Assembly (NCBI RefSeq): GCF_010015585.1
Contig: NW_022985071.1
Span: forward strand, 124,001 to 188,000
Reading direction: 5' to 3'
DNA length: 64,000 nucleotides
Origin: Eremomyces bilateralis CBS 781.70
Taxonomy: Eukaryota; Ascomycota; Dothideomycetes; Eremomycetales; Eremomycetaceae
Part shown: piece after piece, positions 1 to 64,000 of the stretch
Numbering within the stretch: position 1 is the stretch's first letter
Layout: every line of letters begins with the position of its first letter
Position numbers and translations under genes: made by a program
Notes under the pieces: generated by a model
Told to the model about the DNA's origin: nothing
The model's database searches: none
What the model saw: only the letters and a program-made list of their open reading frames with translations

Positions 1-400
1 GAGCCAGGTTAGTATCTTTATCATATGTCGTTCCCTTGATCTTGCTCAGTGCGATCAGAATGCCACCCTGGCTACTGGCATGTCCAGGATTGGGGTCGTG
101 TCCACCACTCTTGACACTAAAGTTCACATCCGTATATTCACCGAGAACCTGGAAAGCTTTACCAACTTCTTGGGAAGTGGTCGGCTTCAGGATACAGGCC
201 GGCTTCAGGTCTGAAAGACCGACGTTCCAGTAATCATCGTTCTCCTCCTTATATCCTGATGACCGGGGATTGAAGAGCTTCCCTGGGATAGCTTGGGTGA
301 GAGCATCGCATGCGTTCACTGTTGACTGTGTCGGAGCTTGCAAAGAGCTGGCCGAAAACAAAGACAGGATGAGCGCCAGAGAGACCTTGGAAAGAGCCAT
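1..400 (-). CDS. FAD-linked oxidoreductase, N-terminal part (runs off left edge)
   Basis: An ATG at 400 on the minus strand opens a frame that stays open to the left edge (133 codons). The protein starts with a hydrophobic signal peptide (SLALILSLFSASSLQA), so it is probably secreted. Next comes a CDAL...YKEENDDYW...PACILKP block and then VKSGGHDPNPGHAS, the glycine/histidine signature of PCMH-type FAD-binding oxidoreductases of the berberine-bridge/6-hydroxynicotine-oxidase class. In that family the His of the SGGH motif can carry covalently bound flavin. The substrate cannot be told from this part, and the substrate-binding and C-terminal BBE regions lie outside the window. Family assignment is confident; specific function is unknown. 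Confidence 0.85.
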   Translation of the reverse strand, partial: MALSKVSLALILSLFSASSLQAPTQSTVNACDALTQAIPGKLFNPRSSGYKEENDDYWNVGLSDLKPACILKPTTSQEVGKAFQVLGEYTDVNFSVKSGGHDPNPGHASSQGGILIALSKIKGTTYDKDTNLA

Positions 401-1079
401 TGCTAACGAAAGTCAAGATAGCCAGCAGTGGAACTGGATAACTTCAACCGAACAGTGAAGCGGACAGGCATTGCGACAGACTTATATGGAGGCAAAATCG
501 AGTTATTGCACCCGGACTTACTCCTGACACTGCAGCAGTAGCGCAATTTCACATGAATGAACCCCCACAAAATGAAGCTCTGTGATATACACCAAATATG
601 GAGTAATGCTGGAGGGCGACCTTTAGTTACCGGGGGATTGTTTGTAGAAATAATACCATATCTGAGTATTTTGATTCGGCAGTTTCGTCGGATGTAATTT
701 TAACCTCACTTAGTGCGACCTCATCGAGCATTTTCTATTCTTTCATGATTCCCCATGGAGTTGTACACGAGGTGCTGCCGTTCAGCGTTGGATGAAGTCT
801 GGGGAGTGTGGGTCGTTGGATGCTTGTATTCGGAATCTGGTGTTGAAGCGTCCAGCCGTCTCGATTTCTCAACGCTCGACCGTCGCGCATCTTGGATACG
901 GTGGGGCTCGAATAAATAAATTTGGAAAGGGAGACTGTCGTCCTTCACTTGTCCATTGCAATTGCTATCGAGTTGCACAAAACGACTCCAATTCTTGTCC
1001 TTGAATGGCGGTATTTTTTATCACCTGAAGAGTCGAGATCAGGGAAGTTTGACAGGTGATAGCTCGAGAGATACCCCGG
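401..1079. other. Intergenic, no gene seen
   Basis: Upstream region of the FAD oxidoreductase and left flank of the gypsy fossil. Only short overlapping open frames on both strands are present, with no domain signature and no convincing splice signals. Confidence 0.6.
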
Positions 1080-1830
1080 AAATCTACTACTTACATCACC
1101 GGCCTGTCAAAGACGGAGAAAGGGAGCACTGAGCTTTTGATTATCGTAGACCGGTTAAACAAAGGAGCAGTGTTCGCGGCCTGACCTAACGAGCGAAACG
1201 TCAGTCGAGACGTTCATCGAGCATTACCTAGCGCACTGCGCCTTACCAAGAGTAATCACATCCGACAGACGAGACAAGTTCGTCAAAGGAGTCAGATCGC
1301 AGATCTGCAAGCTAGTGAAGGTAAAGCAGAGGCTGTCAACCGCCTATCATCCAGAAATAGGTGGATCTACCGAAAGAATGAATTAGAATGTCGAAGACTT
1401 CGTACGGCATTTTAGTACATATAGGCAAGACGATTGGACACATTGTTACCCTTCGCCCAAGTCGCGATTCTCGGAAGAACGACAGTGGCAACCGGCATGA
1501 GTCCCTTCTTCATTACGCACGGCTACCATCCGTATTTGGGAGATTCAACCGGTTTCACAAGGGCTACAGACAACAAGAGTCCACCTAAGAGTCCGGCAGC
1601 AGCAGCGGAGATGAAGATGAAGAAGTTCCACGAATGCGTTGAATTCGCGCAAGCCGCTATGGCTACGTCCCAGCAGAGATAACAAGACGTGACCAACAAA
1701 CGACGCGACCCAGCACCAGCATATCAGACGGGGGACAAGGTGTGGCTCGACGTGCGGAACATCAAGTTGCCAGACAATTGGAGGAAAAAGCTAGCGAGAC
1801 TGCATGAGCAGTTAGAGCAACTGAAATCAT
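1080..1830 (+). mobile_element. Ty3/gypsy LTR retrotransposon fossil (integrase region)
   Basis: Conceptual translation shows the integrase core of a Ty3/gypsy pol polyprotein, with recognisable blocks such as RLNKGAVFA, HCALPRVITSD and STAYHPEIGGSTERMN, then the post-core region through a VWLDVRNIKLP-like segment. Only the 3' part of pol is visible: no gag, protease or reverse transcriptase and no flanking LTRs were found. The copy is broken in several places and looks old. Confidence 0.75.
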
Positions 1831-2601
1831 TGGGATTAGCGCATGCCGCCTGAATGTGTGTGAGAGAGAGAGAAAGAAAAGGGAGGAGACTATTCCGCAT
1901 CACGATCCTTGGATTCCCAGAAGGCGGTGCGCTCATTCATGCGAACGGATGAGGCAGCGCAAGGAGTAAGAGGTGTCGATGGAAATGATGGTTGACGCTA
2001 GGTGCGAGGGATTTGGGGAAGAGAATCATTCAGTGGATGATAGCTGTCGACTTTCGAGTAGGTCTTAGCGCTTGCTCTTATAACGGATCCAGAAGTCGCG
2101 TGTTCGTTCATGCGGTGGATCTGCTAGGCCGCATATTCATACGAAAGGAGGGAAGAGGCTCGCCCGCTACTTCGGCTGCCGGTTCCATCCCTAACCGCGT
2201 CCACGCCACAGCCCCTGGGCAGCGTGGATAGGTAGTTCTGGGCTGTTCTGGATGGCGAGCAGCGCACCGGAGGCAGGTCAAGGAATAAGCGAGGCCAGGG
2301 AGGGAAAAGAGAAAGCGCAATGAAAGCAAATCGATTGATCCGGATACTGGGACTCTGTGATTGTCTATTTCCCTTAGGTTGGAGATTGGCGTACATAGGG
2401 TGTTTCCCTTCCATCATTTCGTCGTATCAGAACATCTTTCATGTAAAGAAATCAGCAAATTGAATTTCAGATCTACTCCCAATGTCGTTTAAAAAGCGTG
2501 AAAGATCAACTGAGATTGAGCACCGTAGATCAGAGGCTGCTACGGCCCGCCCCCCAGAGCTTGCTTCGCTTCACCGGATGCCAGTAGTCGGAAGCGATTC
2601 A
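1831..2601. other. Intergenic, no gene seen
   Basis: Follows the gypsy remnant. It contains a short GA-rich run (about 1858-1890) and overlapping short frames on both strands without recognisable domains. It may be the worn continuation of the same retroelement. Confidence 0.4.
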
Positions 2602-3571
2602 TCAACGTGACGGGGGCGCGAGATTTACCGGCTCTTGGATCTGGAATTCTTTAGTGACCTTAACCCACTCCTCGCCATACTCCTTTACGAGACGCAGCAG
2701 TAGGGAATCTTCCGCAGAAGTGAGGGCTACACGAAGGTTCCTCCGTTTTTGCTCTAGCTCTGGTATGAAATTCAAATCGAAGTCGTCGTCGCTAATGTCC
2801 TCTAGTGTGGAGAACTGACGTTCCCTCGCCACCGGTGAAGCGGCCGATACCGTAGCCAACGCTTCCACGCGGTCAAAGATATCCCGAACCATATCCATGA
2901 GGGCCTCCTGGTTCCCCGATATCTCGGACTGCGTCTGAGCGTTGCTGCGGATCGCTTCCAGCAGCTCCGGTAGGCTCTGAACCAGGGTTTGGTCTTGCGA
3001 AGCATGTGCATGGAGACTGTGGCCGTCCTTCAGTGGGGAATCCGGTGGGGCAGTGATCCTAGGTTCTAGCTCCAGCGAGGGCGAAGCGGGTAGCGAAGGT
3101 GACGGAAGACGGTCGACCAAAGTCAAGGGAGGCGGCGTAGCTTTCTGTTCGACGTATCCGGTTAGCTGAATAGAAAAAAAATGGCGACTCTATCCCCTTA
3201 CCCAGGTGATCAGGGGAGACGCCGGCGTTGGCGACTGCGCCGGAAGACGCCTATGGAAAGACATCTCCAGGCCAGAATACTGTACGACGATATGGTCTCT
3301 AGGTGCGAGGCGGAGTTCCTTGCGAATAAATTCCTCGACTCCGTGCGGATCTGGACAGTAGATGCGGAGGATGTTGCGCCATCGTCTAGCTCTGACACGT
3401 AGACCGTCACATCCTCTTCCTTGTTTGGAAAGCGAGTATTGAGAAGGTCCTGGACCTGTTGCGTGAAAGCTACTTTGACCCTTATACCCGCTTTGCCGGT
3501 CTCTTGACAGATGGATGTGTGACTCGGCGCCAGCCCCTACGTCCTCGCCCCTTCGTCGGCGGGTTATGGTT
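2602..3571 (-). CDS. Hypothetical protein, unrecognised family (copy A, start unresolved)
   Basis: The minus strand carries two open exons joined by a good fungal intron: exon from about 3571 to 3202, intron 3201-3145 (GTAAGG, branch GCTAAC, end ACAG, 57 bp), exon 3144-2602 with stop. Both exons join in phase 0. The first exon encodes a segment with ILRIYCPDPHGVEEF and RDHIVVQYSGLEMSF. The second is Ser/Pro-rich, then a helical, acidic stretch of about 180 residues. A diverged copy of the first exon near 56.8 kb keeps the DHIVV and SGLEMSF blocks in the same frame, which argues that this is real coding sequence. No ATG is visible in the first open frame, so the start exon is missing or the gene is decayed. 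I do not recognise the family. Confidence 0.45.
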
Positions 3572-4035
3572 GATCAGAGGGAATCGAGTGGCCGCCGTTT
3601 CCCCTAAGTGACGACCGCTTCTCAATGGATTCACCGATACGAAAGAGTACCTTGTATCCTGCGTTCATGCGTTCATGGAAGAAGCTCCACCGTCGGTCGA
3701 TGTCCCCTGTGATTGTGGATAGCCAGTCGGCGGGCCACGGCTGTTTAAGTAGAGAGAGAAACGAGTGGCCGTCGGTCCTCGATCGGCGATAGCATGAATG
3801 ACTGACATATTGAGGGAGCCGGAAGCCGTATCTCGGTTCATGCGTTCATGCAGGGTGGAGCGAAACCTGTTTGGGTTTTTGTTGGGACGAGGGGAGATTG
3901 GAAGGATCCGAATTCATGGTGTGGTAGTCGGTGGACGGGCGGGAGGTTTCGATGGATGATGGTTATCGTGAAAGATTTCGGGGATGGATGGGTTACGAAC
4001 AGACGGCGCTATACCTGGTCGGGCGGCGCTAAACT
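3184..4035 (-). repeat. Dispersed repeat, copy A (gene 5' part plus upstream region)
   Basis: This stretch resembles 56693-57560 throughout its length in the same orientation and order. Shared landmarks are the exon around 3202-3410, a GGCTGGCGC-type block near 3540, a GTAGAGAGAGAAAC-type block near 3751, and GTGGACGGGCGGGAGGTTT at about 3931 followed by GGCGCTATACC. The two copies are clearly diverged. The gene and the sequence upstream of it were therefore duplicated as one unit. Confidence 0.6.
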
Positions 4036-4170
4036 CAAGGAGGGAATTAACCAAAACTTCACGTACAAAGTTAAATATTTACAATAAGCTAGGACAGGTA
4101 TTGTCGCACGTGATGTGCTAAAATGGTTGGGAGTGAGGTGCTGTTGTTCCAGCAGCGAAGTTGTTGTATT

Positions 4171-4218
4171 GTGTGTTGTGTGTAAGTTGTGTGTAAGTTG
4201 TGTGTAAGTTGTGTGTTC
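4171..4218. repeat. Minisatellite, about 11-bp unit TGTGTGTAAGT
   Basis: Three near-perfect tandem units of a GTGTGTAAGTT-type 11-mer, flanked by further GTGTG. It lies in non-coding DNA between the copy A repeat and the mariner element. Confidence 0.85.
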
Positions 4219-4360
4219 TAGCTGAATGCCTGGTTCCCCGGCCCTACAGATATACGAGAGTCACGGCAAGATTATTAATGCAGTTTGTAGCCTTGGACTC
4301 CTAGAGCTCATGCCTTGGCCTGCGACAGGTATTCCCCGGATTTCACGTTTACTATGGTTA

Positions 4361-4778
4361 CAGGCAAAAGTATTGTTAGCGCGGCGCTAATTAGGGGTCT
4401 AGCCTAAACCGTTTTGTTCATTCTTCCATTACTAATTAGATATAGATTTCACCATCTATTAGCCTGCTCATTCTCCGGACCCCAATCCTATTGAGACAGT
4501 ATGGAATTGGATGAAGGGCTGGATCCAGGACCACTATGGGGATGCCTGATTATATTATGACCAGCTTCAGGAGGGAATTAACGATGCTTGGGAGGCTATC
4601 AGAGGAATTCGTGTAAGAGTTGTCGAGTTGATGGGCCAGAGATGCCAGGATGTGATAGGCGCAAATGGAGGCTATACACGATAATGAAATCTATATCCAA
4701 TTAGTAATGGAAAAAAGAACAAAAACGGTTTAGGTTGGAAACTCCTGCTTAGCGCCGCGCTAACAATACTTTTGCCTA
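4361..4778 (+). mobile_element. Internally deleted Tc1/mariner-type DNA transposon
   Basis: The element begins CAGGCAAAAGTATTGTTAGC and ends with its inverted complement, with terminal inverted repeats of about 28 bp and a TA dinucleotide on each side (4359-4360 and 4779-4780). Inside, the plus strand encodes only the C-terminal end of a DDE_3-class transposase: PAHSPDPNPIETVWNWMKGW, the region around the last catalytic acidic residue, then about 50 more residues interrupted by one TGA stop. Everything before that motif is missing, so the 418-bp copy is non-autonomous. A further inverted repeat (GTTTACTATGG at 4347, CCATAGTAAAC at 4787) lies just outside the TIRs. Confidence 0.85.
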
Positions 4779-4799
4779 TACAGTAACCATAGTAAACAT

Positions 4800-5192
4800 C
4801 CAAGCCTCGGCCTGTATGTGGGGCATCCGGGTGCAAGGGCGGGAATAAACTCTACCTCGAACTCGGAGTCGGTCCCTAGCAACTTGTACGTACCAACAAG
4901 CGATGCTAGCTTATGATCTTCATTCGGGTGAAAGACGACTCCGAAAGATGTTTTCGGCTCGGATCTGAGGCGCTGGGTCATGCGTAGCACGAAGCAACAT
5001 AAAGAACGGAGTCACATTTGGCACGTTCTTCCAATTCCTTGATTTAGTGTATAGATCGACAGCACTCATTTCTTTCCCCGCGAAACCTGATTGATACCTC
5101 TCCAAGATAGCTACCATCGAAGTTCGGAAGTAGTCTTCCAACCCCCCAAGAGCCAATTGACCTGCTGCCGTGTCCTGCAAGACATATAACAA
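4800..5192 (-). pseudogene. Possible gene remnant on minus strand
   Basis: Two open stretches with protein-like composition overlap in different minus-strand frames. The first (about 5192-4920) contains LEDYFRTSMVAILERYQSGF and the second (about 4990-4800) contains KTSFGVVFHPNEDHKLASL. No acceptable intron joins them, so they look like one short gene broken by a frameshift, lying beside the mariner insertion. I do not recognise the family. Part of the interval must also serve as promoter and 5' UTR of the acyltransferase that starts at 5195 on the other strand. Confidence 0.25.
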
Positions 5193-5194
5193 TC

Positions 5195-7869
5195 ATGGGC
5201 GACGATTCCGATCCTCCCTCGTCATCTCATCCTACTCCACCAGACGTTGACCTGCTCCGCAACAATGCCACCCTCCACCCCTCCGGCTACGAAGAGGTCC
5301 CGTCCAAAGCATCCATCCTGCCGCCCGAATCGCCGTCCGATGTCTCCGTTATCGACATGCCCGATCCACCTGAGGCCGATGCGCCGGATCGGAACCTCAT
5401 CGAGCGAATGGCGCGTTTCCGTTCGACGCCCCTCTCCTTCCTCCGGGAAGTCAGCCTCCACGTTTCTGGTACCGGGTGGCGGAGCTATGACAATATCGTG
5501 GGGCAGCCGGTGTTCTATCCCGGGTTCAGCGAGAAGATGAAGCAGAGCGTATTGTCGAGCCCGATGTTACAGGCGAAGGTGGAGGAGTTGGCGGAGAAGA
5601 GGGTGAGGGTTGAGGAGGGGGAAGGGCGGTGGGGACTCGCTGTAGACGAGGGTCAGAAAAACTATACGGGTAGCACGAAGAGGGATAGGAGAGAAAAGAG
5701 GAAGAAAGACGTTCAGCAGAGTCTGGAGCAGGTGCTCGAGAAGATGACTGAGGACATGATTGCCAAGATGGAGGGCAAGCGGTTCATACGTGGAGCATAC
5801 TACATGGTCACACAGTTGTTGACGCGAGCATATCACCAAGGTAAGCTTTTTCCAATGTGCATGCTCTCTCTAGCTGACATCCAACCCGCGAAGGCATCCA
5901 CGTCTCCTCCGAAGAAATCGTCCGCCTCCGTAAAGTCGCAATCGAAGCTCAGAAAAAGAAACAGTCCATCATCTTCCTCCCCTGCCATCGTTCTCATGTC
6001 GACTACGTCTCATTGGCAATCATCTGCTACCGTCTCGGCCTTACTCTACCCGTGGTCGTGGCGGGCGACAACCTCAATTTCCCTCTCGTCGGTCCGTTCC
6101 TGCAAAGTGCTGCAGCGATGTGGATCCGACGGTCGTTTGGGGACGACCAGCTCTACACGACGCTCGTGCAGGCATACATGGACACTCTGCTTCAGCAAGG
6201 ATTCAACTTCGAGTGCTTCGTCGAAGGCACGCGATCGCGAACCGGAAAACTGCTCCAGCCCAAGTTCGGGATCTTGGGCTTCCTTCTCGACTCCGTACTT
6301 TCGGGCCGGGTTAAAGATGCCATCATCTGCCCCGTCAGCACACAGTATGACAAGGTCATCGAAGTAAACAGCTATGTCTCCGAGCTGCTGGGGCAGCCGA
6401 AGCAAAAAGAGAACCTGATGGACTTCCTCTCCGCGTCATCCATTCTGAGCCTCAGACTGGGGCGCGTCGACGTCCGTTTCCACGAGCCCTGGAGCCTTCG
6501 ATCCTTCATCGACGACCAGATGGCGAGTTATACCAAGATGCCGCCGCAAATGCCCACTGAGCCGAATGGGAAGGACACGACCCGGCTCCGGTTGCTTCGC
6601 ACGCTCGGTTTTAAGGTCCTAGCGGAAATCAACGAAGTGTCGGTCGTCATGCCGACTGCATTGATCGGCACCATTCTCCTGACATTACGGGGACGCGGCG
6701 TTGGAAAGAGCGAGCTAGTCAGGAGGGTGGATTGGCTGTGCGCACGCGTCAAGTCCCGAGGTGGGAGAGTTGCGCATTTTGCTGGACTCCCAACGGAGAC
6801 GGTCGTCGAGCGCGGGCTGGAAGTTCTGGGACCGGAGTTGGTCGGGGTCGTCTATGGCCTTGTGGAGCCGACGTTCTATGCGGTGGATCGGTTCCAGCTT
6901 TCATTCTATCGTAACATGACCATCCATCTGTTCGTCTCGGAGGCCATCGTGTCGGCTAGTCTATATGGCCGAGTAAAACTCGGCGGTGGTCTCGAGCACC
7001 AGCGCATGCCGTTTGAGGAGCTTCGTGATCAAGTTCTGTTCCTCTCGCAGCTCTTCCGCGGGGAGTTCATCTTCCCGACCGACGGCCTTGAAGCGAACCT
7101 ATCCAAAACGCTCCAAGGGCTCGAGCAGGATAAGGTCATCCACATCGTCAGGAACCAGCAAGATCCGTCGCAGATTGAGTTCGTGGAACTGAGCGAAGAA
7201 GAGCGGGACCAGGGACGCGAGAACTACGACTTCTACTGCTTCATGATTTGGCCATTTATCGAAGCCAGCTGGCTCGGTGCGGTATCTCTCATGGCGCTGA
7301 CGCCTCCATCAGGGCAAGGCGAGGATATGTGGCTGGACATGAAGAAGGTGCAGGATATGGCTCAACTGGTAAGTGAATATTGAAAAACTCCCTCAGCTCT
7401 TCGGCCGATAGCTAACGCGGGCACCCAGCTCGGTAAAACCCTCTACCATCAAGGCGACCTCTCCTACTTCGAAGCCGTCAACAAAGAAACCCTCAAAAAC
7501 GCCTACCAGCGCTTCGAAGAAGAAGGCATCCTCCTCGTCGCCAAATCCAAAGACGCCCGCATCCCCACCACCGTCCGCCTTGCCCCTGACTGGGTCCCGC
7601 CACGCGCCCCCTCCAGCAACCACCTCCTCCCCTCCGGCCGCCTCTGGGCGTTTGCCGAGCACATTAGCCATAGCCGACGTGAAGGGAAGAATCGGCGGGA
7701 CGGGAACACGGTGCGAACGCGGGTGCTGGGGCTGGTGGAGCTGGTGGCGGAGAGCTTGTGGGAGCATGCGCGGCCGGCGGCGAGTCCGGAGAGTAAGCCC
7801 GGGGCGTATGAGAAGGTGAAGCAGCGGCGGCCGAGAAGGGCGATTGGGGAGGGGAAGGCGAGGTTGTAG
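5195..7869 (+). CDS. Glycerol-3-phosphate / dihydroxyacetone-phosphate acyltransferase (PlsB/GNPAT family)
   Basis: Three exons, 5195-5840, 5894-7368 and 7429-7869, with introns of 53 and 60 bp; the frame is kept and the product is 853 aa. It carries the acyltransferase motifs in order: HRSHVDY (catalytic HX4D, His near 247), GDNLNFPLVG, FVEGTRSRTGKL (Glu near 326) and ICPVSTQYDKV. These acyltransferases put the first fatty acid on glycerol-3-phosphate or dihydroxyacetone phosphate. The very end is KARL; ARL fits the PTS1 consensus, and mammalian peroxisomal DHAPAT (GNPAT) ends in AKL, so a peroxisomal DHAPAT-like role is inferred. The N-terminal 100 residues are Pro/Ser-rich, and a Lys/Arg-rich helical stretch near 150-185 precedes the catalytic domain. 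Whether the substrate is G3P or DHAP is not settled by sequence. Confidence 0.92.
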
Positions 7870-7986
7870 GATGGGCGGCGGCTGGGGCGGGTTGTTCGGG
7901 TAGATACATTTAGATGATATCCCTGGATGAGCGTTCGGGCATGGGCATTGATATAATGGAGTCCGCAATGAATATATTCAGGCTAC

Positions 7987-8268
7987 TGTTATGGTCCCGG
8001 GCCCGTGGCCTGGGCCCTTGAGTATGGCTGACGCCACAGGGATGTGGCTAGTGGATGGCATGGAGGATTATCAAGGATATAGTCATATGGGAGCTATGTG
8101 TTAGGACGGAGCTGTGTTAAGGAGCTGTGTTGAACTGTGTTAGTATAGTAGAGAGAAGAGTTTATATCTCGCACACAGGCGCTGGGAGATTTCTTCCTTC
8201 TCTCTCTTCTGTTTAGATTAATGGAACTTGGTAATCGCAGATCTTGCGCATCCAGACCGTGTCAGTTA
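7987..8268 (+). repeat. Solo LTR-like repeat (copy 1)
   Basis: Begins TGTTATGGTCCCGGGCC and ends ...CCAGACCGTGTCAGTTA. A second copy lies at 13321-13585 in the opposite orientation. The size (about 280 bp), the TG start and the presence of two isolated copies without internal coding sequence suggest a solo LTR of a retrotransposon, moderately old because the two copies have diverged. No clear target-site duplication was seen. Confidence 0.5.
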
Positions 8269-9900
8269 CGGCCCATAATCACAGCAAAGAGCTAGATGCA
8301 AGCTTGGTTTGAATGCGAGGACAAGACTTAAACACCAAGGACTACGGAGTAGTAGGTTTCAAATTTCTTCGCATCCTGGCTCTTATCCCTAACAGAATCG
8401 CCAACCCAATGCCAAAAATAGCAGTTGGACAGCCATGGATGGATGCGACTCGGATGAAAATGAGGTATTATGTAACATACCTAGCTAATTAATCCCTACG
8501 AAGTAACATTTTACTATTAGGACTCCGCATGTCGTATGGATTAGGACACCAGAAGTGCGAACACCCCTGCAGCAGTACCGGGACACCGGACGAACTGCTT
8601 CCAGTGAACACAAGCCAACAACCTAAATCTATCGTCTGCCTTCTACGACATTGACCAACACCAGATCAAATCTAAGCGAACCACGCTTGGGATTGCACAA
8701 GAAAGATGAGGAAAAGAGAAAGCGATCCAAATCTGCAGTCCTGGTCGAAGGGAATTACCAACACCCTGCTCGGTGACAGAAGAAAAGCGCTCGAAGGATC
8801 GGTTTACTGTTTATCCCATGTCCAAATTATTTTTGGAACGTCAAGCTACTATGTATGCTCAGTGCTCAACAATGCTCAGGGATGTCGGGTGACCGGAAGG
8901 CGGAATGCCATTGTCTTATATCTTTTCTTCTATTGGCATTGTGATTTTGTTCTGCATCGAGATGGGCGGCATTGTCGGCATCACGATCTGATATGCCGAG
9001 TCTATTGGTGGCGTCGGCCTCGTATTTCCGACTAATCATCTCCGATTCTGGTCTCTCTCGCAGTCCCTGCCTCTGGTGTGCCTGCTGCCCCGTGCCCCTA
9101 TCCCCCACATGTACGCCACTGCATAGTCGACGTTCACCTCATATCCTCGTTGTCCTCATGGTATCGCTCAACAGTTGAATGTCGTCATTCGACAACTATC
9201 GCTTTACTATCCATTTCAATTGCGGTTCGTCATTTTCATCTTTAGATGTCTTTGGAAGTTTAAAGTGGTCTACGGGAGATCGTCAACACCAGCATCTGCT
9301 GTTACCCGATAAGGCCGATATCTTTCACAGATCGCTCAAGATCTGGCGCGGAATGCGACTACAAGGAAACACACAGCATCGAAAGGTGAGGATCATGAGG
9401 TGCATAGGAATCCATACGCAAGAGGCTTGGATCTTCCTGCTAATCCGACAGCCAAGGGGGGTGGCTGCGACTAATAATCACAGTCAGCGTTGCAATCTCG
9501 TAATTATGGAGTCCATCGTGACGACGGCCCGGAGTGGGCGTCAATCCGATCTCCCCCAGGCCCACACAACGGTGGGCGAACACTCCCTCCCTCCTCGCGC
9601 TCCCCTCCATGCCAGGGCGAGGCAATACGAAGTTGATAGTAAAATTGCACCTCTTTTCTGCAACATTGTCTCTCCTCATCGGTCCGCGTGACGTCGCTGC
9701 TTAAGAGCGGTAGCTTCCCCTGTTTCTTGTCGGTCATAGGTGATGCTCTAAGCGGAAGTCAATCGTTTTCGAACTCTTATAGAATCATACATCCAGCTCC
9801 GAACCAGCAGTCACTCGTTTTCTATTTCTAGTCAAGTCATCTATTTCGCACTATATGGTAGAAATTACTGTTTTATTCTTAATTTCTACTCGTCTTTAAG
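8269..9900. other. Intergenic region upstream of galactose oxidase, no secure gene
   Basis: A start codon at 8706 opens a 109-codon plus-strand frame, and 8908-8994 encodes a short hydrophobic stretch (MPLSYIFSSIGIVILFCIEM) in another frame; together they could be a small membrane-protein gene, but I could not build a consistent spliced model. A 170-codon plus-strand frame at 9179-9691 has no recognisable features. The last 200 bp are the likely promoter and 5' UTR of the gene at 9901. Confidence 0.4.
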
Positions 9901-12756
9901 ATGCTCCGCGACGCGGCTACGCTTCTTGCGCTTGCATTATGCATCCTCACCTATCGAACAACCCTAGTGGCGGCAATTAGTACAACATCCGTCGCTCCAA
10001 TTTCGAATGAGCGGGCTGGCTGGGTGATAACCACGGACAGTGCCATGCCAGGCAATGAGGCGACGCTTGTGCTGGACAATAACGAGGGGACATTCTGGCA
10101 TTCCGCGTGGTTTCCAGATGCCCCTTTGCCCCACTGGCTCAACATTGATATGGGCACCCAATACCTCATCAGCGGGTTCTCCTACACTCCACGTCAAGAC
10201 GAGGAGACCAATGGCAACATTGGGATGCATTCGATTGAGTACAGTGTTGACGGCAACAACTGGGCAACCGCGGCACAAGGCACGTGGGCCAACGATAATA
10301 CCGTGAAGACATCGTTATTCACCCCTGTTATTGCTCGTTGGATCCGCTTGAACGCTCTTACAGAGGCATCTAACACTGGCCTACAATTCTCGAGTGCGGC
10401 CGAAATCAACATCCTAAGAAACCCCCATTCATCGCTTCCACGGACGAACTGGGTCGTCTCTGCGGATAGTGAGCAAATTGGGGAACAGTCTTGGGCTGCT
10501 ACTTATGCTATCGACGAGAGCCCAACTACCTTCTGGCACACTGCATACTACGGGGGCGCTGATCCTCTGCCACACTATTTCACCATCGACCAGGGTGCTG
10601 CTACCACCGTTGGCGGTCTCAGCTATCTCCCTCGGCCACCTTCAAGCGGGCCAAATGGGCGCATTGGCGAGTACACAGTGCAAAGAAGCGATGATGGCAA
10701 TAGTTGGATTGACGTGACCAGTGGTACCTGGCCAGACACTGAATTCAAGAAGCTTGTCGAATGGCAACCGATAACCACACGATACTGGCGTCTTGTGGCT
10801 AGATCAGAGGCTGGAAATCGTGGTGAATGGACCAGCGCTTCCGAGATCAATTTGCTTGATGGAGCAAATCAATTGGCGAACTTCAGGGTCACGGTTGACA
10901 GCGAGGAAACCGCTCTCTTCAACAACAGTGCGGTTCGTGCTCTGGATACCGACATCAGCACCTATTGGCACACCGAGTGGTCAAGCGCCAACCCTCCTGG
11001 CTTTCCTCACTTCATCACCATCGACATGCAGACCAATCTACCGGTCAAAGCCCTGCAATACACCCCCCGACAAGACGGTGGCGTGAACGGCAACATCGGT
11101 CAGCATACGATCGATGTGAGTACGGACGGCAACTCTTGGACCACGGTGGCTACCGGTGCTTTCGCCGACAATGCCCAGGCCAAACTGGTCAACTTCCAAG
11201 AAACGTTGTGCCGGTATGTCCGGCTCACTGCCACTAGCGAGGCCGGCAATCGTGGGCCATGGAGCAGTGCAGCGGACATTGCTATTTCTTACGACGCAAG
11301 TTACATCGCACCCGCACCACAAACCAGAGGCCAATGGGGCCTGACTGTCAATTTCCCGCTTGTTCCCGTCGCGGTCGGTCTGGTGTACGATACTGGTGAG
11401 GTTTTGGCTTGGTCTTCTTGGAATCCATCGGGCTTTGGCGGTAGCCCGGGTGGTCAAACCGTCACTGCTACATACAATCCCTCCACCAGTCTTGTGTCAA
11501 AAGCTCTGATCACCGACACCCATCATGACATGTTCTGCCCTGGTATCTCCCTCGACTTCAACGGTCGGATGATCATCACTGGTGGCAATGATGCTCCGCG
11601 AACCAGTATCTACAACCCACCAGGCCATGGTTGGATTTCTGGACCGGACATGCAGATCGCTCGTGGCTATCAGTCCTCGGCGACCCTGTCCAACGGATGG
11701 GTTTTCACCATAGGTGGTTCGTGGTCTGGCGGTATCTTCCAGAAGAATGGTGAATATTACGATCCATCCGCCAACACCTGGAACATGCTGAACGATGCCG
11801 ATGTAACACCCATGCTCACGAATGATGCCGGCGGACTGTACCGCTCCGACAACCACGCCTGGCTGTTCGGCTGGAAGAATCAGGCGGTTTTCCACGCCGG
11901 GCCAAGCACGGCGATGAACTGGTACACAACCACCGGCAGTGGCGGAGTTACCGGTGCCGGCAACCGTCTGGATAGCGGAGATGCCATGTGCGGCATGGCC
12001 GTCATGTACGATGCCGTTGCCGGCAAAATCCTCACTATGGGTGGGTCTCGGGACTATGAGAACGCTCCGGCGGTGTCCAACACCTATGTCGTTACCATCG
12101 ACAACGTCGGGACCCAAGCGCAAACCGAGCGGGTTGCCGACATGAACTCCAAGCGCATCTTCGCTAACGCGGTGGGGTTGCCCAATGGCCAAGTGTTTGT
12201 CGTCGGCGGCCAGGACTATGGTTCGGTATTCAACGACGACTCGTCAATCATGTATCCAGAACTGTACACGCCGTCAAGCCAGACATGGACCGTCATGGCC
12301 CCCATGGCCGTGCCGCGCAACTACCATAGTGTTGCGATCCTCATGCCCGATGCCTCCGTCATGGTCGGCGGCGGTGGCCTTTGCGACGGTTGCAGCATGA
12401 ACCACTACGATGGGCAGCTGTTCAACCCTCCTTACCTATTCACGTCCTCCGGCGCCAAAGCCACCCGCCCCGTCATCGACTCTATTTCAGCGGACAACGT
12501 CGCTCTCGGTGGCTCTCTGACCGTCACCATGAACAGCGCCGTCACGACTTTCTCCATCGTCCGTTTGGGTTCCGCCACCCACACGGTCAACACCGATCAG
12601 CGGCGGATTCCCCTCACTCCCAGTTCGGATGGCGGCAATACTTACAGCATCACCATTCCCAGTGACAGTGGTGTTGCTCTTCCTGGCTACTGGATGTTAT
12701 TCGCCATGGACGCAGCCGGTGTTCCCAGCATTTCCAAGACGATCAAGATCTTCTAA
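9901..12756 (+). CDS. Secreted galactose oxidase (AA5) with three discoidin domains
   Basis: Intronless, 951 aa. A signal peptide (LLALALCILTY...) is followed by three repeated F5/8-type C (discoidin-like) domains at about 30-170, 178-315 and 322-465, each with a WH(S/T)..W and a Y.PR block. The catalytic part is a kelch beta-propeller with the C-terminal immunoglobulin-like domain. The copper radical site is complete: Cys546 (HDMFCPG) and Tyr590 (RGYQSS) for the thioether cofactor, Trp608 stacking (GGSWSGG), Tyr808-His809 (RNYHS) and His894 (ATHTVNTDQRR). The spacings match Fusarium galactose oxidase Cys228/Tyr272/Trp290 and His496/His581. The enzyme oxidises primary alcohols of galactosides or related substrates to aldehydes with release of H2O2. 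Three discoidin modules instead of the usual one suggest stronger glycan binding. The exact substrate is not predictable. Confidence 0.95.
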   Translation: MLRDAATLLALALCILTYRTTLVAAISTTSVAPISNERAGWVITTDSAMPGNEATLVLDNNEGTFWHSAWFPDAPLPHWLNIDMGTQYLISGFSYTPRQDEETNGNIGMHSIEYSVDGNNWATAAQGTWANDNTVKTSLFTPVIARWIRLNALTEASNTGLQFSSAAEINILRNPHSSLPRTNWVVSADSEQIGEQSWAATYAIDESPTTFWHTAYYGGADPLPHYFTIDQGAATTVGGLSYLPRPPSSGPNGRIGEYTVQRSDDGNSWIDVTSGTWPDTEFKKLVEWQPITTRYWRLVARSEAGNRGEWTSASEINLLDGANQLANFRVTVDSEETALFNNSAVRALDTDISTYWHTEWSSANPPGFPHFITIDMQTNLPVKALQYTPRQDGGVNGNIGQHTIDVSTDGNSWTTVATGAFADNAQAKLVNFQETLCRYVRLTATSEAGNRGPWSSAADIAISYDASYIAPAPQTRGQWGLTVNFPLVPVAVGLVYDTGEVLAWSSWNPSGFGGSPGGQTVTATYNPSTSLVSKALITDTHHDMFCPGISLDFNGRMIITGGNDAPRTSIYNPPGHGWISGPDMQIARGYQSSATLSNGWVFTIGGSWSGGIFQKNGEYYDPSANTWNMLNDADVTPMLTNDAGGLYRSDNHAWLFGWKNQAVFHAGPSTAMNWYTTTGSGGVTGAGNRLDSGDAMCGMAVMYDAVAGKILTMGGSRDYENAPAVSNTYVVTIDNVGTQAQTERVADMNSKRIFANAVGLPNGQVFVVGGQDYGSVFNDDSSIMYPELYTPSSQTWTVMAPMAVPRNYHSVAILMPDASVMVGGGGLCDGCSMNHYDGQLFNPPYLFTSSGAKATRPVIDSISADNVALGGSLTVTMNSAVTTFSIVRLGSATHTVNTDQRRIPLTPSSDGGNTYSITIPSDSGVALPGYWMLFAMDAAGVPSISKTIKIF

Positions 12757-12870
12757 GTTTATCGGGTTTGTTTATCCACGACTTCAACTGCTCCTTGGTT
12801 CTCGTTTTCCTAATTACAACTTGTCTCAGCGCTTTCCTGCTAGATGTTGGCAAAGTCATTCGTGGTTATA

Positions 12871-12987
12871 CCCTTGGTGGCCGAGCAGGGTTACAGTGCT
12901 CAACCCCCCAAAGGGTCTGTCATGACTAGTTTTGTATAAGGAAAGTTGAGCACTGGAGTGACTCAAATTCTGATCCGCCACCAAGGG
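12871..12987. mobile_element. Short MITE-like inverted-repeat element
   Basis: CCCTTGGTGGCCGAGCAG at the left and its imperfect inverted complement (…CTGATCCGCCACCAAGGG) at the right enclose about 80 bp. A second inner inverted pair is AGTGCTCAAC / GTTGAGCACT. It has no coding capacity. It resembles a foldback/MITE remnant but could also act as the transcription terminator hairpin of the upstream gene. No clear target duplication is visible. Confidence 0.4.
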
Positions 12988-13320
12988 AATTTTGATAGCT
13001 GGTGAACATTGTTGGCTTGGGCATCAACAGGGTCTCGGGCCCATTGAGGCGGAACTATCTCTATCACGTCGAGACCCGGATCATACTTGTCTAATAATAT
13101 GATTAGAAATCTAGGGAACGGGTAGAACATCAGCAGATAGGAACCAGTATATGGGGGTATATTAGGGGAGGAAGTGTTTAGTTTGTCATCTTGTTTTCTC
13201 CCCCCATCTCTTACGCAAGGTCTACCTACACATCTTGGATAGTTAGACAGAGTAATGAAATGAAATCCTGAAGTTAAAAAGATTTAGTTCTTAATATTCT
13301 CTCGAGTTGTATAATCGTTG

Positions 13321-13585
13321 CAACTGACACGGTCTGGATGCGCAAGATCTGCGATTACCAAGTTTCATTGATCCAAACTGAAGAGAGAGAAATGGAAGAA
13401 ATCTCCCAGCGCCTCTGCGCGCGAGATATCCTCTCTGCTGTCCTAACACAGCTCCCTCATGACCGTCCTAACATACAACTCCCATATGACTATCTCCTCG
13501 ATAATCCTCTATGCAATCCACTAGCCACATCTCTGTGGCGTCAGCCATACTCAAGGTCCTAGGCCACAGGCCTGGGACCATAACA
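13321..13585 (-). repeat. Solo LTR-like repeat (copy 2, inverted)
   Basis: On the minus strand this reads TGTTATGGTCCCAGGCC ... CCAGACCGTGTCAGTT and matches 7987-8268 along its length with scattered differences and small indels. It stands alone, without adjoining retroelement coding sequence, between the galactose oxidase and Lon genes. Treated as a solo LTR fossil. Confidence 0.5.
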
Positions 13586-13732
13586 GCAACATCAATAATA
13601 GTGTCCAGCTGTTTATTAATACACAATATATTCATGAAGATAGATTCGAGTTATGTACACAATACCATTGGCCACGCTTATGCATTATATCATCAAATAG
13701 AACAGGGAGTTGGGAACAACTGTGCAAGAGAA

Positions 13733-16625
13733 CTAGAGTCGCGGCTCAACTCCACTCCAATGCCGCTCACCGGGCCAATGTGAGTCAGGCCAGACGTAAC
13801 GGAGTGCTTCCCAAATATGCCTAGAATCGTCGGTTAGCAGGGTGCTCAATATCCAAACTCAGACAGCAGAGATGACTTACTCAACATGATGAATCTTTAA
13901 GCCATTCTTGACCTCCTCCGGCAAGTCCTTTACATCCTTGCGATTTCCCCTCGGCAGCATCACCGTATGCACCCCGGCCCGCAGCGCACCGATCAACTTC
14001 TCCTTGATCCCGCCGACGGGCGTCACCTTGCCGCGGAGACTGACCTCGCCCGTCATCGCCATTGTCGGCGGCACACTCTTCCCCGAGAACAGGCTGATCA
14101 GCGCGATCGTGTGCGCGAGGCCGGCCGACGGCCCATCTTTCGGCGTCGCGCCCGCAGGGCAATGCACGTGGATCGACCGGTTCTTCATGATGTCCTGGTC
14201 CGGATCGTGGGTGAGGGCGAGCTCGTACGCGTGGGCCTTCACCCACGTCAGGGCGACTTCGACGCTCTCTTTGAGGACGTCGCCCAGGGTTCCGGTTAGC
14301 TGGACGCGGCCGGTGCCGGGCATGTCGGCCACTTCGATGAAGAGGATGCTGCCCTGGCCGCCGGTGGAGTAGGCAACGAGTCCGGTGACGACGCCCGGGC
14401 GGGAGGACTTTTCTGCGATCTCCTCGTCGAAGCGCTCGATGCCTAGGATGTTCTCCAAATCGTCGACCATTACCTTGGGGTTATATTTCTCGAGCGCGGC
14501 CGAGTCCTTGGCGTCCGCAAACTCGACCGCTTTAGACCGGCAAACGCTGCCGAGCTCGCGCTCAAGGTTCCGAACCCCACTCTCGCGAGTGTAAGAGGTG
14601 ATGATCTTGTCGATAACATCGTCCGACAACTCCACGCGGCTTGACTCCAGACCATTCGTTGTGATCTGCTTAGGGAGGAGATGGCGGGTTGCGATGTGCC
14701 TCTTCTCCAAGGTTGTGTATCCTGGAAGACTGATCATCTCCATTCTATCCAACAGAGGAGGTGGAATTGTGTCTAGAGAGTTCGCAGTGGCGATAAAGAG
14801 AACTTTCGAGAGATCGATGGGGATGTTGACGTAGTGGTCAACAAAAGTATGATTCTGCTCCGGGTCAAGCACCTCAAGCATCGCGGCAGAGGGGTCACCA
14901 TGGAAGTTGCTGGTGCCGATCTTGTCGATTTCATCCAAAAGGATGACAGGATTAGTGACGGCGACTTTCTTCAATCCGCTGACAATCAATCCAGGCATGG
15001 CGGCAACGTAAGTGCGCCGATGGCCACGGATCTCAGCTTCGTCTCTCACACCGCCAAGGGAGATGCGATGGAATTTCCTTCCAAGAGCAGTAGCAACCGA
15101 TTTTGCTAAGCTAGTTTTGCCGGTACCTGGAGGACCAACTAGTAGCAAAATCGGGGACTTGTCGACCATTCGCTTCGTCTTGAGGATCTGAAGCTGGTCT
15201 TCGTTCCGAGGAGCCGTATCCGCACTCGCCTTGTTGTCTTGCGTTGCCTCTTTTGCTTGTTCTGTTAACATTTTGATTTGCGTCTCCAAGTCGGCATTGA
15301 CGGATTGCTTCAGTTTCAAGACCGCCAGATATTCCAGGAGCCGTTTCTTGATCTTCTCCAAGCCATAGTGATCGTCATCCAACTGCTGCCTTGCACGTCG
15401 CAGGGTTTCCCTATCGAAATGATCCTCGGTCATCTTGCTCCATGGGATCTCCGCGAGGTTCTCAAGGTAGTTTCGGCAGACTTGGTACTCCGCTTGAGCA
15501 GGGTTCATCTTCTGCAACCGTTGGAGCTCGCGCTGGGCAACCTTCTCCGCTTCCGGTGTAAGTCCGGCCTCGTCTATGCGTTTCTTCAGCTCATCAAGCT
15601 CGTTTGTATCCTCTTCAGCTTGCCCGCCACCACCAGGAAATCCGGGTGGAAAGCCTCTTCCGCCGTTCCCTCGCCGAGCAATGGCATCGTTCTGCAGGCG
15701 CTTTAATTTGTCCGAATCAATTCCGTTGATGTTGTTGCTAGATGAAATAGTCATCATCCGACCGTTGCCTTGCATGGTATTTATGTGCTTGCGCAAGATA
15801 TCGACAACCCGTTCCACGCGATCATTGACAGGGAGGGCAGCCAGAACCAAAAGTTTCTCTTCATGTGTGCATTCGACAACATTAGCCATGAAATCGGCAA
15901 GGGCACCGGCGTCGTCGATTTCCTTTCGTCCGATGAATATTTCTAGCCGTCGTGCAAGTATAGGCGAGATCGCTGTCGATGCTCCTCGGGGAAGCAGGGC
16001 GGAAAGGCGGACAAGAGCTAGAAGCTGTCTCGACGATTGTTTCAACTCCGAGAAGAGGGCTTCGATGTGGGCGTCTTGAGGGTTTACCGCTTCTAAAACG
16101 TTAGCATTCATTGCCTTCTCTCGCGTAGACGTCTAACTTACGTTGATCCGGCTGGATAGTCACCACAGCCTCCATGTACGGCTTCTGTTGGGTAAACTTC
16201 TCGATCTGGAACCGTTCCATACCCTCAACTATTAACGCCAGGTCGCCTGCTCGTCTCCCTTGGACACCGTTAACCCGTCCAAGCACTCCAACGCTAAACA
16301 GGTCTGCATCGCCAGCTTTGGAGGGATCGGTGAGCCCCACTCTTGCCTTGACTTGCTTGTCCGCATCGCCCTGCTCTTTGCCATCATCGATCAACTGTTT
16401 TCCATCCTTGCTCAAATATGGACTCGCCAACGGCACGCAGCCAATCGTCACCGGAGATTCAGCCCGGGACTGGTCAGACGCTTTGCTGTAAATAGTCGCG
16501 AGAAGGGCTGCGATATCGGGTCGGTTGGAGACGGGAATGCGGAGTGTTACTCCAGGGAGGAGAACGAGATCCCGTGGAAGCGGGAGTAAAGCGAGGGTTC
16601 GCTTGACTGATGTTGACTTCGCCAT
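13733..16625 (-). CDS. lon2: Lon protease, peroxisomal type (Lon2)
   Basis: Three exons on the minus strand, 16625-16142, 16092-13881 and 13820-13733, with introns of 49 and 60 bp (both GTAAGT, with GCTAAC branch points); 927 aa. The N-terminal LAN substrate-binding domain lies in exon 1 and the start of exon 2, followed by a coiled coil with an insertion rich in Gly ([14 protein letters not shown]). The AAA+ module has [13 protein letters not shown] (Walker A) and ILLDEID (Walker B). The protease domain has the Ser-Lys dyad Ser817 (PKDGPSAG) and Lys860 (PVGGIKEK), 43 residues apart as in E. coli Lon. It degrades damaged or unassembled proteins. A mitochondrial presequence is absent. The short last exon ends in EPRL, a near-PTS1 terminus that fits the peroxisomal subtype although position -3 is Pro rather than Ser/Ala. 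Without the last intron the protein would stop about 28 residues earlier. Confidence 0.93.
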
Positions 16626-18055
16626 GGTGGAGAGAGTCGAGTTGCGTGCAGTGTTCAGTCACCACGTAGTGTATTGACTTATAGCACCCCCGCGGAGTGG
16701 ATTTACCCTCTGTGTATACGCCGGATTGCCAGGATTGAGTGAATACGGTCGTGAGCTTGCGTGGTTGATTTACGTGCTGGGTAAGGTATATAATCATAGG
16801 AGGAGGCCATCGGCTACAAGGAGATCCGATCAATTCATTCTAGAACCATCGGTTGCTATCATGAGATGAACCTCGAGGGCTACCGTCATCATCGCCGAGG
16901 TTATCGTCGCGTCACGTGCCGTGTCAATTGAAGGGGGCGTCGATATATCAATTTGATACTCGATTGTGTCGACACACTCCCCTTCATTCTACCGTCCTGA
17001 GAAGATAGAACAATCGCTGGCTGGTTTAACAACAACTAATTATCAATATTCTGTTCTAGAGCTCTGATAACAAATTATTACACTTTTAATTCGACCACTC
17101 AGTTTGTGAGTTTAGAGGCAAGCGAGAGCCTGAATAAACGGCAGAACTAGGTACCATGGACTTAGAAGGTCGATTGATCCAACTTACGTCACTATCATGT
17201 TTTTGTAAACTTACGGATTAAATGAGTTTAATGTATCAAAATAGTGGAAAATTTCAGTTGTAATCGGCTGAATCCCCCTGCTACCTGTTGGCCGGCTTGC
17301 TCAATGTGATCTTGAGTGCCCGGGGAAGACCCCACATGGTCACGGTGGGAATCGTCACCACGAGGTTCCTGTTTCCATGTTTGTGTAACCGCGTATGACT
17401 TGCTGTGAATATTAGATAGGACCATTGGCTCTTGGGCCGTGGCACCTATACGCAGAAAAGAGAGCATCCATGGGGACTCACATATATATGTTGCTAGGGG
17501 ACCAGGCAAGGTTCGACATAAAACGATCGATCAACTTCCTGACCATGGGCTTCTGTCGGAAATCCGGGTTTCCTTATGCTATAGTAACGATGTGGCCTGG
17601 CAGCAGGATGGCTAATCCAAACTTGAAACAATAGACAACGCTGTGGCATAGACTTGTGAGAACGAATTTGCCAACAGATGCTTGCCATTTTTGCACATTC
17701 CGCTCTGCCAGTCCATTTCTTGGGCCATGTATTCTGCGTTCATGCGCTACGTGTATACGTACCTTGGAGAAGAGGCTTCTCGGCCACGATCAGTCAGTCA
17801 CACGGCCCGCAATAATTAATCCCTTTTCATAGGGGTAGGGTAGCTGGGTATGGCAGCCGGATGAACAATGTGCTTCAATTTGGTACCCTGATAAGAGAGG
17901 CATCTGTCGTTAATAACGATCGCATTAGCTTAAATGGTCTTTGTAATTCCCACGAGGGATCTGATAGAAGAAAAGTCTGTCAATGCCTCGCAACCTCGCC
18001 GCCGCCGTCGTCATCCTCGGCGCCCACGCAGTTTTCTGTTTCTGTTCTCCCTCCA
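16626..18055. other. Intergenic between Lon and Egt1, no gene seen
   Basis: This 1.4-kb stretch holds the promoter of the Lon gene (start at 16625) and the 3' region of Egt1 (stop at 18056). A 93-codon minus-strand frame at 17228-17509 has no recognisable features and no conserved splice context. I see no RNA gene. Confidence 0.55.
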
Positions 18056-21000
18056 TCAGTCTCTCACCACACGCGCTCCCACCCATGCAAATCGATAGTT
18101 TCGTTGATACCAGTTGATGCTGTGGAACGGTCAATAGATCTCTTCAACTTGTCCATCAGGAAGATGCGACTTACAATGTCTTCCTTCCCGCAATGCGGGG
18201 GTGTGTAGCCCAGGAGCCCCCAAGCACAACATTATGCTTGCCGTCAAAGAAATCCGCTACAAAAACGCTATCCATCAGCACCCATTTATTATAACAACCT
18301 CAATGCTTTGCTGCATTGTTGCATACCTGTGTATCCTGGATATACATCCATGGGCTGGAAGCCTTCATGTTTGACCAGCGGTGTCGAAGTCCATTCCCAG
18401 ACACCACCGAGTTCTCCTTGCCCACGGACGTGGTTGCCATTTTGGGTCACTGAAACTGGGTTCCAGTGCTTAAAAGCAACATCAGCGTGGTCGAGATCGA
18501 CAAAAAATCCATCGATCGAAGAGAACTCGGCGGACTTCGGCAGCTTGGTCACTGATGGAGGGGTCTCCTGAACGCCGTTGTTTGAAAGGTGGCTGTGACA
18601 TTGGTGGTAAGTCCAGCTCAATCACACAAGCACTGATGATCTGACCTATTGACGGCGGGAATAGCTTTATCCAACGCATTCTCAAAGACCTGCTCCTTCA
18701 TCTGTTCTGAATACTGGTAGATGCTGCGAACTTCCACCATCGTCGGAATGCGTCCGCCCATCCATGCGGCGCAGGCGGAGAGCTCATCATAAGACGCCAT
18801 AACTGGCCAATGTAAGGCATACTTCAACGGTACCAGACCGAAAACAGTCTTGACCAACTTGTCCTCAATAAACGCCTTCGGGACATCGCGAGCGGCAGAT
18901 CCGTTTGAATGAACACCATTCGTGATGCCATTAGACCCCCCGTTCGACAAGATTCCGTTCGTACGGTTGGAACCAACGGCAGTCCAAGATTCTGGAATAC
19001 CTTCGACACCATTTCTCGCCAAGAACTGGGCATACTCCAGATTCGTAATTGGACGAGCAGACGCGGTGAAGGATGGAACGCGACACTGTCTCATAGGCTT
19101 CTCATTGTCCCACCCAAACGCTCCACTCGACTCATTCAACCCGAGGGACACATCTTGTTCCGGGATACGGAACCACGTGTTTGGAACGGCCTTCTGTTCA
19201 GCCAACATGGCTTGAGCCTCCCAATTTGGTTCAACCACCCCTGGAGGCGGCTTGACAAACTTGCTTTGCAACAGCATATAAAGAATGGTCTCCAGGTGCA
19301 TCGCTTCATGCTCAAAGCCGAGCCACAAAGCTTCCTGGACAATCTGAGGCAACTCCTTCTGGGCGGAGGCAACATACAGATCCTCGACACGTTTCCGCAC
19401 CGCGGTCTGATACCTGTTGATCAATTCAATTGCAGGCCATTCATTTGGAATCTCCGAATGAGAATGGCACTGCTCCGGATTGTCAACATCAGGGTCAATC
19501 CCTCGCTCAAATATTCTGGCGAAGTATTTCGGTTCCGTGGCCGGCGTTCCCGTCGACCTGGTCAAATGGATGTCCAAGAATGTCGGGATATGGCCGAGAT
19601 AGAACACGCATTGATTTCGAAGATCAATGGGTTTATCGTACAAATCCTTCTCGGAGACCATCCCACGCAAGCAAGTGTCCCATGCAGCCCATAACTGCCC
19701 CCAGTCTTTCCACGTGGGTATTGCGCTGGATGCATACTCCGCCTTGGAGAGAGGAAACTCGAACGTCGGCTTAGTCGCCATGTGCAAGCCTGGAAAATGA
19801 TCAGAACACACTTCAAGTTGATTCAACAAAGCGAACAGGAGAGAGGCAACATCGCGCAATTATATCGCGATGGGAGTGAGAGATGACGAGTGACATGGGG
19901 CAAGCTAAATCGAATGCACAACATAATAAGGGTGGGGGACATTGCATACCATGCTCACACGCCTTGCCCATCCATGAAGCACCAGAGACCAATCCGGCTT
20001 GCTGCCAGAGCTCCTGAAGCTGGTCATGCGAGTACTTGTGGCTCTCCTCGATACGAACCCGTTCGTCCCGTTTGATGTGGATCCCGCACACCTCTACGTC
20101 TTTTACAGGGGAAAGAAACGCCTGATGACGTCCGGCTCGATTGTCATAGACGTATTCACCGATGACTCTCCAGTCCGCAACGCTGAACGCATCCTCGCCA
20201 AGGATCTCATTCGCGTGTAGCAATCCGTTCAGGATGAACTGGTGCGTAACCCCTGATGTATCATTGTATGCGCTGTACACTTTTTGCGGGTTTTCGCACG
20301 AATCAAGTCCCACAATTATGGAATCTCCGCCCACAAGGCTATCCGCAAACATCTGCAGAAAAGCTGCAGCTTCATGATGTCGAAAATTGCCGACACTGGA
20401 GCCCATACTCAAAACGCATTTTGAACGGTGCCGGATGGCTTCGGACTTTAGCCACTCGGCACCATCATCGTACGTTCCATGCAGTCCGTAGAGCTTGACA
20501 TGGCGGAATGAGCCCTGGGGTACAGCAGACAAGGTCCGCTGGAGCTCGCTCAGATCCAAGTCAAGCGCAAAGTAATCCACGTTCTTCTCCTGTCTCTCCA
20601 ATGCCTGAAGAAGGATGTTGATCTTCCTCAAGTTGCTATACGAACATTAGGGCCCTGGTCCTCCCGGAAAGGTCGCTTGAACAAGAAAACAGCACTCACC
20701 CGCTTCCTAACTCAACGATCACGGAGTCTTGCTTGATTCGGCTTGCAATATCATCGGCATGGGACTCGAGGACGTCAATCTCGGCGTTGGTGAGGTAGTA
20801 CTCATGCAGGTACGTGATGCGTTCAAAGAGCTTGAGCCCAGCTTCATTGTACAGCAAGAGCGTGGGGAGTGTCTTCTCTACCTTCGTTGGATCAAGACCT
20901 GAAAGGATCTCGTTTCGAATGGATGCCTCGCTAGCGCCTCGGCGGATCTCGAAAATCTGTGGTCCATGATGCGCCTTTTCTTCAACATTGAGTTGGATTG

Positions 21001-21064
21001 CCTTGCTCGGAATTTGAAACTCCAAAGGCCCAGATGCCGGAATGGTCTCCAATAACGGAGACAT
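18056..21064 (-). CDS. egt1: Ergothioneine biosynthesis protein 1 (histidine trimethyltransferase / sulfoxide synthase)
   Basis: Six exons on the minus strand: 21064-20700, 20635-19950, 19789-18646, 18592-18327, 18256-18175 and 18119-18056. Introns are 64, 160, 53, 70 and 55 bp; the frame closes to 868 aa. The N-terminal EgtD-like SAM methyltransferase shows VELGSG/NLRKINILL across the first junction and the later SMGSSVGNF block. It makes hercynine from histidine. The second half is the EgtB-like part: a DinB-type region with the iron-ligand helix HEAMHLET, then the FGE-sulfatase fold (SLGLNESSGAFGWDNE, GGVWEWTSTPL, GGSWATHP, NWYQRNYRFAWVGARVV). This half uses O2 and cysteine to make the sulfoxide precursor of ergothioneine, a redox protectant. 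A Gly/Ser/Asn-rich loop (SNGGSNGITNGVHSNG) interrupts the FGE domain. All expected blocks are present, so the gene looks intact. Confidence 0.95.
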
Positions 21065-23139
21065 GGCTCTATGAGATGCTGCTCAATATCGGGACAGTGT
21101 TTGGCTAGAGGAAAAGCCACAAGTTGAAGATACCTCTTTGTCAATGGACGGTATGCTGCTTTTGAAAGCCGCGAGAGCTCTGATATGAATGTCACACAGA
21201 GGTCAATCTGGTTCAGCAGCCGCACCTTGATCCAACAAATGCCGCACCCCATCACCATGGTCATTCGTCATCATTGGGAGCACCATGTCCGTTGCCCACG
21301 GAGTGGCGAGGCATCCAGATCCAGCCATTGATGGCTCCGCTGATCCCCACGGTTTACGTCAACATCCAATCAGTTGCTCCGGCGGCTGGATCGATCCAAA
21401 AATCATTGAATGGGCACATAACGGTCGATCAGGAACACGGGGTTCCGCTTGGAAGAGCATGCTTTTCCCTGGCCTGTTTTCTGTGCATGCGCACTTCTGC
21501 AGCTTAATAATGGTATCTTTGCCTTTATTGCGGTCTCCGGAAGTATCACATAATCGACCCCACGCCCTCCAAAGCGCTCCACAAAGTGTCGCGCCCTATC
21601 AGTCACCCTCTGCTCAGTCATTGTCCAGGCGCATCCAGGCCACCAGGCAAGGGATTTCTATGCATGACGGCGTCATAGTGTCGCGGAAGATTGGATGACA
21701 TGAACCGATGAAAGACCCCACGGAGCGGCTGCAGGCTGAGTGGTGCGGTGCAGCTTGAGAGGACCCCGCAATTTTTATGGGCCTGATTAGGCAACTGAAG
21801 CACCAAGCGGAATGTAACTGAAGCTTTCCCCACCCAGATGTGGGGCGGTACCACACCAGAACCCTCCGAACTAACTGGCGACCTGGTGAGAAACACTATC
21901 AGCACCTTCGGTTATATCAAAATACTGTATTCCGTACTGTTAATCAATCATGAAGAGGGATTCCGGGTTCACTCGACGATAACGTTCTAGCCAGCCCCGG
22001 CCCTATCACGGCATGTTCTGTTAAAGCCGGCATGTCAACCCCAGAGGAAGGGCCCACAAATGCCGAAATCGATGCGCAGCCGCTTTGGAACGGTTTTTCC
22101 TGAGGGGCTATCCAGGATTGCTGGTCGGGAGCTCGGGATGGTTCTGATAATTATGTCCCTGTCAAATGTGTTCCTGTTATATCATGCGATGACAGGAATG
22201 AAATTGGGGCAAGCAACTAGAATGCAAGGAGGAGTGGCAGTCCATCATGCGAACAAAAACGAGCGGACATTCGACGGATGTTCTGCATTCACGATGCGGT
22301 TGGCCGAGCACGTGAGGTCGCGTCAAGCAAGGGGGCGTCTTAGCGAGACGTCTCAGGCAGGGCTCTGGGCTGGACTAGGACAGCAATACCACAACGCACA
22401 TGTAAAGACTCCCATCGAGCATCGCCATGCTATTCCTCTGCCACAGGCAATATCTGGTCTACTCCGTGTTCTAAATGCCTCAAGGTATTGAGAATCGTGG
22501 ATCCTGCCACCAGGAAACCTTCGGAACAGTATCGAAATGCTCTTTCTGTCCGGGGTCTCCTCAAAATCGGTGCCCCTGAAGTAGACTGACGATAAGCACC
22601 ACTAAAGAGCCCAGACATGTATCATTCATGAATCACCATGGAGCTACTTGTTATAACAAACATTTTTACTGTTCAACAGTGGGGCAATGGTTTCCAAAGT
22701 ATATCAAGCCCAACCATTCCTTCTGGCGACTCAGGATAGCTCCTCAGTCGGACCCCATCCTTTGGTCAGCTACAATGGTCAACACGAACATGACCAGACT
22801 CTCTCTCACCTTAATTATCCATAAGGGATATAGTTATGATGCTCTACGGGTATGTCAGCCGTCTCTTGATGGGTGACCACTGCAAGACATGCCGCTGGCT
22901 TGTCCCTTGATTTTATACATCTTTTATCTTCCAGTGAGTTCTGTTTCCTATTACAAACATCACATTTTCATTCAGAGCAGTTTCGATACAAAACCATCGT
23001 CTGCCCCATTACTATCATCCCCTCCACCATCATCCGAACAATCTCAAGACTTGATATCAAGACCCTCACCCCGACCACCTATAGTCTGAAGAATTCGACA
23101 ACCATTCGTTGCCGAATCCACAAAAACAATCATTGACAA
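21065..23139. other. Intergenic, no gene seen
   Basis: Two kilobases between the divergent starts of Egt1 and the gene at 23223. Open frames of 60-143 codons occur on both strands (for example 22060-22491 plus, 21285-21698 plus) but none has domain motifs or convincing introns. It must contain both promoters. Confidence 0.5.
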
Positions 23140-23206
23140 GTAAGTACTCCAACCATCCTTCGCTATCCCGGCAAAATCTAGCTACTGACGATGAGCATCA
23201 CCACAG
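23140..23206 (+). other. 5' UTR intron of the gene at 23223
   Basis: GTAAGTACT at 23140, branch CTACTGAC and CACAG ending at 23206 form a good 67-bp fungal intron. It removes the region between an upstream ATG frame and ATG 23223. It therefore supports 23223, with the context GACCATGACT, as the start codon rather than the longer frame beginning at 23109. Confidence 0.55.
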
Positions 23207-23222
23207 GTTGTCAGTGAAGACC

Positions 23223-24722
23223 ATGACTGAGGACCAGTGTACCGCGGTCAGCAAGGACGGCGGAGAGCCCGGTACTCCATCGTTCGACAACCTCTCTGGC
23301 TCCGCGGCACAGACAGTCTCAGAATTCCTCGAGTCCCAGGAGCCGCAGCCTGTGGAACGGGTGCTAGTGGATAGGCTAGCATGCCAGCTCCCCATCCCCA
23401 AGTTCGAGAACCCGGGGCTATCCCACCTGGCCCGGGTCGCCCAGGGGCAGGCGGGGGAGATTCTCAAGGAGGAGTATCTCCACAAGTTCAAGTACATCAA
23501 GAACTCCGAGATGGCGATGGCGGAGCTCGGGAAGCTTAGGTGGAAGCCCAAGCAGGGGCAGAATGTACCTCTAGACGAGTCCGCGATCTTGCCCTACGTG
23601 GACATCATCCTCCGGGCGCTCCGGGTCCACTTCTCGTCCAGGGACCCCCGATACATCGAGCATCTGGTCGAAACCACGGCATGGCTCGTTGTGATCTATG
23701 CCAGAAGCCTCCATCTGGAGGGATCTCGAGTTCCGCCGCTCAGCGACAAGTCGATCAACACCTTCGAAGACAAGCACCTGGACTTCGATACCAGAGTCCT
23801 AAAAGTCGAAGATCTCCTTGTTCGCTATCGAGGCTGTGCAGAGTGGGTGATGACGTGGGTCTCCATCCCAACCATTGTCAACGGGCCGTACGCATGGGAG
23901 AACTACATGCTCGAAAAGAAGACGACCACGGTGGAGAAGGATGGAACGTCCGAAGATCTGAAGGATGCCGTGCGACGACTCCAGATCGAAAACCAAGAGC
24001 TCCGAGCTTCACTTGCAGTGGTTTCACAGAACCGCGACCCAACCACCGAATTCCAAGAGTTGAAGGCTTTCATCAAGCGCGTCGACGAACGTACACGAGA
24101 TACAATCAGCCAAGCCAACATGGCCTCTGCGACCATGAAGGCATTGTTCACAAAGGAGGGTAAAGATATTGCGACAGCGTTGAACATCGCTAAGCAGGAG
24201 ACACGCCCCCATATCAATGAAGAGCCACAAGCCAAAGGCAAAGGGAAAGATAAAGTGGGGGTAGTCCCAAGCGTCATCGTCGCCGAAACAGGTTTTTCAA
24301 GCATCCTGGCAGATCCTGGGTCCACTGTCATTGAAGCTGAGAGCGTTGCTACCGAAATGGCTCCCAGCGAAGTTGTTCCAGCCGAAGTCCTTCAAACCGA
24401 GATCCCTCAGATCATCCTCTCTCGACCCAATCTTCTTGTCCCTGAAATCGACCCCACCCAGCTCAGGACAGCCGATTTCGAGCCTTCTGATGACGATTCC
24501 GTCGATAGTTCCCCTGAAATTGCGAGCCAAGATGGCTCTGATGCTGGTTCTCAAGCTCCTAACGACGCCGCTACTAAAATTGCCACCGATGCTGGTGCTC
24601 GGACGGTCACTGAAGACGCATTCGACAATCATGGCCAGGCGTTCACTCAAGCTGCCTCCGGTTCTGATACTCGATCAACTGCTGAAGCTGCCACCGAGGC
24701 TGCCATCGAAACTCACGCCTAA
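23223..24722 (+). CDS. Hypothetical protein with coiled coil and repetitive acidic tail
   Basis: A single coding exon, 499 aa from the chosen start. I do not recognise it. The N-terminal 260 residues look globular (LPYVDIILRALRVHF, LVETTAWLVVIYARSLHLEG, AEWVMTWVSIPTIV). A predicted coiled coil follows (SEDLKDAVRRLQIENQELRA to about residue 330). A Lys/Gly-rich linker (AKGKGKDKVG) leads to a low-complexity tail rich in Ala, Thr, Glu, Asp and Ser with loosely repeated AATEAAxE- and SDAGSQ-type units. No signal peptide or membrane segment is seen. Codon use is like that of a normal expressed gene. It is flanked by large gene-free regions and resembles a lineage-restricted fungal gene. Confidence 0.7.
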   Translation: MTEDQCTAVSKDGGEPGTPSFDNLSGSAAQTVSEFLESQEPQPVERVLVDRLACQLPIPKFENPGLSHLARVAQGQAGEILKEEYLHKFKYIKNSEMAMAELGKLRWKPKQGQNVPLDESAILPYVDIILRALRVHFSSRDPRYIEHLVETTAWLVVIYARSLHLEGSRVPPLSDKSINTFEDKHLDFDTRVLKVEDLLVRYRGCAEWVMTWVSIPTIVNGPYAWENYMLEKKTTTVEKDGTSEDLKDAVRRLQIENQELRASLAVVSQNRDPTTEFQELKAFIKRVDERTRDTISQANMASATMKALFTKEGKDIATALNIAKQETRPHINEEPQAKGKGKDKVGVVPSVIVAETGFSSILADPGSTVIEAESVATEMAPSEVVPAEVLQTEIPQIILSRPNLLVPEIDPTQLRTADFEPSDDDSVDSSPEIASQDGSDAGSQAPNDAATKIATDAGARTVTEDAFDNHGQAFTQAASGSDTRSTAEAATEAAIETHA

Positions 24723-25962
24723 CACGCCGCCCACTGTGCTATCCATGACCGCCCCGAGTACATTTCAAACCAGCAGGCAACTTTGGTCCCTCGCTCCGTT
24801 TCTGTCTCCTCTACCGATACCGGACTCACGCTCAGCAACGGCCTTTCGGATGAAGTTCCTCAGGATGAATAGTCCCACCCCCGATTCAACGACATGTTAC
24901 GAGATACCTATTCCACCGCAACATCAACTAAATACATACGAAATCAAGACGTAATATAGAATTATGATATCGGGAGATGAGCTATGAATTGGTGCAAGAA
25001 ATTTGGCCGCAATAGGCATGAGCACAAGAATGGTTCTCATGCGTTGGAGAATGGGTGCTTGATCAAGCGGCGCTAGATAATGGCGTTCACGGATGTTTGA
25101 CCGATGTTGATGGAAGAGCTTTAGCTGCTTCGTGTATAAGTACGATGCGAGTACCTGGTGATTGTAAGATAGTTTGAGGTTGGAAGCAATCCGAAGGTGG
25201 AAAAATATTACGTCTCGGGCCACTATTTGAGACAAGAGCCCCTAACATGGAGGGTCTTGAACGTTGGCGATTTCAAACTGGACGGCTTGCCGGAAAAGGG
25301 CTTCACCAGACAGATGCACGTTCAATGCGATAAGAGGAAGAACGCCCTCACCCACACGAAATACGTGGATAATGGTTCACTTCACGTGGAATGAGAAAGC
25401 CGATCTCCCGATTTTTCCCTTTTGAATGTGATGATATGATGACTTGTCGGTTCTATTCTTCCCAAATTCTTCCTGGAACCATTTCTGTTGATGGTTCTTG
25501 ATATCAACATATGTAAAAGTTTGGTGTTGATAGGGGCTTGCGCACCCGGTGGCTTTCGTCCGCTCAAACATTTGGCCTCACCTACTATGTTACACCAGCA
25601 GGCTGGGAGCACCTTGCCTGCACCAGCACGCATATTCAGGCACCAAGGCTTCAATATTTTGTGAACTGAGTTTAAGATGACCAACCTCCTCGTGTTTGTC
25701 GGATTTGATACTCCGTACTGTACACATACTAATTATCCTAACTATTCCATTTGCCGTTCATATCCGGGATCATTCATTGAAATACTTTTTGCTTTTGTTT
25801 CGGGGCCCATAGTGTTCCTTTCTCTATGATCGCACACCATACCTTGTGGCTACGGTAGTAATCATTTGCTGCATCACGCGACAGGCTCAAGGGGTCGATA
25901 TGACGGACGAAAACTTGGACACAGTCGAATGACTCTATTGAGGGCCCCTTAGACTCGCGATC
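24723..25962. other. Intergenic, no gene seen
   Basis: Contains the 3' region of the preceding gene and the promoter of Iml1. Frames of up to about 100 codons overlap on both strands without features. Confidence 0.55.
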
Positions 25963-28900
25963 ATGGCGACGCCTCAGACTTCGCGTATCCAGAAGATATG
26001 TACGCTATGGACTCACCAAGAGGGCTTTTCGAAGGAGGATGTCGTGTTCAATGCAGACCGATTTCAAGAGCTTGGACTTCTCCCCGAATCAATGGCGCAG
26101 ATAATTCCTATCAAGCAAGGCGGTGCTGTTATGGGTTTCCAAAATGAAACCTTTGGTTCATTAAAAGACGATGCGGGTAGGACCTCTGGGCAAACGAACA
26201 ACTTGCAGAAGAAGCACGATAGCTCCGAATCCCGTCCTATCACCCTCGATGAAAATGGGGTGCAGATACCTGGTGGAAAGGCTGTAGATGCTGAGAAAGC
26301 CTTTATTTTCATAACGAAAGATGCAACACCGGACTTGAAGACCAAACACCCGGGCCTCCACATCTCAGTTGCCGAAGGCGTCGCAGCATCATTTGGCTTG
26401 AAAAACCGAATGCAAGTCGTGGTGTCAGCTGCCTGCTCTGAGATTCACGCTGCGTCGCATGTCGAGTTGACTTTCCGAGACCAGTATCTGTCTCGAGCAG
26501 ATATGTGGCAAATGGCCATCTCCGAGCTGAGCGGACACGCTATCTATCGGGACCAACGGATCTTATTCTTAGGCGCCATCAAAGCGACGGTGAAGAACGT
26601 GTATATAGATGGCCAGAAGCGCAAGTCGGCATACTTTTCCCCAAGGACGAAAGCGATTTTCCGAAGCGAGTCGGCTCGGTACATCTTGTTCATCCAGATG
26701 TCCCGGGAGATGTGGGATTTTGACTCCGAGGGATCTGGAGAGATCATGTTCAATAAGGTCATCAACGGCTTCTTGCCCGAGCTATTCAAGCATTGGATGT
26801 CGATGAACTCACACCATCTCGTCAGCATCATCCTGTTTACCAGGCTGGAATACGACGATGGTGTGGAGACTACGGATGAGCAACCACAACGGGTGAAGGA
26901 CTTCTACCGTGTCGTCGTCAGCGATATGGCAAGTGCAGACTGGGTGAACATTCTTTACCAACTCAAGAGGGAATTCAAAACGTTCTTGAGGGACGTATCT
27001 ATAACACCACAGGATCCAAGAGGCAATTCACCCGAAGGCCAGAGTATCCTAGCCGACGGCATTACAGCTCCTAGCTATACCGTTGCAGGTACACCGACCA
27101 TGGCTGTGCGAGGCAATGTTTTAGAGGCGATCAATCTTGCTTCATCCCAGTTTTCGAAGGACTACATAGATCGAGACCTCATCCGAACAGGGATCTCAGT
27201 TGTGGTCATATCTGCAGGAACTGGCGTTTTCGAAGTGGACTATCCCTTGCTGAAGCTCACAACCGATACCTTGATTGGTAGTGGGATTGGGATTGATCTG
27301 GTCTGCCTTTCCCCGATGCCGTTGCATTCGGTACCCTTATTCAAGTACCGGAATCCCCGGGTTCGGGAGGACGTGAAGAGAAACTCGCAATCTCCCTTCC
27401 CGAAACCGACGCCTCCCAACGAACCTATTTTACAAGGTCTGACTCCTGTTGACAAATCTGTACTTTCCCAAAGCTACAGTTCTGAACAACAGATGGTCAA
27501 TGATGCGGCAGTTGTCAGGAAGTTGCAAACTTTGAACGAACCAGTTCCTGGTGAATGGAGCTATGCCATGCCTCACTGGGTCGACATCTCATTTTGGACA
27601 AGGCCGTCCGATGAAGAAGCACTATCGTTGGGCCTAAGCGATCTAACTTCGTCAAAATCCCGTTCCCGAACGTCGAAGGAACGAACTTTCCAGGTGAGAT
27701 GCCGCATGTACGAGCTACAAATGATGGGAGTCATGGAGAATGAGATGAGTAACATCTCTATTCCGTTGCTGCGCGAGCATCCCTTGCATCCCTCGCATCG
27801 CATCATTGACCCTTCGAAAAGACGCCATTCGGAACACGGACTTGTTGATCGCACCGCCACAATGGCCTTCATGGACAAGCACGATGAGGCCGTGTTTCAT
27901 CCGATACCTTTAAAGCATCGAGAAAGGTCTCCCAAAGCGCAATCACAAAAGGCTGGGAGTGGTATGCCAGAGTCCAACTCGACCTACGGAACAGAAGACA
28001 AATCAGATCCAAAGAATCAGCATGCTATCGAGCCTACAAGGGCCCCTGCTGACTACCTCGAGTGGAACTTGAAGAAGAGACCTTCAGGTGCCACAACCTT
28101 CCCCCGCCGTAAACAGAGCGCCACAAGCCTGTTCTCCAATGCAGATTCCACTTCAAGTCGACCTCCAGCGACTAGAAAGATAAGCTTCTTCGGTCCCAAT
28201 GCGGAGGTCCAAAAAGCGTCAGCCGTCACCGAAGTATCCACCCCTGACTGGGAAATACACAAAAAGAATGCTGGACGGGGGATGCCATCCAACAATACGC
28301 GTCCTTCCAATACCATGTCATTCACACGGCAAATTCTAGCTACGCTCACTCGCTCAAATTCAAGCTTGTCTTCACAGCCACAGCCCCCAGGCGGAGGAAC
28401 ACCAGGCTCGCACTCCAAGAGTTCTTCCGGCGACCCGTCCCGCCCATCGAAACCAATTGACATCAGCAGCTTGCCGATACCAGATCAGAGCAAAGGGTCA
28501 ACACCTGTAGAGGACACTGGATCAGCAGAGACGATAAAAGCTACACAAAGTTCGATTAAACTTGGCTCCACTCCGGATAATTCGAAGCCACAAGAGACGG
28601 GTGCCATCTTGTCCGTAGCATCGCGCAACCGCCGATTCGATCCAAGACACGAGGGTCCCCCAGGTAGCATCGTCAACCCAATACCGAAGGTCCTTTCCCC
28701 TGCGAGCGCGCTCTCGCCGTGGTTAGTGCTCGTCAACCCGTGCAACCCGAAGAACAATGACATTACGTTAGCCGGGCACTTTCGCCGGTGGCAGCACGTC
28801 TTTCCAAAACCGTTGCCTGCCTCCCAAATCAAATGGAAATCGCTTTGCTCTCCAGCAGCTGTTCCGCTGACGAATGACTTCTTCCCTTCCGCTGAGCAGT

Positions 28901-31311
28901 TAAAGGTGGAATACCACGAGTCCCTCTACAGGATCGCACCGAATGTTGACTTCGAGCCAGAACCTGGGAAAACGAGAGAGTCACTAGTAAGAGAATTGAT
29001 TGGTTGCCGGTTGTCCCATGGATTCCAACTTATTATCGGCCCTGCGGTGGCAGAATTCCTCGGCACTCGAGAGCGGGATCTGGTGAATATTTTCAGCAAG
29101 GAGTACATGTCCAGAGATGGAGCGACCGTCTTCATGGCTGTAGGTAGTGCAATCCATCAACTTGTCTGTGTCGCGGGAGGGGAGGTTGAAGTACGGAGAT
29201 TCAATAGAAAACCCGCGGCAGAAGTGGATGGTGGTCAGAAACAGTTCATCTATGAATCCTATATTCGAACAGCGTTCGCCGAGGAGTATGAACCGCGCAC
29301 GGCCATCTTTTCGCACCCGAGGGCGGAGTACAATTGGAACTACATTGACAGCTTCTTGGCCGGATACCACGACGAATTCACGGATGTGTTACGGTTTTGG
29401 CGCGCACGTTATGTCCTCATACCGGTTGAGCTACCCAAGAATCGTCTAATCCCAGAGTTATCTGAGGAGGAAATTCGGATTGAGGGCATCCAGAAATTGA
29501 CCCGGCTTTGGGAAAAGCAGCGGTTCATCCCCCCAGAGGAGCGCCACTACCAAGCGCGGGCAAAGAAGAGCTATATTGAGGCCAATCCACTTCAGATTGA
29601 GTATCAGACGCGTGATCCATCGGCTGTCGTCGCATCTGGCCTTGAGAGCACTATTCTGGCTGAGGGCGAGGGGGCATTTCAAACCCAGCTGTTTTCGGAC
29701 GACGAGCTATACTCAACCAGAAATATCGACATTCAGAAACTCGCGATGGACCTTCAAGGTGATGGAGGCATCAGGATGATGGACAGAAGATGGCATTTGC
29801 GACTGCATTACAACTGCTTTATCGGATTTGACTTGACGACATGGATCCTACACAATTTCTCCGATATCAAAGTTCGACAAGATGCGGAAAACCTTGGCAA
29901 CGAACTCATGGACCAGGGGTTGTTCCAACACGTACAGCGGAAACATCGATTCCGAGACGGAAACTTCTTCTATCAGATTGCAGACAAGTACAGACTGCCT
30001 CGTGATAGGAGTTGGTTCAGTTCCCGGCGTGCTGGACCTTCAATCCCTTCCACACCGATGACCGACACCCCGAAACCCCGGCCTCAGTCCGTAGACCGTA
30101 GTCGGTCGCGAACCCTGTCGAACTCATCATCAGATTCAGGAGCTAAGACGCCTACCAAATCAACCCGACGAGTGAAGTTGAGCAAAGTCATGCGATATGA
30201 TGTCGACCGACACAAGCGATCCAACCGACCGGAGATTATCAACTTGCACTACGACCGTCTCCACAATCCGGAGAACTGCTATCATATCCGGATCGATTGG
30301 ATGAATGTGACAGCGAAGCTCATCGACGAATCGCTACATTACTGGGCAACAACCGCTGAGCGCCACGGCCTGAAGCTTGTTGAAGTGCCGATTGCCGAAG
30401 CCTGTCGACTCATAGATGTCCACCCCTTCCGCGCTCCATTTCTTATCAAGCTCGCAGTACAACCTAGTCCTTCCAAATCTAAACCACACCAATACTTCGA
30501 CGCTAGTTCTTTCTCTCCTCTTGTACCGACAGATCTCTTCTATTTGCACAAGGCGCTACTCAAACATTTCAATTTCGTGCTGGACATGGAATCAGCTTCT
30601 TCGTTTCCTCCCGACCTCCGAGTAGAGTTCTCCTGGGGCAACCCCGACTACCAATACCCACAATATCTGCATCGGTCCGGCGTCATATTCGCACAGATTA
30701 ACGACGACGGAGAGTTTCTCCTGGTCGCCAACCGGCTGGTTCACAACCGCGGCACAACCACCGAGCGGAGCAAATTCGACAAACCCGATCCACCTCACTC
30801 ATCCGTTCCTCAACCACGAATGACTAGCAGCACTGGCGGGCTTCGCAATACATCGCCTACCGCATCGCCTGTTGTACGCCCTGCATCAGTCGCCGAAGGG
30901 AGCATCACAACGCCCAGCCGCGCTTCCATCGCACCTTTTAGCTTCGTCGCGGCATCGCCGCTGGCCCCTTCCACCAATCTCGCATATGGCCCTGCAAGAA
31001 CTGGAACACCCACCGCGGAAACTATCGCGCGGGAGCTAGGCACATTTTGTGCCGATGCCGTCGCCCTTCGGAAGTTCTTCGACGAGGAGGCGGCGCGTTT
31101 GTCGGAGTCGCGGAATTTGGGGATTGGCAGTCCGAGACCGACTCCAAATCTCGGTCCAACGGGCCTTGTACCTGGATCCACGGATCTCAATATTCCGACT
31201 CTTGGGCTGCCGGAGAGCATCACGAGAGGTGGGATGGGTACGCCGGAGCCGGCTGCGGGGAGTGGGCGCAGTAGCCGAGTGAGTGGTAGGGAAAGCGCGG
31301 GAAGTGGGTAA
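25963..31311 (+). CDS. iml1: Vacuolar membrane-associated protein Iml1 (DEPDC5 homologue, SEACIT/GATOR1)
   Basis: A single exon of 1,782 codons beginning at ATG 25963. The N-terminal IML1 region (about 105-430) contains FIFITKDATPDLKTKHPGLH and LTFRDQYLSRADMWQM. A DEP domain lies at about 1265-1340 (RWHLRLHYNCFIGFDLTTWI ... FRDGNFFYQI). Between them is a Ser/Pro-rich disordered section (about 620-890). The conserved C-terminal block around HYDRLHNPENCYHIRIDWM is followed by a Pro/Ser/Thr-rich tail. Iml1/DEPDC5 is the catalytic GAP subunit of SEACIT/GATOR1, which acts on the Gtr1/Rag GTPase at the vacuole and restrains TORC1 when amino acids are scarce. Its length is in the range usual for filamentous ascomycetes. 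The gene looks intact. Confidence 0.95.
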   Translation: MATPQTSRIQKICTLWTHQEGFSKEDVVFNADRFQELGLLPESMAQIIPIKQGGAVMGFQNETFGSLKDDAGRTSGQTNNLQKKHDSSESRPITLDENGVQIPGGKAVDAEKAFIFITKDATPDLKTKHPGLHISVAEGVAASFGLKNRMQVVVSAACSEIHAASHVELTFRDQYLSRADMWQMAISELSGHAIYRDQRILFLGAIKATVKNVYIDGQKRKSAYFSPRTKAIFRSESARYILFIQMSREMWDFDSEGSGEIMFNKVINGFLPELFKHWMSMNSHHLVSIILFTRLEYDDGVETTDEQPQRVKDFYRVVVSDMASADWVNILYQLKREFKTFLRDVSITPQDPRGNSPEGQSILADGITAPSYTVAGTPTMAVRGNVLEAINLASSQFSKDYIDRDLIRTGISVVVISAGTGVFEVDYPLLKLTTDTLIGSGIGIDLVCLSPMPLHSVPLFKYRNPRVREDVKRNSQSPFPKPTPPNEPILQGLTPVDKSVLSQSYSSEQQMVNDAAVVRKLQTLNEPVPGEWSYAMPHWVDISFWTRPSDEEALSLGLSDLTSSKSRSRTSKERTFQVRCRMYELQMMGVMENEMSNISIPLLREHPLHPSHRIIDPSKRRHSEHGLVDRTATMAFMDKHDEAVFHPIPLKHRERSPKAQSQKAGSGMPESNSTYGTEDKSDPKNQHAIEPTRAPADYLEWNLKKRPSGATTFPRRKQSATSLFSNADSTSSRPPATRKISFFGPNAEVQKASAVTEVSTPDWEIHKKNAGRGMPSNNTRPSNTMSFTRQILATLTRSNSSLSSQPQPPGGGTPGSHSKSSSGDPSRPSKPIDISSLPIPDQSKGSTPVEDTGSAETIKATQSSIKLGSTPDNSKPQETGAILSVASRNRRFDPRHEGPPGSIVNPIPKVLSPASALSPWLVLVNPCNPKNNDITLAGHFRRWQHVFPKPLPASQIKWKSLCSPAAVPLTNDFFPSAEQLKVEYHESLYRIAPNVDFEPEPGKTRESLVRELIGCRLSHGFQLIIGPAVAEFLGTRERDLVNIFSKEYMSRDGATVFMAVGSAIHQLVCVAGGEVEVRRFNRKPAAEVDGGQKQFIYESYIRTAFAEEYEPRTAIFSHPRAEYNWNYIDSFLAGYHDEFTDVLRFWRARYVLIPVELPKNRLIPELSEEEIRIEGIQKLTRLWEKQRFIPPEERHYQARAKKSYIEANPLQIEYQTRDPSAVVASGLESTILAEGEGAFQTQLFSDDELYSTRNIDIQKLAMDLQGDGGIRMMDRRWHLRLHYNCFIGFDLTTWILHNFSDIKVRQDAENLGNELMDQGLFQHVQRKHRFRDGNFFYQIADKYRLPRDRSWFSSRRAGPSIPSTPMTDTPKPRPQSVDRSRSRTLSNSSSDSGAKTPTKSTRRVKLSKVMRYDVDRHKRSNRPEIINLHYDRLHNPENCYHIRIDWMNVTAKLIDESLHYWATTAERHGLKLVEVPIAEACRLIDVHPFRAPFLIKLAVQPSPSKSKPHQYFDASSFSPLVPTDLFYLHKALLKHFNFVLDMESASSFPPDLRVEFSWGNPDYQYPQYLHRSGVIFAQINDDGEFLLVANRLVHNRGTTTERSKFDKPDPPHSSVPQPRMTSSTGGLRNTSPTASPVVRPASVAEGSITTPSRASIAPFSFVAASPLAPSTNLAYGPARTGTPTAETIARELGTFCADAVALRKFFDEEAARLSESRNLGIGSPRPTPNLGPTGLVPGSTDLNIPTLGLPESITRGGMGTPEPAAGSGRSSRVSGRESAGSG

Positions 31312-31455
31312 ATCGCTACAGAGGGGGGGATTAAATGTACATATACGAGAAGGTGGGGCTGCAAGATTCGCGTATAGAACTGTTATCATTCTTTGCTGTG
31401 GTCCTGATTCTCAATGTGGCTGTTCGATGAAGTATGTTATGCGTTGAAACCCTTG

Positions 31456-31622
31456 GTTGGCTAAGTCTTAGAGCCTAAGCCTGATTAGGCCAATGGTTGA
31501 ACCAGAGTCCAACCCTCTTCAATGTAAACAAGAAGGCTTCCCCTTCTTGTTCTCTTCTTTAGCTTAATCTAGAATACCTTTGGCTACGTGTATGTTGTGT
31601 GCATCCAGCTACCGTGCCGTAA
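31456..31622 (+). repeat. Possible solo LTR remnant near tRNA gene
   Basis: TTGGTTGGCTAAGTCTTAGA...GTGCATCCAGCTACCGTGCC followed by TAACA resembles the 3' part of fungal copia-type LTRs, and the end is similar in style to the LTR-like repeats at 8.0 and 13.4 kb (GCATCCAG.ACCGTG). It lies 200 bp upstream of a tRNA gene, a usual retroelement target. No internal sequence remains. Weak call. Confidence 0.3.
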
Positions 31623-31822
31623 CAAGTGGGGATGTTTTTTTCGGGGAGATATACTAGCGCCCGTCATTTAATAGTAAATAAAGCTTTTAGTTACAGTGTT
31701 CTTATAATAAAATGCTTTATCAAAGGGTTTTTGCATTAAATATGGTAAAATATCTATATTCCATTACAAGGCTCCAAAATAAAAATATCAATTAAACCAT
31801 GAAAATAATTAGAGTTTCCATT

Positions 31823-31923
31823 GCGAGGATGGTGTAGTGGTTATCATTTCTGTTTTACAGCCTCTGGATAATTTCCAGTTGAAGTCTCACAGACGGCCGC
31901 AGGTTCGAACCCTGCTCTTCGCA
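31823..31923 (+). tRNA. tRNA-Val (anticodon UAC) with 28-nt intron
   Basis: A complete cloverleaf can be folded. The acceptor is GCGAGGA/TCTTCGC with discriminator A. The D arm is GTG TAGTGGTTAT CAT; it and the T arm GCAGG-TTCGAAC-CCTGC supply the A and B box promoters. The anticodon stem TCTGT pairs with ACAGA around the loop TTTACA|C. The anticodon TAC is at 31856-31858. The intron occupies 31860-31887, at the canonical site one base 3' of the anticodon. The mature tRNA would be 73 nt before CCA addition. The neighbourhood is AT-rich. Confidence 0.9.
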
Positions 31924-31929
31924 TTGTTC

Positions 31930-31947
31930 TTTTTATTTTTTTGCCGT
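31930..31947 (+). terminator. RNA polymerase III T-run terminator
   Basis: Two runs of T (TTTTTATTTTTTT) begin a few bases after the tRNA 3' end, as expected for Pol III termination. Confidence 0.8.
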
Positions 31948-32223
31948 CAGTCACGATGAATAGACTTGATTGCGATGGCCCGTATAGCTACGGGAGTACA
32001 TTTTTTCACAATTTACCAGACGCACTGTGGGGATGGATGAAAGAAAATTTAGCTCTGAAGAAATACGAGAACAGGGTGAACATTGGCGGTCATATTTTCT
32101 GCCCGGCTTCCAGACTTCATTTGATTTCATGAATTTCTTGAGACGATTTGCCTAGTTTATCAAGGCGAACCACGTCAAACTCCACCCTGAGTTTAGCTTC
32201 AACACAAGGATCTCCTCTCGGAG

Positions 32224-33424
32224 TTAGAGGATCGCGTGAGCGCTACAGTAACTCACGCTACTATCCCTCACGTCCACGCAATCACTACTCCTCTCATACC
32301 TCACGAACTTAAACCTCCCACCTTCGTCAGCCTCGGAGCTCGGATTTGCGGTCCAGAGCTGCTCGATCGCCGCCATCATCACACCGATAGGATGCCTTCC
32401 ACAGACTGTATTTCCCGTCTCGTGTAGGACGGACAGGAATTCGTCATGCTCCCCTGACTCCACTGCGTCCATGCACATCTGGTCAACCAGCGCGATGCTC
32501 TCGTGGATTCTGGGGTTGGATGGTCGCTTGCCCGCTGAGCGGAGATTGTGAGCGGTGCCATCGGGAGTGCGGTAGTATGTGTATCGGAATCGCTGACCCC
32601 AGTGGCAGAAGTCTGAGGAGATGATGAACACGTTGGACGGGTCGGATAAGTAAGGTGCAAGCAACGCCCCGTACTGTTTCTCGGTCGCGGGTTCAGTAGA
32701 TCCGACGAGAATAGGGACTAGCTTTGGAAAGGCAGATGGGCTCGAAAATGCTCTAAATCGTTTGGCCGAGAGTTAGCACAGAATAGGGAACGAGATCGAG
32801 TTCAGAAGGACTGACCGGGAGCACATCTTGTAGATGTACGGTAGATGCATTTCCAAGCTATGCTCTGCTTCGTCGGTGTCAATAGACATCCTATCGAAAT
32901 GTCCGGACTTATCAAGCTCCGCAACCGTCGCTAGGTCGATCTGAAGGTCTCCAAGGGGGGTTTCATAGGCTCCGCATCGTGATAGCGCGCATCGCGAGAG
33001 GTAATAGTGATGCGAAGGACCAAGCAGAAAGATCCGCTTCCTGTTGCCGGTCAGTGGCGATCTCTCATGATATTGACATCGAAGATACTCACGCATTGGA
33101 GAGATCCAAAGCCTTATACGCCCATGCCGCTGCAGGTCCTGAATAGGCGTATCCAGCATGCCTGCAGAAGTCATGGTAAGCCCTCCATCCGCTCATTCTC
33201 TGGCAAACCAGCCGAGTTGCAGGGCCCTACGGTGCGATAATTGCTCTTGCTCCCGACGAAGGGATGGACACCGGAGCTCCTTTGGAAGACTCCGTCCCGA
33301 TCGGGGTGGTTGAGGCGGGCACAGCGTCGAGGAATCGGTCAAGTTGAGCGGACAGTCCTGGCCCGCTGCTGTCGTACCATGACCCCGCATGTGAAGCGAT
33401 CCTAGATGGCTTTGGGGGACTCAT
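32224..33424 (-). CDS. MEMO1 family protein (Mho1-like)
   Basis: Four exons on the minus strand: 33424-33231, 33161-33093, 33040-32816 and 32752-32224, with introns of 69, 52 and 63 bp; the frame closes to 338 aa. ATG 33424 gives [17 protein letters not shown], the family N-terminus with its conserved His. Then follow [69 protein letters not shown] and a final [10 protein letters not shown]. These carry the conserved His/Cys residues of the MEMO fold, related to metal-dependent dioxygenases, where copper/redox activity has been described. In fungi the physiological role (S. cerevisiae MHO1) is unclear. An in-frame ATG further upstream is less likely, since it would add an unusual hydrophobic extension. 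The Crypton-like transposon lies just upstream of its promoter. Confidence 0.93.
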
Positions 33425-34002
33425 CGTGCTAGAGGCATTCGGATGCGAGGATATGGTTGAGATTTTGTAGTAAAGGTGAACGCAGGACGAAAGTTTAGAA
33501 ACAAAGGACAATGGTGTAGTTACGGGATAGAGAAGTACTGGGGCAGCTTTAATCTCGAAGTGTGATATCACCAAGATCATGACCCCACCATCCCGAAATC
33601 GTGGGGGAGTCGGGGTAATCCCTGTGAGTTAGTTGACAGGTGGTGACGGATATGTAACCAGTTATCAAGGGTCAGCGCCACGGGTTATGGCGCGCCAAGG
33701 CCGCCTGATAACCCAGCCTCTCGCGCCAGCGACCGCAGCGCTGCCCCCTTGATATACCACTTATCTGAAGGCCTTCGCGGTGGCTGGGTTATTGGCGAAG
33801 ACATGGCGCAGCGTTAAGCCCTTTGCAGTAAAGCGTCGGTGGAAACGATCGCTATATACGGTATAGCTGTGACTTGGTGGCGCTTAGCTCAGGCATTTCT
33901 TCCCCCTCCCCTCCTTTCGCGATAGAACGAGCCATTCGCGATCATACAGATGAATAGTTTACTCGAATTATCCCCTACCTACCGCCATTAGACCGTGAAG
34001 AA

Positions 34003-36334
34003 ATGCCTCCTAGCTCGCAGCTCTCTATAGAGCATGCGATCGAGCTGAACAGCCGTTTAAATGCCGCGACACAACGAGCCCTTGCAACGCCAGATGGCAG
34101 AGTAACGAGTACGAGGAGAATATATGAGCCACGACAGCAAGAGTTTATTGTGAGAAGCGCTTTCGTACGGGAAATCCAACGAAGGAGGAGGCTAATTCGG
34201 TTAGGCGTGGTGCCAGAAGAACCAGTGCAGCGACGGTATACTCGTTACCAGTGCCAAGATTACCCTCTTTCTAGAAGAAGAGGTTATCGGTCGCATCGCA
34301 AAGCCGACCCGGCCAGGCCGGAGGCTGAAGCAGCCTTGTACGGACACGGATGGCAATCCGATCGTGCAAACGCTCGGAGCTCGATCGATTGAAACGTACG
34401 TTTCTGCGATTATGGAGCTGTGGAAAGTGCAGCACAGCCTTGCTCAGAACCAAAATGTCCCCGTCCGGTCGTACGCGTTGAAGCAGCTGCTGCAAAAGCG
34501 TAAGATGGCCGAGGCGGCCCGCAAGCGAGAAGAGTACGTTGATCGCGGTGCTGGCACACTGCTCGACGGCTATTCGGAAGAAGAGTTCGTACGATGTATA
34601 CGAGGCTGCTGGCAGCCCGAGGCGTCTGAAACGTCCGTCCTGGCAGGCCAGAAAAGAAAGCGAGAGAGACCGACATCGCAGGCCTACAGCGGATGGCTTC
34701 GTACGGCAGTCGATCTCCTCTTCTCGCATAACATGTTTCTGCGTGGGGAGACTGTACGAAACGGAGAACTGCCTGATCTCTTCGCCGTCCCGCTGCAGAA
34801 TGAAGGAGCAACAGATTGCCGTGTTCTCTGTATGATTGTAGACAACGGGAAGACAAACGCCTTTGGAAAGCTAGAGTACGGTGTTACCGTACGACACAAG
34901 GAGCATTGGAAATGTCTAGTCTCTCAGTTGGCGTTCTACCTCTTCTTCCGCTGGGACCTTGAGAGAGAACCGCCGCCGACCTTCAAGCAGCGCTCGGATT
35001 GGTATCGTACGAAGATTTTGAAAGGTGGCCAGAATACCCATCCTCTCTCGTACGCTACTCAGCTGCAGTGGGTCAATGGGATCTTTGACCGCTGTGAGGT
35101 CTCGTCATACAAGAAGACGCATGCCGGACGAAAGCAAGGTGCTCAGCATGCGGAGATGCTTGGTGTCAGCGAATCTCAGATTCAGAGAGCGGGACGATGG
35201 AATTCGGATTCCATGTCGAATGCATACCTCAGCCATATTCCCCGAAAGTTCGTACGAGCAGCCGCTGGCTTCCCTCCCAGCGGCCGAGGAGACTACTTCA
35301 TTCCGCGAGCACAGATCCTGCCTCCTGAGACGCTCGTACGGAAGATCTGGCCATGGGTGGACGAGTGGATCGAACGGTTCCAACAGAATGAGAACACGGT
35401 GCGTGATGATCACCAGTTAGACGAACAGGATGAGGGAGATCGGAATGACCTTGCTGGAAAGGCCTTCCTCCGGCTACTTGATTATCTTCGTACGGTGCTT
35501 CTTCAGGACTCCGTCCTAATCCGCGATGAGTTTCCACGCCACCCTCTCTTCCAGCATCCGATCTTCTCTGATCCGGAGTACCTTGACTTTATGCGGAGGA
35601 TGAGGCAAACTCTTGCTGCTGAAGTGGTTCCACCGCAAGATGTACTCGTACGACAAGCTGTTCCGATAATTGCAGATCGATTGAGTGTGATGGAGACCAA
35701 TCTTGGACAGAGATTACAAGAGATGTTCGACTCTCTTCGTACGGAGCAAGGCCGTCAGCGTACGGTTCTAGATGGTGTATTCAGTGGCAGAACACCTATT
35801 TACCTTAATGTGGGACACTCATCCTTACTCCAGGATCCATTTCCAGCGGTTCGGACGGCCGCTCCCGGCACGAGAATACCTTCAACGCCGGTAATAGAAA
35901 CTCCGGTTTCTATCGCACGCTCCACTCCGACTACCTCTTCGGCTCCGCCGCTATTGGCTATTAGCCCTTCTACCGTACGACCGCTACCTGATCGACCGAT
36001 AAAAGAGAATGGAGAGCCAATCTATACTATGTCTCGTACGGTAGAAACTGTTGGTCAACTCTGGCGAGAGTGGTTTGAAGGATTTGCACCTAATCCTTCC
36101 GTACAAGCGTTAGAGTTAAGGTATGGCGCCTTATGGCGACAGAAAGATTCAGAGAAGACGTGGTATAGTCGTAGAAAAGCTATTATTGATTATATCCGTG
36201 TAGTATCTGAGGCGAAGAGAATACCAGCTCTGCTTGCGGTAACACGGTTGGAAGAGGTACGTACGAGATCAAAGTGGAGTCTACATCATCTCTACAAGGA
36301 GATTGCTCAAAAAAAGAGTAATCTACTTGGATAA
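34003..36334 (+). CDS. Crypton tyrosine recombinase with GCR1-type C-terminal domain
   Basis: Two exons, 34003-34149 and 34205-36334. The 55-bp intron (GTGAGA ... branch GCTAAT ... GTTAG) restores a continuous frame: RRIYEPRQQEFI joins AWCQKNQCSDG and then ITLFLEEEVIGRI. Product 758 aa. The N-terminal SAM-like/core-binding part has the typical YEPRQQEF and ARSIETYVSAIMELW blocks. The catalytic domain resembles the Ndc10_II/Crypton YR fold with Arg255 (TDCRVLC), His355 and Arg358 (KTHAGRK) and Tyr390 (SNAYLSHIPRK), i.e. the R..HxxR..Y set. A Ser/Thr/Pro-rich linker leads to a GCR1_C-like DNA-binding domain at about 650-725 (VGQLWREWFEGF, TWYSRRKAIIDYI). The protein would cut and rejoin element ends through a phosphotyrosine. 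No stops or frame breaks are seen. CGTACG occurs 16 times in exon 2 in all three codon phases. Confidence 0.9.
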
Positions 36335-36377
36335 GCTCTAAGATTGATAGAGGAGGTGCTTGTACGATAATAAATTA

Positions 36378-36676
36378 ATTTGGAATCAAGCAGGAGGAAG
36401 TAAAATGAGGAGGATCAAGAGGATCAAGAAGAGAAGGAAGGGGAGGAGGAGGAGGAAGAGGAGGAGGAGAAGGAAGAGGAGAAGGAGAAGGAAGAGGAGA
36501 AGGAGAAGGAAGAGGAGAAGGAGAAGAAGGAGGAGGAGGAGGAGGAGGAGGAGGAGAAGGAGGAGGAGAAGAAGAAGAAGAAGAAGGAGAAAGACGAGAA
36601 GCCTCGTACGAAGCGCAAAGTTAGAAAGATTCAACTTTCAGGCCCTGTAGAGCGAGCGAAAAGGCGTCGGAATTAA
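36378..36676 (+). CDS. Possible Lys/Glu-rich protein or downstream exon of the Crypton
   Basis: Downstream of the recombinase, a purine tract (about 36400-36600, GAG/GAA/AAG/GGA units) is open in the frame that reads EEDQEDQEEKEGEEEE..., then K/E repeats. It ends DEKPRTKRKVRKIQLSGPVERAKRRRN and a TAA at 36676. The non-repetitive basic tail looks like a nuclear-localisation sequence and contains a CGTACG. There is no ATG in this frame, so it would need a spliced start or may be an alternative last exon of the recombinase gene. It could also be simple-sequence DNA. The other frames give poly-Arg, or poly-Leu/Ser on the minus strand, and look artefactual. Confidence 0.3.
36424..36600 (+). repeat. 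GGA/GAA purine microsatellite
   Basis: Nearly uninterrupted purine run built of AGGAGG, AGGAGA and AAGAAG units with a recurrent 18-bp AGGAGAAGGAGAAGGAAG-type period. Confidence 0.9.
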
Positions 36677-36905
36677 ACAAAGGAGTTTTTAGACGTATCA
36701 TTATATTCCAATTATAGCGGATATCGTACGAAACTTTCATTAATTAGCATATACCTATAAAAGATCTGTTTAGTTTCACCGTACGGTTACTTGTCTTGAA
36801 CTCCACGTAGAGGAACAGATTCTGTCTAAGTACTATCAACAGCCCTGATAGCTAGGATGCTGCCAGTGCTAACATAGAAAGAGACCTTACGAAATTGAAC
36901 TTACA

Positions 36906-36947
36906 TTAATCACCTAGAAGGGTTTCACTTGAATCCGACCGTACGGA

Positions 36948-36978
<31 letters not shown>

Positions 36979-37295
36979 GCATCCTCGTCGTTATTCTCCT
37001 CTTCAGACGATTCTTCGTCCGAAGAATTATCCCAAGAGCAGCGCGTACCGTGGTCACGCCACTTACAATTACCGCAGCAATCACTAAAGTGAGCGATCGC
37101 ACGGCGGCACTCGGGGAAGGGCGTCAGGCCGCGTCGTACGCATTCAGTGCAAGCTGTCGGCGCCGCTGTCCCCCGGGATTGGATAAGGATGGCGTTGATG
37201 TATGACGGGCGGTGGCTTAAGATCTGCCCAGCCGATATCCGGTTGCGTACGAACCGGACGTGGACGCCGGGACCGGTAGCAAGAAGCTCCCGAGG
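36906..37295 (-). CDS. Cys-rich, poly-Asp-tailed protein carried by the Crypton (last exon; start unresolved)
   Basis: On the minus strand 37295-36906 is an open exon of 129 codons plus stop, preceded by a good acceptor (CACTCCCCCTAG). It encodes VHVRFVRNRISAGQILSHRP, then a Cys-rich block CTECVRRGLTPFPEC ... CCGNCKWRDHGTRCSW, then a Ser/Glu/Asp tail with a run of about ten Asp residues, ending ETLLGD. The six closely spaced Cys plus His suggest a small zinc-binding, possibly DNA- or protein-binding module; I recall similar CxNCKWRDH-type blocks in uncharacterised fungal proteins. A plausible upstream exon lies at about 37455-37341 (LRTGINLPRALVLF), joined by an intron of about 45 bp starting GTTAGG. 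No ATG was identified. The gene itself contains several CGTACG copies. It is oriented towards the recombinase gene (tail to tail). Confidence 0.5.
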
Positions 37296-37299
37296 CTAG

Positions 37300-38206
37300 G
37301 GGGAGTGGCAGAGAGCTACAAAGATGGGGTTACCCCTAACCTGCAGCGTACCAATTCCCGGAGTAGGAGGACCTACCGCCGCACCGTAGGTACTATTAAA
37401 CAAAACAAGAGCCCTAGGAAGATTAATACCCGTACGGAGTGGAAATAGATCAAATGCTTACATCTTCGAACGTTGGAGAGCACTGAAGGAAGAAAGAGAG
37501 AGAGAAAGAAAGGAGGAATCGAGTAGGATAGAAGCATAGACTTATAACGACACCTTCCTTAGTCAAATGAATCACTCCTTCCTTACGAATTCCTATTTTA
37601 GAAAGGGAAATTTCCACCTACGTACGAATTTCTATCTCAGAAGGCCCATCCTATTGTACTGTACCTTGGGTAGTCGGGATTTCAATATGACAAGGTTGAC
37701 TTTAGTTACTTGATACTTATAAGTCGATATGACTAACAGCTTACCGTACCTACTGTTGTTGTTATTGCTGTTGTTGTTGGTTAGTATAGGCAATGAGAGT
37801 ACCATTTCCGCGATGGTTGTTATGTGTGAAGAACTAGGGTCTTGGCATTTTTGCCTAATAACCCAGGCCATGACGCGCCAAAATTCCCCTTATGATATGT
37901 CCCAGTTAATGGATGCACACGCTCTGTGATACTTCGCATTGCGTTGTAATTCGGTTTTATTATCGTACGGTAAGCACCAGACTTTGTCTCAAATAGATCG
38001 AGGTAGAAGATGTGGCTAAACGGTGTGTATGAGGGAGCAATTATTATATCAGATGGCTAAATCAGCTACCACGAACAATGGAGGTCAAGCAACGCAAACA
38101 TAAACGCCACATCGCTTGACATGGAACCTGTCTCAACGAGCCCCATTCCAACCCAATTCAAACATCCACCGGGTATAATCATAATCAGTTATGTCTAAAA
38201 CGGGTA
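37300..38206. other. Right part of the Crypton and 3' flank of the helicase
   Basis: Holds the presumed 5' exons and promoter of the Cys-rich gene, a GA-rich run (about 37491-37515), a short GTTGTT repeat (about 37755-37780), three exact CGTACG copies and the probable right end of the element. No other gene is seen before the helicase stop at 38207. Confidence 0.5.
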
Positions 38207-41167
38207 TCATCTAGTCCTCGAAGGGGCGGAAAACGGCTGATTCACCCTCGACGACCAGCCTTGCACCGGTCTCCGCGTGCCCAACGTCCGCCTCTGCCCG
38301 TAACTCCCCATTCCATTGACCTGATCCATCGTGGTGGTGTGGAATGTCGCCGGTAAGATGTTGGTTTCTTCCGCTGTCTCGTCTTCATTCACGATGTCCT
38401 CCTCAGCCCGCTCGCATTTGGTGGGCGAGCTGCTCAGGAGAACATGGCCCTTTTCTCTCCCGGTGTCGTCATGCTCGATAGTCGTCGGACGGCCTGGTAT
38501 GCGAGATCGTTGGATCTTCCAATTTGGAGGTGCGGTAATACCAAGGTTGACCCTTTTCCTCGGTGGACTCTCGTTCATTTGGACTTGGGGTGGAGGAAAC
38601 CGTCCGCGCTCCTCCTTATATGAAGTCTGCGTCTGCACTGTCAACTCTCCCTTTCCCTCTTCTTCCTTCGCGGACTTTGCGCTGAAGAAGGCTTTGAGGG
38701 TGCCCTGAGTTTTTCCTTTGGCGAACGGTGCGGTTCGTTTCTGTGCGTTGGTATTGGTTTCCTGGTCCATCTTCGACCCGGATACTTTCGAAGCCGCCAC
38801 CACGCTTTCTTCTAGTTGCTTCATCTTTGTACCTGCGGAGATAAAGCTGAGCGGTAAAGTAGTTGAGGACATGGAGAATGCACCAGTATTGGTAGCGGTG
38901 ACGTCCACCACCACTCCGCTTGCGGGCTGGCTCTCTTCCATTCGTGACCGTTTGAACTGTCTTGCTCCTGGTAGGTTCGAGGCAACTTCCCACGACATCG
39001 CTTGGTAGCCGAGCCGGGATCCATCTAGAGGGTACAGGTCGTCCTCGATACGTTCAAGCGCTAAAGCACCGTCGATAACCGTTCGGTCTGAGGGACAGTC
39101 TCGTCGCAAGATCCGCGCAAGATCTTCGATGATGGCCATGGAAATGGACGGACCTTGCTGAAGACAATAGGGCTCCAGTTCTGGGACGGCGAGAAATGGG
39201 GAAACCGCATGCTCCGAATCGCTTTCCCTCGAGCTGTTCAGCGGACAGCTGAGATATAGCAGCGACTGGGCTCTTGTCATCCCGACATAAAGCAACCGCC
39301 GCTCCTCATCGGTGTCGTCCGCACGAGAATGGGGGATGGACCCGTCATAGACCCCGGCGATGAACACCACTGGCCATTCCAAGCCCTTGGCTCCATGCAG
39401 TGTTGAAATTGTGACTTGCTTCGTCGCCTCCCCATCCGCGTCTTTCAACTCAGCGTTGGAAGATAAGGCGACGTTCGACAAAAATTGGGCCAATGTCTCT
39501 TCGAGTGGAGAGGGGCCCGTTTCCATCTGTTCCAGAAGATCCTCATCAGGGAACTCGAGGCCTAATGCGTCAATCGCCGATATTTCTGTCGCTTGGGCAA
39601 GAAGTTCTTCAACGTTCGCCCATCTCGCCTCGAAATCCTCCCCCTCATCCTTTCCGGCTCCTCGCTTCTGTAGGAAACTTCGGAACTCGATCTTGTCAAT
39701 AATAGTCCCAATTAGGTTGACAAGTGAGAAGATTTCATCGCTTTCCCGTTTGATCTTACTCTGGCAAGTCAAGATGATGTTCACGAAGGATTGCATCCCT
39801 TTCAGAGCGGATGCGGATACCTTCGTTCGAACATTTCCTCTGCACTGTGCAATGGCAAAAACAAGGCTCCACAATGACACTTTCTTGTTTTCCGCCTCTT
39901 CCAACAACTCTCTAAGCGTTGCTTCGCCTATCTTTCTCGGCGGTTCGTTGATAACCCGGGCAAGCGCGTCGTTGTGATTTGGCTGGTTGATGACTCGTAA
40001 ATAATCCAGCAATACCCGGACCTCTTTACGGTCGAAAAAACGAAATCCTCCCACCATTCGGTATGGAATGCCCGCTTTCCCCAGTGCCGTCTCAATCTTC
40101 AATGAGAGGGCCGATGATCTGAGGAGGATGGCAAAGTCATCATGATGGAAAAGTGATCCTGCCAGCGTTTTGATCCGTTTAATTTCCGTTACGATCCACG
40201 CAGCTTCATCTGTCGCTGATGGGAGTTTTCGAAGAACAGGCCGCTGTCCAAGACAATGGGTCGCTGTAAGCGGCTTTTTGATCCGGTTTGCATCCTGCTG
40301 GATCACCTTGCTGGCACAACGGAGGATGGCCGCAGACGACCGATAATTCTGCTCCAGATGGATCGACAACGTATCTTTAAGGTCTTTCGTCATTCGGTTC
40401 AAGTTCTCAATCTCAGCGGAGCGGAAGCTGTATATGCTTTGATCCGGGTCGCCGACAATGGTAATTCGCTGTCGATGTTGGGCAAAGAGCATCATGAGCT
40501 CGTATTGGACAATGTTGGTGTCTTGGAACTCATCGATCAAGACCGCTTCGACGTTGGCTACGCACTCGGGGTGGTTGTGCAGCAGCTCCACGCATCGGAG
40601 GAGGATGTCATCGTAGTCAAGCAGGTTGGATGATGCCAAAGTGGCTTCATACTCCTCATAAATTCTCGCAAAATCCTGCTCTTCAATTTTTTTCGATCCA
40701 TGGAACTCTGCCGGACGCTTCTTCTTTGCCTTCGCTCTCGATATCCGGGAGGCGATCTTGCCTGCTTCCAAGGGGGATCGCAAACGCTTGTGGATACGTT
40801 TAACGATGGCTTTTGTGTCGGAAGAATCTGCAATGCCGAATCCCTTCTTGATCCCTATCAAATGCCCATAGGAAACCAGAAACCGCCTGCCAATAGAATG
40901 GAATGTTCCCAGCTGAAGTTTCTTCTCCAGCTCTTCACCAACGATACCCCGAATCCGCTCCTTCATCTCCCGGGCCGCTTTGACAGTAAACGTGCAAACA
41001 ATGATATTCCACGGCTTGTATCCTTGCTTGGAGATCAGGTATGCGACTCGAGCAGTTAGTGTTTTCGTCTTGCCGGAACCGGGAGGTGCCAGGACCTGGA
41101 GGGTGGGATGTGGGCTCGTGACGGCACATTTTTGCTGGTCATTGAGGTTTTGGAGTAGATCGTCCAT
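38207..41167 (-). CDS. srs2: Srs2-like UvrD/Rep family ATP-dependent DNA helicase
   Basis: A single exon, 986 aa, starting MDDLLQNLNDQQKCAVTSP (Q motif region). SF1A helicase motifs follow in order: APPGSGKTKTLTAR (I), GTFHSIGRR (Ib), LIDEFQDTN (II, DEFQ), IVGDPDQSIYSFRSA (III), LEQNYRS (IV), STLHGAKGLEWPVVFIAG (V) and DEERRLLYVGMTRA (VI). It unwinds DNA 3' to 5' and, by family knowledge, strips Rad51 filaments and limits recombination at forks. The C-terminal third is unstructured. It contains QGTLKAFF at residues 821-828, a match to the PCNA-binding PIP box QxxLxxFF. The promoter is shared with the divergent FKBP gene (about 520 bp). Confidence 0.93.
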   Translation of the reverse strand: MDDLLQNLNDQQKCAVTSPHPTLQVLAPPGSGKTKTLTARVAYLISKQGYKPWNIIVCTFTVKAAREMKERIRGIVGEELEKKLQLGTFHSIGRRFLVSYGHLIGIKKGFGIADSSDTKAIVKRIHKRLRSPLEAGKIASRISRAKAKKKRPAEFHGSKKIEEQDFARIYEEYEATLASSNLLDYDDILLRCVELLHNHPECVANVEAVLIDEFQDTNIVQYELMMLFAQHRQRITIVGDPDQSIYSFRSAEIENLNRMTKDLKDTLSIHLEQNYRSSAAILRCASKVIQQDANRIKKPLTATHCLGQRPVLRKLPSATDEAAWIVTEIKRIKTLAGSLFHHDDFAILLRSSALSLKIETALGKAGIPYRMVGGFRFFDRKEVRVLLDYLRVINQPNHNDALARVINEPPRKIGEATLRELLEEAENKKVSLWSLVFAIAQCRGNVRTKVSASALKGMQSFVNIILTCQSKIKRESDEIFSLVNLIGTIIDKIEFRSFLQKRGAGKDEGEDFEARWANVEELLAQATEISAIDALGLEFPDEDLLEQMETGPSPLEETLAQFLSNVALSSNAELKDADGEATKQVTISTLHGAKGLEWPVVFIAGVYDGSIPHSRADDTDEERRLLYVGMTRAQSLLYLSCPLNSSRESDSEHAVSPFLAVPELEPYCLQQGPSISMAIIEDLARILRRDCPSDRTVIDGALALERIEDDLYPLDGSRLGYQAMSWEVASNLPGARQFKRSRMEESQPASGVVVDVTATNTGAFSMSSTTLPLSFISAGTKMKQLEESVVAASKVSGSKMDQETNTNAQKRTAPFAKGKTQGTLKAFFSAKSAKEEEGKGELTVQTQTSYKEERGRFPPPQVQMNESPPRKRVNLGITAPPNWKIQRSRIPGRPTTIEHDDTGREKGHVLLSSSPTKCERAEEDIVNEDETAEETNILPATFHTTTMDQVNGMGSYGQRRTLGTRRPVQGWSSRVNQPFSAPSRTR

Positions 41168-41685
41168 TAGGCACCGAACCCAACATTGGCAATTGAAGGA
41201 AGCATCGATGAGAAACGGGTGATGTTCGATGATACGGCGTAACGCAACAGAGGAGGAGACGCGTCAAAAGCTGATATGACCAATTGACGTGTCCAAACGC
41301 GCTACCGACGCGATATCACGTGATAATTCTCGAGATTCTATTTAAGGAGGACAACACGGCCTTTACGAGGTTTTGAATATCTTGATGCGATATAAATCCA
41401 ATTAAAAAGTCATAGACAATCAACTTGAGTGTAGAAGAGCAAATCCGGATAAGGATGATGGTTGATATGTTGCCACATCTCATACTTCACAGGCCGTGAT
41501 TGGCCCCAGTTGCCTGTCGTGATGGGAACTTGTCGATCTTTCATCGGCTTTCTCTAAGTGCTCTCCTGAATACTCCTACTATTACAGTAACCTCCCAATT
41601 CGCCTCCATTTAAACTACAGTCGTTCAAGCGACCTGTACAAGCAAATTGATTCAACCTTAGCCACTCTCTAAACCAATTCCCACC
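41168..41685. promoter_or_regulatory. Divergent promoter region (helicase / FKBP)
   Basis: About 520 bp between two divergent start codons. A CACGTGA E-box-like word occurs near 41320, followed by TATTTAAG near 41340. No gene is seen inside. Confidence 0.4.
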
Positions 41686-42240
41686 ATGCATTTCTCCACC
41701 ACCCTTGCCCTGACCTGCCTGGCCTCCGTCGCCATGGCCCTGGACAAGCCGCTCGACATCAAGATCACCAACGCCGGCGAATGCACCCGCAAGACCGTCG
41801 CCGGCGATAAGATCCAGGTCCACTATCGCGGAAGCCTCGAGGACGGCACCGAGTTCGACGCGAGCTACAATCGCGGGCAACCGCTGGGCTTCGCCGTCGG
41901 GACAGGCCAGGTCATCAAGGGGTGGGACCAAGGATTGTTCGATATGTGCCCCGGCGACAAGCGGACGCTGACGGTCCAGCCGGAATGGGCTTATGGCGAC
42001 AGAGATTTGGTATGATTGCTTGTGGTTTTGATTTTCTGGGCATTTTATATTGATATCACTGTTATAGGGTGTCATTCCTCCGAATAGCGTTTTGAGTAAG
42101 TGACCTGTGCAGCTGTTTTCAAGAAGCGGCGGATGATTAACGGTTGGATAGTCTTCGAAACGGAATTGGTCGAAATTGAGGGCGTCGAGAAGGAGACGGT
42201 TGAGAAGGTCGAGGAGAAGGAGGAGAAGGAAGAGTTGTAA
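41686..42240 (+). CDS. FKBP-type peptidyl-prolyl cis-trans isomerase, secretory pathway (FKBP2-like)
   Basis: Three exons, 41686-42009, 42068-42095 (28 bp) and 42152-42240, with introns of 58 and 56 bp; 146 aa. A signal peptide (MHFSTTLALTCLASVAMA) leads to one FKBP domain with VHYRGSLEDGTEFDASY, GQVIKGWDQGLFDMCPGDKR, PEWAYGDRDL/GVIPPNSVLIFETEL, i.e. the usual FK506-pocket aromatic residues. It catalyses proline isomerisation during folding. The tail is a Glu/Lys coil ending KEEL, which resembles the HDEL/KDEL ER-retrieval signal, so ER-lumen location is inferred. Size and architecture match fungal Fpr2/FKBP13-type proteins. Confidence 0.93.
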
Positions 42241-42527
42241 TTGAACAGCCCTCGGATCTATTGAAAGTACCTGTACAGCGAGCAACATGAATCGTCACTG
42301 TGCTGCTCCTTTATAGCAGAACATTCGAGCTTCCGGCCCACATACACAAGCACATTCCTCGGGACCCGCTGCTCTCTACACCAACTTTTGAAGTCAGATG
42401 CGAACCATTGCCGTGATCGGACTTTATTAAAACAGTACGAGATCCAATTCAATTCCCCAGCATGTCCAAGACGCCGACCCTTCCACGGACACCTCCCGCG
42501 AACCAGACTTTACGAGCAGGCACTCGA

Positions 42528-43103
42528 CTAATCTTGATTCTGCGCATACTTCTCCAAGTTCCCCACCGCGTTGTCCAATTCACGTATCCGCTGGCCTATC
42601 CGCCGTTTGATCTCCTCACCTAGTTCCGTATCCGGCCCTTCCACCACGGCCTTGTATGCTTCCGCTAGCTTATTTAATGCGTCTCTGGCGGCTTCTCGGT
42701 CCCCTGGGGCGTAGGTGGTGTTCTTCTCGGTTTCTTCCGCGGCGATTTCGAACTGGGGTCGTTAGTTGTAGGCTTTATACCGGTGGATTTGGAACACACC
42801 TCGTCTCTTGCCTCACCGTACCTGTACTCTGGTTAGCAACCTGGTAACCCTTCCAGCTGAGGTATTGGCGGGTTGATACATGTCTTGCAATTCTTCCATC
42901 GTCGCATCCGCTTCGGTCTTAGAAGCGAAAGTCCGTCTACCGTAATTTAGACCGTAACTTGGTAAACATGACGCATTTCTGAAGGCGTCAATGGCGGGCC
43001 TTGATGTGAAGCATCGAGGGCGGCATGCAGCGTATGTGGATACGGACAAGACACTGCTCCGGTTCAATGAAGAACGGGATAATCGCAATAATCTTTGGGC
43101 CAT
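42528..43103 (-). CDS. Small mitochondrial protein of unknown function
   Basis: Three exons on the minus strand, 43103-42880, 42821-42800 (a 22-bp micro-exon) and 42752-42528, with introns of 58 and 47 bp; the frame closes to 156 aa. The N-terminus is rich in Arg, Ser and Leu without acidic residues (AQRLLRLSRSSLNRSSVLSV, then CFTSRPA and RRTFASKTEAD), a good mitochondrial presequence. The mature part is a helical, acidic protein (ATMEELQDM/YGEARDE/FEIAAEETEKNTTYAPGDRE, then GEEIKRRIGQRIRELDNAV) that could form a helical hairpin. I believe it belongs to a conserved filamentous-fungal family but cannot name a function. It shares a short promoter with the divergent gene at 43386. Confidence 0.75.
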
Positions 43104-43385
43104 GGTAACCTGAGTAGTGCAATCGAAGAATTACAGGAAAGCCAATAGAATTGAGGATCAGGACGATGAAGGTACAAATGATGTTTACAGAATAATACTC
43201 GACATCAAGAGACAAGAAGTGATGCAATCGGTGTAGGTCAATTGCAGGGATGAATCTTAGTGGAGGTGGCGGACCCTTCATCGCGATTCAATACTTCAAC
43301 TTTCACCAACTTACTCTCCATCTTCGCTGCCAGTAGAGACCATAGCGTGCTTATCTCCTCATCCTCCCATGGTTACGGAGGAACT

Positions 43386-44375
43386 ATGATCGTAGGGATA
43401 TGCATTATCCTCCTATCTGTGTCTTTCTTCGTCTACCAGCGGGACCCTGCGAGATGGAATCGATATCTCCATCCCGCCCCAGCCACCGATGCGTCACCCT
43501 CAAGCAAGTCACCATCGCCGGGTCCTGCAGATGACAATAAAGAGGAGTTGGATGGCAGAATATCAAGCGTGGGAATTGTTATAGAGGAGAGGACGCCAGA
43601 TGTCGAAGCCAGCGAAAGTCGCGACTCAACTCCCAAAGCGAACGCCACCACGAACGGCATCCCTCCGATTCCATCTTTCTCTTTAGAGTCCGATACAGCC
43701 AGCGATGACGATTACGATGACACGGATACCATGGCCCCTCCAGTCTTCCCCGCTCCCAACTCTGCACAGCGCGCATCCGCCGGCCCCATCCCCGCCAGGT
43801 TCCGCCTCCCCAGTTCCGCGCCGCGTGCGCCGACTACGTCCCCTCAACTCATGGCGCCTCCACCCGTCCCCATGCGGCGACCACCGGTTCCAGGCACCGC
43901 TGCCTCCCTGCGCGTACCGAACGGACCAATCCCGAACCGCGCAGCCCCGACACAGAGCAGCCTTGGGGTCCCTCTGTCCACCGCCGTCCGGGCGCCGAAC
44001 CCACGGAAGAAAGTGACGTTGGAGCCCGGACACTCGCCTCTCGACTGGGCGGCGCTCAAGCGGTCCAGCGCGAACCTATCCGGGGTTTCGTCGCTTCAGA
44101 GAGTCACGCCGTCGCAGCTGAAGCAGCACAATGGGCGGAAGGGGAAGCCGGCGTGGTCGGCGTATCAGGGGAAGGTGTATAACGTTACGCCGTATGTTCC
44201 GTTCCATCCTGGGGGAGAAGGAGAGATTAGGAGGGCGGCGGGGAAGGATGGGGAGAAGTTGTTCAATGAAGTGCATCCGTGGGTGAATTGGGATAATATG
44301 CTTGAGTCCTGCATCGTAGGCATCATGGTTGGAGAAGCGGAAACCTTGAAATCGCCGTTGGATGAGGTTGATTGA
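43386..44375 (+). CDS. irc21: Cytochrome b5-like heme-binding membrane protein (Irc21-like)
   Basis: The frame is open from 43260, but ATG 43386 is the more likely start: it places a membrane anchor (MIVGICIILLSVSFFVYQRD) at the N-terminus and leaves about 280 bp of shared promoter. From there the protein is about 329 aa. A long Ser/Pro/Ala-rich linker follows, then the Irc21-type block KVTLEPGHSPLDWAALKRS and a C-terminal cytochrome b5 domain. Heme ligands are the His of PFHPGGEGEI and the His of EVHPWVNWDNMLE. S. cerevisiae Irc21 is a cytochrome b5-fold protein of unclear function, so an electron-transfer role is only inferred. Intronless. Confidence 0.85.
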   Translation: MIVGICIILLSVSFFVYQRDPARWNRYLHPAPATDASPSSKSPSPGPADDNKEELDGRISSVGIVIEERTPDVEASESRDSTPKANATTNGIPPIPSFSLESDTASDDDYDDTDTMAPPVFPAPNSAQRASAGPIPARFRLPSSAPRAPTTSPQLMAPPPVPMRRPPVPGTAASLRVPNGPIPNRAAPTQSSLGVPLSTAVRAPNPRKKVTLEPGHSPLDWAALKRSSANLSGVSSLQRVTPSQLKQHNGRKGKPAWSAYQGKVYNVTPYVPFHPGGEGEIRRAAGKDGEKLFNEVHPWVNWDNMLESCIVGIMVGEAETLKSPLDEVD

Positions 44376-44619
44376 GGTTGAATGTGAACATATTTATGTC
44401 TCTGACATGATTTTGATTATGATACCCGGGTTTGGATTCATGTTTCTATAATTGTGATATGAGTTCAATGTTGTTAGGAAGTACGGTAACATGTATAGGT
44501 TGACCTTGTACAAACCACTCTTAAATAGCAATCATAAAGGAGCAGCAACTCATTTTCCGATATCATATAAGTTACTACAACCGAAATAACCTCCGTGGTG
44601 AAGATTAATATCCCACCTT

Positions 44620-44627
44620 TGACGTCA
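44620..44627. promoter_or_regulatory. Palindromic CRE site TGACGTCA
   Basis: A perfect 8-bp ATF/CREB element lies 146 bp upstream of the Nbs1 start codon. In filamentous fungi AtfA-type bZIP factors bind such sites in stress responses. Regulation of this gene by AtfA is inference. Confidence 0.45.
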
Positions 44628-44772
44628 GGCGTCGACTGTCGTTCACGTGAGTTCGCGAAACCGCGCGCTGTCGCCTGGAGAGAAGCGCGTCTTTCTCCTC
44701 GGTCTCCACCGCAGCACTTTAGACCGGAGCTTTTGCTCGTGCATCCAGCAACGGCTGTAACGGACAACCAAC

Positions 44773-47448
44773 ATGTGGACGCTGGAGAGTACCGGCGACC
44801 TTTTCGGAGGTAATATCAGCTGCGACATCTCTCCATATCCCCGAACTAACGATTTGGCAGGTCGGCAAATATGGCTTCGTCCAGGAACAAAGCATTTGTT
44901 CGGACGGACTAAACCTCCGCAGGGTGAAGGCAGTCCTATTGAACGTAAGAATCCGAAGATATAGTGGCATGGGAGCACGTGGTTCTGACCGAAAGCAGGC
45001 AATCACTATATCGACAACAAGTCCGTTTCGCGCAAGCACATAGTAATCGAAGTCCAGACCGTGCACCCAGGAGCAGCTGTACGTAGAGTCCTGTCCATAC
45101 CACACTATCTTCGAGTCGCTAAGGAATACAGACCTCTCTTCGATCGAGATCGAAGATTACAGTCACGGACACATCCAAAGTCGGTACCAAGGTGGACGAG
45201 GACAAGTTCTCTGGAAGTTCAAGAGAGCTATCGAATCATGAGCACCGTATCCAGCTCGGTCTCTATGATCAGGCATTCATGTACGTTTCCTCAGTTGCGG
45301 AGTACCAATGATATATGCTGATAAATCCCCAGTGTCAAGTGGCAGCCCGTCGTCATCACCTTTATTTCCTACCCCAAGTCGCTGAAGAATAACCCCGATC
45401 CCTTCAAGATCATGCAGGAGCGACTTGAACCCCTCGATATCAAGATTACCCGCGAATATGTTGTAGGATCGACTACGCATATCGTCTCGAACAAGCGGAA
45501 CATTGCGACAGGCCTCCAGGCTCTCATCAACGGGTCCTACATTGTGACGGACAGTTTTGTCGACGCAGTGATGGAAGCTGCTCAGGCTCCCGCCGATGCA
45601 TCCGATCCAGATTCCGATTTTCTACTCGACAATGACTTCTCCAACATGCCAAACCCAATGAAATACATGCCGCCGGCCGGTAAAGAACCCATTCCTCGAC
45701 CGCCGGAGTATTTCAAGCCCAACCCGGCACGGGCGGACATCTTCAGCGGATATACGTTCATATTCTCGAACAGCACCCAATTTAAGTCTCTCGGTGAAGT
45801 GGTCAATACGGGCGGCGGAAAAGCGTTTGAGTTTGAACTAAAACCGCAAGTGTCAACCGTGCAGGACTTTATTACGTATGTCGCCAACATCGCCGGCGAA
45901 AAGGGGTTGAGTAGCATCCGCAATTTCAAGTCCGGAAAGGGCATTGTCATTGTTCGAAACAAGGATAACGATTCCTGGACTAGTTCCTGGCAACGACAAG
46001 TTGAGGCGGAACTGAAGCAGGAAGCTCTAAATCAGAATGCGTTGCTTGAAATTATCCTAACCATTAACCCCAGCGTTTTGAGGAAACCTCTGACCGCTGG
46101 TATTGAGGTCCCTTCCAGCTTCCCAGCTCCTCCAAGCTCCAGTATGTCATCTGTTCTGCTGTGTTTCTTGTATATGCTAACGTCCATAGCGCAACCAAGC
46201 CAGAGATATATCTCGCAGCCGTCTGCGCAATCCAGTCGACAAACTCAAGTCGAGTCTGAGAGTGTGGAGATGAAAACCGAATCACAACCGCGTCGTCGAC
46301 CACCAAGGAAGCTCGTCACCCAGAGCCGCTTCACAGGGTTTGATGATTATAAACCGGAGCCGCGTTCCATGGTCCCAGAGCCAGAAGAGGACAGTCTCAT
46401 TCCGGACTCTGTACCGGACGCGGACGTGGAATCTGAAGCCCAATCTGTGGATCATATGGAGATTCAACCGGTAGGGACTCGATCTCGGAAACGAAAGGCA
46501 TCCCCGGTCGAAGGAGACAAGGGAGATCTAGTCGATGAGCTTCTGTCCGGTACGGCCGCTATGAAACGGCGTCGACTTGCGCAAGGCGTGGAAGGGGGTG
46601 CAAAGTCACGCACACGCGCTCAGTCGATTTCGCGAGAAGAAAGCTCCGGCCGCACTAGCCTCTTCAAGAAGAAAAAGAAGGACGTGGAGATCGACGTCCT
46701 CGAGTCCGCGCGAGAACGACGGGAGGCAGAGGAAGAGGTGGGTCGACTCGATGCGGAGGCGTTACACAGTGCGATGGAGGGGATGGACATCGAGGCGATC
46801 AGAAGCTTAGTGCAAGTGGAGGAGATGTTGATCCAACCACGCGCGAACAAGCCAGCTCCGGCCAGCGGTGACCGGTGGGACGACCGGTGGGACGGGCGGA
46901 GGAATTTCAAGAAGTTTCGGAAGGTGGGGGGGCAGGCTCCGATGCGCGGATCGAAGATCATCGTGCCACTGGAGGAAGTGAAACGGAAGGAATATGGGAT
47001 GGGGCAGGACTACTTTTTCGAGGAGAACAGCGGTGCCAGGCCACCGATCCCAGCGGGCAGCACTTTCGAGCGGACCCAGGATTCTCTACCCACCGGTCAA
47101 CAACAGAGCAAACACCCAGCGGCATCTCCACGTGACGGGAGCGAAGCGCCGCGCAATGCCGCGACAGTCGATCTGACGTTCGAAGATGACTATCAAGACA
47201 CGATGGAGGTGCCCGAGTCGCCGCAGACGGTGGCGTCCGAGACGCAGCGATCGAAACGGAGCACGAAGGGTACGCAGACATCGACGACTCAGGCGTCAAC
47301 ATCAAAAGCTGCGAAGAAGAGACCAGCAGAGGCGGAGCCGCCGAGGCCGCCGCCTATGAAGAAAGCGAGGGCGGTGGCTAGAGCGAGGAGTCCGGATGAG
47401 AGTGAGGGTGAGGATGACTTGCGGTTCAAATTTCGGAAGAGGAGGTGA
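44773..47448 (+). CDS. nbs1: Nbs1, MRN complex subunit (DNA double-strand-break response; A. nidulans ScaA homologue)
   Basis: Six exons, 44773-44809, 44861-44944, 44999-45078, 45132-45280, 45333-46141 and 46190-47448. Introns are 51, 54, 53, 52 and 48 bp; the frame closes to 805 aa. The FHA domain is spread over the first four exons (IWLRPGTKHLFGRTKP, NHYIDNKSVSRKHIVIEVQT). Tandem BRCT-like repeats follow (LDIKITREYVVGSTTHIVS, GLQALINGSYIVTDSFVDA; IFSGYTFIFSNSTQF, NTGGGKAFEFEL). The disordered C-terminal half holds the Mre11-binding-type block NFKKFRKVGG (about residue 624) and ends DDLRFKFRKRR, where the ATM/Tel1-binding motif lies in this family. The intron at 46142 is a multiple of three and lacks stops, so it could easily be missed. 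Mre11-Rad50-Nbs1 senses and processes DNA breaks. Confidence 0.94.
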
Positions 47449-47914
47449 GCGTTATTATGCCCAAGAACATGTGCAGAGCGGCTTCTCTGCAATGGGATAT
47501 ACCGGATGGTTCTTCACGTGTGCTGAAATTTCTCCCCATAACTTATAATATGAACAGGGGCAACACAATGGGTAATCCAGGCGTGATGATATATGAAACA
47601 CATATATAAGCTGCTGCCTTTTATAGCAATCACTGCATTGCCGTCCATGACACCTCCGTCGTTTGACGAATGAAAAATGTATCCCGAAACCCCAAACTAT
47701 CTTCCCCAGTAGTCATCAATTCCTCGGCTCGAGCTCATGAGCAAAACAACATCAATGCCTATCACTGTGACTTTTCAACCAACATAATCCCCATAAACCC
47801 CCTAGATCCCTTCACACATCCCCCCTCTCCTCAAAATCAGGGCTCGCCATCCTCCGTACGCTCTTCTCCGGCATCATCGACATTCCGCTCCTCCGCTCCC
47901 CTTGCACTCCCATC
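47449..47914. other. Convergent 3' region, no gene seen
   Basis: Lies between the stop codons of the convergent genes Nbs1 and the hypothetical protein at 47915. It probably holds both polyadenylation regions. Confidence 0.6.
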
Positions 47915-50900
47915 TCAAGAAACCCACCCCGATCGCCCAGCGTCGAGGGATGATATCCTCCCGACAACCCCTGTACCATGAGGTGGTGGTGACCGCTTCT
48001 CGCGATAGGCGAGGGGGATGTGGTGGGGGTCGTGGGAGAGGCCTAGGGTGGAACGGAGGGGAGGAGAGGGTGGGTGAGAGGGTGGGGCGGGGAAGTGGGA
48101 GAGGGAGGGGGCCATTGGAGGAGGCGGAGGGTGGGAGTGAGTGTAGGATAATGGAGCGGAGGAGGAGTATTGCGGAAGGGGATGTTGCATTGGGGGAGGA
48201 GTGTGCCCTTGTTGAGGGGCGCTGTTGTATTGGGAGGGTGGCATTGCGTATTGCTGCCGCGGAGGTTGCTGAGAGGGGTAAGGATGGGCGGGTTGCATGT
48301 TGCGCTGCGCCGACGATTGCGACTGGTGGTGTTGGTAGGCGGCATATGGATGGCTGAAGTTGTAGCTCGGATTTGGTGGCGGTGCGCCTGGCATCGCCGA
48401 GTGTGGATGTTGGGGATGCATGGTATGCGCTTGAGGAGATCCGATCTCTTGCGAAGACAGCGCTGTGGTCGCTCCTGAAGGCGGAATTCCGCTTGGGTCT
48501 CGATACGTCATGGTTGGGCTCAGTGCTGTTCCCACTGCTGGAGATGTTGGGAACGTATATCCCCCACTCGTTATGTTCCTCTGGCTTGCTTGCATAGCCA
48601 CCTGGACACTCGGGCTTAAACAGGCTGAAGTAGCAGTTGGACTACTCATCTTCGCGCTCCGCTGGATGCTTCGTCCGTCTAGCTCACTGATCTGGTCGCC
48701 CTCCTCGGACAGCTCGTAGCCGAATACACCATGCAAGCCTCGTTTGTCGGCGTAAACATGTGCTTGGCCAGAATTACCAGCGCTGTCATCTACCCACAAG
48801 AGGCGACGTGTCCAGCACCAGCTGCGGGTCTGGATGGCTTCAATGGCGCGGAACGGATGAGATTCATTTCTTCTGGGTGTCGCGGAATCCCTAGTAGGCG
48901 GCCAGGGCGGGCAGCCAGTGAGGGGCGGGCTGAGGAAGTAGGAGACGCCTTGGGTATATCGTAGTGGTGAGACATCGACGGAGATGGTGGACAGGACTTG
49001 CAAGATGCCGTATAGAAGAAGCCAACGGCCGAGACGAGCTTCGCCTGGAGGAAGGTTTCCGTTCTGAGGCGACTTTTCGAACGATGACAGAGAGTCAAGC
49101 AAGGTGTTTTCTATACAAGCAGTCAGCTTGAAGCGCTTATACCTCCATATTCAAATATGTTACCTTCAAAAGTCGTTCCCAACCTGTTGATATTGGTCGC
49201 TCCATTGAACGCCAAACTTATCTGGAACTGTTCCTTTGGATCCTTCACCGTTACTGCTTTCCCCTTCTTAAACCCTCCGAACGAACCCAAGAACTTGTTC
49301 TTTGCCCCTTTCTTTTCATTCCCATTCAATCCAGTCTCGCCATGCAGCGAGGCCCGTGACACCGGGAGTAATGGGAGTGGATGGGGGATATGGAGGTAAT
49401 CTTTGCGTAGGTCCCAGGACACGACCATATCCGTGAATGGGAAGCCGCCAACATCAGCATCGAATGACCCTGACCGTGGCTTTGTTGAAACGATCTGCCA
49501 TTTACGGGACGGGCGCATTTCGTCCGCGTCCCACGCCGCATTGCGATCCACGAGATAGTCATACATGGCGCCGAAATCTTCTTGTAATCGCAGGGCAATG
49601 GTCCTGGACAACCAGCTCGCTCGGCCATCAGGATTGTTTTGCGTGATCCCAGAGTTGCCCCTCGGCCGATTTGCGCTTGATGGGGGAGGAGGCCATTCCC
49701 CATACGTGCGTTGGTAGAACTGCCAGAGAAAGAATTGGAAGTTCCGGAACGCAAGCAGGGCGGGATGGTCTTTCGAGACATGCCCTGCAGATTGGGTTCC
49801 TAGTAAGTTCGTGTACATGTCAGTGAAATCGAAATTTGTGAGCTGTTCTTCGGCACTCAGCACGCGGAGCTGGAGGGAGTTGTATGCATTTACGAGATTG
49901 TGCCGAGTAACAGGCGAGATTTGCTTGAATGCTGCTGAATGGATCGTGTCTTCGGTCATCATACCGACGGTATGTACGAAAGCCTCGACGAATCCTTCTT
50001 CCCATCGGACGGTTTCCTGTTCGCACCATGCCAGTAATCCTAGCGCGGCGTCCAGATTGCCACGAACATCGTCAAGCTTTCGGTCCGCAAGATAGTTCAC
50101 GACCATATCTACCGAGTTCCGCCGCTGGGACGGGTCGTTCAACTCGTAGTAGTTATCCATAACCGTCTGTAGGTCGGACAACATCTGCAAATACTCCTCC
50201 CCCACGATAGGCTTTCCGTACAGCAGGGCGATGAAATTCCTAGTCGCGATATGATGTCTCCGTAAGATTTGCGGAGACGTTTTCAGATGCGCCGGGGCCG
50301 GGAACCATATCTCATGAGTGATTTCGGCTTGTTCATTACTTCGCGCTGCCGTGGATGCAATGTCGCTTGCGGCTGAAGACAGCGGAGGAGTGTACTCGTT
50401 AAAACCGCGGAAATTGCGAGCACTGGGAGTCTGACTGGCCGACGACCGTGTCGTTCGAACAGTCGAGCCGCGTAGTAAGGTCGAACCAGATATTCGCTCC
50501 CCTGCCTGCCAGGGGCTGGATTCTTCTTCCTCGTCCAGAAAGCCGAGATTGGTTTTAGTCAGTGGATAGGAGGGATTTGGTGCTACGATTTGTGGAGCGG
50601 TCGAACTGGATCGGCTAGAGGGTGGCGTTATCTCCTGCTCTTGGTATATCTCGCCATACTTTAACAAGTTGACCAAGAACACCGACTTGGCCTGCTCCAG
50701 TACAGAAACATGGACTCGCAACGTCGGCGCTGCATCCACTTCGGATGTTTCCTCACTGAAGTAGACAAAGCAGTCCCCGCTTGTCATCCACATCTCGGAA
50801 TCATTCTCAAATCCTTTGTATTGCTGGGGTGCACGCCCATTGCCGACCCACAGCTTAATCCCTGACCATGTTATGTTCCGAATCGTCGCGGTTGTCTGAG

Positions 50901-51339
50901 GGCGATGGACATCTGATATTAATTCCCATCCTGTTGGACTGGCAAGGTCGGCCGTGTTCCTCCCTCCTCCAGTGCCCGTACTTGAGGATGCTTTCGTAGG
51001 GACACCTCCGCGTCTTCCTCGTGGTGCCGAGGATTCCTTTTTCCCCTCAGCTTTGTACCTCTCGTCCTCCTTTAAGCGGATGCTGACTTTACTGCGGCCG
51101 CTCTCACTCGGTGCACGAGAGCCACCGGGAGAGGGGCTGTCCACACTTCCATGACCGTGAGAGTGGCCACTGGGTCGTGTAGTTGTTTGGGAAGTAGACG
51201 AACGGCGTACAGGAGACCCCCAACCGCTTGAGGAGCGACTTTTGAACGAATCGGCGAAATCCTTGGCGGCCTGTTTCTTTTCTTTCTTTTCTATTTGCTT
51301 CTCAACGACCTTCCTGCTCCGTGCCCCTCGTGCAGCCAT
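47915..51339 (-). CDS. Conserved fungal hypothetical protein, 1,123 aa
   Basis: Two exons on the minus strand, 51339-49164 and 49110-47915, with a 53-bp intron (GTAACA ... AAGCTGAC ... TATAG); the frame closes. The basic N-terminus (about 1-40, KKEKKQAAKDF) and Ser-rich stretch to about 130 look disordered. A conserved globular region follows (GWELISDVHRPQTTATIRNI, GIKLWVGNGRAPQQYKGFEN, EMWMTSGDCFVYFSEE). The central helical part is typical of the family (EITHEIWFPAPAHLKTSP, RNFIALLYGKPIVGEEYLQM, FQFFLWQFYQRTYGEWPPPP). The last 250 residues are Pro/Gln/Ser-rich low complexity encoded by a G-rich plus strand. I recognise it as a widespread filamentous-ascomycete protein without a known role. 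No membrane segment or signal peptide is seen. Confidence 0.85.
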
Positions 51340-54263
51340 TGGTGAATTCTGACCCCGAGCCCACTACGGTATGTTCTTGAAGACTAGGAGCTTCAACTCT
51401 GGCCTTCGGGTTCCAAAGGAGCAACCTAATAGGAATCGGTCCTGCCGTGGAACCACACCACGATCGTCAAACGAGGAGCATCTGGTGCCACGATATTAGA
51501 CAGAGTTCGTAACAGATAGATGGATCGCTTAGGACGTGGACAAGCTTCCTAAGTCCGAGGATGAATTCGAACCGTATCCTAGAGTTTTGCACGATTTGAC
51601 GGTTTATAATTCGGGCAGTTGAACCCCGCAACCGTTATCAATATCAGCCCAGACCTGTATATTCGCCGATCTTTTGTGGGTAAGGGTCTAAATGGAACGA
51701 CGGACGGGAATAGGCAATCGGCAGTTCTGGAATATCATAGAATGCCAAAATTTCGAGAAATCGCAAGGAGTTGTGAGAGCGCCAAAGATTCGGAGGTATA
51801 GCCTGATATATGTATGCAGCACCAGCTCATCGACCTAGGACAGCCTTGCAGATTGGACATGCAAATGAGCGACTCTGTTTGGGTTCAGCCGCAGGGAAGC
51901 CTGTCGGGCAACATGAATAAGGAAATTGCCTTCCCAGGACTAAAAAATACACAACAAAGGGAGGGACAGGATTGCAACAAATTTCAAATACCAAGAAAAG
52001 GTTTGCGAGGACTGCCAATGTGGTTAAGGGACGTCAATGCAAAACAGACGCGACGTACTAAGTACGGGATGCGGAGGTGGATATGAAGACTCCGGACTGA
52101 CCACGACTGAAACGCGATGGCAGACCAGAAAGCCGGTCGGTTCAAGATCCTTGCGGGGATCTGGACAGTATCAGGAAGGTTCAAAGTCTAACCTTGTCAA
52201 CACATGGTTAGCCTTGATATAAAAGAAGGAGGTGTGATCGGTGGTTCTGTTTCTAATTCAGACCCTCAAGGATGTTATGTATTGGGATAAAGAGCTCGTC
52301 GTCTGTTCCTGCATCTGCTTGCCGTGTGGGTCGCATCATCGCCGAAAGGATCGAGAAAGGCTTCCAGAGACCAGATGTCTCCCAATCCACAGCATGGGAA
52401 ATGAGTGGCGTCCCTCCGACTGGGGGATCTTAATGTTATCAGTGGTTCATAAAATACATACGTACGATTCCGTAATGCAACAGATAAGAATGTCGTTTCT
52501 CCAACTGCACAAGCAAATGCTGACGGACTGTTGCATTATTGTTCAGCCACAAAGGTCCTTTGTATACGCAGAACCAATTTTTGCCGTCATGTCTGACCAC
52601 ACAGGTTGCTGACTGGCTTGTCTGGTCTCTCCATGTCTTGCGTGCTGGTTGCAGAATTGATTGCGGACCAGCCGTTCACTGACAGCCTGGATTATGTTTG
52701 GCGAAAATCAGACGGCGGGAACCATTGGGCAGGGGTTGCAGGGGCCGCATACTCAGCGCTTCCACGTTCGAGCCAGGATTTGTTGCCTGGCTACTGGATA
52801 GGCGGTCCTGGAGGCTAGAAAGTCGGAAGGTCAGTGGTACTACCATATTGTACTATGTAGAGATACTGGAAAATGGAAGCGGATCCCCTAGAGCCTTGGG
52901 GGCCTGAGAGCTGATCTGGTTGACTCCTCGACTCCACGATCGCGATCACAGGCCACGAATTGCAAATCTATGGAGCTATAACAGGACCGAGATATCTTTT
53001 AGGTGCAGATCGTGATTCCCAATCATCATTTAATACCACCAATGTATCTACATTGGTGGTTCGTGGACTCTGGAGAGGACAATTCCTAGCTGGTGAGATG
53101 GTTGGTGGTCGACATCTGTCCACGCTAGCCAATGTGCATGGTCTACCCTGTTGGCAGTATTAGAACAACCCTAGAACGATCGATAACGATCGAGCTCCCC
53201 AATGGCTGGGAATGCGGAACAAGATTGTGTGGTTACTACAAGTCCTATTTGGACAGGGCCTCATTTGGGAGCACGACAGGCCAGAAGTAAGACTCGGGAT
53301 GGACAAGACGCGGATAGGGGAGTTTTGAAGCAGCAGACAGCTACTTCGTGATGTCCGTTCTCTCCTCTCAGCCATCTTTTCATGTTGAGGTTCTGCGGAG
53401 ATATATGCTCGCTCGACATGTCTTCCTTGCATGCGCAAAAGAAACTCTCAGGTTGCTCTGTGATAACAGTCCAGGACTTCCTGCGTCGGGATTGCGAGAG
53501 TAATACAAAGTGCGAGACTGCCCAAAGACCATGGGATTTCAGGCTACCTTGATCCTTCAACATTCCTCTATGAGTTGAGCTCTACTCGCCTAAAGTCGAA
53601 GTCGATTGGTTACAGGGCATTCCGTCTCCCAAGTGAGGGTGTACGTTATAAGTCGACATAGGAGAGTCATGTGTTGTATATACATGAAATGAATCACGCC
53701 ACGCATGCCAGTAATGTTAATATTCAAGCCATTCCTTCAATCCTTCTACGAATGAACAAACACAACGGGACCTAAGTCCTGAAGCTCTAACTGTTTAGGC
53801 TCAAACAACCCATTATTCCGCCGCAATTATATCAGTTACGGCCTCCCCTTGCTTCGTTTGTAACGGCATGCAACAACATCGGAATTGAAAGCATAGCAAC
53901 TTTCAAATGCTGGGGCCTATTCAGACCTGCCTTCTCTGCAACCGACAGTTCTGCACAGCTAAAGAAAGTCAACCTGCCTAAGTTTTCAGGTTTATGACCA
54001 TGACCTGGTCACAGAGATATATGGATGCTAAGTGTTGACACGGTCATTCAACAATGGACAGTTGACTCATGTCTGGGTCTCAACGCTGGTTGGACCTTGC
54101 TACCGGAACAAGGTCTAGGAATGAGTTAAGGTCCTTGAGGAGGAAAGGGAGGACAACCAGCATATATATATGGAGGAAATAGTGACTTTCATCCCCTCTC
54201 GTTTTCTGCTGTCTTATTAACGGAATTGAGACTTGCTTCGTTAGAGCTCACCACAGTTCCTCA
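51340..54263. other. Gene-poor stretch of 2.9 kb
   Basis: Only overlapping frames of 60-123 codons on both strands, without domain motifs, signal peptides or coherent splice patterns (for example 52241-52612 plus, 53261-53563 minus). It includes the upstream region of the gene at 51339. The rest looks like decayed accessory DNA leading into the broken NLR gene. I see no RNA gene. Confidence 0.5.
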
Positions 54264-56365
54264 TCACATTGAGCGTGGATGGATGATCGGGACCCAGCGC
54301 TTCTTCGTACCCCTGTACCATAGCGCTCGCATGTACTTCAGAGCAAGCTTCGCCATATCCTGACTCCATTCTTGATTCAGAACATGCCTCGTCCACGAGT
54401 GTACACAACTATGCATGCTGTAGCCTCTTGACTCTACTAACTCTTGCGATGACGAGTCCGCCTCTACTAGTCCGTGATTACACAACACTCGAATCGCGTT
54501 ATTAAAGCTCATTTCGTCTTTAGTGAGCTCACGGATCCACTCTGGATCCCCGGAGTCGCTGTGCCGAAGAAGCTCGAACCAGATGTCCTGGTTATTAAAG
54601 TATGCCCACAGCTGAAGAAGCTGGGCCGGAAGTCTGTTCTGTCGTTGAACGTGCTTAAAGGAGGTCTCCCATGTAGAGTATAGCATACGATCCTCATATG
54701 AGCTTAGCTCGGGGCTTGCCTGCTGCAAGTTCAACCATGATTCCTTATATAGACGGAGATAGCGGGCTAAACTGATCGTCACTTGATCGAGGTATGCTCC
54801 AGCTGTGGCTAAGGTGAGAGGAAGTCCATCTAGCTCTTTGATACGCTTCATGGCGTCAGGATCTATTATTCGTATTAAAATCATATTTGCAAGTCTCGTC
54901 TGTCTCACCTTTGTTTAGCCCTTCTCGTCTTGACGCCTTCGACAAGATTTCTAGGCTATCCTGTGCGTTCTCCAGTTTTCGGACTGGTATGCGATAACCG
55001 ACTATGACCCGTGATGACCGTGTGGTAATGATGATCGATCCTTGGTATGATTCGGGGAGGAACTTTCGGATAACTAATGCCTTGATATCTGAATCGCCTG
55101 GCAATTTAGGATTATCGTAGTTATCAAATATTACCAACAATCTCGTACTCTTTGAAAGACTCAGTCACCCCTTAACAGCTTCCACTACTTCGTCAACGCT
55201 CCCTTCCAAATCCACACCGCTTAGACACTTGGCAGAGGGATTTTCTTGTCGTATCCTCCTAGCAGCATTGCCAAAGCTCTGCTTCAAAGAATCTTCATCT
55301 TTAGCGTTGAGCCAGAACACAGCGGAGTAGCTGTCTCGATACCGCTTCGCATAGGCGACCGCGAGCTGCGTTTTGCCGATTCCTTCCAGACCATGAAGAA
55401 CTGCGATGCGACGGCTGCCATCACCACTGAGTACCGTATGTATTTCTATAAACTCCATCTCTCTTGCAACAAAGTGCTCTGTCTCTGAGATATCAGCAAG
55501 ACTAAAGCTAATAGAGGAATCGTTGATCTGATCGCCTATTCTAATCAGTTGTGTCCTAGCTCCTGCATTCATCGGTTGCGATCTGAGAAGATGTATGAGA
55601 CGATGACATACCCTTCGATGCTCTTTCAATCTCCACCCGCAGCCGTCTGAATGCACCCTCTCTCCCTTCTCCATAGATTAAGGGCATATTAATGCCGAAA
55701 ATCCCCCAGTAACGAGTAAACTTTATCTTCCTTTTTCGTAGTCTCGCGATTTTTCGCCCATGACAGTCGCTCTGCCTCTCTGAATTGAATGAGTGCCCCC
55801 CCTCGAAGGGCTCCGACTGGAATTCCGGTGATTTCGCGAATCTGTAGCTCGAGCGATCTCTTGCTTCCCAGCTTCTCACCCTCTTTTGAGAAAAATTCAA
55901 CCGATTCCGGAGCAATCGGCTCTTGAAGTGCCCAACCCCGAGTGAACCATCGACTTTTCCGAAAGGCCGACTTCCAAGTCGAGTGATGCAAGCCGTCCCC
56001 GTCGTTCTTTCCAGCGTTCCGTATCGAAACGTCCGATAGATAGACGTAGCATTTCCCTGCATTATGGTACCACTGAAACATGGAGTTGATAGCTTCGGAG
56101 AGCTCCGTATTATTTCGTTTATCGATACAGCAGGTATCCACCCAGAAGTACTCCAAGCCATCACGAGCTGCCTGTTCTCCACAGAACTCGATCTTCTTAT
56201 AACCCGTCTTATTCTTTCCCGTACTTTCGACGAACTCTTCGAACCTTACTTCCTCACCATCCGTCCATGTATGCGAGAGTATAGCATACTTTTGGGGAAT
56301 CTTCTCGTCACAAAATCTTCCGTCACACAGAGCTCGCCGTTGGGGTTACGCTTCAGGAGACGCAT
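54264..56365 (-). pseudogene. Broken HET / NB-ARC (NLR-type) gene
   Basis: The minus strand begins MRLLKRNPNGELCVTEDF, a typical HET start, and continues with EYFWVDTCCIDK, NSMFQWYHNAGKCYVYLSDV, SRWFTRGWALQE and KVYSLLG, the HET-domain blocks. An NB-ARC NTPase follows (VLHGLEGIGKTQLAVAYAKR, Walker A; TRLLVIFDNYDN, Walker B; IIITTRSSR), then the winged-helix region (LDGLPLTLATAGAYLDQVTI, HSCVHSWTRHVLN). Tetratricopeptide repeats expected after this are not seen. Such proteins are incompatibility/innate-immunity receptors that can trigger cell death in fungi. The frame is broken in a few places, so the copy looks non-functional, but the decay is recent enough that all blocks are readable. Confidence 0.8.
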
Positions 56366-56692
56366 CGCTCTAGCTTGGACTTGAAAACGCTCGCGGAAGT
56401 GAAACCACTAATAGTGCCATACATTCTTTTTTGTTTGGGAAGAAATAAAGGCGATAACATGCAGTGGTGGACTTGGAAATGCAGATAAGGCTGGTATGGG
56501 GCAGTGCAAGAGGGTTGAGCTTGGCAGGAGAATGAACTCGCATGAACAGCGCCAGTCAATTCTCAGCACAAAAAGATACAAACCCGTCAGCCACGGAGCA
56601 CAGCCATATAAAGGCTACCCCCGTAGCCGTGATTGTGCCGACGCATCGATTAACGGACATTCTACCTACACTCGCGACTCCATCTCCCGCCC
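56366..56692. other. Intergenic, no gene seen
   Basis: Upstream region of the broken NLR gene, lying beside the repeat copy B. Confidence 0.5.
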
Positions 56693-57560
56693 TCACTTAC
56701 CGAGATAATCAGGGGCGGTGGCGAAGACAGTATCTACGCCAAAATACGGCCGCGGAAAGACATTTCGAGGCCGGAACGTTAGACGACGATGTGGTCTTCG
56801 GGGGCAGGCGCATTCCTCGTGATTGAAATCCTCGACTCTGTAGAGATCTGGGCAACAGACGAGAAGGATAGCTGTACCTTCGAACTCCGGGACGAACATT
56901 CACGTCCTCTTCCTCGTCCGGGAAGCGAGTCTCTTGAAGAGTCTAGACACTCTGCATGGAAGCTACTTTAGATCTTAGGCCCAGCATCAGTACGAACAGA
57001 ATAATGAGCGAGTTAAGAAATGAAAGCAGGAACTCTAAAAGTGAAGGAAGAATTCGAGGGAGAGGGGGCCAATTTGATAGCTGTTCCTATCTCTTTTTAT
57101 AGATATTCATCGTCATCGATCTCCTCCATAACCAGGCTTTGCATTTTACCAGTCTCGGACGATAGAGAGGTGACTCTGCGCCAGCCTCGTTTTCGTCCCT
57201 TCCTCATTCGCGGGAACAGCTGAGACCTTTGTCCGTAGAGTCATGGCTGCTAATGTAGAAAGAAACCAAGCGGTCATTGTTGGTCGAATTCGGGGGATGT
57301 CGCTCCTAAGTAGCTTGATACAGGATTATGATCACGATCAGGATTCCGGAAGCAATATTCCGATCATGCAGGAAGCGCTACCGAATGAAAGCCCGGCGGT
57401 GCAAACCCTTTGTTAGGGCAAGAAGGATTAAAGAATCTAAATTAATGGTATCGTGGACGGGCGGGAGGTTTAGTATCGTGAAAGATTTGGTGTATCGTGA
57501 TGGGGAGAACCGGTGGGTACGGACAGATGGCGCTATACCAAGTCTGGCGGCGCTATGCCA
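56693..57560 (-). pseudogene. Dispersed repeat / unrecognised gene family, copy B (broken)
   Basis: Matches 3184-4035 along its length in the same orientation. On the minus strand it keeps the coding blocks VCCPDLYRVEDF (versus IYCPDPHGVEEF in copy A), EDHIVV and SGLEMSF, and a donor GTAAGT at the exon end where copy A has GTAAGG. The frame is interrupted by in-frame stops (one right after EDHIVV) and at least one frameshift around the CCPDLYR block, so copy B is a pseudogene. Its upstream part keeps GGCTGGCGCAGAGTCACC near 57180 and GTGGACGGGCGGGAGGTTT near 57455. The second exon of copy A has no counterpart here. Confidence 0.55.
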
Positions 57561-58007
57561 AAGGAGGCAACTAGCCAAGGTAGGCTCGTCGATGGCGAGA
57601 AGATGCTCCAGCGTGCCTCACGAAGAATGCCGCGCCAAAAGAGTGTAGACGGCTAGCTCCCCTCTTACAGCGGTTTATTCTCGCGTCAGCCTCTGAATAT
57701 ATTAGCGCTCGTTCGCAGTCTCATAAACTCTGCTTCCTTCCTACTCCTCTCTGCTCACGCCTACCCGCCACGAATTCTGCACGACAGCGTGCCGCCCCTT
57801 TGCGTAGTAGTTAACAGTAAAGGCGGCGATGCGGTAATAGAAAGACTCACCCAATCGTTTTTCTCGCTCGGTGCATCCCGCCAGGCTGTGCTGTAGATGG
57901 AGCTTCAGCAAGGAAGCGCAGAAGGGAAAAGGGAACTGGCAAGAGAGGGAACAGAACCATCTCACTGGCACGCCAGGGCGAGTATTAAAGTATAGGGCGA
58001 TGCCGGG
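57561..58007. other. Intergenic, no gene seen
   Basis: A 76-codon minus-strand frame at 57741-57971 has no recognisable features. Confidence 0.5.
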
Positions 58008-58128
58008 TTACTAACTAACTAGTTAACTTAACTTAGTTAGTTAGTTAACTTAACTTAAGTTAGTTAACTTAACTTAGTTAACTAACTTAAGTTAGTTATC
58101 TCTTACCTATCGTTAGTTAGTTAACCAA
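58008..58128. repeat. AT-rich palindromic repeat of AGTTA/TAACT units
   Basis: About 120 bp made almost only of TTAGTTAACT/AACTTAAGTT words. It contains a perfect 15-bp inverted repeat CTTAAGTTAGTTAAC (58054-58068) / GTTAACTAACTTAAG (58077-58091) with an 8-bp spacer, plus nested smaller palindromes. It could extrude as a hairpin or cruciform, and may be a worn transposon end. Confidence 0.85.
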
Positions 58129-59464
58129 AATCTATCTTTATGCTTGCAAGATCTGACATTCTGACTTAACCAATGGTAGTATTACTAATCAAATACTTTG
58201 TTCCGCCCGTGTTCGTCCCTCTTTTCCCTCCTCAGCTGTCTCCCTGTAGCATCCCGCCCCTGACCAACCCAATGTCATGTCTAACCCTTCATCATATTCC
58301 CTCGATAGAATTGCACAAGGTACTCGGATAGAAGGCGGGCTAGATTTCGCAATATCCAGGAGTGTGCAGCTTGATCCCATCCAGAGATCTGGAAGGCCGC
58401 ATAACGCATCGCGAGTTCTGTCGATCTCCCGAGCCACTGACATAATGCTTTGCATATGGCGCTTTTCATCTAGTTTTGCTTCCGCCAGGCAATGGGAGCA
58501 TAGGACATTACGTATGTTCTAGATGGGATCTGATTATGCTAATACAGAGGTATACATTAGAACGAAAGACTTTGACGGCTTGCTAAACAGCTGCAGAAAG
58601 AGGTATCAATGGGGGATGGGCAGCAATGGCTTGGGTCAAGATCACCATATTGAAGGTGATCTACACCCTTAGTCCTCTCTCTTGTGCTTTCTCCAGAACA
58701 TCTGATCTTACTGTCAAAGACCAAGGCATAGCTGCAACACCAATTTTCTCCCAAAGCAAGTTTTTTTAATTCTGGTGATGGTGTCCCGCACGTGGGACTA
58801 CAGTATCTATCCCAGCCACCCCAGACGGCCCTTCACCCAACCCCCGCATTCCGCCAACCTCGTGAATTCCCAGGATCCTGTCCAAGTTTTTGAGCAACTG
58901 TTAAGTTTTAAAGTCCCTTTAATGCGAAGGAATAAGTACTACCTTACCAACCTATCTTACGGAAATACTTCCTGTTTGCTACGTCACTTCTCCCTTGGTC
59001 ACACTGCCTCTCACACACCTTCATCACAACCAACCCAACACCTCGTTCGCTCTCATGCATACGCACGTCTAATATAGACTCACTTGTCCCACAACCATCT
59101 TCCCTCTTCTCTTCGTTTCTTTCCTCACTCTGCTTCAGCGTCTTCACAAATCCTCCCTCGCTACCCTGTCAAAAATCCTTTAACCACGGTCTGATCCAGC
59201 CTTTGAGCTTGATATTGCCTGGTTCACCAGATCACAGCTTGTGGTGTCACATCCAATCACGCATCTTGCCAAGCAGGTCGCACAAGTAGCAGCTGTGATA
59301 CAAGTTTAGTCGGATGGTTCAGCTGCGCAACCAGCGCATCGCATCGCATTGACATTGCCATATATCGCGCCCAACCACCGCTGGGCATCGCATTCGCCCT
59401 CCGCTCTCCGAAAACCCCACTCCCGATATCTACACCAAGACACAACCACATCACCACCGCCACT
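58129..59464. other. Intergenic, no secure gene
   Basis: A minus-strand frame at 58455-58189 (REIDRTRDALCGLPDLWMG ...) has protein-like composition but no start, partner exon or recognisable domain. The last 400 bp are CT-rich and are the likely promoter and 5' UTR of the gene at 59465. Confidence 0.4.
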
Positions 59465-60148
59465 ATGATCTTCCGCCGCACCCTCTATACCTTCTGGCGC
59501 CTCTCCGAAATCATCACCCTCATCCCCGTCATCGGCATGCTCGCCTGGTTCGTGCACGGCTACGTCGAGAGCAACCAGTTGACCCCGAACTTCATCCTGA
59601 TCCTGTTCATCGTCTCCGTGCTGGCCGGCGCCTGGGCCCTCGTCACTCTCTTCCACGTCGGACACAGCGGTCACTTCATCGGGTTGGTCGACCTGGGCTT
59701 CGTGGGCGCCTTCATTGCAGCCGTCTACGAGATGCGCGCCATAACTGAGGTGAGCTGCTCGAACTTCGAGGCCGGGAAGATCTACATCAATCTTGGGCCG
59801 TTCGGGTACTATGGGCGAGAAGGCGGAAACGAGTGGTCGGTGAACCTCAATAAGAACTGCGCGATGTTGAAGGCCAGCTTTGCGTTTGGGATCATGAATA
59901 CCCTGTTCTTCTTCTTCACAGCGGTAAGTTTCCAATCTATACGGCGGACCTTTTCGCTCGTTCGAAAAGGATTCTCATTTGACTGCGAGCGCTGGCTGAC
60001 TCTGTTGTAGTTCCTGGCATGGTGGATGCACCGCTCTAATGATAAGGAGGTCGTGCGCCACTCCCATCGTGGTTCGTACTCTGGCAGCCCGCGTCGTTCG
60101 CATCATTCGCGTCATAGCCACCGCAGCTCGAGGCGCTATTACGTTTAG
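59465..60148 (+). CDS. MARVEL-like four-helix membrane protein
   Basis: Two exons, 59465-59923 and 60011-60148, with an 87-bp intron (GTAAGT ... GGCTGAC ... TGTAG); 198 aa. Four hydrophobic segments are visible: ITLIPVIGMLAWFVHG, FILILFIVSVLAGAWALVTL, FIGLVDLGFVGAFIAAVYEM and FAFGIMNTLFFFFTAFLAWW. The loop before the last helix contains CSNF..GKIYINLGPFGYYG. The cytoplasmic tail is rich in His, Arg and Ser (HSHRGSYSGSPRRSHHSRH). The layout fits the MARVEL-domain proteins of filamentous ascomycetes, which sit in plasma membrane or endomembranes. Function is not known. The paired Cys residues flanking the long loop may form a disulfide. Confidence 0.88.
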
Positions 60149-61123
60149 AAGGCGTTTCCCAAACATCATATCTGCTTTACGAGGATTTCCGGACGATAAT
60201 GCTCGATTCACGGTTCAACGAGAGACGCCGAATCCAGGCTCGGTTTTGTATCTGTTCATACAGTCTCTTCCATTTCCTGTTGGTTATTTGACGAGGGGGA
60301 CGGACATGACGATCTCAATTCGTAGATTCCCTTGATCGATTTCCCATTGTGGCGGTTCCAACAAAGGAGCCCTGCATCTAATGAGTCACGATGATGATTT
60401 CCTACGCTTTCCAAACTATTTCGAGTTCGTATTGTGTACCGGTAGTGTAGATATCCAATTCATGGCTGGCCAACCGGACTTTTATCTAAACAATGCTAGG
60501 CATGAGCAAATGCTGTAGACCCCACTATTCTATTCTTAGGTAGTACGGCAAGGTAGTCTCGTTGGACAAAGTGAAAAAGGGTTTAACATTTCAGTGGTTG
60601 ATGCGTCTCAAGACGAACCATGGGTCTAGATGAATCGTTCCGTCCCGTACCTATCTGCAAAATCGATGAACCTGCAGCTTCAACCACCAGTGCTTTGTTA
60701 GGCCAAATAAGGCCATATCATTTATCAACCACTGTTCACAATTCACATGTGTGAAATGGCATAACACTCGGACAAGGATAATTTCGGGTGTCAAATGACA
60801 AGCTATTAAATTAATTAGTGGCGGATCCGGACCCCATAAGGCGTAAGCACTCTCTCTGAGCAGGCTGAGAGCCCACCGCCTCCCTGACAGCCGCTTACTT
60901 TTACGACTCTGACTGACCAGGGGACTCCAGCACATGTTGGTTCACCAGGTCGTCCCATCTTGCTCACTGCAACAACCGTCCAAAGGCCGAGCCTGAGGCC
61001 GTTCCACACTCTCGGAGAACATCAAACAGCCACTCGAGTGTATCATATTGTCTTGCCTTATCGCTATGTTGTGAATTGTGATCCAGTTGCCCTGTACCTA
61101 CGGATTGGTCGGTCATTGGTGCG
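60149..61123. other. Intergenic, possible 5' exons of the next gene
   Basis: No secure gene. The unresolved start of the membrane protein at 61124 may lie in the right part of this interval. Confidence 0.45.
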
Positions 61124-62830
61124 TTGCAGCGCTCCGTCAGCTCCGCCCGTCAGCACGAGGCAGGTTGTTCTCCGCCGTTGTTGTGTTCACAGATTCGACG
61201 CTTGCAAGCAAAATCATCGATTTGGGTGCCTGGTGGCGCAGAAATACTGTGCAAAGCAATGCTCCTCCCATATACCGAAGAGTCACGACGAAGCGCAGTG
61301 GTCTGGGGAGATGATGGGAGGGAATGGCATCGCAGACGAGCAACGCCTGGTCAGCGGAACAAGTCGCTGGTGGTGGTAAGTGGTGATTCCAGCCGGGCGA
61401 TAGGAAGTAAATGTTGAATTGACAATTCCAGGTCCTCGTCATCGGCGTCGTCCTTCTCGCCGTCGCCATCCTTTTATATTTCGTAACTCGCTGGCATCTC
61501 CAACGGAAACGACGAGAAGCATTACCGACATCGCCGACGCAAGCGAAGGCCCCGAGCAAGTTTTCACGGTTCCGGTTACCGCCTCCCCGGTTCCCGACAT
61601 CATGGTCGAGAGGACGGTCGACGCGAGGCGAATATTCCGATCAACTGCAGGAGGATCCGTCAACGGTTTCGCTGGCGAACAATGGACAGGCCGGTGGAAA
61701 TGAGCACGATACGGATGTGGTCGTCACGAATCTCAATCGAGACGGAAGCCAGTCGAGCCACGTGAATCGGAACACGAGCGTTCGCAGCATCATGACCCTG
61801 CCGCCGTATACCCCTTCTGTGAGAGACACCGAACAGGTCATCGCTCGAGAAGGCGAAAGAGGCGGCATGGATACCGTGGTCGAGTTCCCCGAGACTGTCG
61901 ATGACGAGGAACAACGAAGGGAAGAGGAAATGGAGTCACTATGTAAGTCGCTCCCGTTGTCTTTCTTACCCTATCCATCCATTCACTCTTCTCACCTACC
62001 CCCTATCGTCGCATCCTAACCTCTCAGACCAAATCCGCCGCACCCGCCGCCAAGAAAACACCGACCGCGAAGAACGCCGCCGCCTCCGCCGCGAAGCCCG
62101 CGAACGCGGCGACCTCGCCGCCCTCGAAGAGCTCCGCGAATCCACCCGTGCCGCCTCCGAAGCCGTCCACACCAACCCGGAGCACTCCGCCGCGCTTATC
62201 GCCGCACACCAGACCGTCAACCGCGACCGCCGCGTCTCGTCCGTGCAGTATGGCAACATCGGCGTTGTGCAGCACGACGGGTCGCGGCTGCGATCGCACT
62301 CGACGGAATCGGAGCGGCCGCTGCTAGAGGGGGCGGCGGGGATGGATGGGCAGGAGAGGAGCGTGAGTAGGTCGACGTTGACGACGCATCATCGTGGACG
62401 GTCGGCGTCGAGTGTCATGAGCGTGTCGACAAACGCCTCGGACGACGGGTTTCACACGGCGGCAGCGTCGCCGGCGTTGTCGCTGTCACAGCCTTCGCGA
62501 AACGGGAACGGGGAGTCGGAGTTCGAGATGGTGGCGGTGGGGGGGAGGGGATCGTGGCCGTCGCCGATGGCGAGAGCGCGGTCGAATACGGGGACGACGG
62601 CGGAGGGGACGGGAGGGGATGTGGCGGATCAGCGGATTCCCGAACTAGACCCGCCGATGTACGAGGAGGCGTTTGAGGCGGTGCCGTTGGAGGATGCGCC
62701 GCCGTACGAGTCGCCAGTGAGGGTGGGGGCGCCGCAGTTGCCGATGCTGGAGCAGTTGCCGAGCATCACGGTGACGGAGAGTCACTCCCCGGTGACGCCG
62801 CCAATGGGGGGAGACGAACGGAGGTTTTAA
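61124..62830 (+). CDS. Single-pass membrane protein with long cytoplasmic tail (5' end unresolved)
   Basis: The well-supported part is three exon segments: an exon ending at 61375 (QRNKSLVV), intron 61376-61431, exon 61432-61942, intron 61943-62027 (85 bp, GTAAGT ... CCTAAC ... CTCAG) and exon 62028-62830. The junctions keep frame. The first two exons make the membrane helix [20 protein letters not shown] followed by [10 protein letters not shown], a positive-inside anchor. The tail has [10 protein letters not shown] and [19 protein letters not shown] (PPxY-type motifs), a strongly charged Arg/Glu helix ([18 protein letters not shown]) and Ser-rich stretches. The PPxY motifs could recruit WW-domain ubiquitin ligases such as Rsp5, by inference. 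Cys-rich open frames upstream ([17 protein letters not shown], 60960-61379) may be ectodomain exons, but I could not join them in frame. Confidence 0.6.
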
Positions 62831-63479
62831 AGAGTGGGATATAATACTTGCTCGCAATTTTCTTCACGATCTGTACTGTGCTGTCTGGGCCTTGCGAGGA
62901 GTTTTGGTTTGGACTACACCATATTGGATGGGGCGGGTACGATGGGACGTATGCGCCGGCGTTTGTGTGCATAATAGGTCTATGGACAGGTCCCTTAGTT
63001 GGATCGGTCTATGTTTGGATGGGTTACGCCTTTGTCTCCAACTTCTAAAGGCTGTTTCTAATCCAGCATGGGAGCTATTTAACGCTAAATCTAAGTAATA
63101 TCACTGTATAGACAGCAACATCATGTTGTGGCATCCTGAACACCACTGTAGCACTGAATTTCGCTATTGGCCAATTGTTTACAGAAACCTGCTCGTCCAA
63201 CCCCGTTTTTCCATGAGGCTTAAAGGACTAGTGCAGTGGGCAGTGAAAGCAAGATTGCAATCATGCAACGCAGCCTTGAGAATGTATTAGATGGACTGGA
63301 TGCTAAGCCTCAATGAATCCCACCAGGCGTTCTTGCCTCGATATTTCTCCAGTCCAGGCACTTTTTGGATTTCATAATGTCTATCAAGTGAACCTGTATC
63401 TTTGCAGCAAGCACTACTTACCCATGTTTCTATCTACGAAGCATCGCCGAAGAAGCGCCAAAGAAGCAGGCAAAGCACC
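62831..63479. other. Intergenic, no gene seen
   Basis: Contains the 3' region of the preceding gene and the promoter of the HET gene. A hydrophobic 66-codon frame at 62848-63048 lacks an ATG and is probably chance. Confidence 0.5.
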
Positions 63480-64000
63480 ATGCGGTTGCTCAACGTATCA
63501 ACACGGAAACTTGAGGAGTTTCAGGGCCCGCGGCCACGGTACGCGATCCTATCACATACCTGGGGCAAAGAGGAGGTAACCTTTGAGGACCTCAAGACCA
63601 GCGACTATACCGAGAAGCTAGGGTACAAGAAGATCGATGGGTGCTGCAAGCAGGCTCAAAAAGCTCGGATCGAATACGTCTGGATCGATACTTGTTGTAT
63701 CAATAAGTCAAGCAGTGCGGAACTATCTGAAGCAATCAACTCCATGTTTGAGTGGTATGCAAGATCGCGGGTCTGCTATATATACCTGAGCGATGTGCCG
63801 CCTGCAAGCCTTGATGAGCACAAAAAGCCCGGCTCTCTGTTTCGGTCGAGTCGATGGTTCACAAGAGGATGGACCCTGCAAGAGTTGCTCGCACCAAAGA
63901 ATCGAATGTTGTTTGATTCAAGCTGGCAGCAAGTCAAGTTTGATATAGAGGACCGCATAAGATACGACGGAAGAGACCTTGGCTACGGCTCCAGGTACCT
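63480..64000 (+). CDS. HET-domain protein, N-terminal part (runs off right edge)
   Basis: ATG 63480 opens a frame that remains open to the right edge (173 codons). It has the full HET signature: MRLLNVSTRKLEEF, YAILSHTWGKEEVTFEDL, GYKKIDGCCKQA, YVWIDTCCINKSSSAELSEA, NSMFEWYARSRVCYIYLSDV and SRWFTRGWTLQELLAP. This is the domain used in heterokaryon incompatibility and NLR-like immune receptors of filamentous ascomycetes, in which it is the cell-death effector. The downstream architecture (NB-ARC, NACHT or repeats) is outside the window. No defect is visible in this part. It is related to, but clearly diverged from, the broken HET gene at 54-56 kb. Confidence 0.92.
   Translation, partial: MRLLNVSTRKLEEFQGPRPRYAILSHTWGKEEVTFEDLKTSDYTEKLGYKKIDGCCKQAQKARIEYVWIDTCCINKSSSAELSEAINSMFEWYARSRVCYIYLSDVPPASLDEHKKPGSLFRSSRWFTRGWTLQELLAPKNRMLFDSSWQQVKFDIEDRIRYDGRDLGYGSRY

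Follow-up and report, generated by a model that had tools for sequence, protein, structure and literature searches.

Cryptons are not known to carry long inverted repeats at their ends. In bacteria, DNA uptake words and Chi sites occur genome-wide. Among the fungal Cryptons, CryptonF proteins carry a tyrosine recombinase together with a GCR1_C domain, and Cbf2/Ndc10 is related to them, its central part resembling the CryptonF recombinase (available part of PMC3212892). A different arrangement is found in the VANDAL transposons of Arabidopsis, where the motif of VANC21, YAGTATTAY, is described as tandem repeats in non-coding regions (PMC5735166, PMC10398659, as far as these were accessible).

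The locus described here shares some features with each of these systems and differs from each in others. Like CryptonF, it lies in a fungus, lacks long inverted terminal repeats and encodes a protein with the recombinase-related NDC10_II domain and a C-terminal GCR1_C domain; in contrast, it holds a dispersed hexamer, CGTACG, and an opposite-strand frame with a DUF3716 domain, neither of which is mentioned in the available part of PMC3212892. Like VANDAL elements with VANC, it combines a second reading frame with a short motif that recurs along its length. However, this motif is palindromic, dispersed and present in most permissive coding positions, whereas the VANC motifs, in the accessible parts of the sources, are tandem and non-coding; 16 of the 26 copies lie in the recombinase coding sequence, and the tandem arrays that the element does contain have units other than CGTACG. 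The comparison with VANC made in the original prediction thus holds for the functional likeness and fails for the layout. The hexamer also recalls uptake words and Chi in spreading over coding and non-coding DNA, but its enrichment is confined, within the window (the whole stretch of 64 kb that was analysed), to one eukaryotic transposon.

Setting and Domain Content of the Element

The window is fungal, and genes for Iml1, a UvrD-type helicase (which we take to be Srs2-like) and a Memo-like protein surround the element region, with the Memo-like gene on one side of the transposon-like unit and that for the helicase on the other. On the strength of its NDC10_II and GCR1_C domains, the unit is a CryptonF-like tyrosine-recombinase transposon by sequence, and the Pfam matches bear out the Crypton assignment proposed before. 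Its features are collected in Table 1.

Table 1. Coordinates of features in and around the element (positions in the window)
Feature	Position	Strand	Remarks
Left subterminal repeats, GCCTGATAACCCAG (33703-33716) and CTGGGTTATT (33784-33793)	33703..33793		direct repeat and inverted match
Recombinase exon 1	34003..34149	+	open frame from ATG; predicted
Putative 55-bp intron, GTGAGA...TTAG	34150..34204	+	contains the first CGTACG (34164)
Recombinase exon 2	34205..36334	+	16 CGTACG
GAGGAG-type microsatellite	36427..36591		within the element
129-codon open frame, DUF3716 Cys-rich domain and acidic tail	36909..37295	-	Pfam
Right subterminal repeat, GCCTAATAACCCAG	37853..37866		near the right end; putative role
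CGTACG starts, first 13 of 26	34164 34395 34470 34588 34700 34888 35006 35049 35251 35335 35489 35647 35738
CGTACG starts, last 13 of 26	35759 35974 36035 36260 36605 36725 36780 36940 37135 37246 37431 37621 37964

The AACCCAG-type repeats, judged by eye, suggest that the element extends roughly from 33.65 to 37.9 kb. The bounds first proposed, 34108-37970, correspond roughly to the span of the motif, but the element probably starts further upstream, because the start codon (ATG) of the recombinase lies at 34003 and copies of AACCCAG are present at 33710 and 33784; within 33400-38300 the only other occurrence of this word is at 37860. The left repeats, which have a 10-bp inverted match to 37857-37866, are candidates for sites of the recombinase close to the left end. 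Exact matches of at least 8 bases revealed only these subterminal repeats, and no long inverted repeats were found at the ends of the element.

No second copy was detected in the 64-kb window by blastn of 33600-38000, and tblastn gave a single match with an E value of 0.53. Searches of viral and genome contigs with the recombinase and a piece of it, and of viral contigs with the DUF3716 frame, returned pattern matches, none confirmed as relatives; these collections comprise viruses, bacteria and archaea, so that absence there says little about fungi. The region 33400-38400 matches no Rfam family.

Joining the two predicted exons gives a single frame of 758 amino acids. NDC10_II, a tyrosine recombinase related domain, covers residues 189-508 in one uninterrupted profile match (Pfam, E 8.4e-70), and GCR1_C covers residues 656-735 (E 2.9e-22); the N-terminal part gave nothing in Pfam beyond a match below the cutoff. 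Candidates for the catalytic R-H-R-Y tetrad, presumably VRHKE, THAGR, QRAGRW and NAYL, were picked by eye. A search of solved structures gave only a weak match, CBF3 subunit A (E 0.0051). The structure model of the C-terminal part is too poor for a fold search (mean pLDDT 48.9), and in this low-confidence model a long helix is predicted before GCR1_C.

On the opposite strand, the DUF3716 match is also clear (Pfam, E 2.7e-15). The frame is spliced or decayed, since it lacks an ATG and is cut off from the open stretch upstream by a stop codon in frame at 37296-37298. Its structure model was again too poor for a fold search (mean pLDDT 50.3), and comparison with solved structures gave nothing convincing, the best match (E 0.079) falling in the acidic tail. 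Two other open stretches on this strand (37299-37457 and 37635-37889) match no Pfam family.

Distribution of CGTACG

An exact count gives 26 copies within 34108-37970 against 8 over the remaining 60 kb, or 6.7 vs 0.13 per kb; the hand counts of the original prediction, with their density ratio of about 50, were thus accurate. Over the rest of the window the 8 copies equal the first-order expectation of 7.9. On the element, Markov models predict 0.8 sites (order 1) and 3.4 (order 2, maximum 11 in 500 simulations); orders 3 and 4, with 9.1 and 22.5, approach the observed 26 because they absorb the motif itself. After masking of tandem arrays, hexamers were counted over the element and over 210 overlapping control windows. 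CGTACG stood alone, its log10 p of -33.0 comparing with -6.7 for the best control, and among words 5 to 8 bases long none was comparably enriched in the controls. Without masking, the next-best window reached -16.0, owing to a tandem array.

The core can be extended by one base, as a pyrimidine precedes it in 43 of 52 half-sites (YCGTACGR); further out, the sites have little in common. There are 11 additional sites that differ by one outer base. Seven of the 26 exact sites belong neither to the recombinase coding sequence nor to the DUF3716 frame, and the predicted intron contains one of these seven, in agreement with the earlier claim that the word continues through non-coding DNA and the opposite-strand gene. 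At the left, the first ~500 bp of the likely element, comprising promoter and exon 1, have no exact site and a single near-cognate at 34108. At the right, the outermost site, 37964, is about 100 bp past the subterminal repeat and perhaps lies outside the element. Anti-silencing sites would naturally be expected in a promoter, yet the probable promoter carries no exact copy.

The mean gap is 152 bp, close to the ~150 bp estimated before, and the sites are spaced more evenly than under random placement (CV 0.55 vs 0.97 +- 0.17, p 0.00055; p 0.00012 when the microsatellite, which accounts for roughly half of the largest gap, 345 bp, is collapsed). Once the permissive places of the coding sequence are taken as given, evenness is only marginal (p 0.04). 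The absence of a strict period also stands: neither 9.5-11.5 bp nor 100-250 bp, the two ranges for which significance was computed, gave a significant signal (p about 0.15 each), the strongest raw peaks being at 7.0, 38 and 10.2 bp. Neither the placing of unused permissive places near used ones (p 0.22) nor the filling of large gaps by near-cognate sites (p 0.17) was significant. The pattern is read as coverage of the element, not as phasing.

The Motif Within Coding Sequence

In the recombinase gene, the 16 copies fall in all three phases (7 CGT-ACG, 3 xCG-TAC-G and 6 C-GTA-CG), exactly as first reported. A codon-preserving shuffle gives a mean of 2.34 (sd 1.39) and never more than 8 in 5000 trials, so that the enrichment survives the null that had been proposed as a check; this null is conservative because its pool includes the motif's own codons. 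The recombinase protein permits CGTACG at 22 places, of which 16 are used: 3/4 in the N-terminal part, 7/9 in NDC10_II, 4/7 in the linker and 2/2 in GCR1_C. The DUF3716 frame uses 3 of its 4. By comparison, seven long host ORFs, picked by hand and one of them a partial gene, use 2 of 57: Iml1 0/18, the helicase 0/8, Lon 1/6, a galactose-oxidase-like gene 0/9, the ORF at 49123 0/8, a nibrin-like gene 0/5 and the partial ORF at 18618, presumably Egt-like, 1/3.

The permissive places are themselves in excess. Residue shuffles of the recombinase give 9.7 +- 2.95, and 0 of 2000 reach 22; the excess persists when residues are shuffled only within 15, 30 or 60 positions, and no other of the 64 palindromes has as high a z for permissive places as CGTACG (4.5, the next being 1.9). 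For this reason not only synonymous sites but also residues seem, from the sequence, to have been moved towards CGTACG, this direction of change being presumed.

Possible Explanations

Taken together, these data make us highly confident that CGTACG is a site selected at the DNA level across the element, one copy of which was analysed. The earlier reading, selection for a dispersed DNA signal, is strongly supported by the codon null and the near-saturation of permissive sites, and further by the excess of permissive residues, the even spacing and the presence of sites in the predicted intron, in intergenic DNA and in both frames.

Could a simpler cause produce the same pattern? Codon bias, base composition, CpG protection or chance would find some comfort in the dinucleotides of the element (CpG 1.10 vs 0.98 and TpA 0.92 vs 0.69 in the rest), but the low-order Markov and codon expectations (0.8 to 3.4 and 2.3 sites) are far from the counts, and only 4 of the 11 outer-mismatch forms could be deamination products; this explanation is hardly credible. 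A signal acting at the RNA level, for which the palindrome would be identical in sense and antisense transcripts, suits the 16 sites of the coding sequence, yet sites are also found in the predicted intron and between reading frames, and the absence of any Rfam match speaks against it too, leaving it very improbable. More serious, although still unlikely, is the recruitment of a protein of the host, for instance a nucleosome-excluding factor or a chromatin boundary protein, that binds the sites and keeps the element open: the sites are spread evenly over the element at roughly one per nucleosome, but elsewhere in the window the word does not exceed its expected frequency, the 100-250 bp period is not significant and exact sites are absent from the likely promoter region.

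Another possibility is a molecular drive, in which the motif aids copying, gene conversion or capture, so that motif-rich copies spread and the single sites have no role in chromatin. The dispersal in all phases over coding and non-coding DNA does resemble uptake words and Chi, but we know of no eukaryotic precedent for a drive of such words, and we regard it as improbable. Finally, CGTACG might be the core or target site of the recombinase itself, accumulated as decoys or insertion scars, an idea to which the 6-bp terminal direct repeats of most fungal Cryptons (available part of PMC3212892) and the preservation of the reading frame by six bases lend some appeal. Against it, the nearest exact CGTACG to the left of 34164 is as far away as 23887, and no form with one outer mismatch occurs between 33642 and 34107, so that no site of this type flanks the likely left end; moreover, where sites fall in conserved domains they encode ordinary residues, with the NDC10_II match unbroken, and the flanks share little past one base. 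The recombinase-target explanation is a very remote one.

The preferred reading remains a DNA site bound by a protein. A symmetric DNA-binding protein is the simplest reader, because the sharp palindrome occurs in coding, intronic and intergenic DNA alike, and a symmetric (dimeric) sequence-specific protein bound to each palindrome would let the whole element be recognized as one unit; a role for the whole element is suggested because the sites cover its body. That the binder is encoded by the element is a little more probable than the contrary. The first candidate would be the recombinase, acting through GCR1_C and dimerized by the long helix predicted before it. In the available part of PMC3212892, a figure legend labels GCR1_C as a DNA-binding domain. 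The second candidate would be the DUF3716 Cys-rich protein. The full description, a CryptonF-type element whose body is selected for Y-CGTACG-R about every 150 bp and is bound by a probable element-encoded protein, has in our opinion an even chance, its ligand and function being putative.

As for the benefit, the bound protein would most plausibly exclude host silencing chromatin along the full element, or hold the recombinase on its own DNA. An anti-silencing or chromatin role is the likelier of the two, though short of an even chance. Two points weigh against anti-silencing in its simplest form: exact sites are missing from the first ~500 bp, and the DUF3716 gene may be decayed. A role in self-recognition or cis-action is more doubtful.

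Conclusions and Outlook

Within the literature searched, which left most subscription papers outside its scope, no paper combines Crypton and CGTACG, DUF3716 is not named, and the matches listed include no description of a dispersed-word feature of this kind; the papers that pair CGTACG with other terms look unrelated by title and the start of the abstract. In Pfam, DUF3716 is a domain of unknown function, and the CGTACG pattern now provides it with a hypothesis about its target site.

If the reading proposed here is true, this fungus would harbor a system of self-recognition or anti-silencing that works through coding DNA, with a layout unlike that of VANC. Selection that appears to fill 16 of 22 permissive positions, and perhaps alters residues, is in our judgement unusual for a signal at the DNA level within a eukaryotic gene. 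It is possible, if short of an even bet, that the transposon carries its own address in this way, with about three-quarters of the permissive places used, residues shifted and the DNA coated by a protein that the element encodes. Such an element allows direct tests of how a transposon might distinguish its own DNA from that of the host, or resist silencing, and YCGTACGR is a ready probe towards the protein that binds it.

Dinucleotide Ratios of the Element

Over 33650-37970, the Crypton-like element has a TpA/ApT ratio of 0.99, above the host genes measured, and a (CpA+TpG)/(ApC+GpT) ratio of 0.94, below them. When the copies of the CGTACG motif are masked, these ratios become 0.89 and 1.06; the motif itself accounts for part of the shift, which is perhaps also mild RIP.

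Other Features of the Window

GCGCTAA, on either strand, occurs seven times in 1836-4757 vs twice in the rest of the window. Apparent remnants of an LTR-retrotransposon integrase-like frame were seen by eye at 1000-1700, a tandem array of TAACTTAACTTAGT occupies 58012-58094, and a weak, below-cutoff match to DUF7779 lies at 54264-54908 (- strand).

Frames and Ends of the Element

Features within the element
Feature	Position	Strand	Remark
DUF3716 Cys-rich frame, acidic tail	36909-37298	-	Within element
Glu/Lys-rich charged frame	36402-36674		Spans GAGGAG microsatellite; by eye
AACCCAG-type repeats, both orientations	33703-33793 and 37853-37866		Close to likely element ends

The DUF3716 frame lacks an ATG and has an in-frame stop upstream; therefore, either an intron was not seen or the frame has decayed. 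By eye, the Glu/Lys-rich frame ends in a basic stretch and contains one CGTACG, at 36605; it could be an additional exon of the recombinase. For this enzyme, the AACCCAG-type repeats are candidate binding sites, separate from CGTACG.
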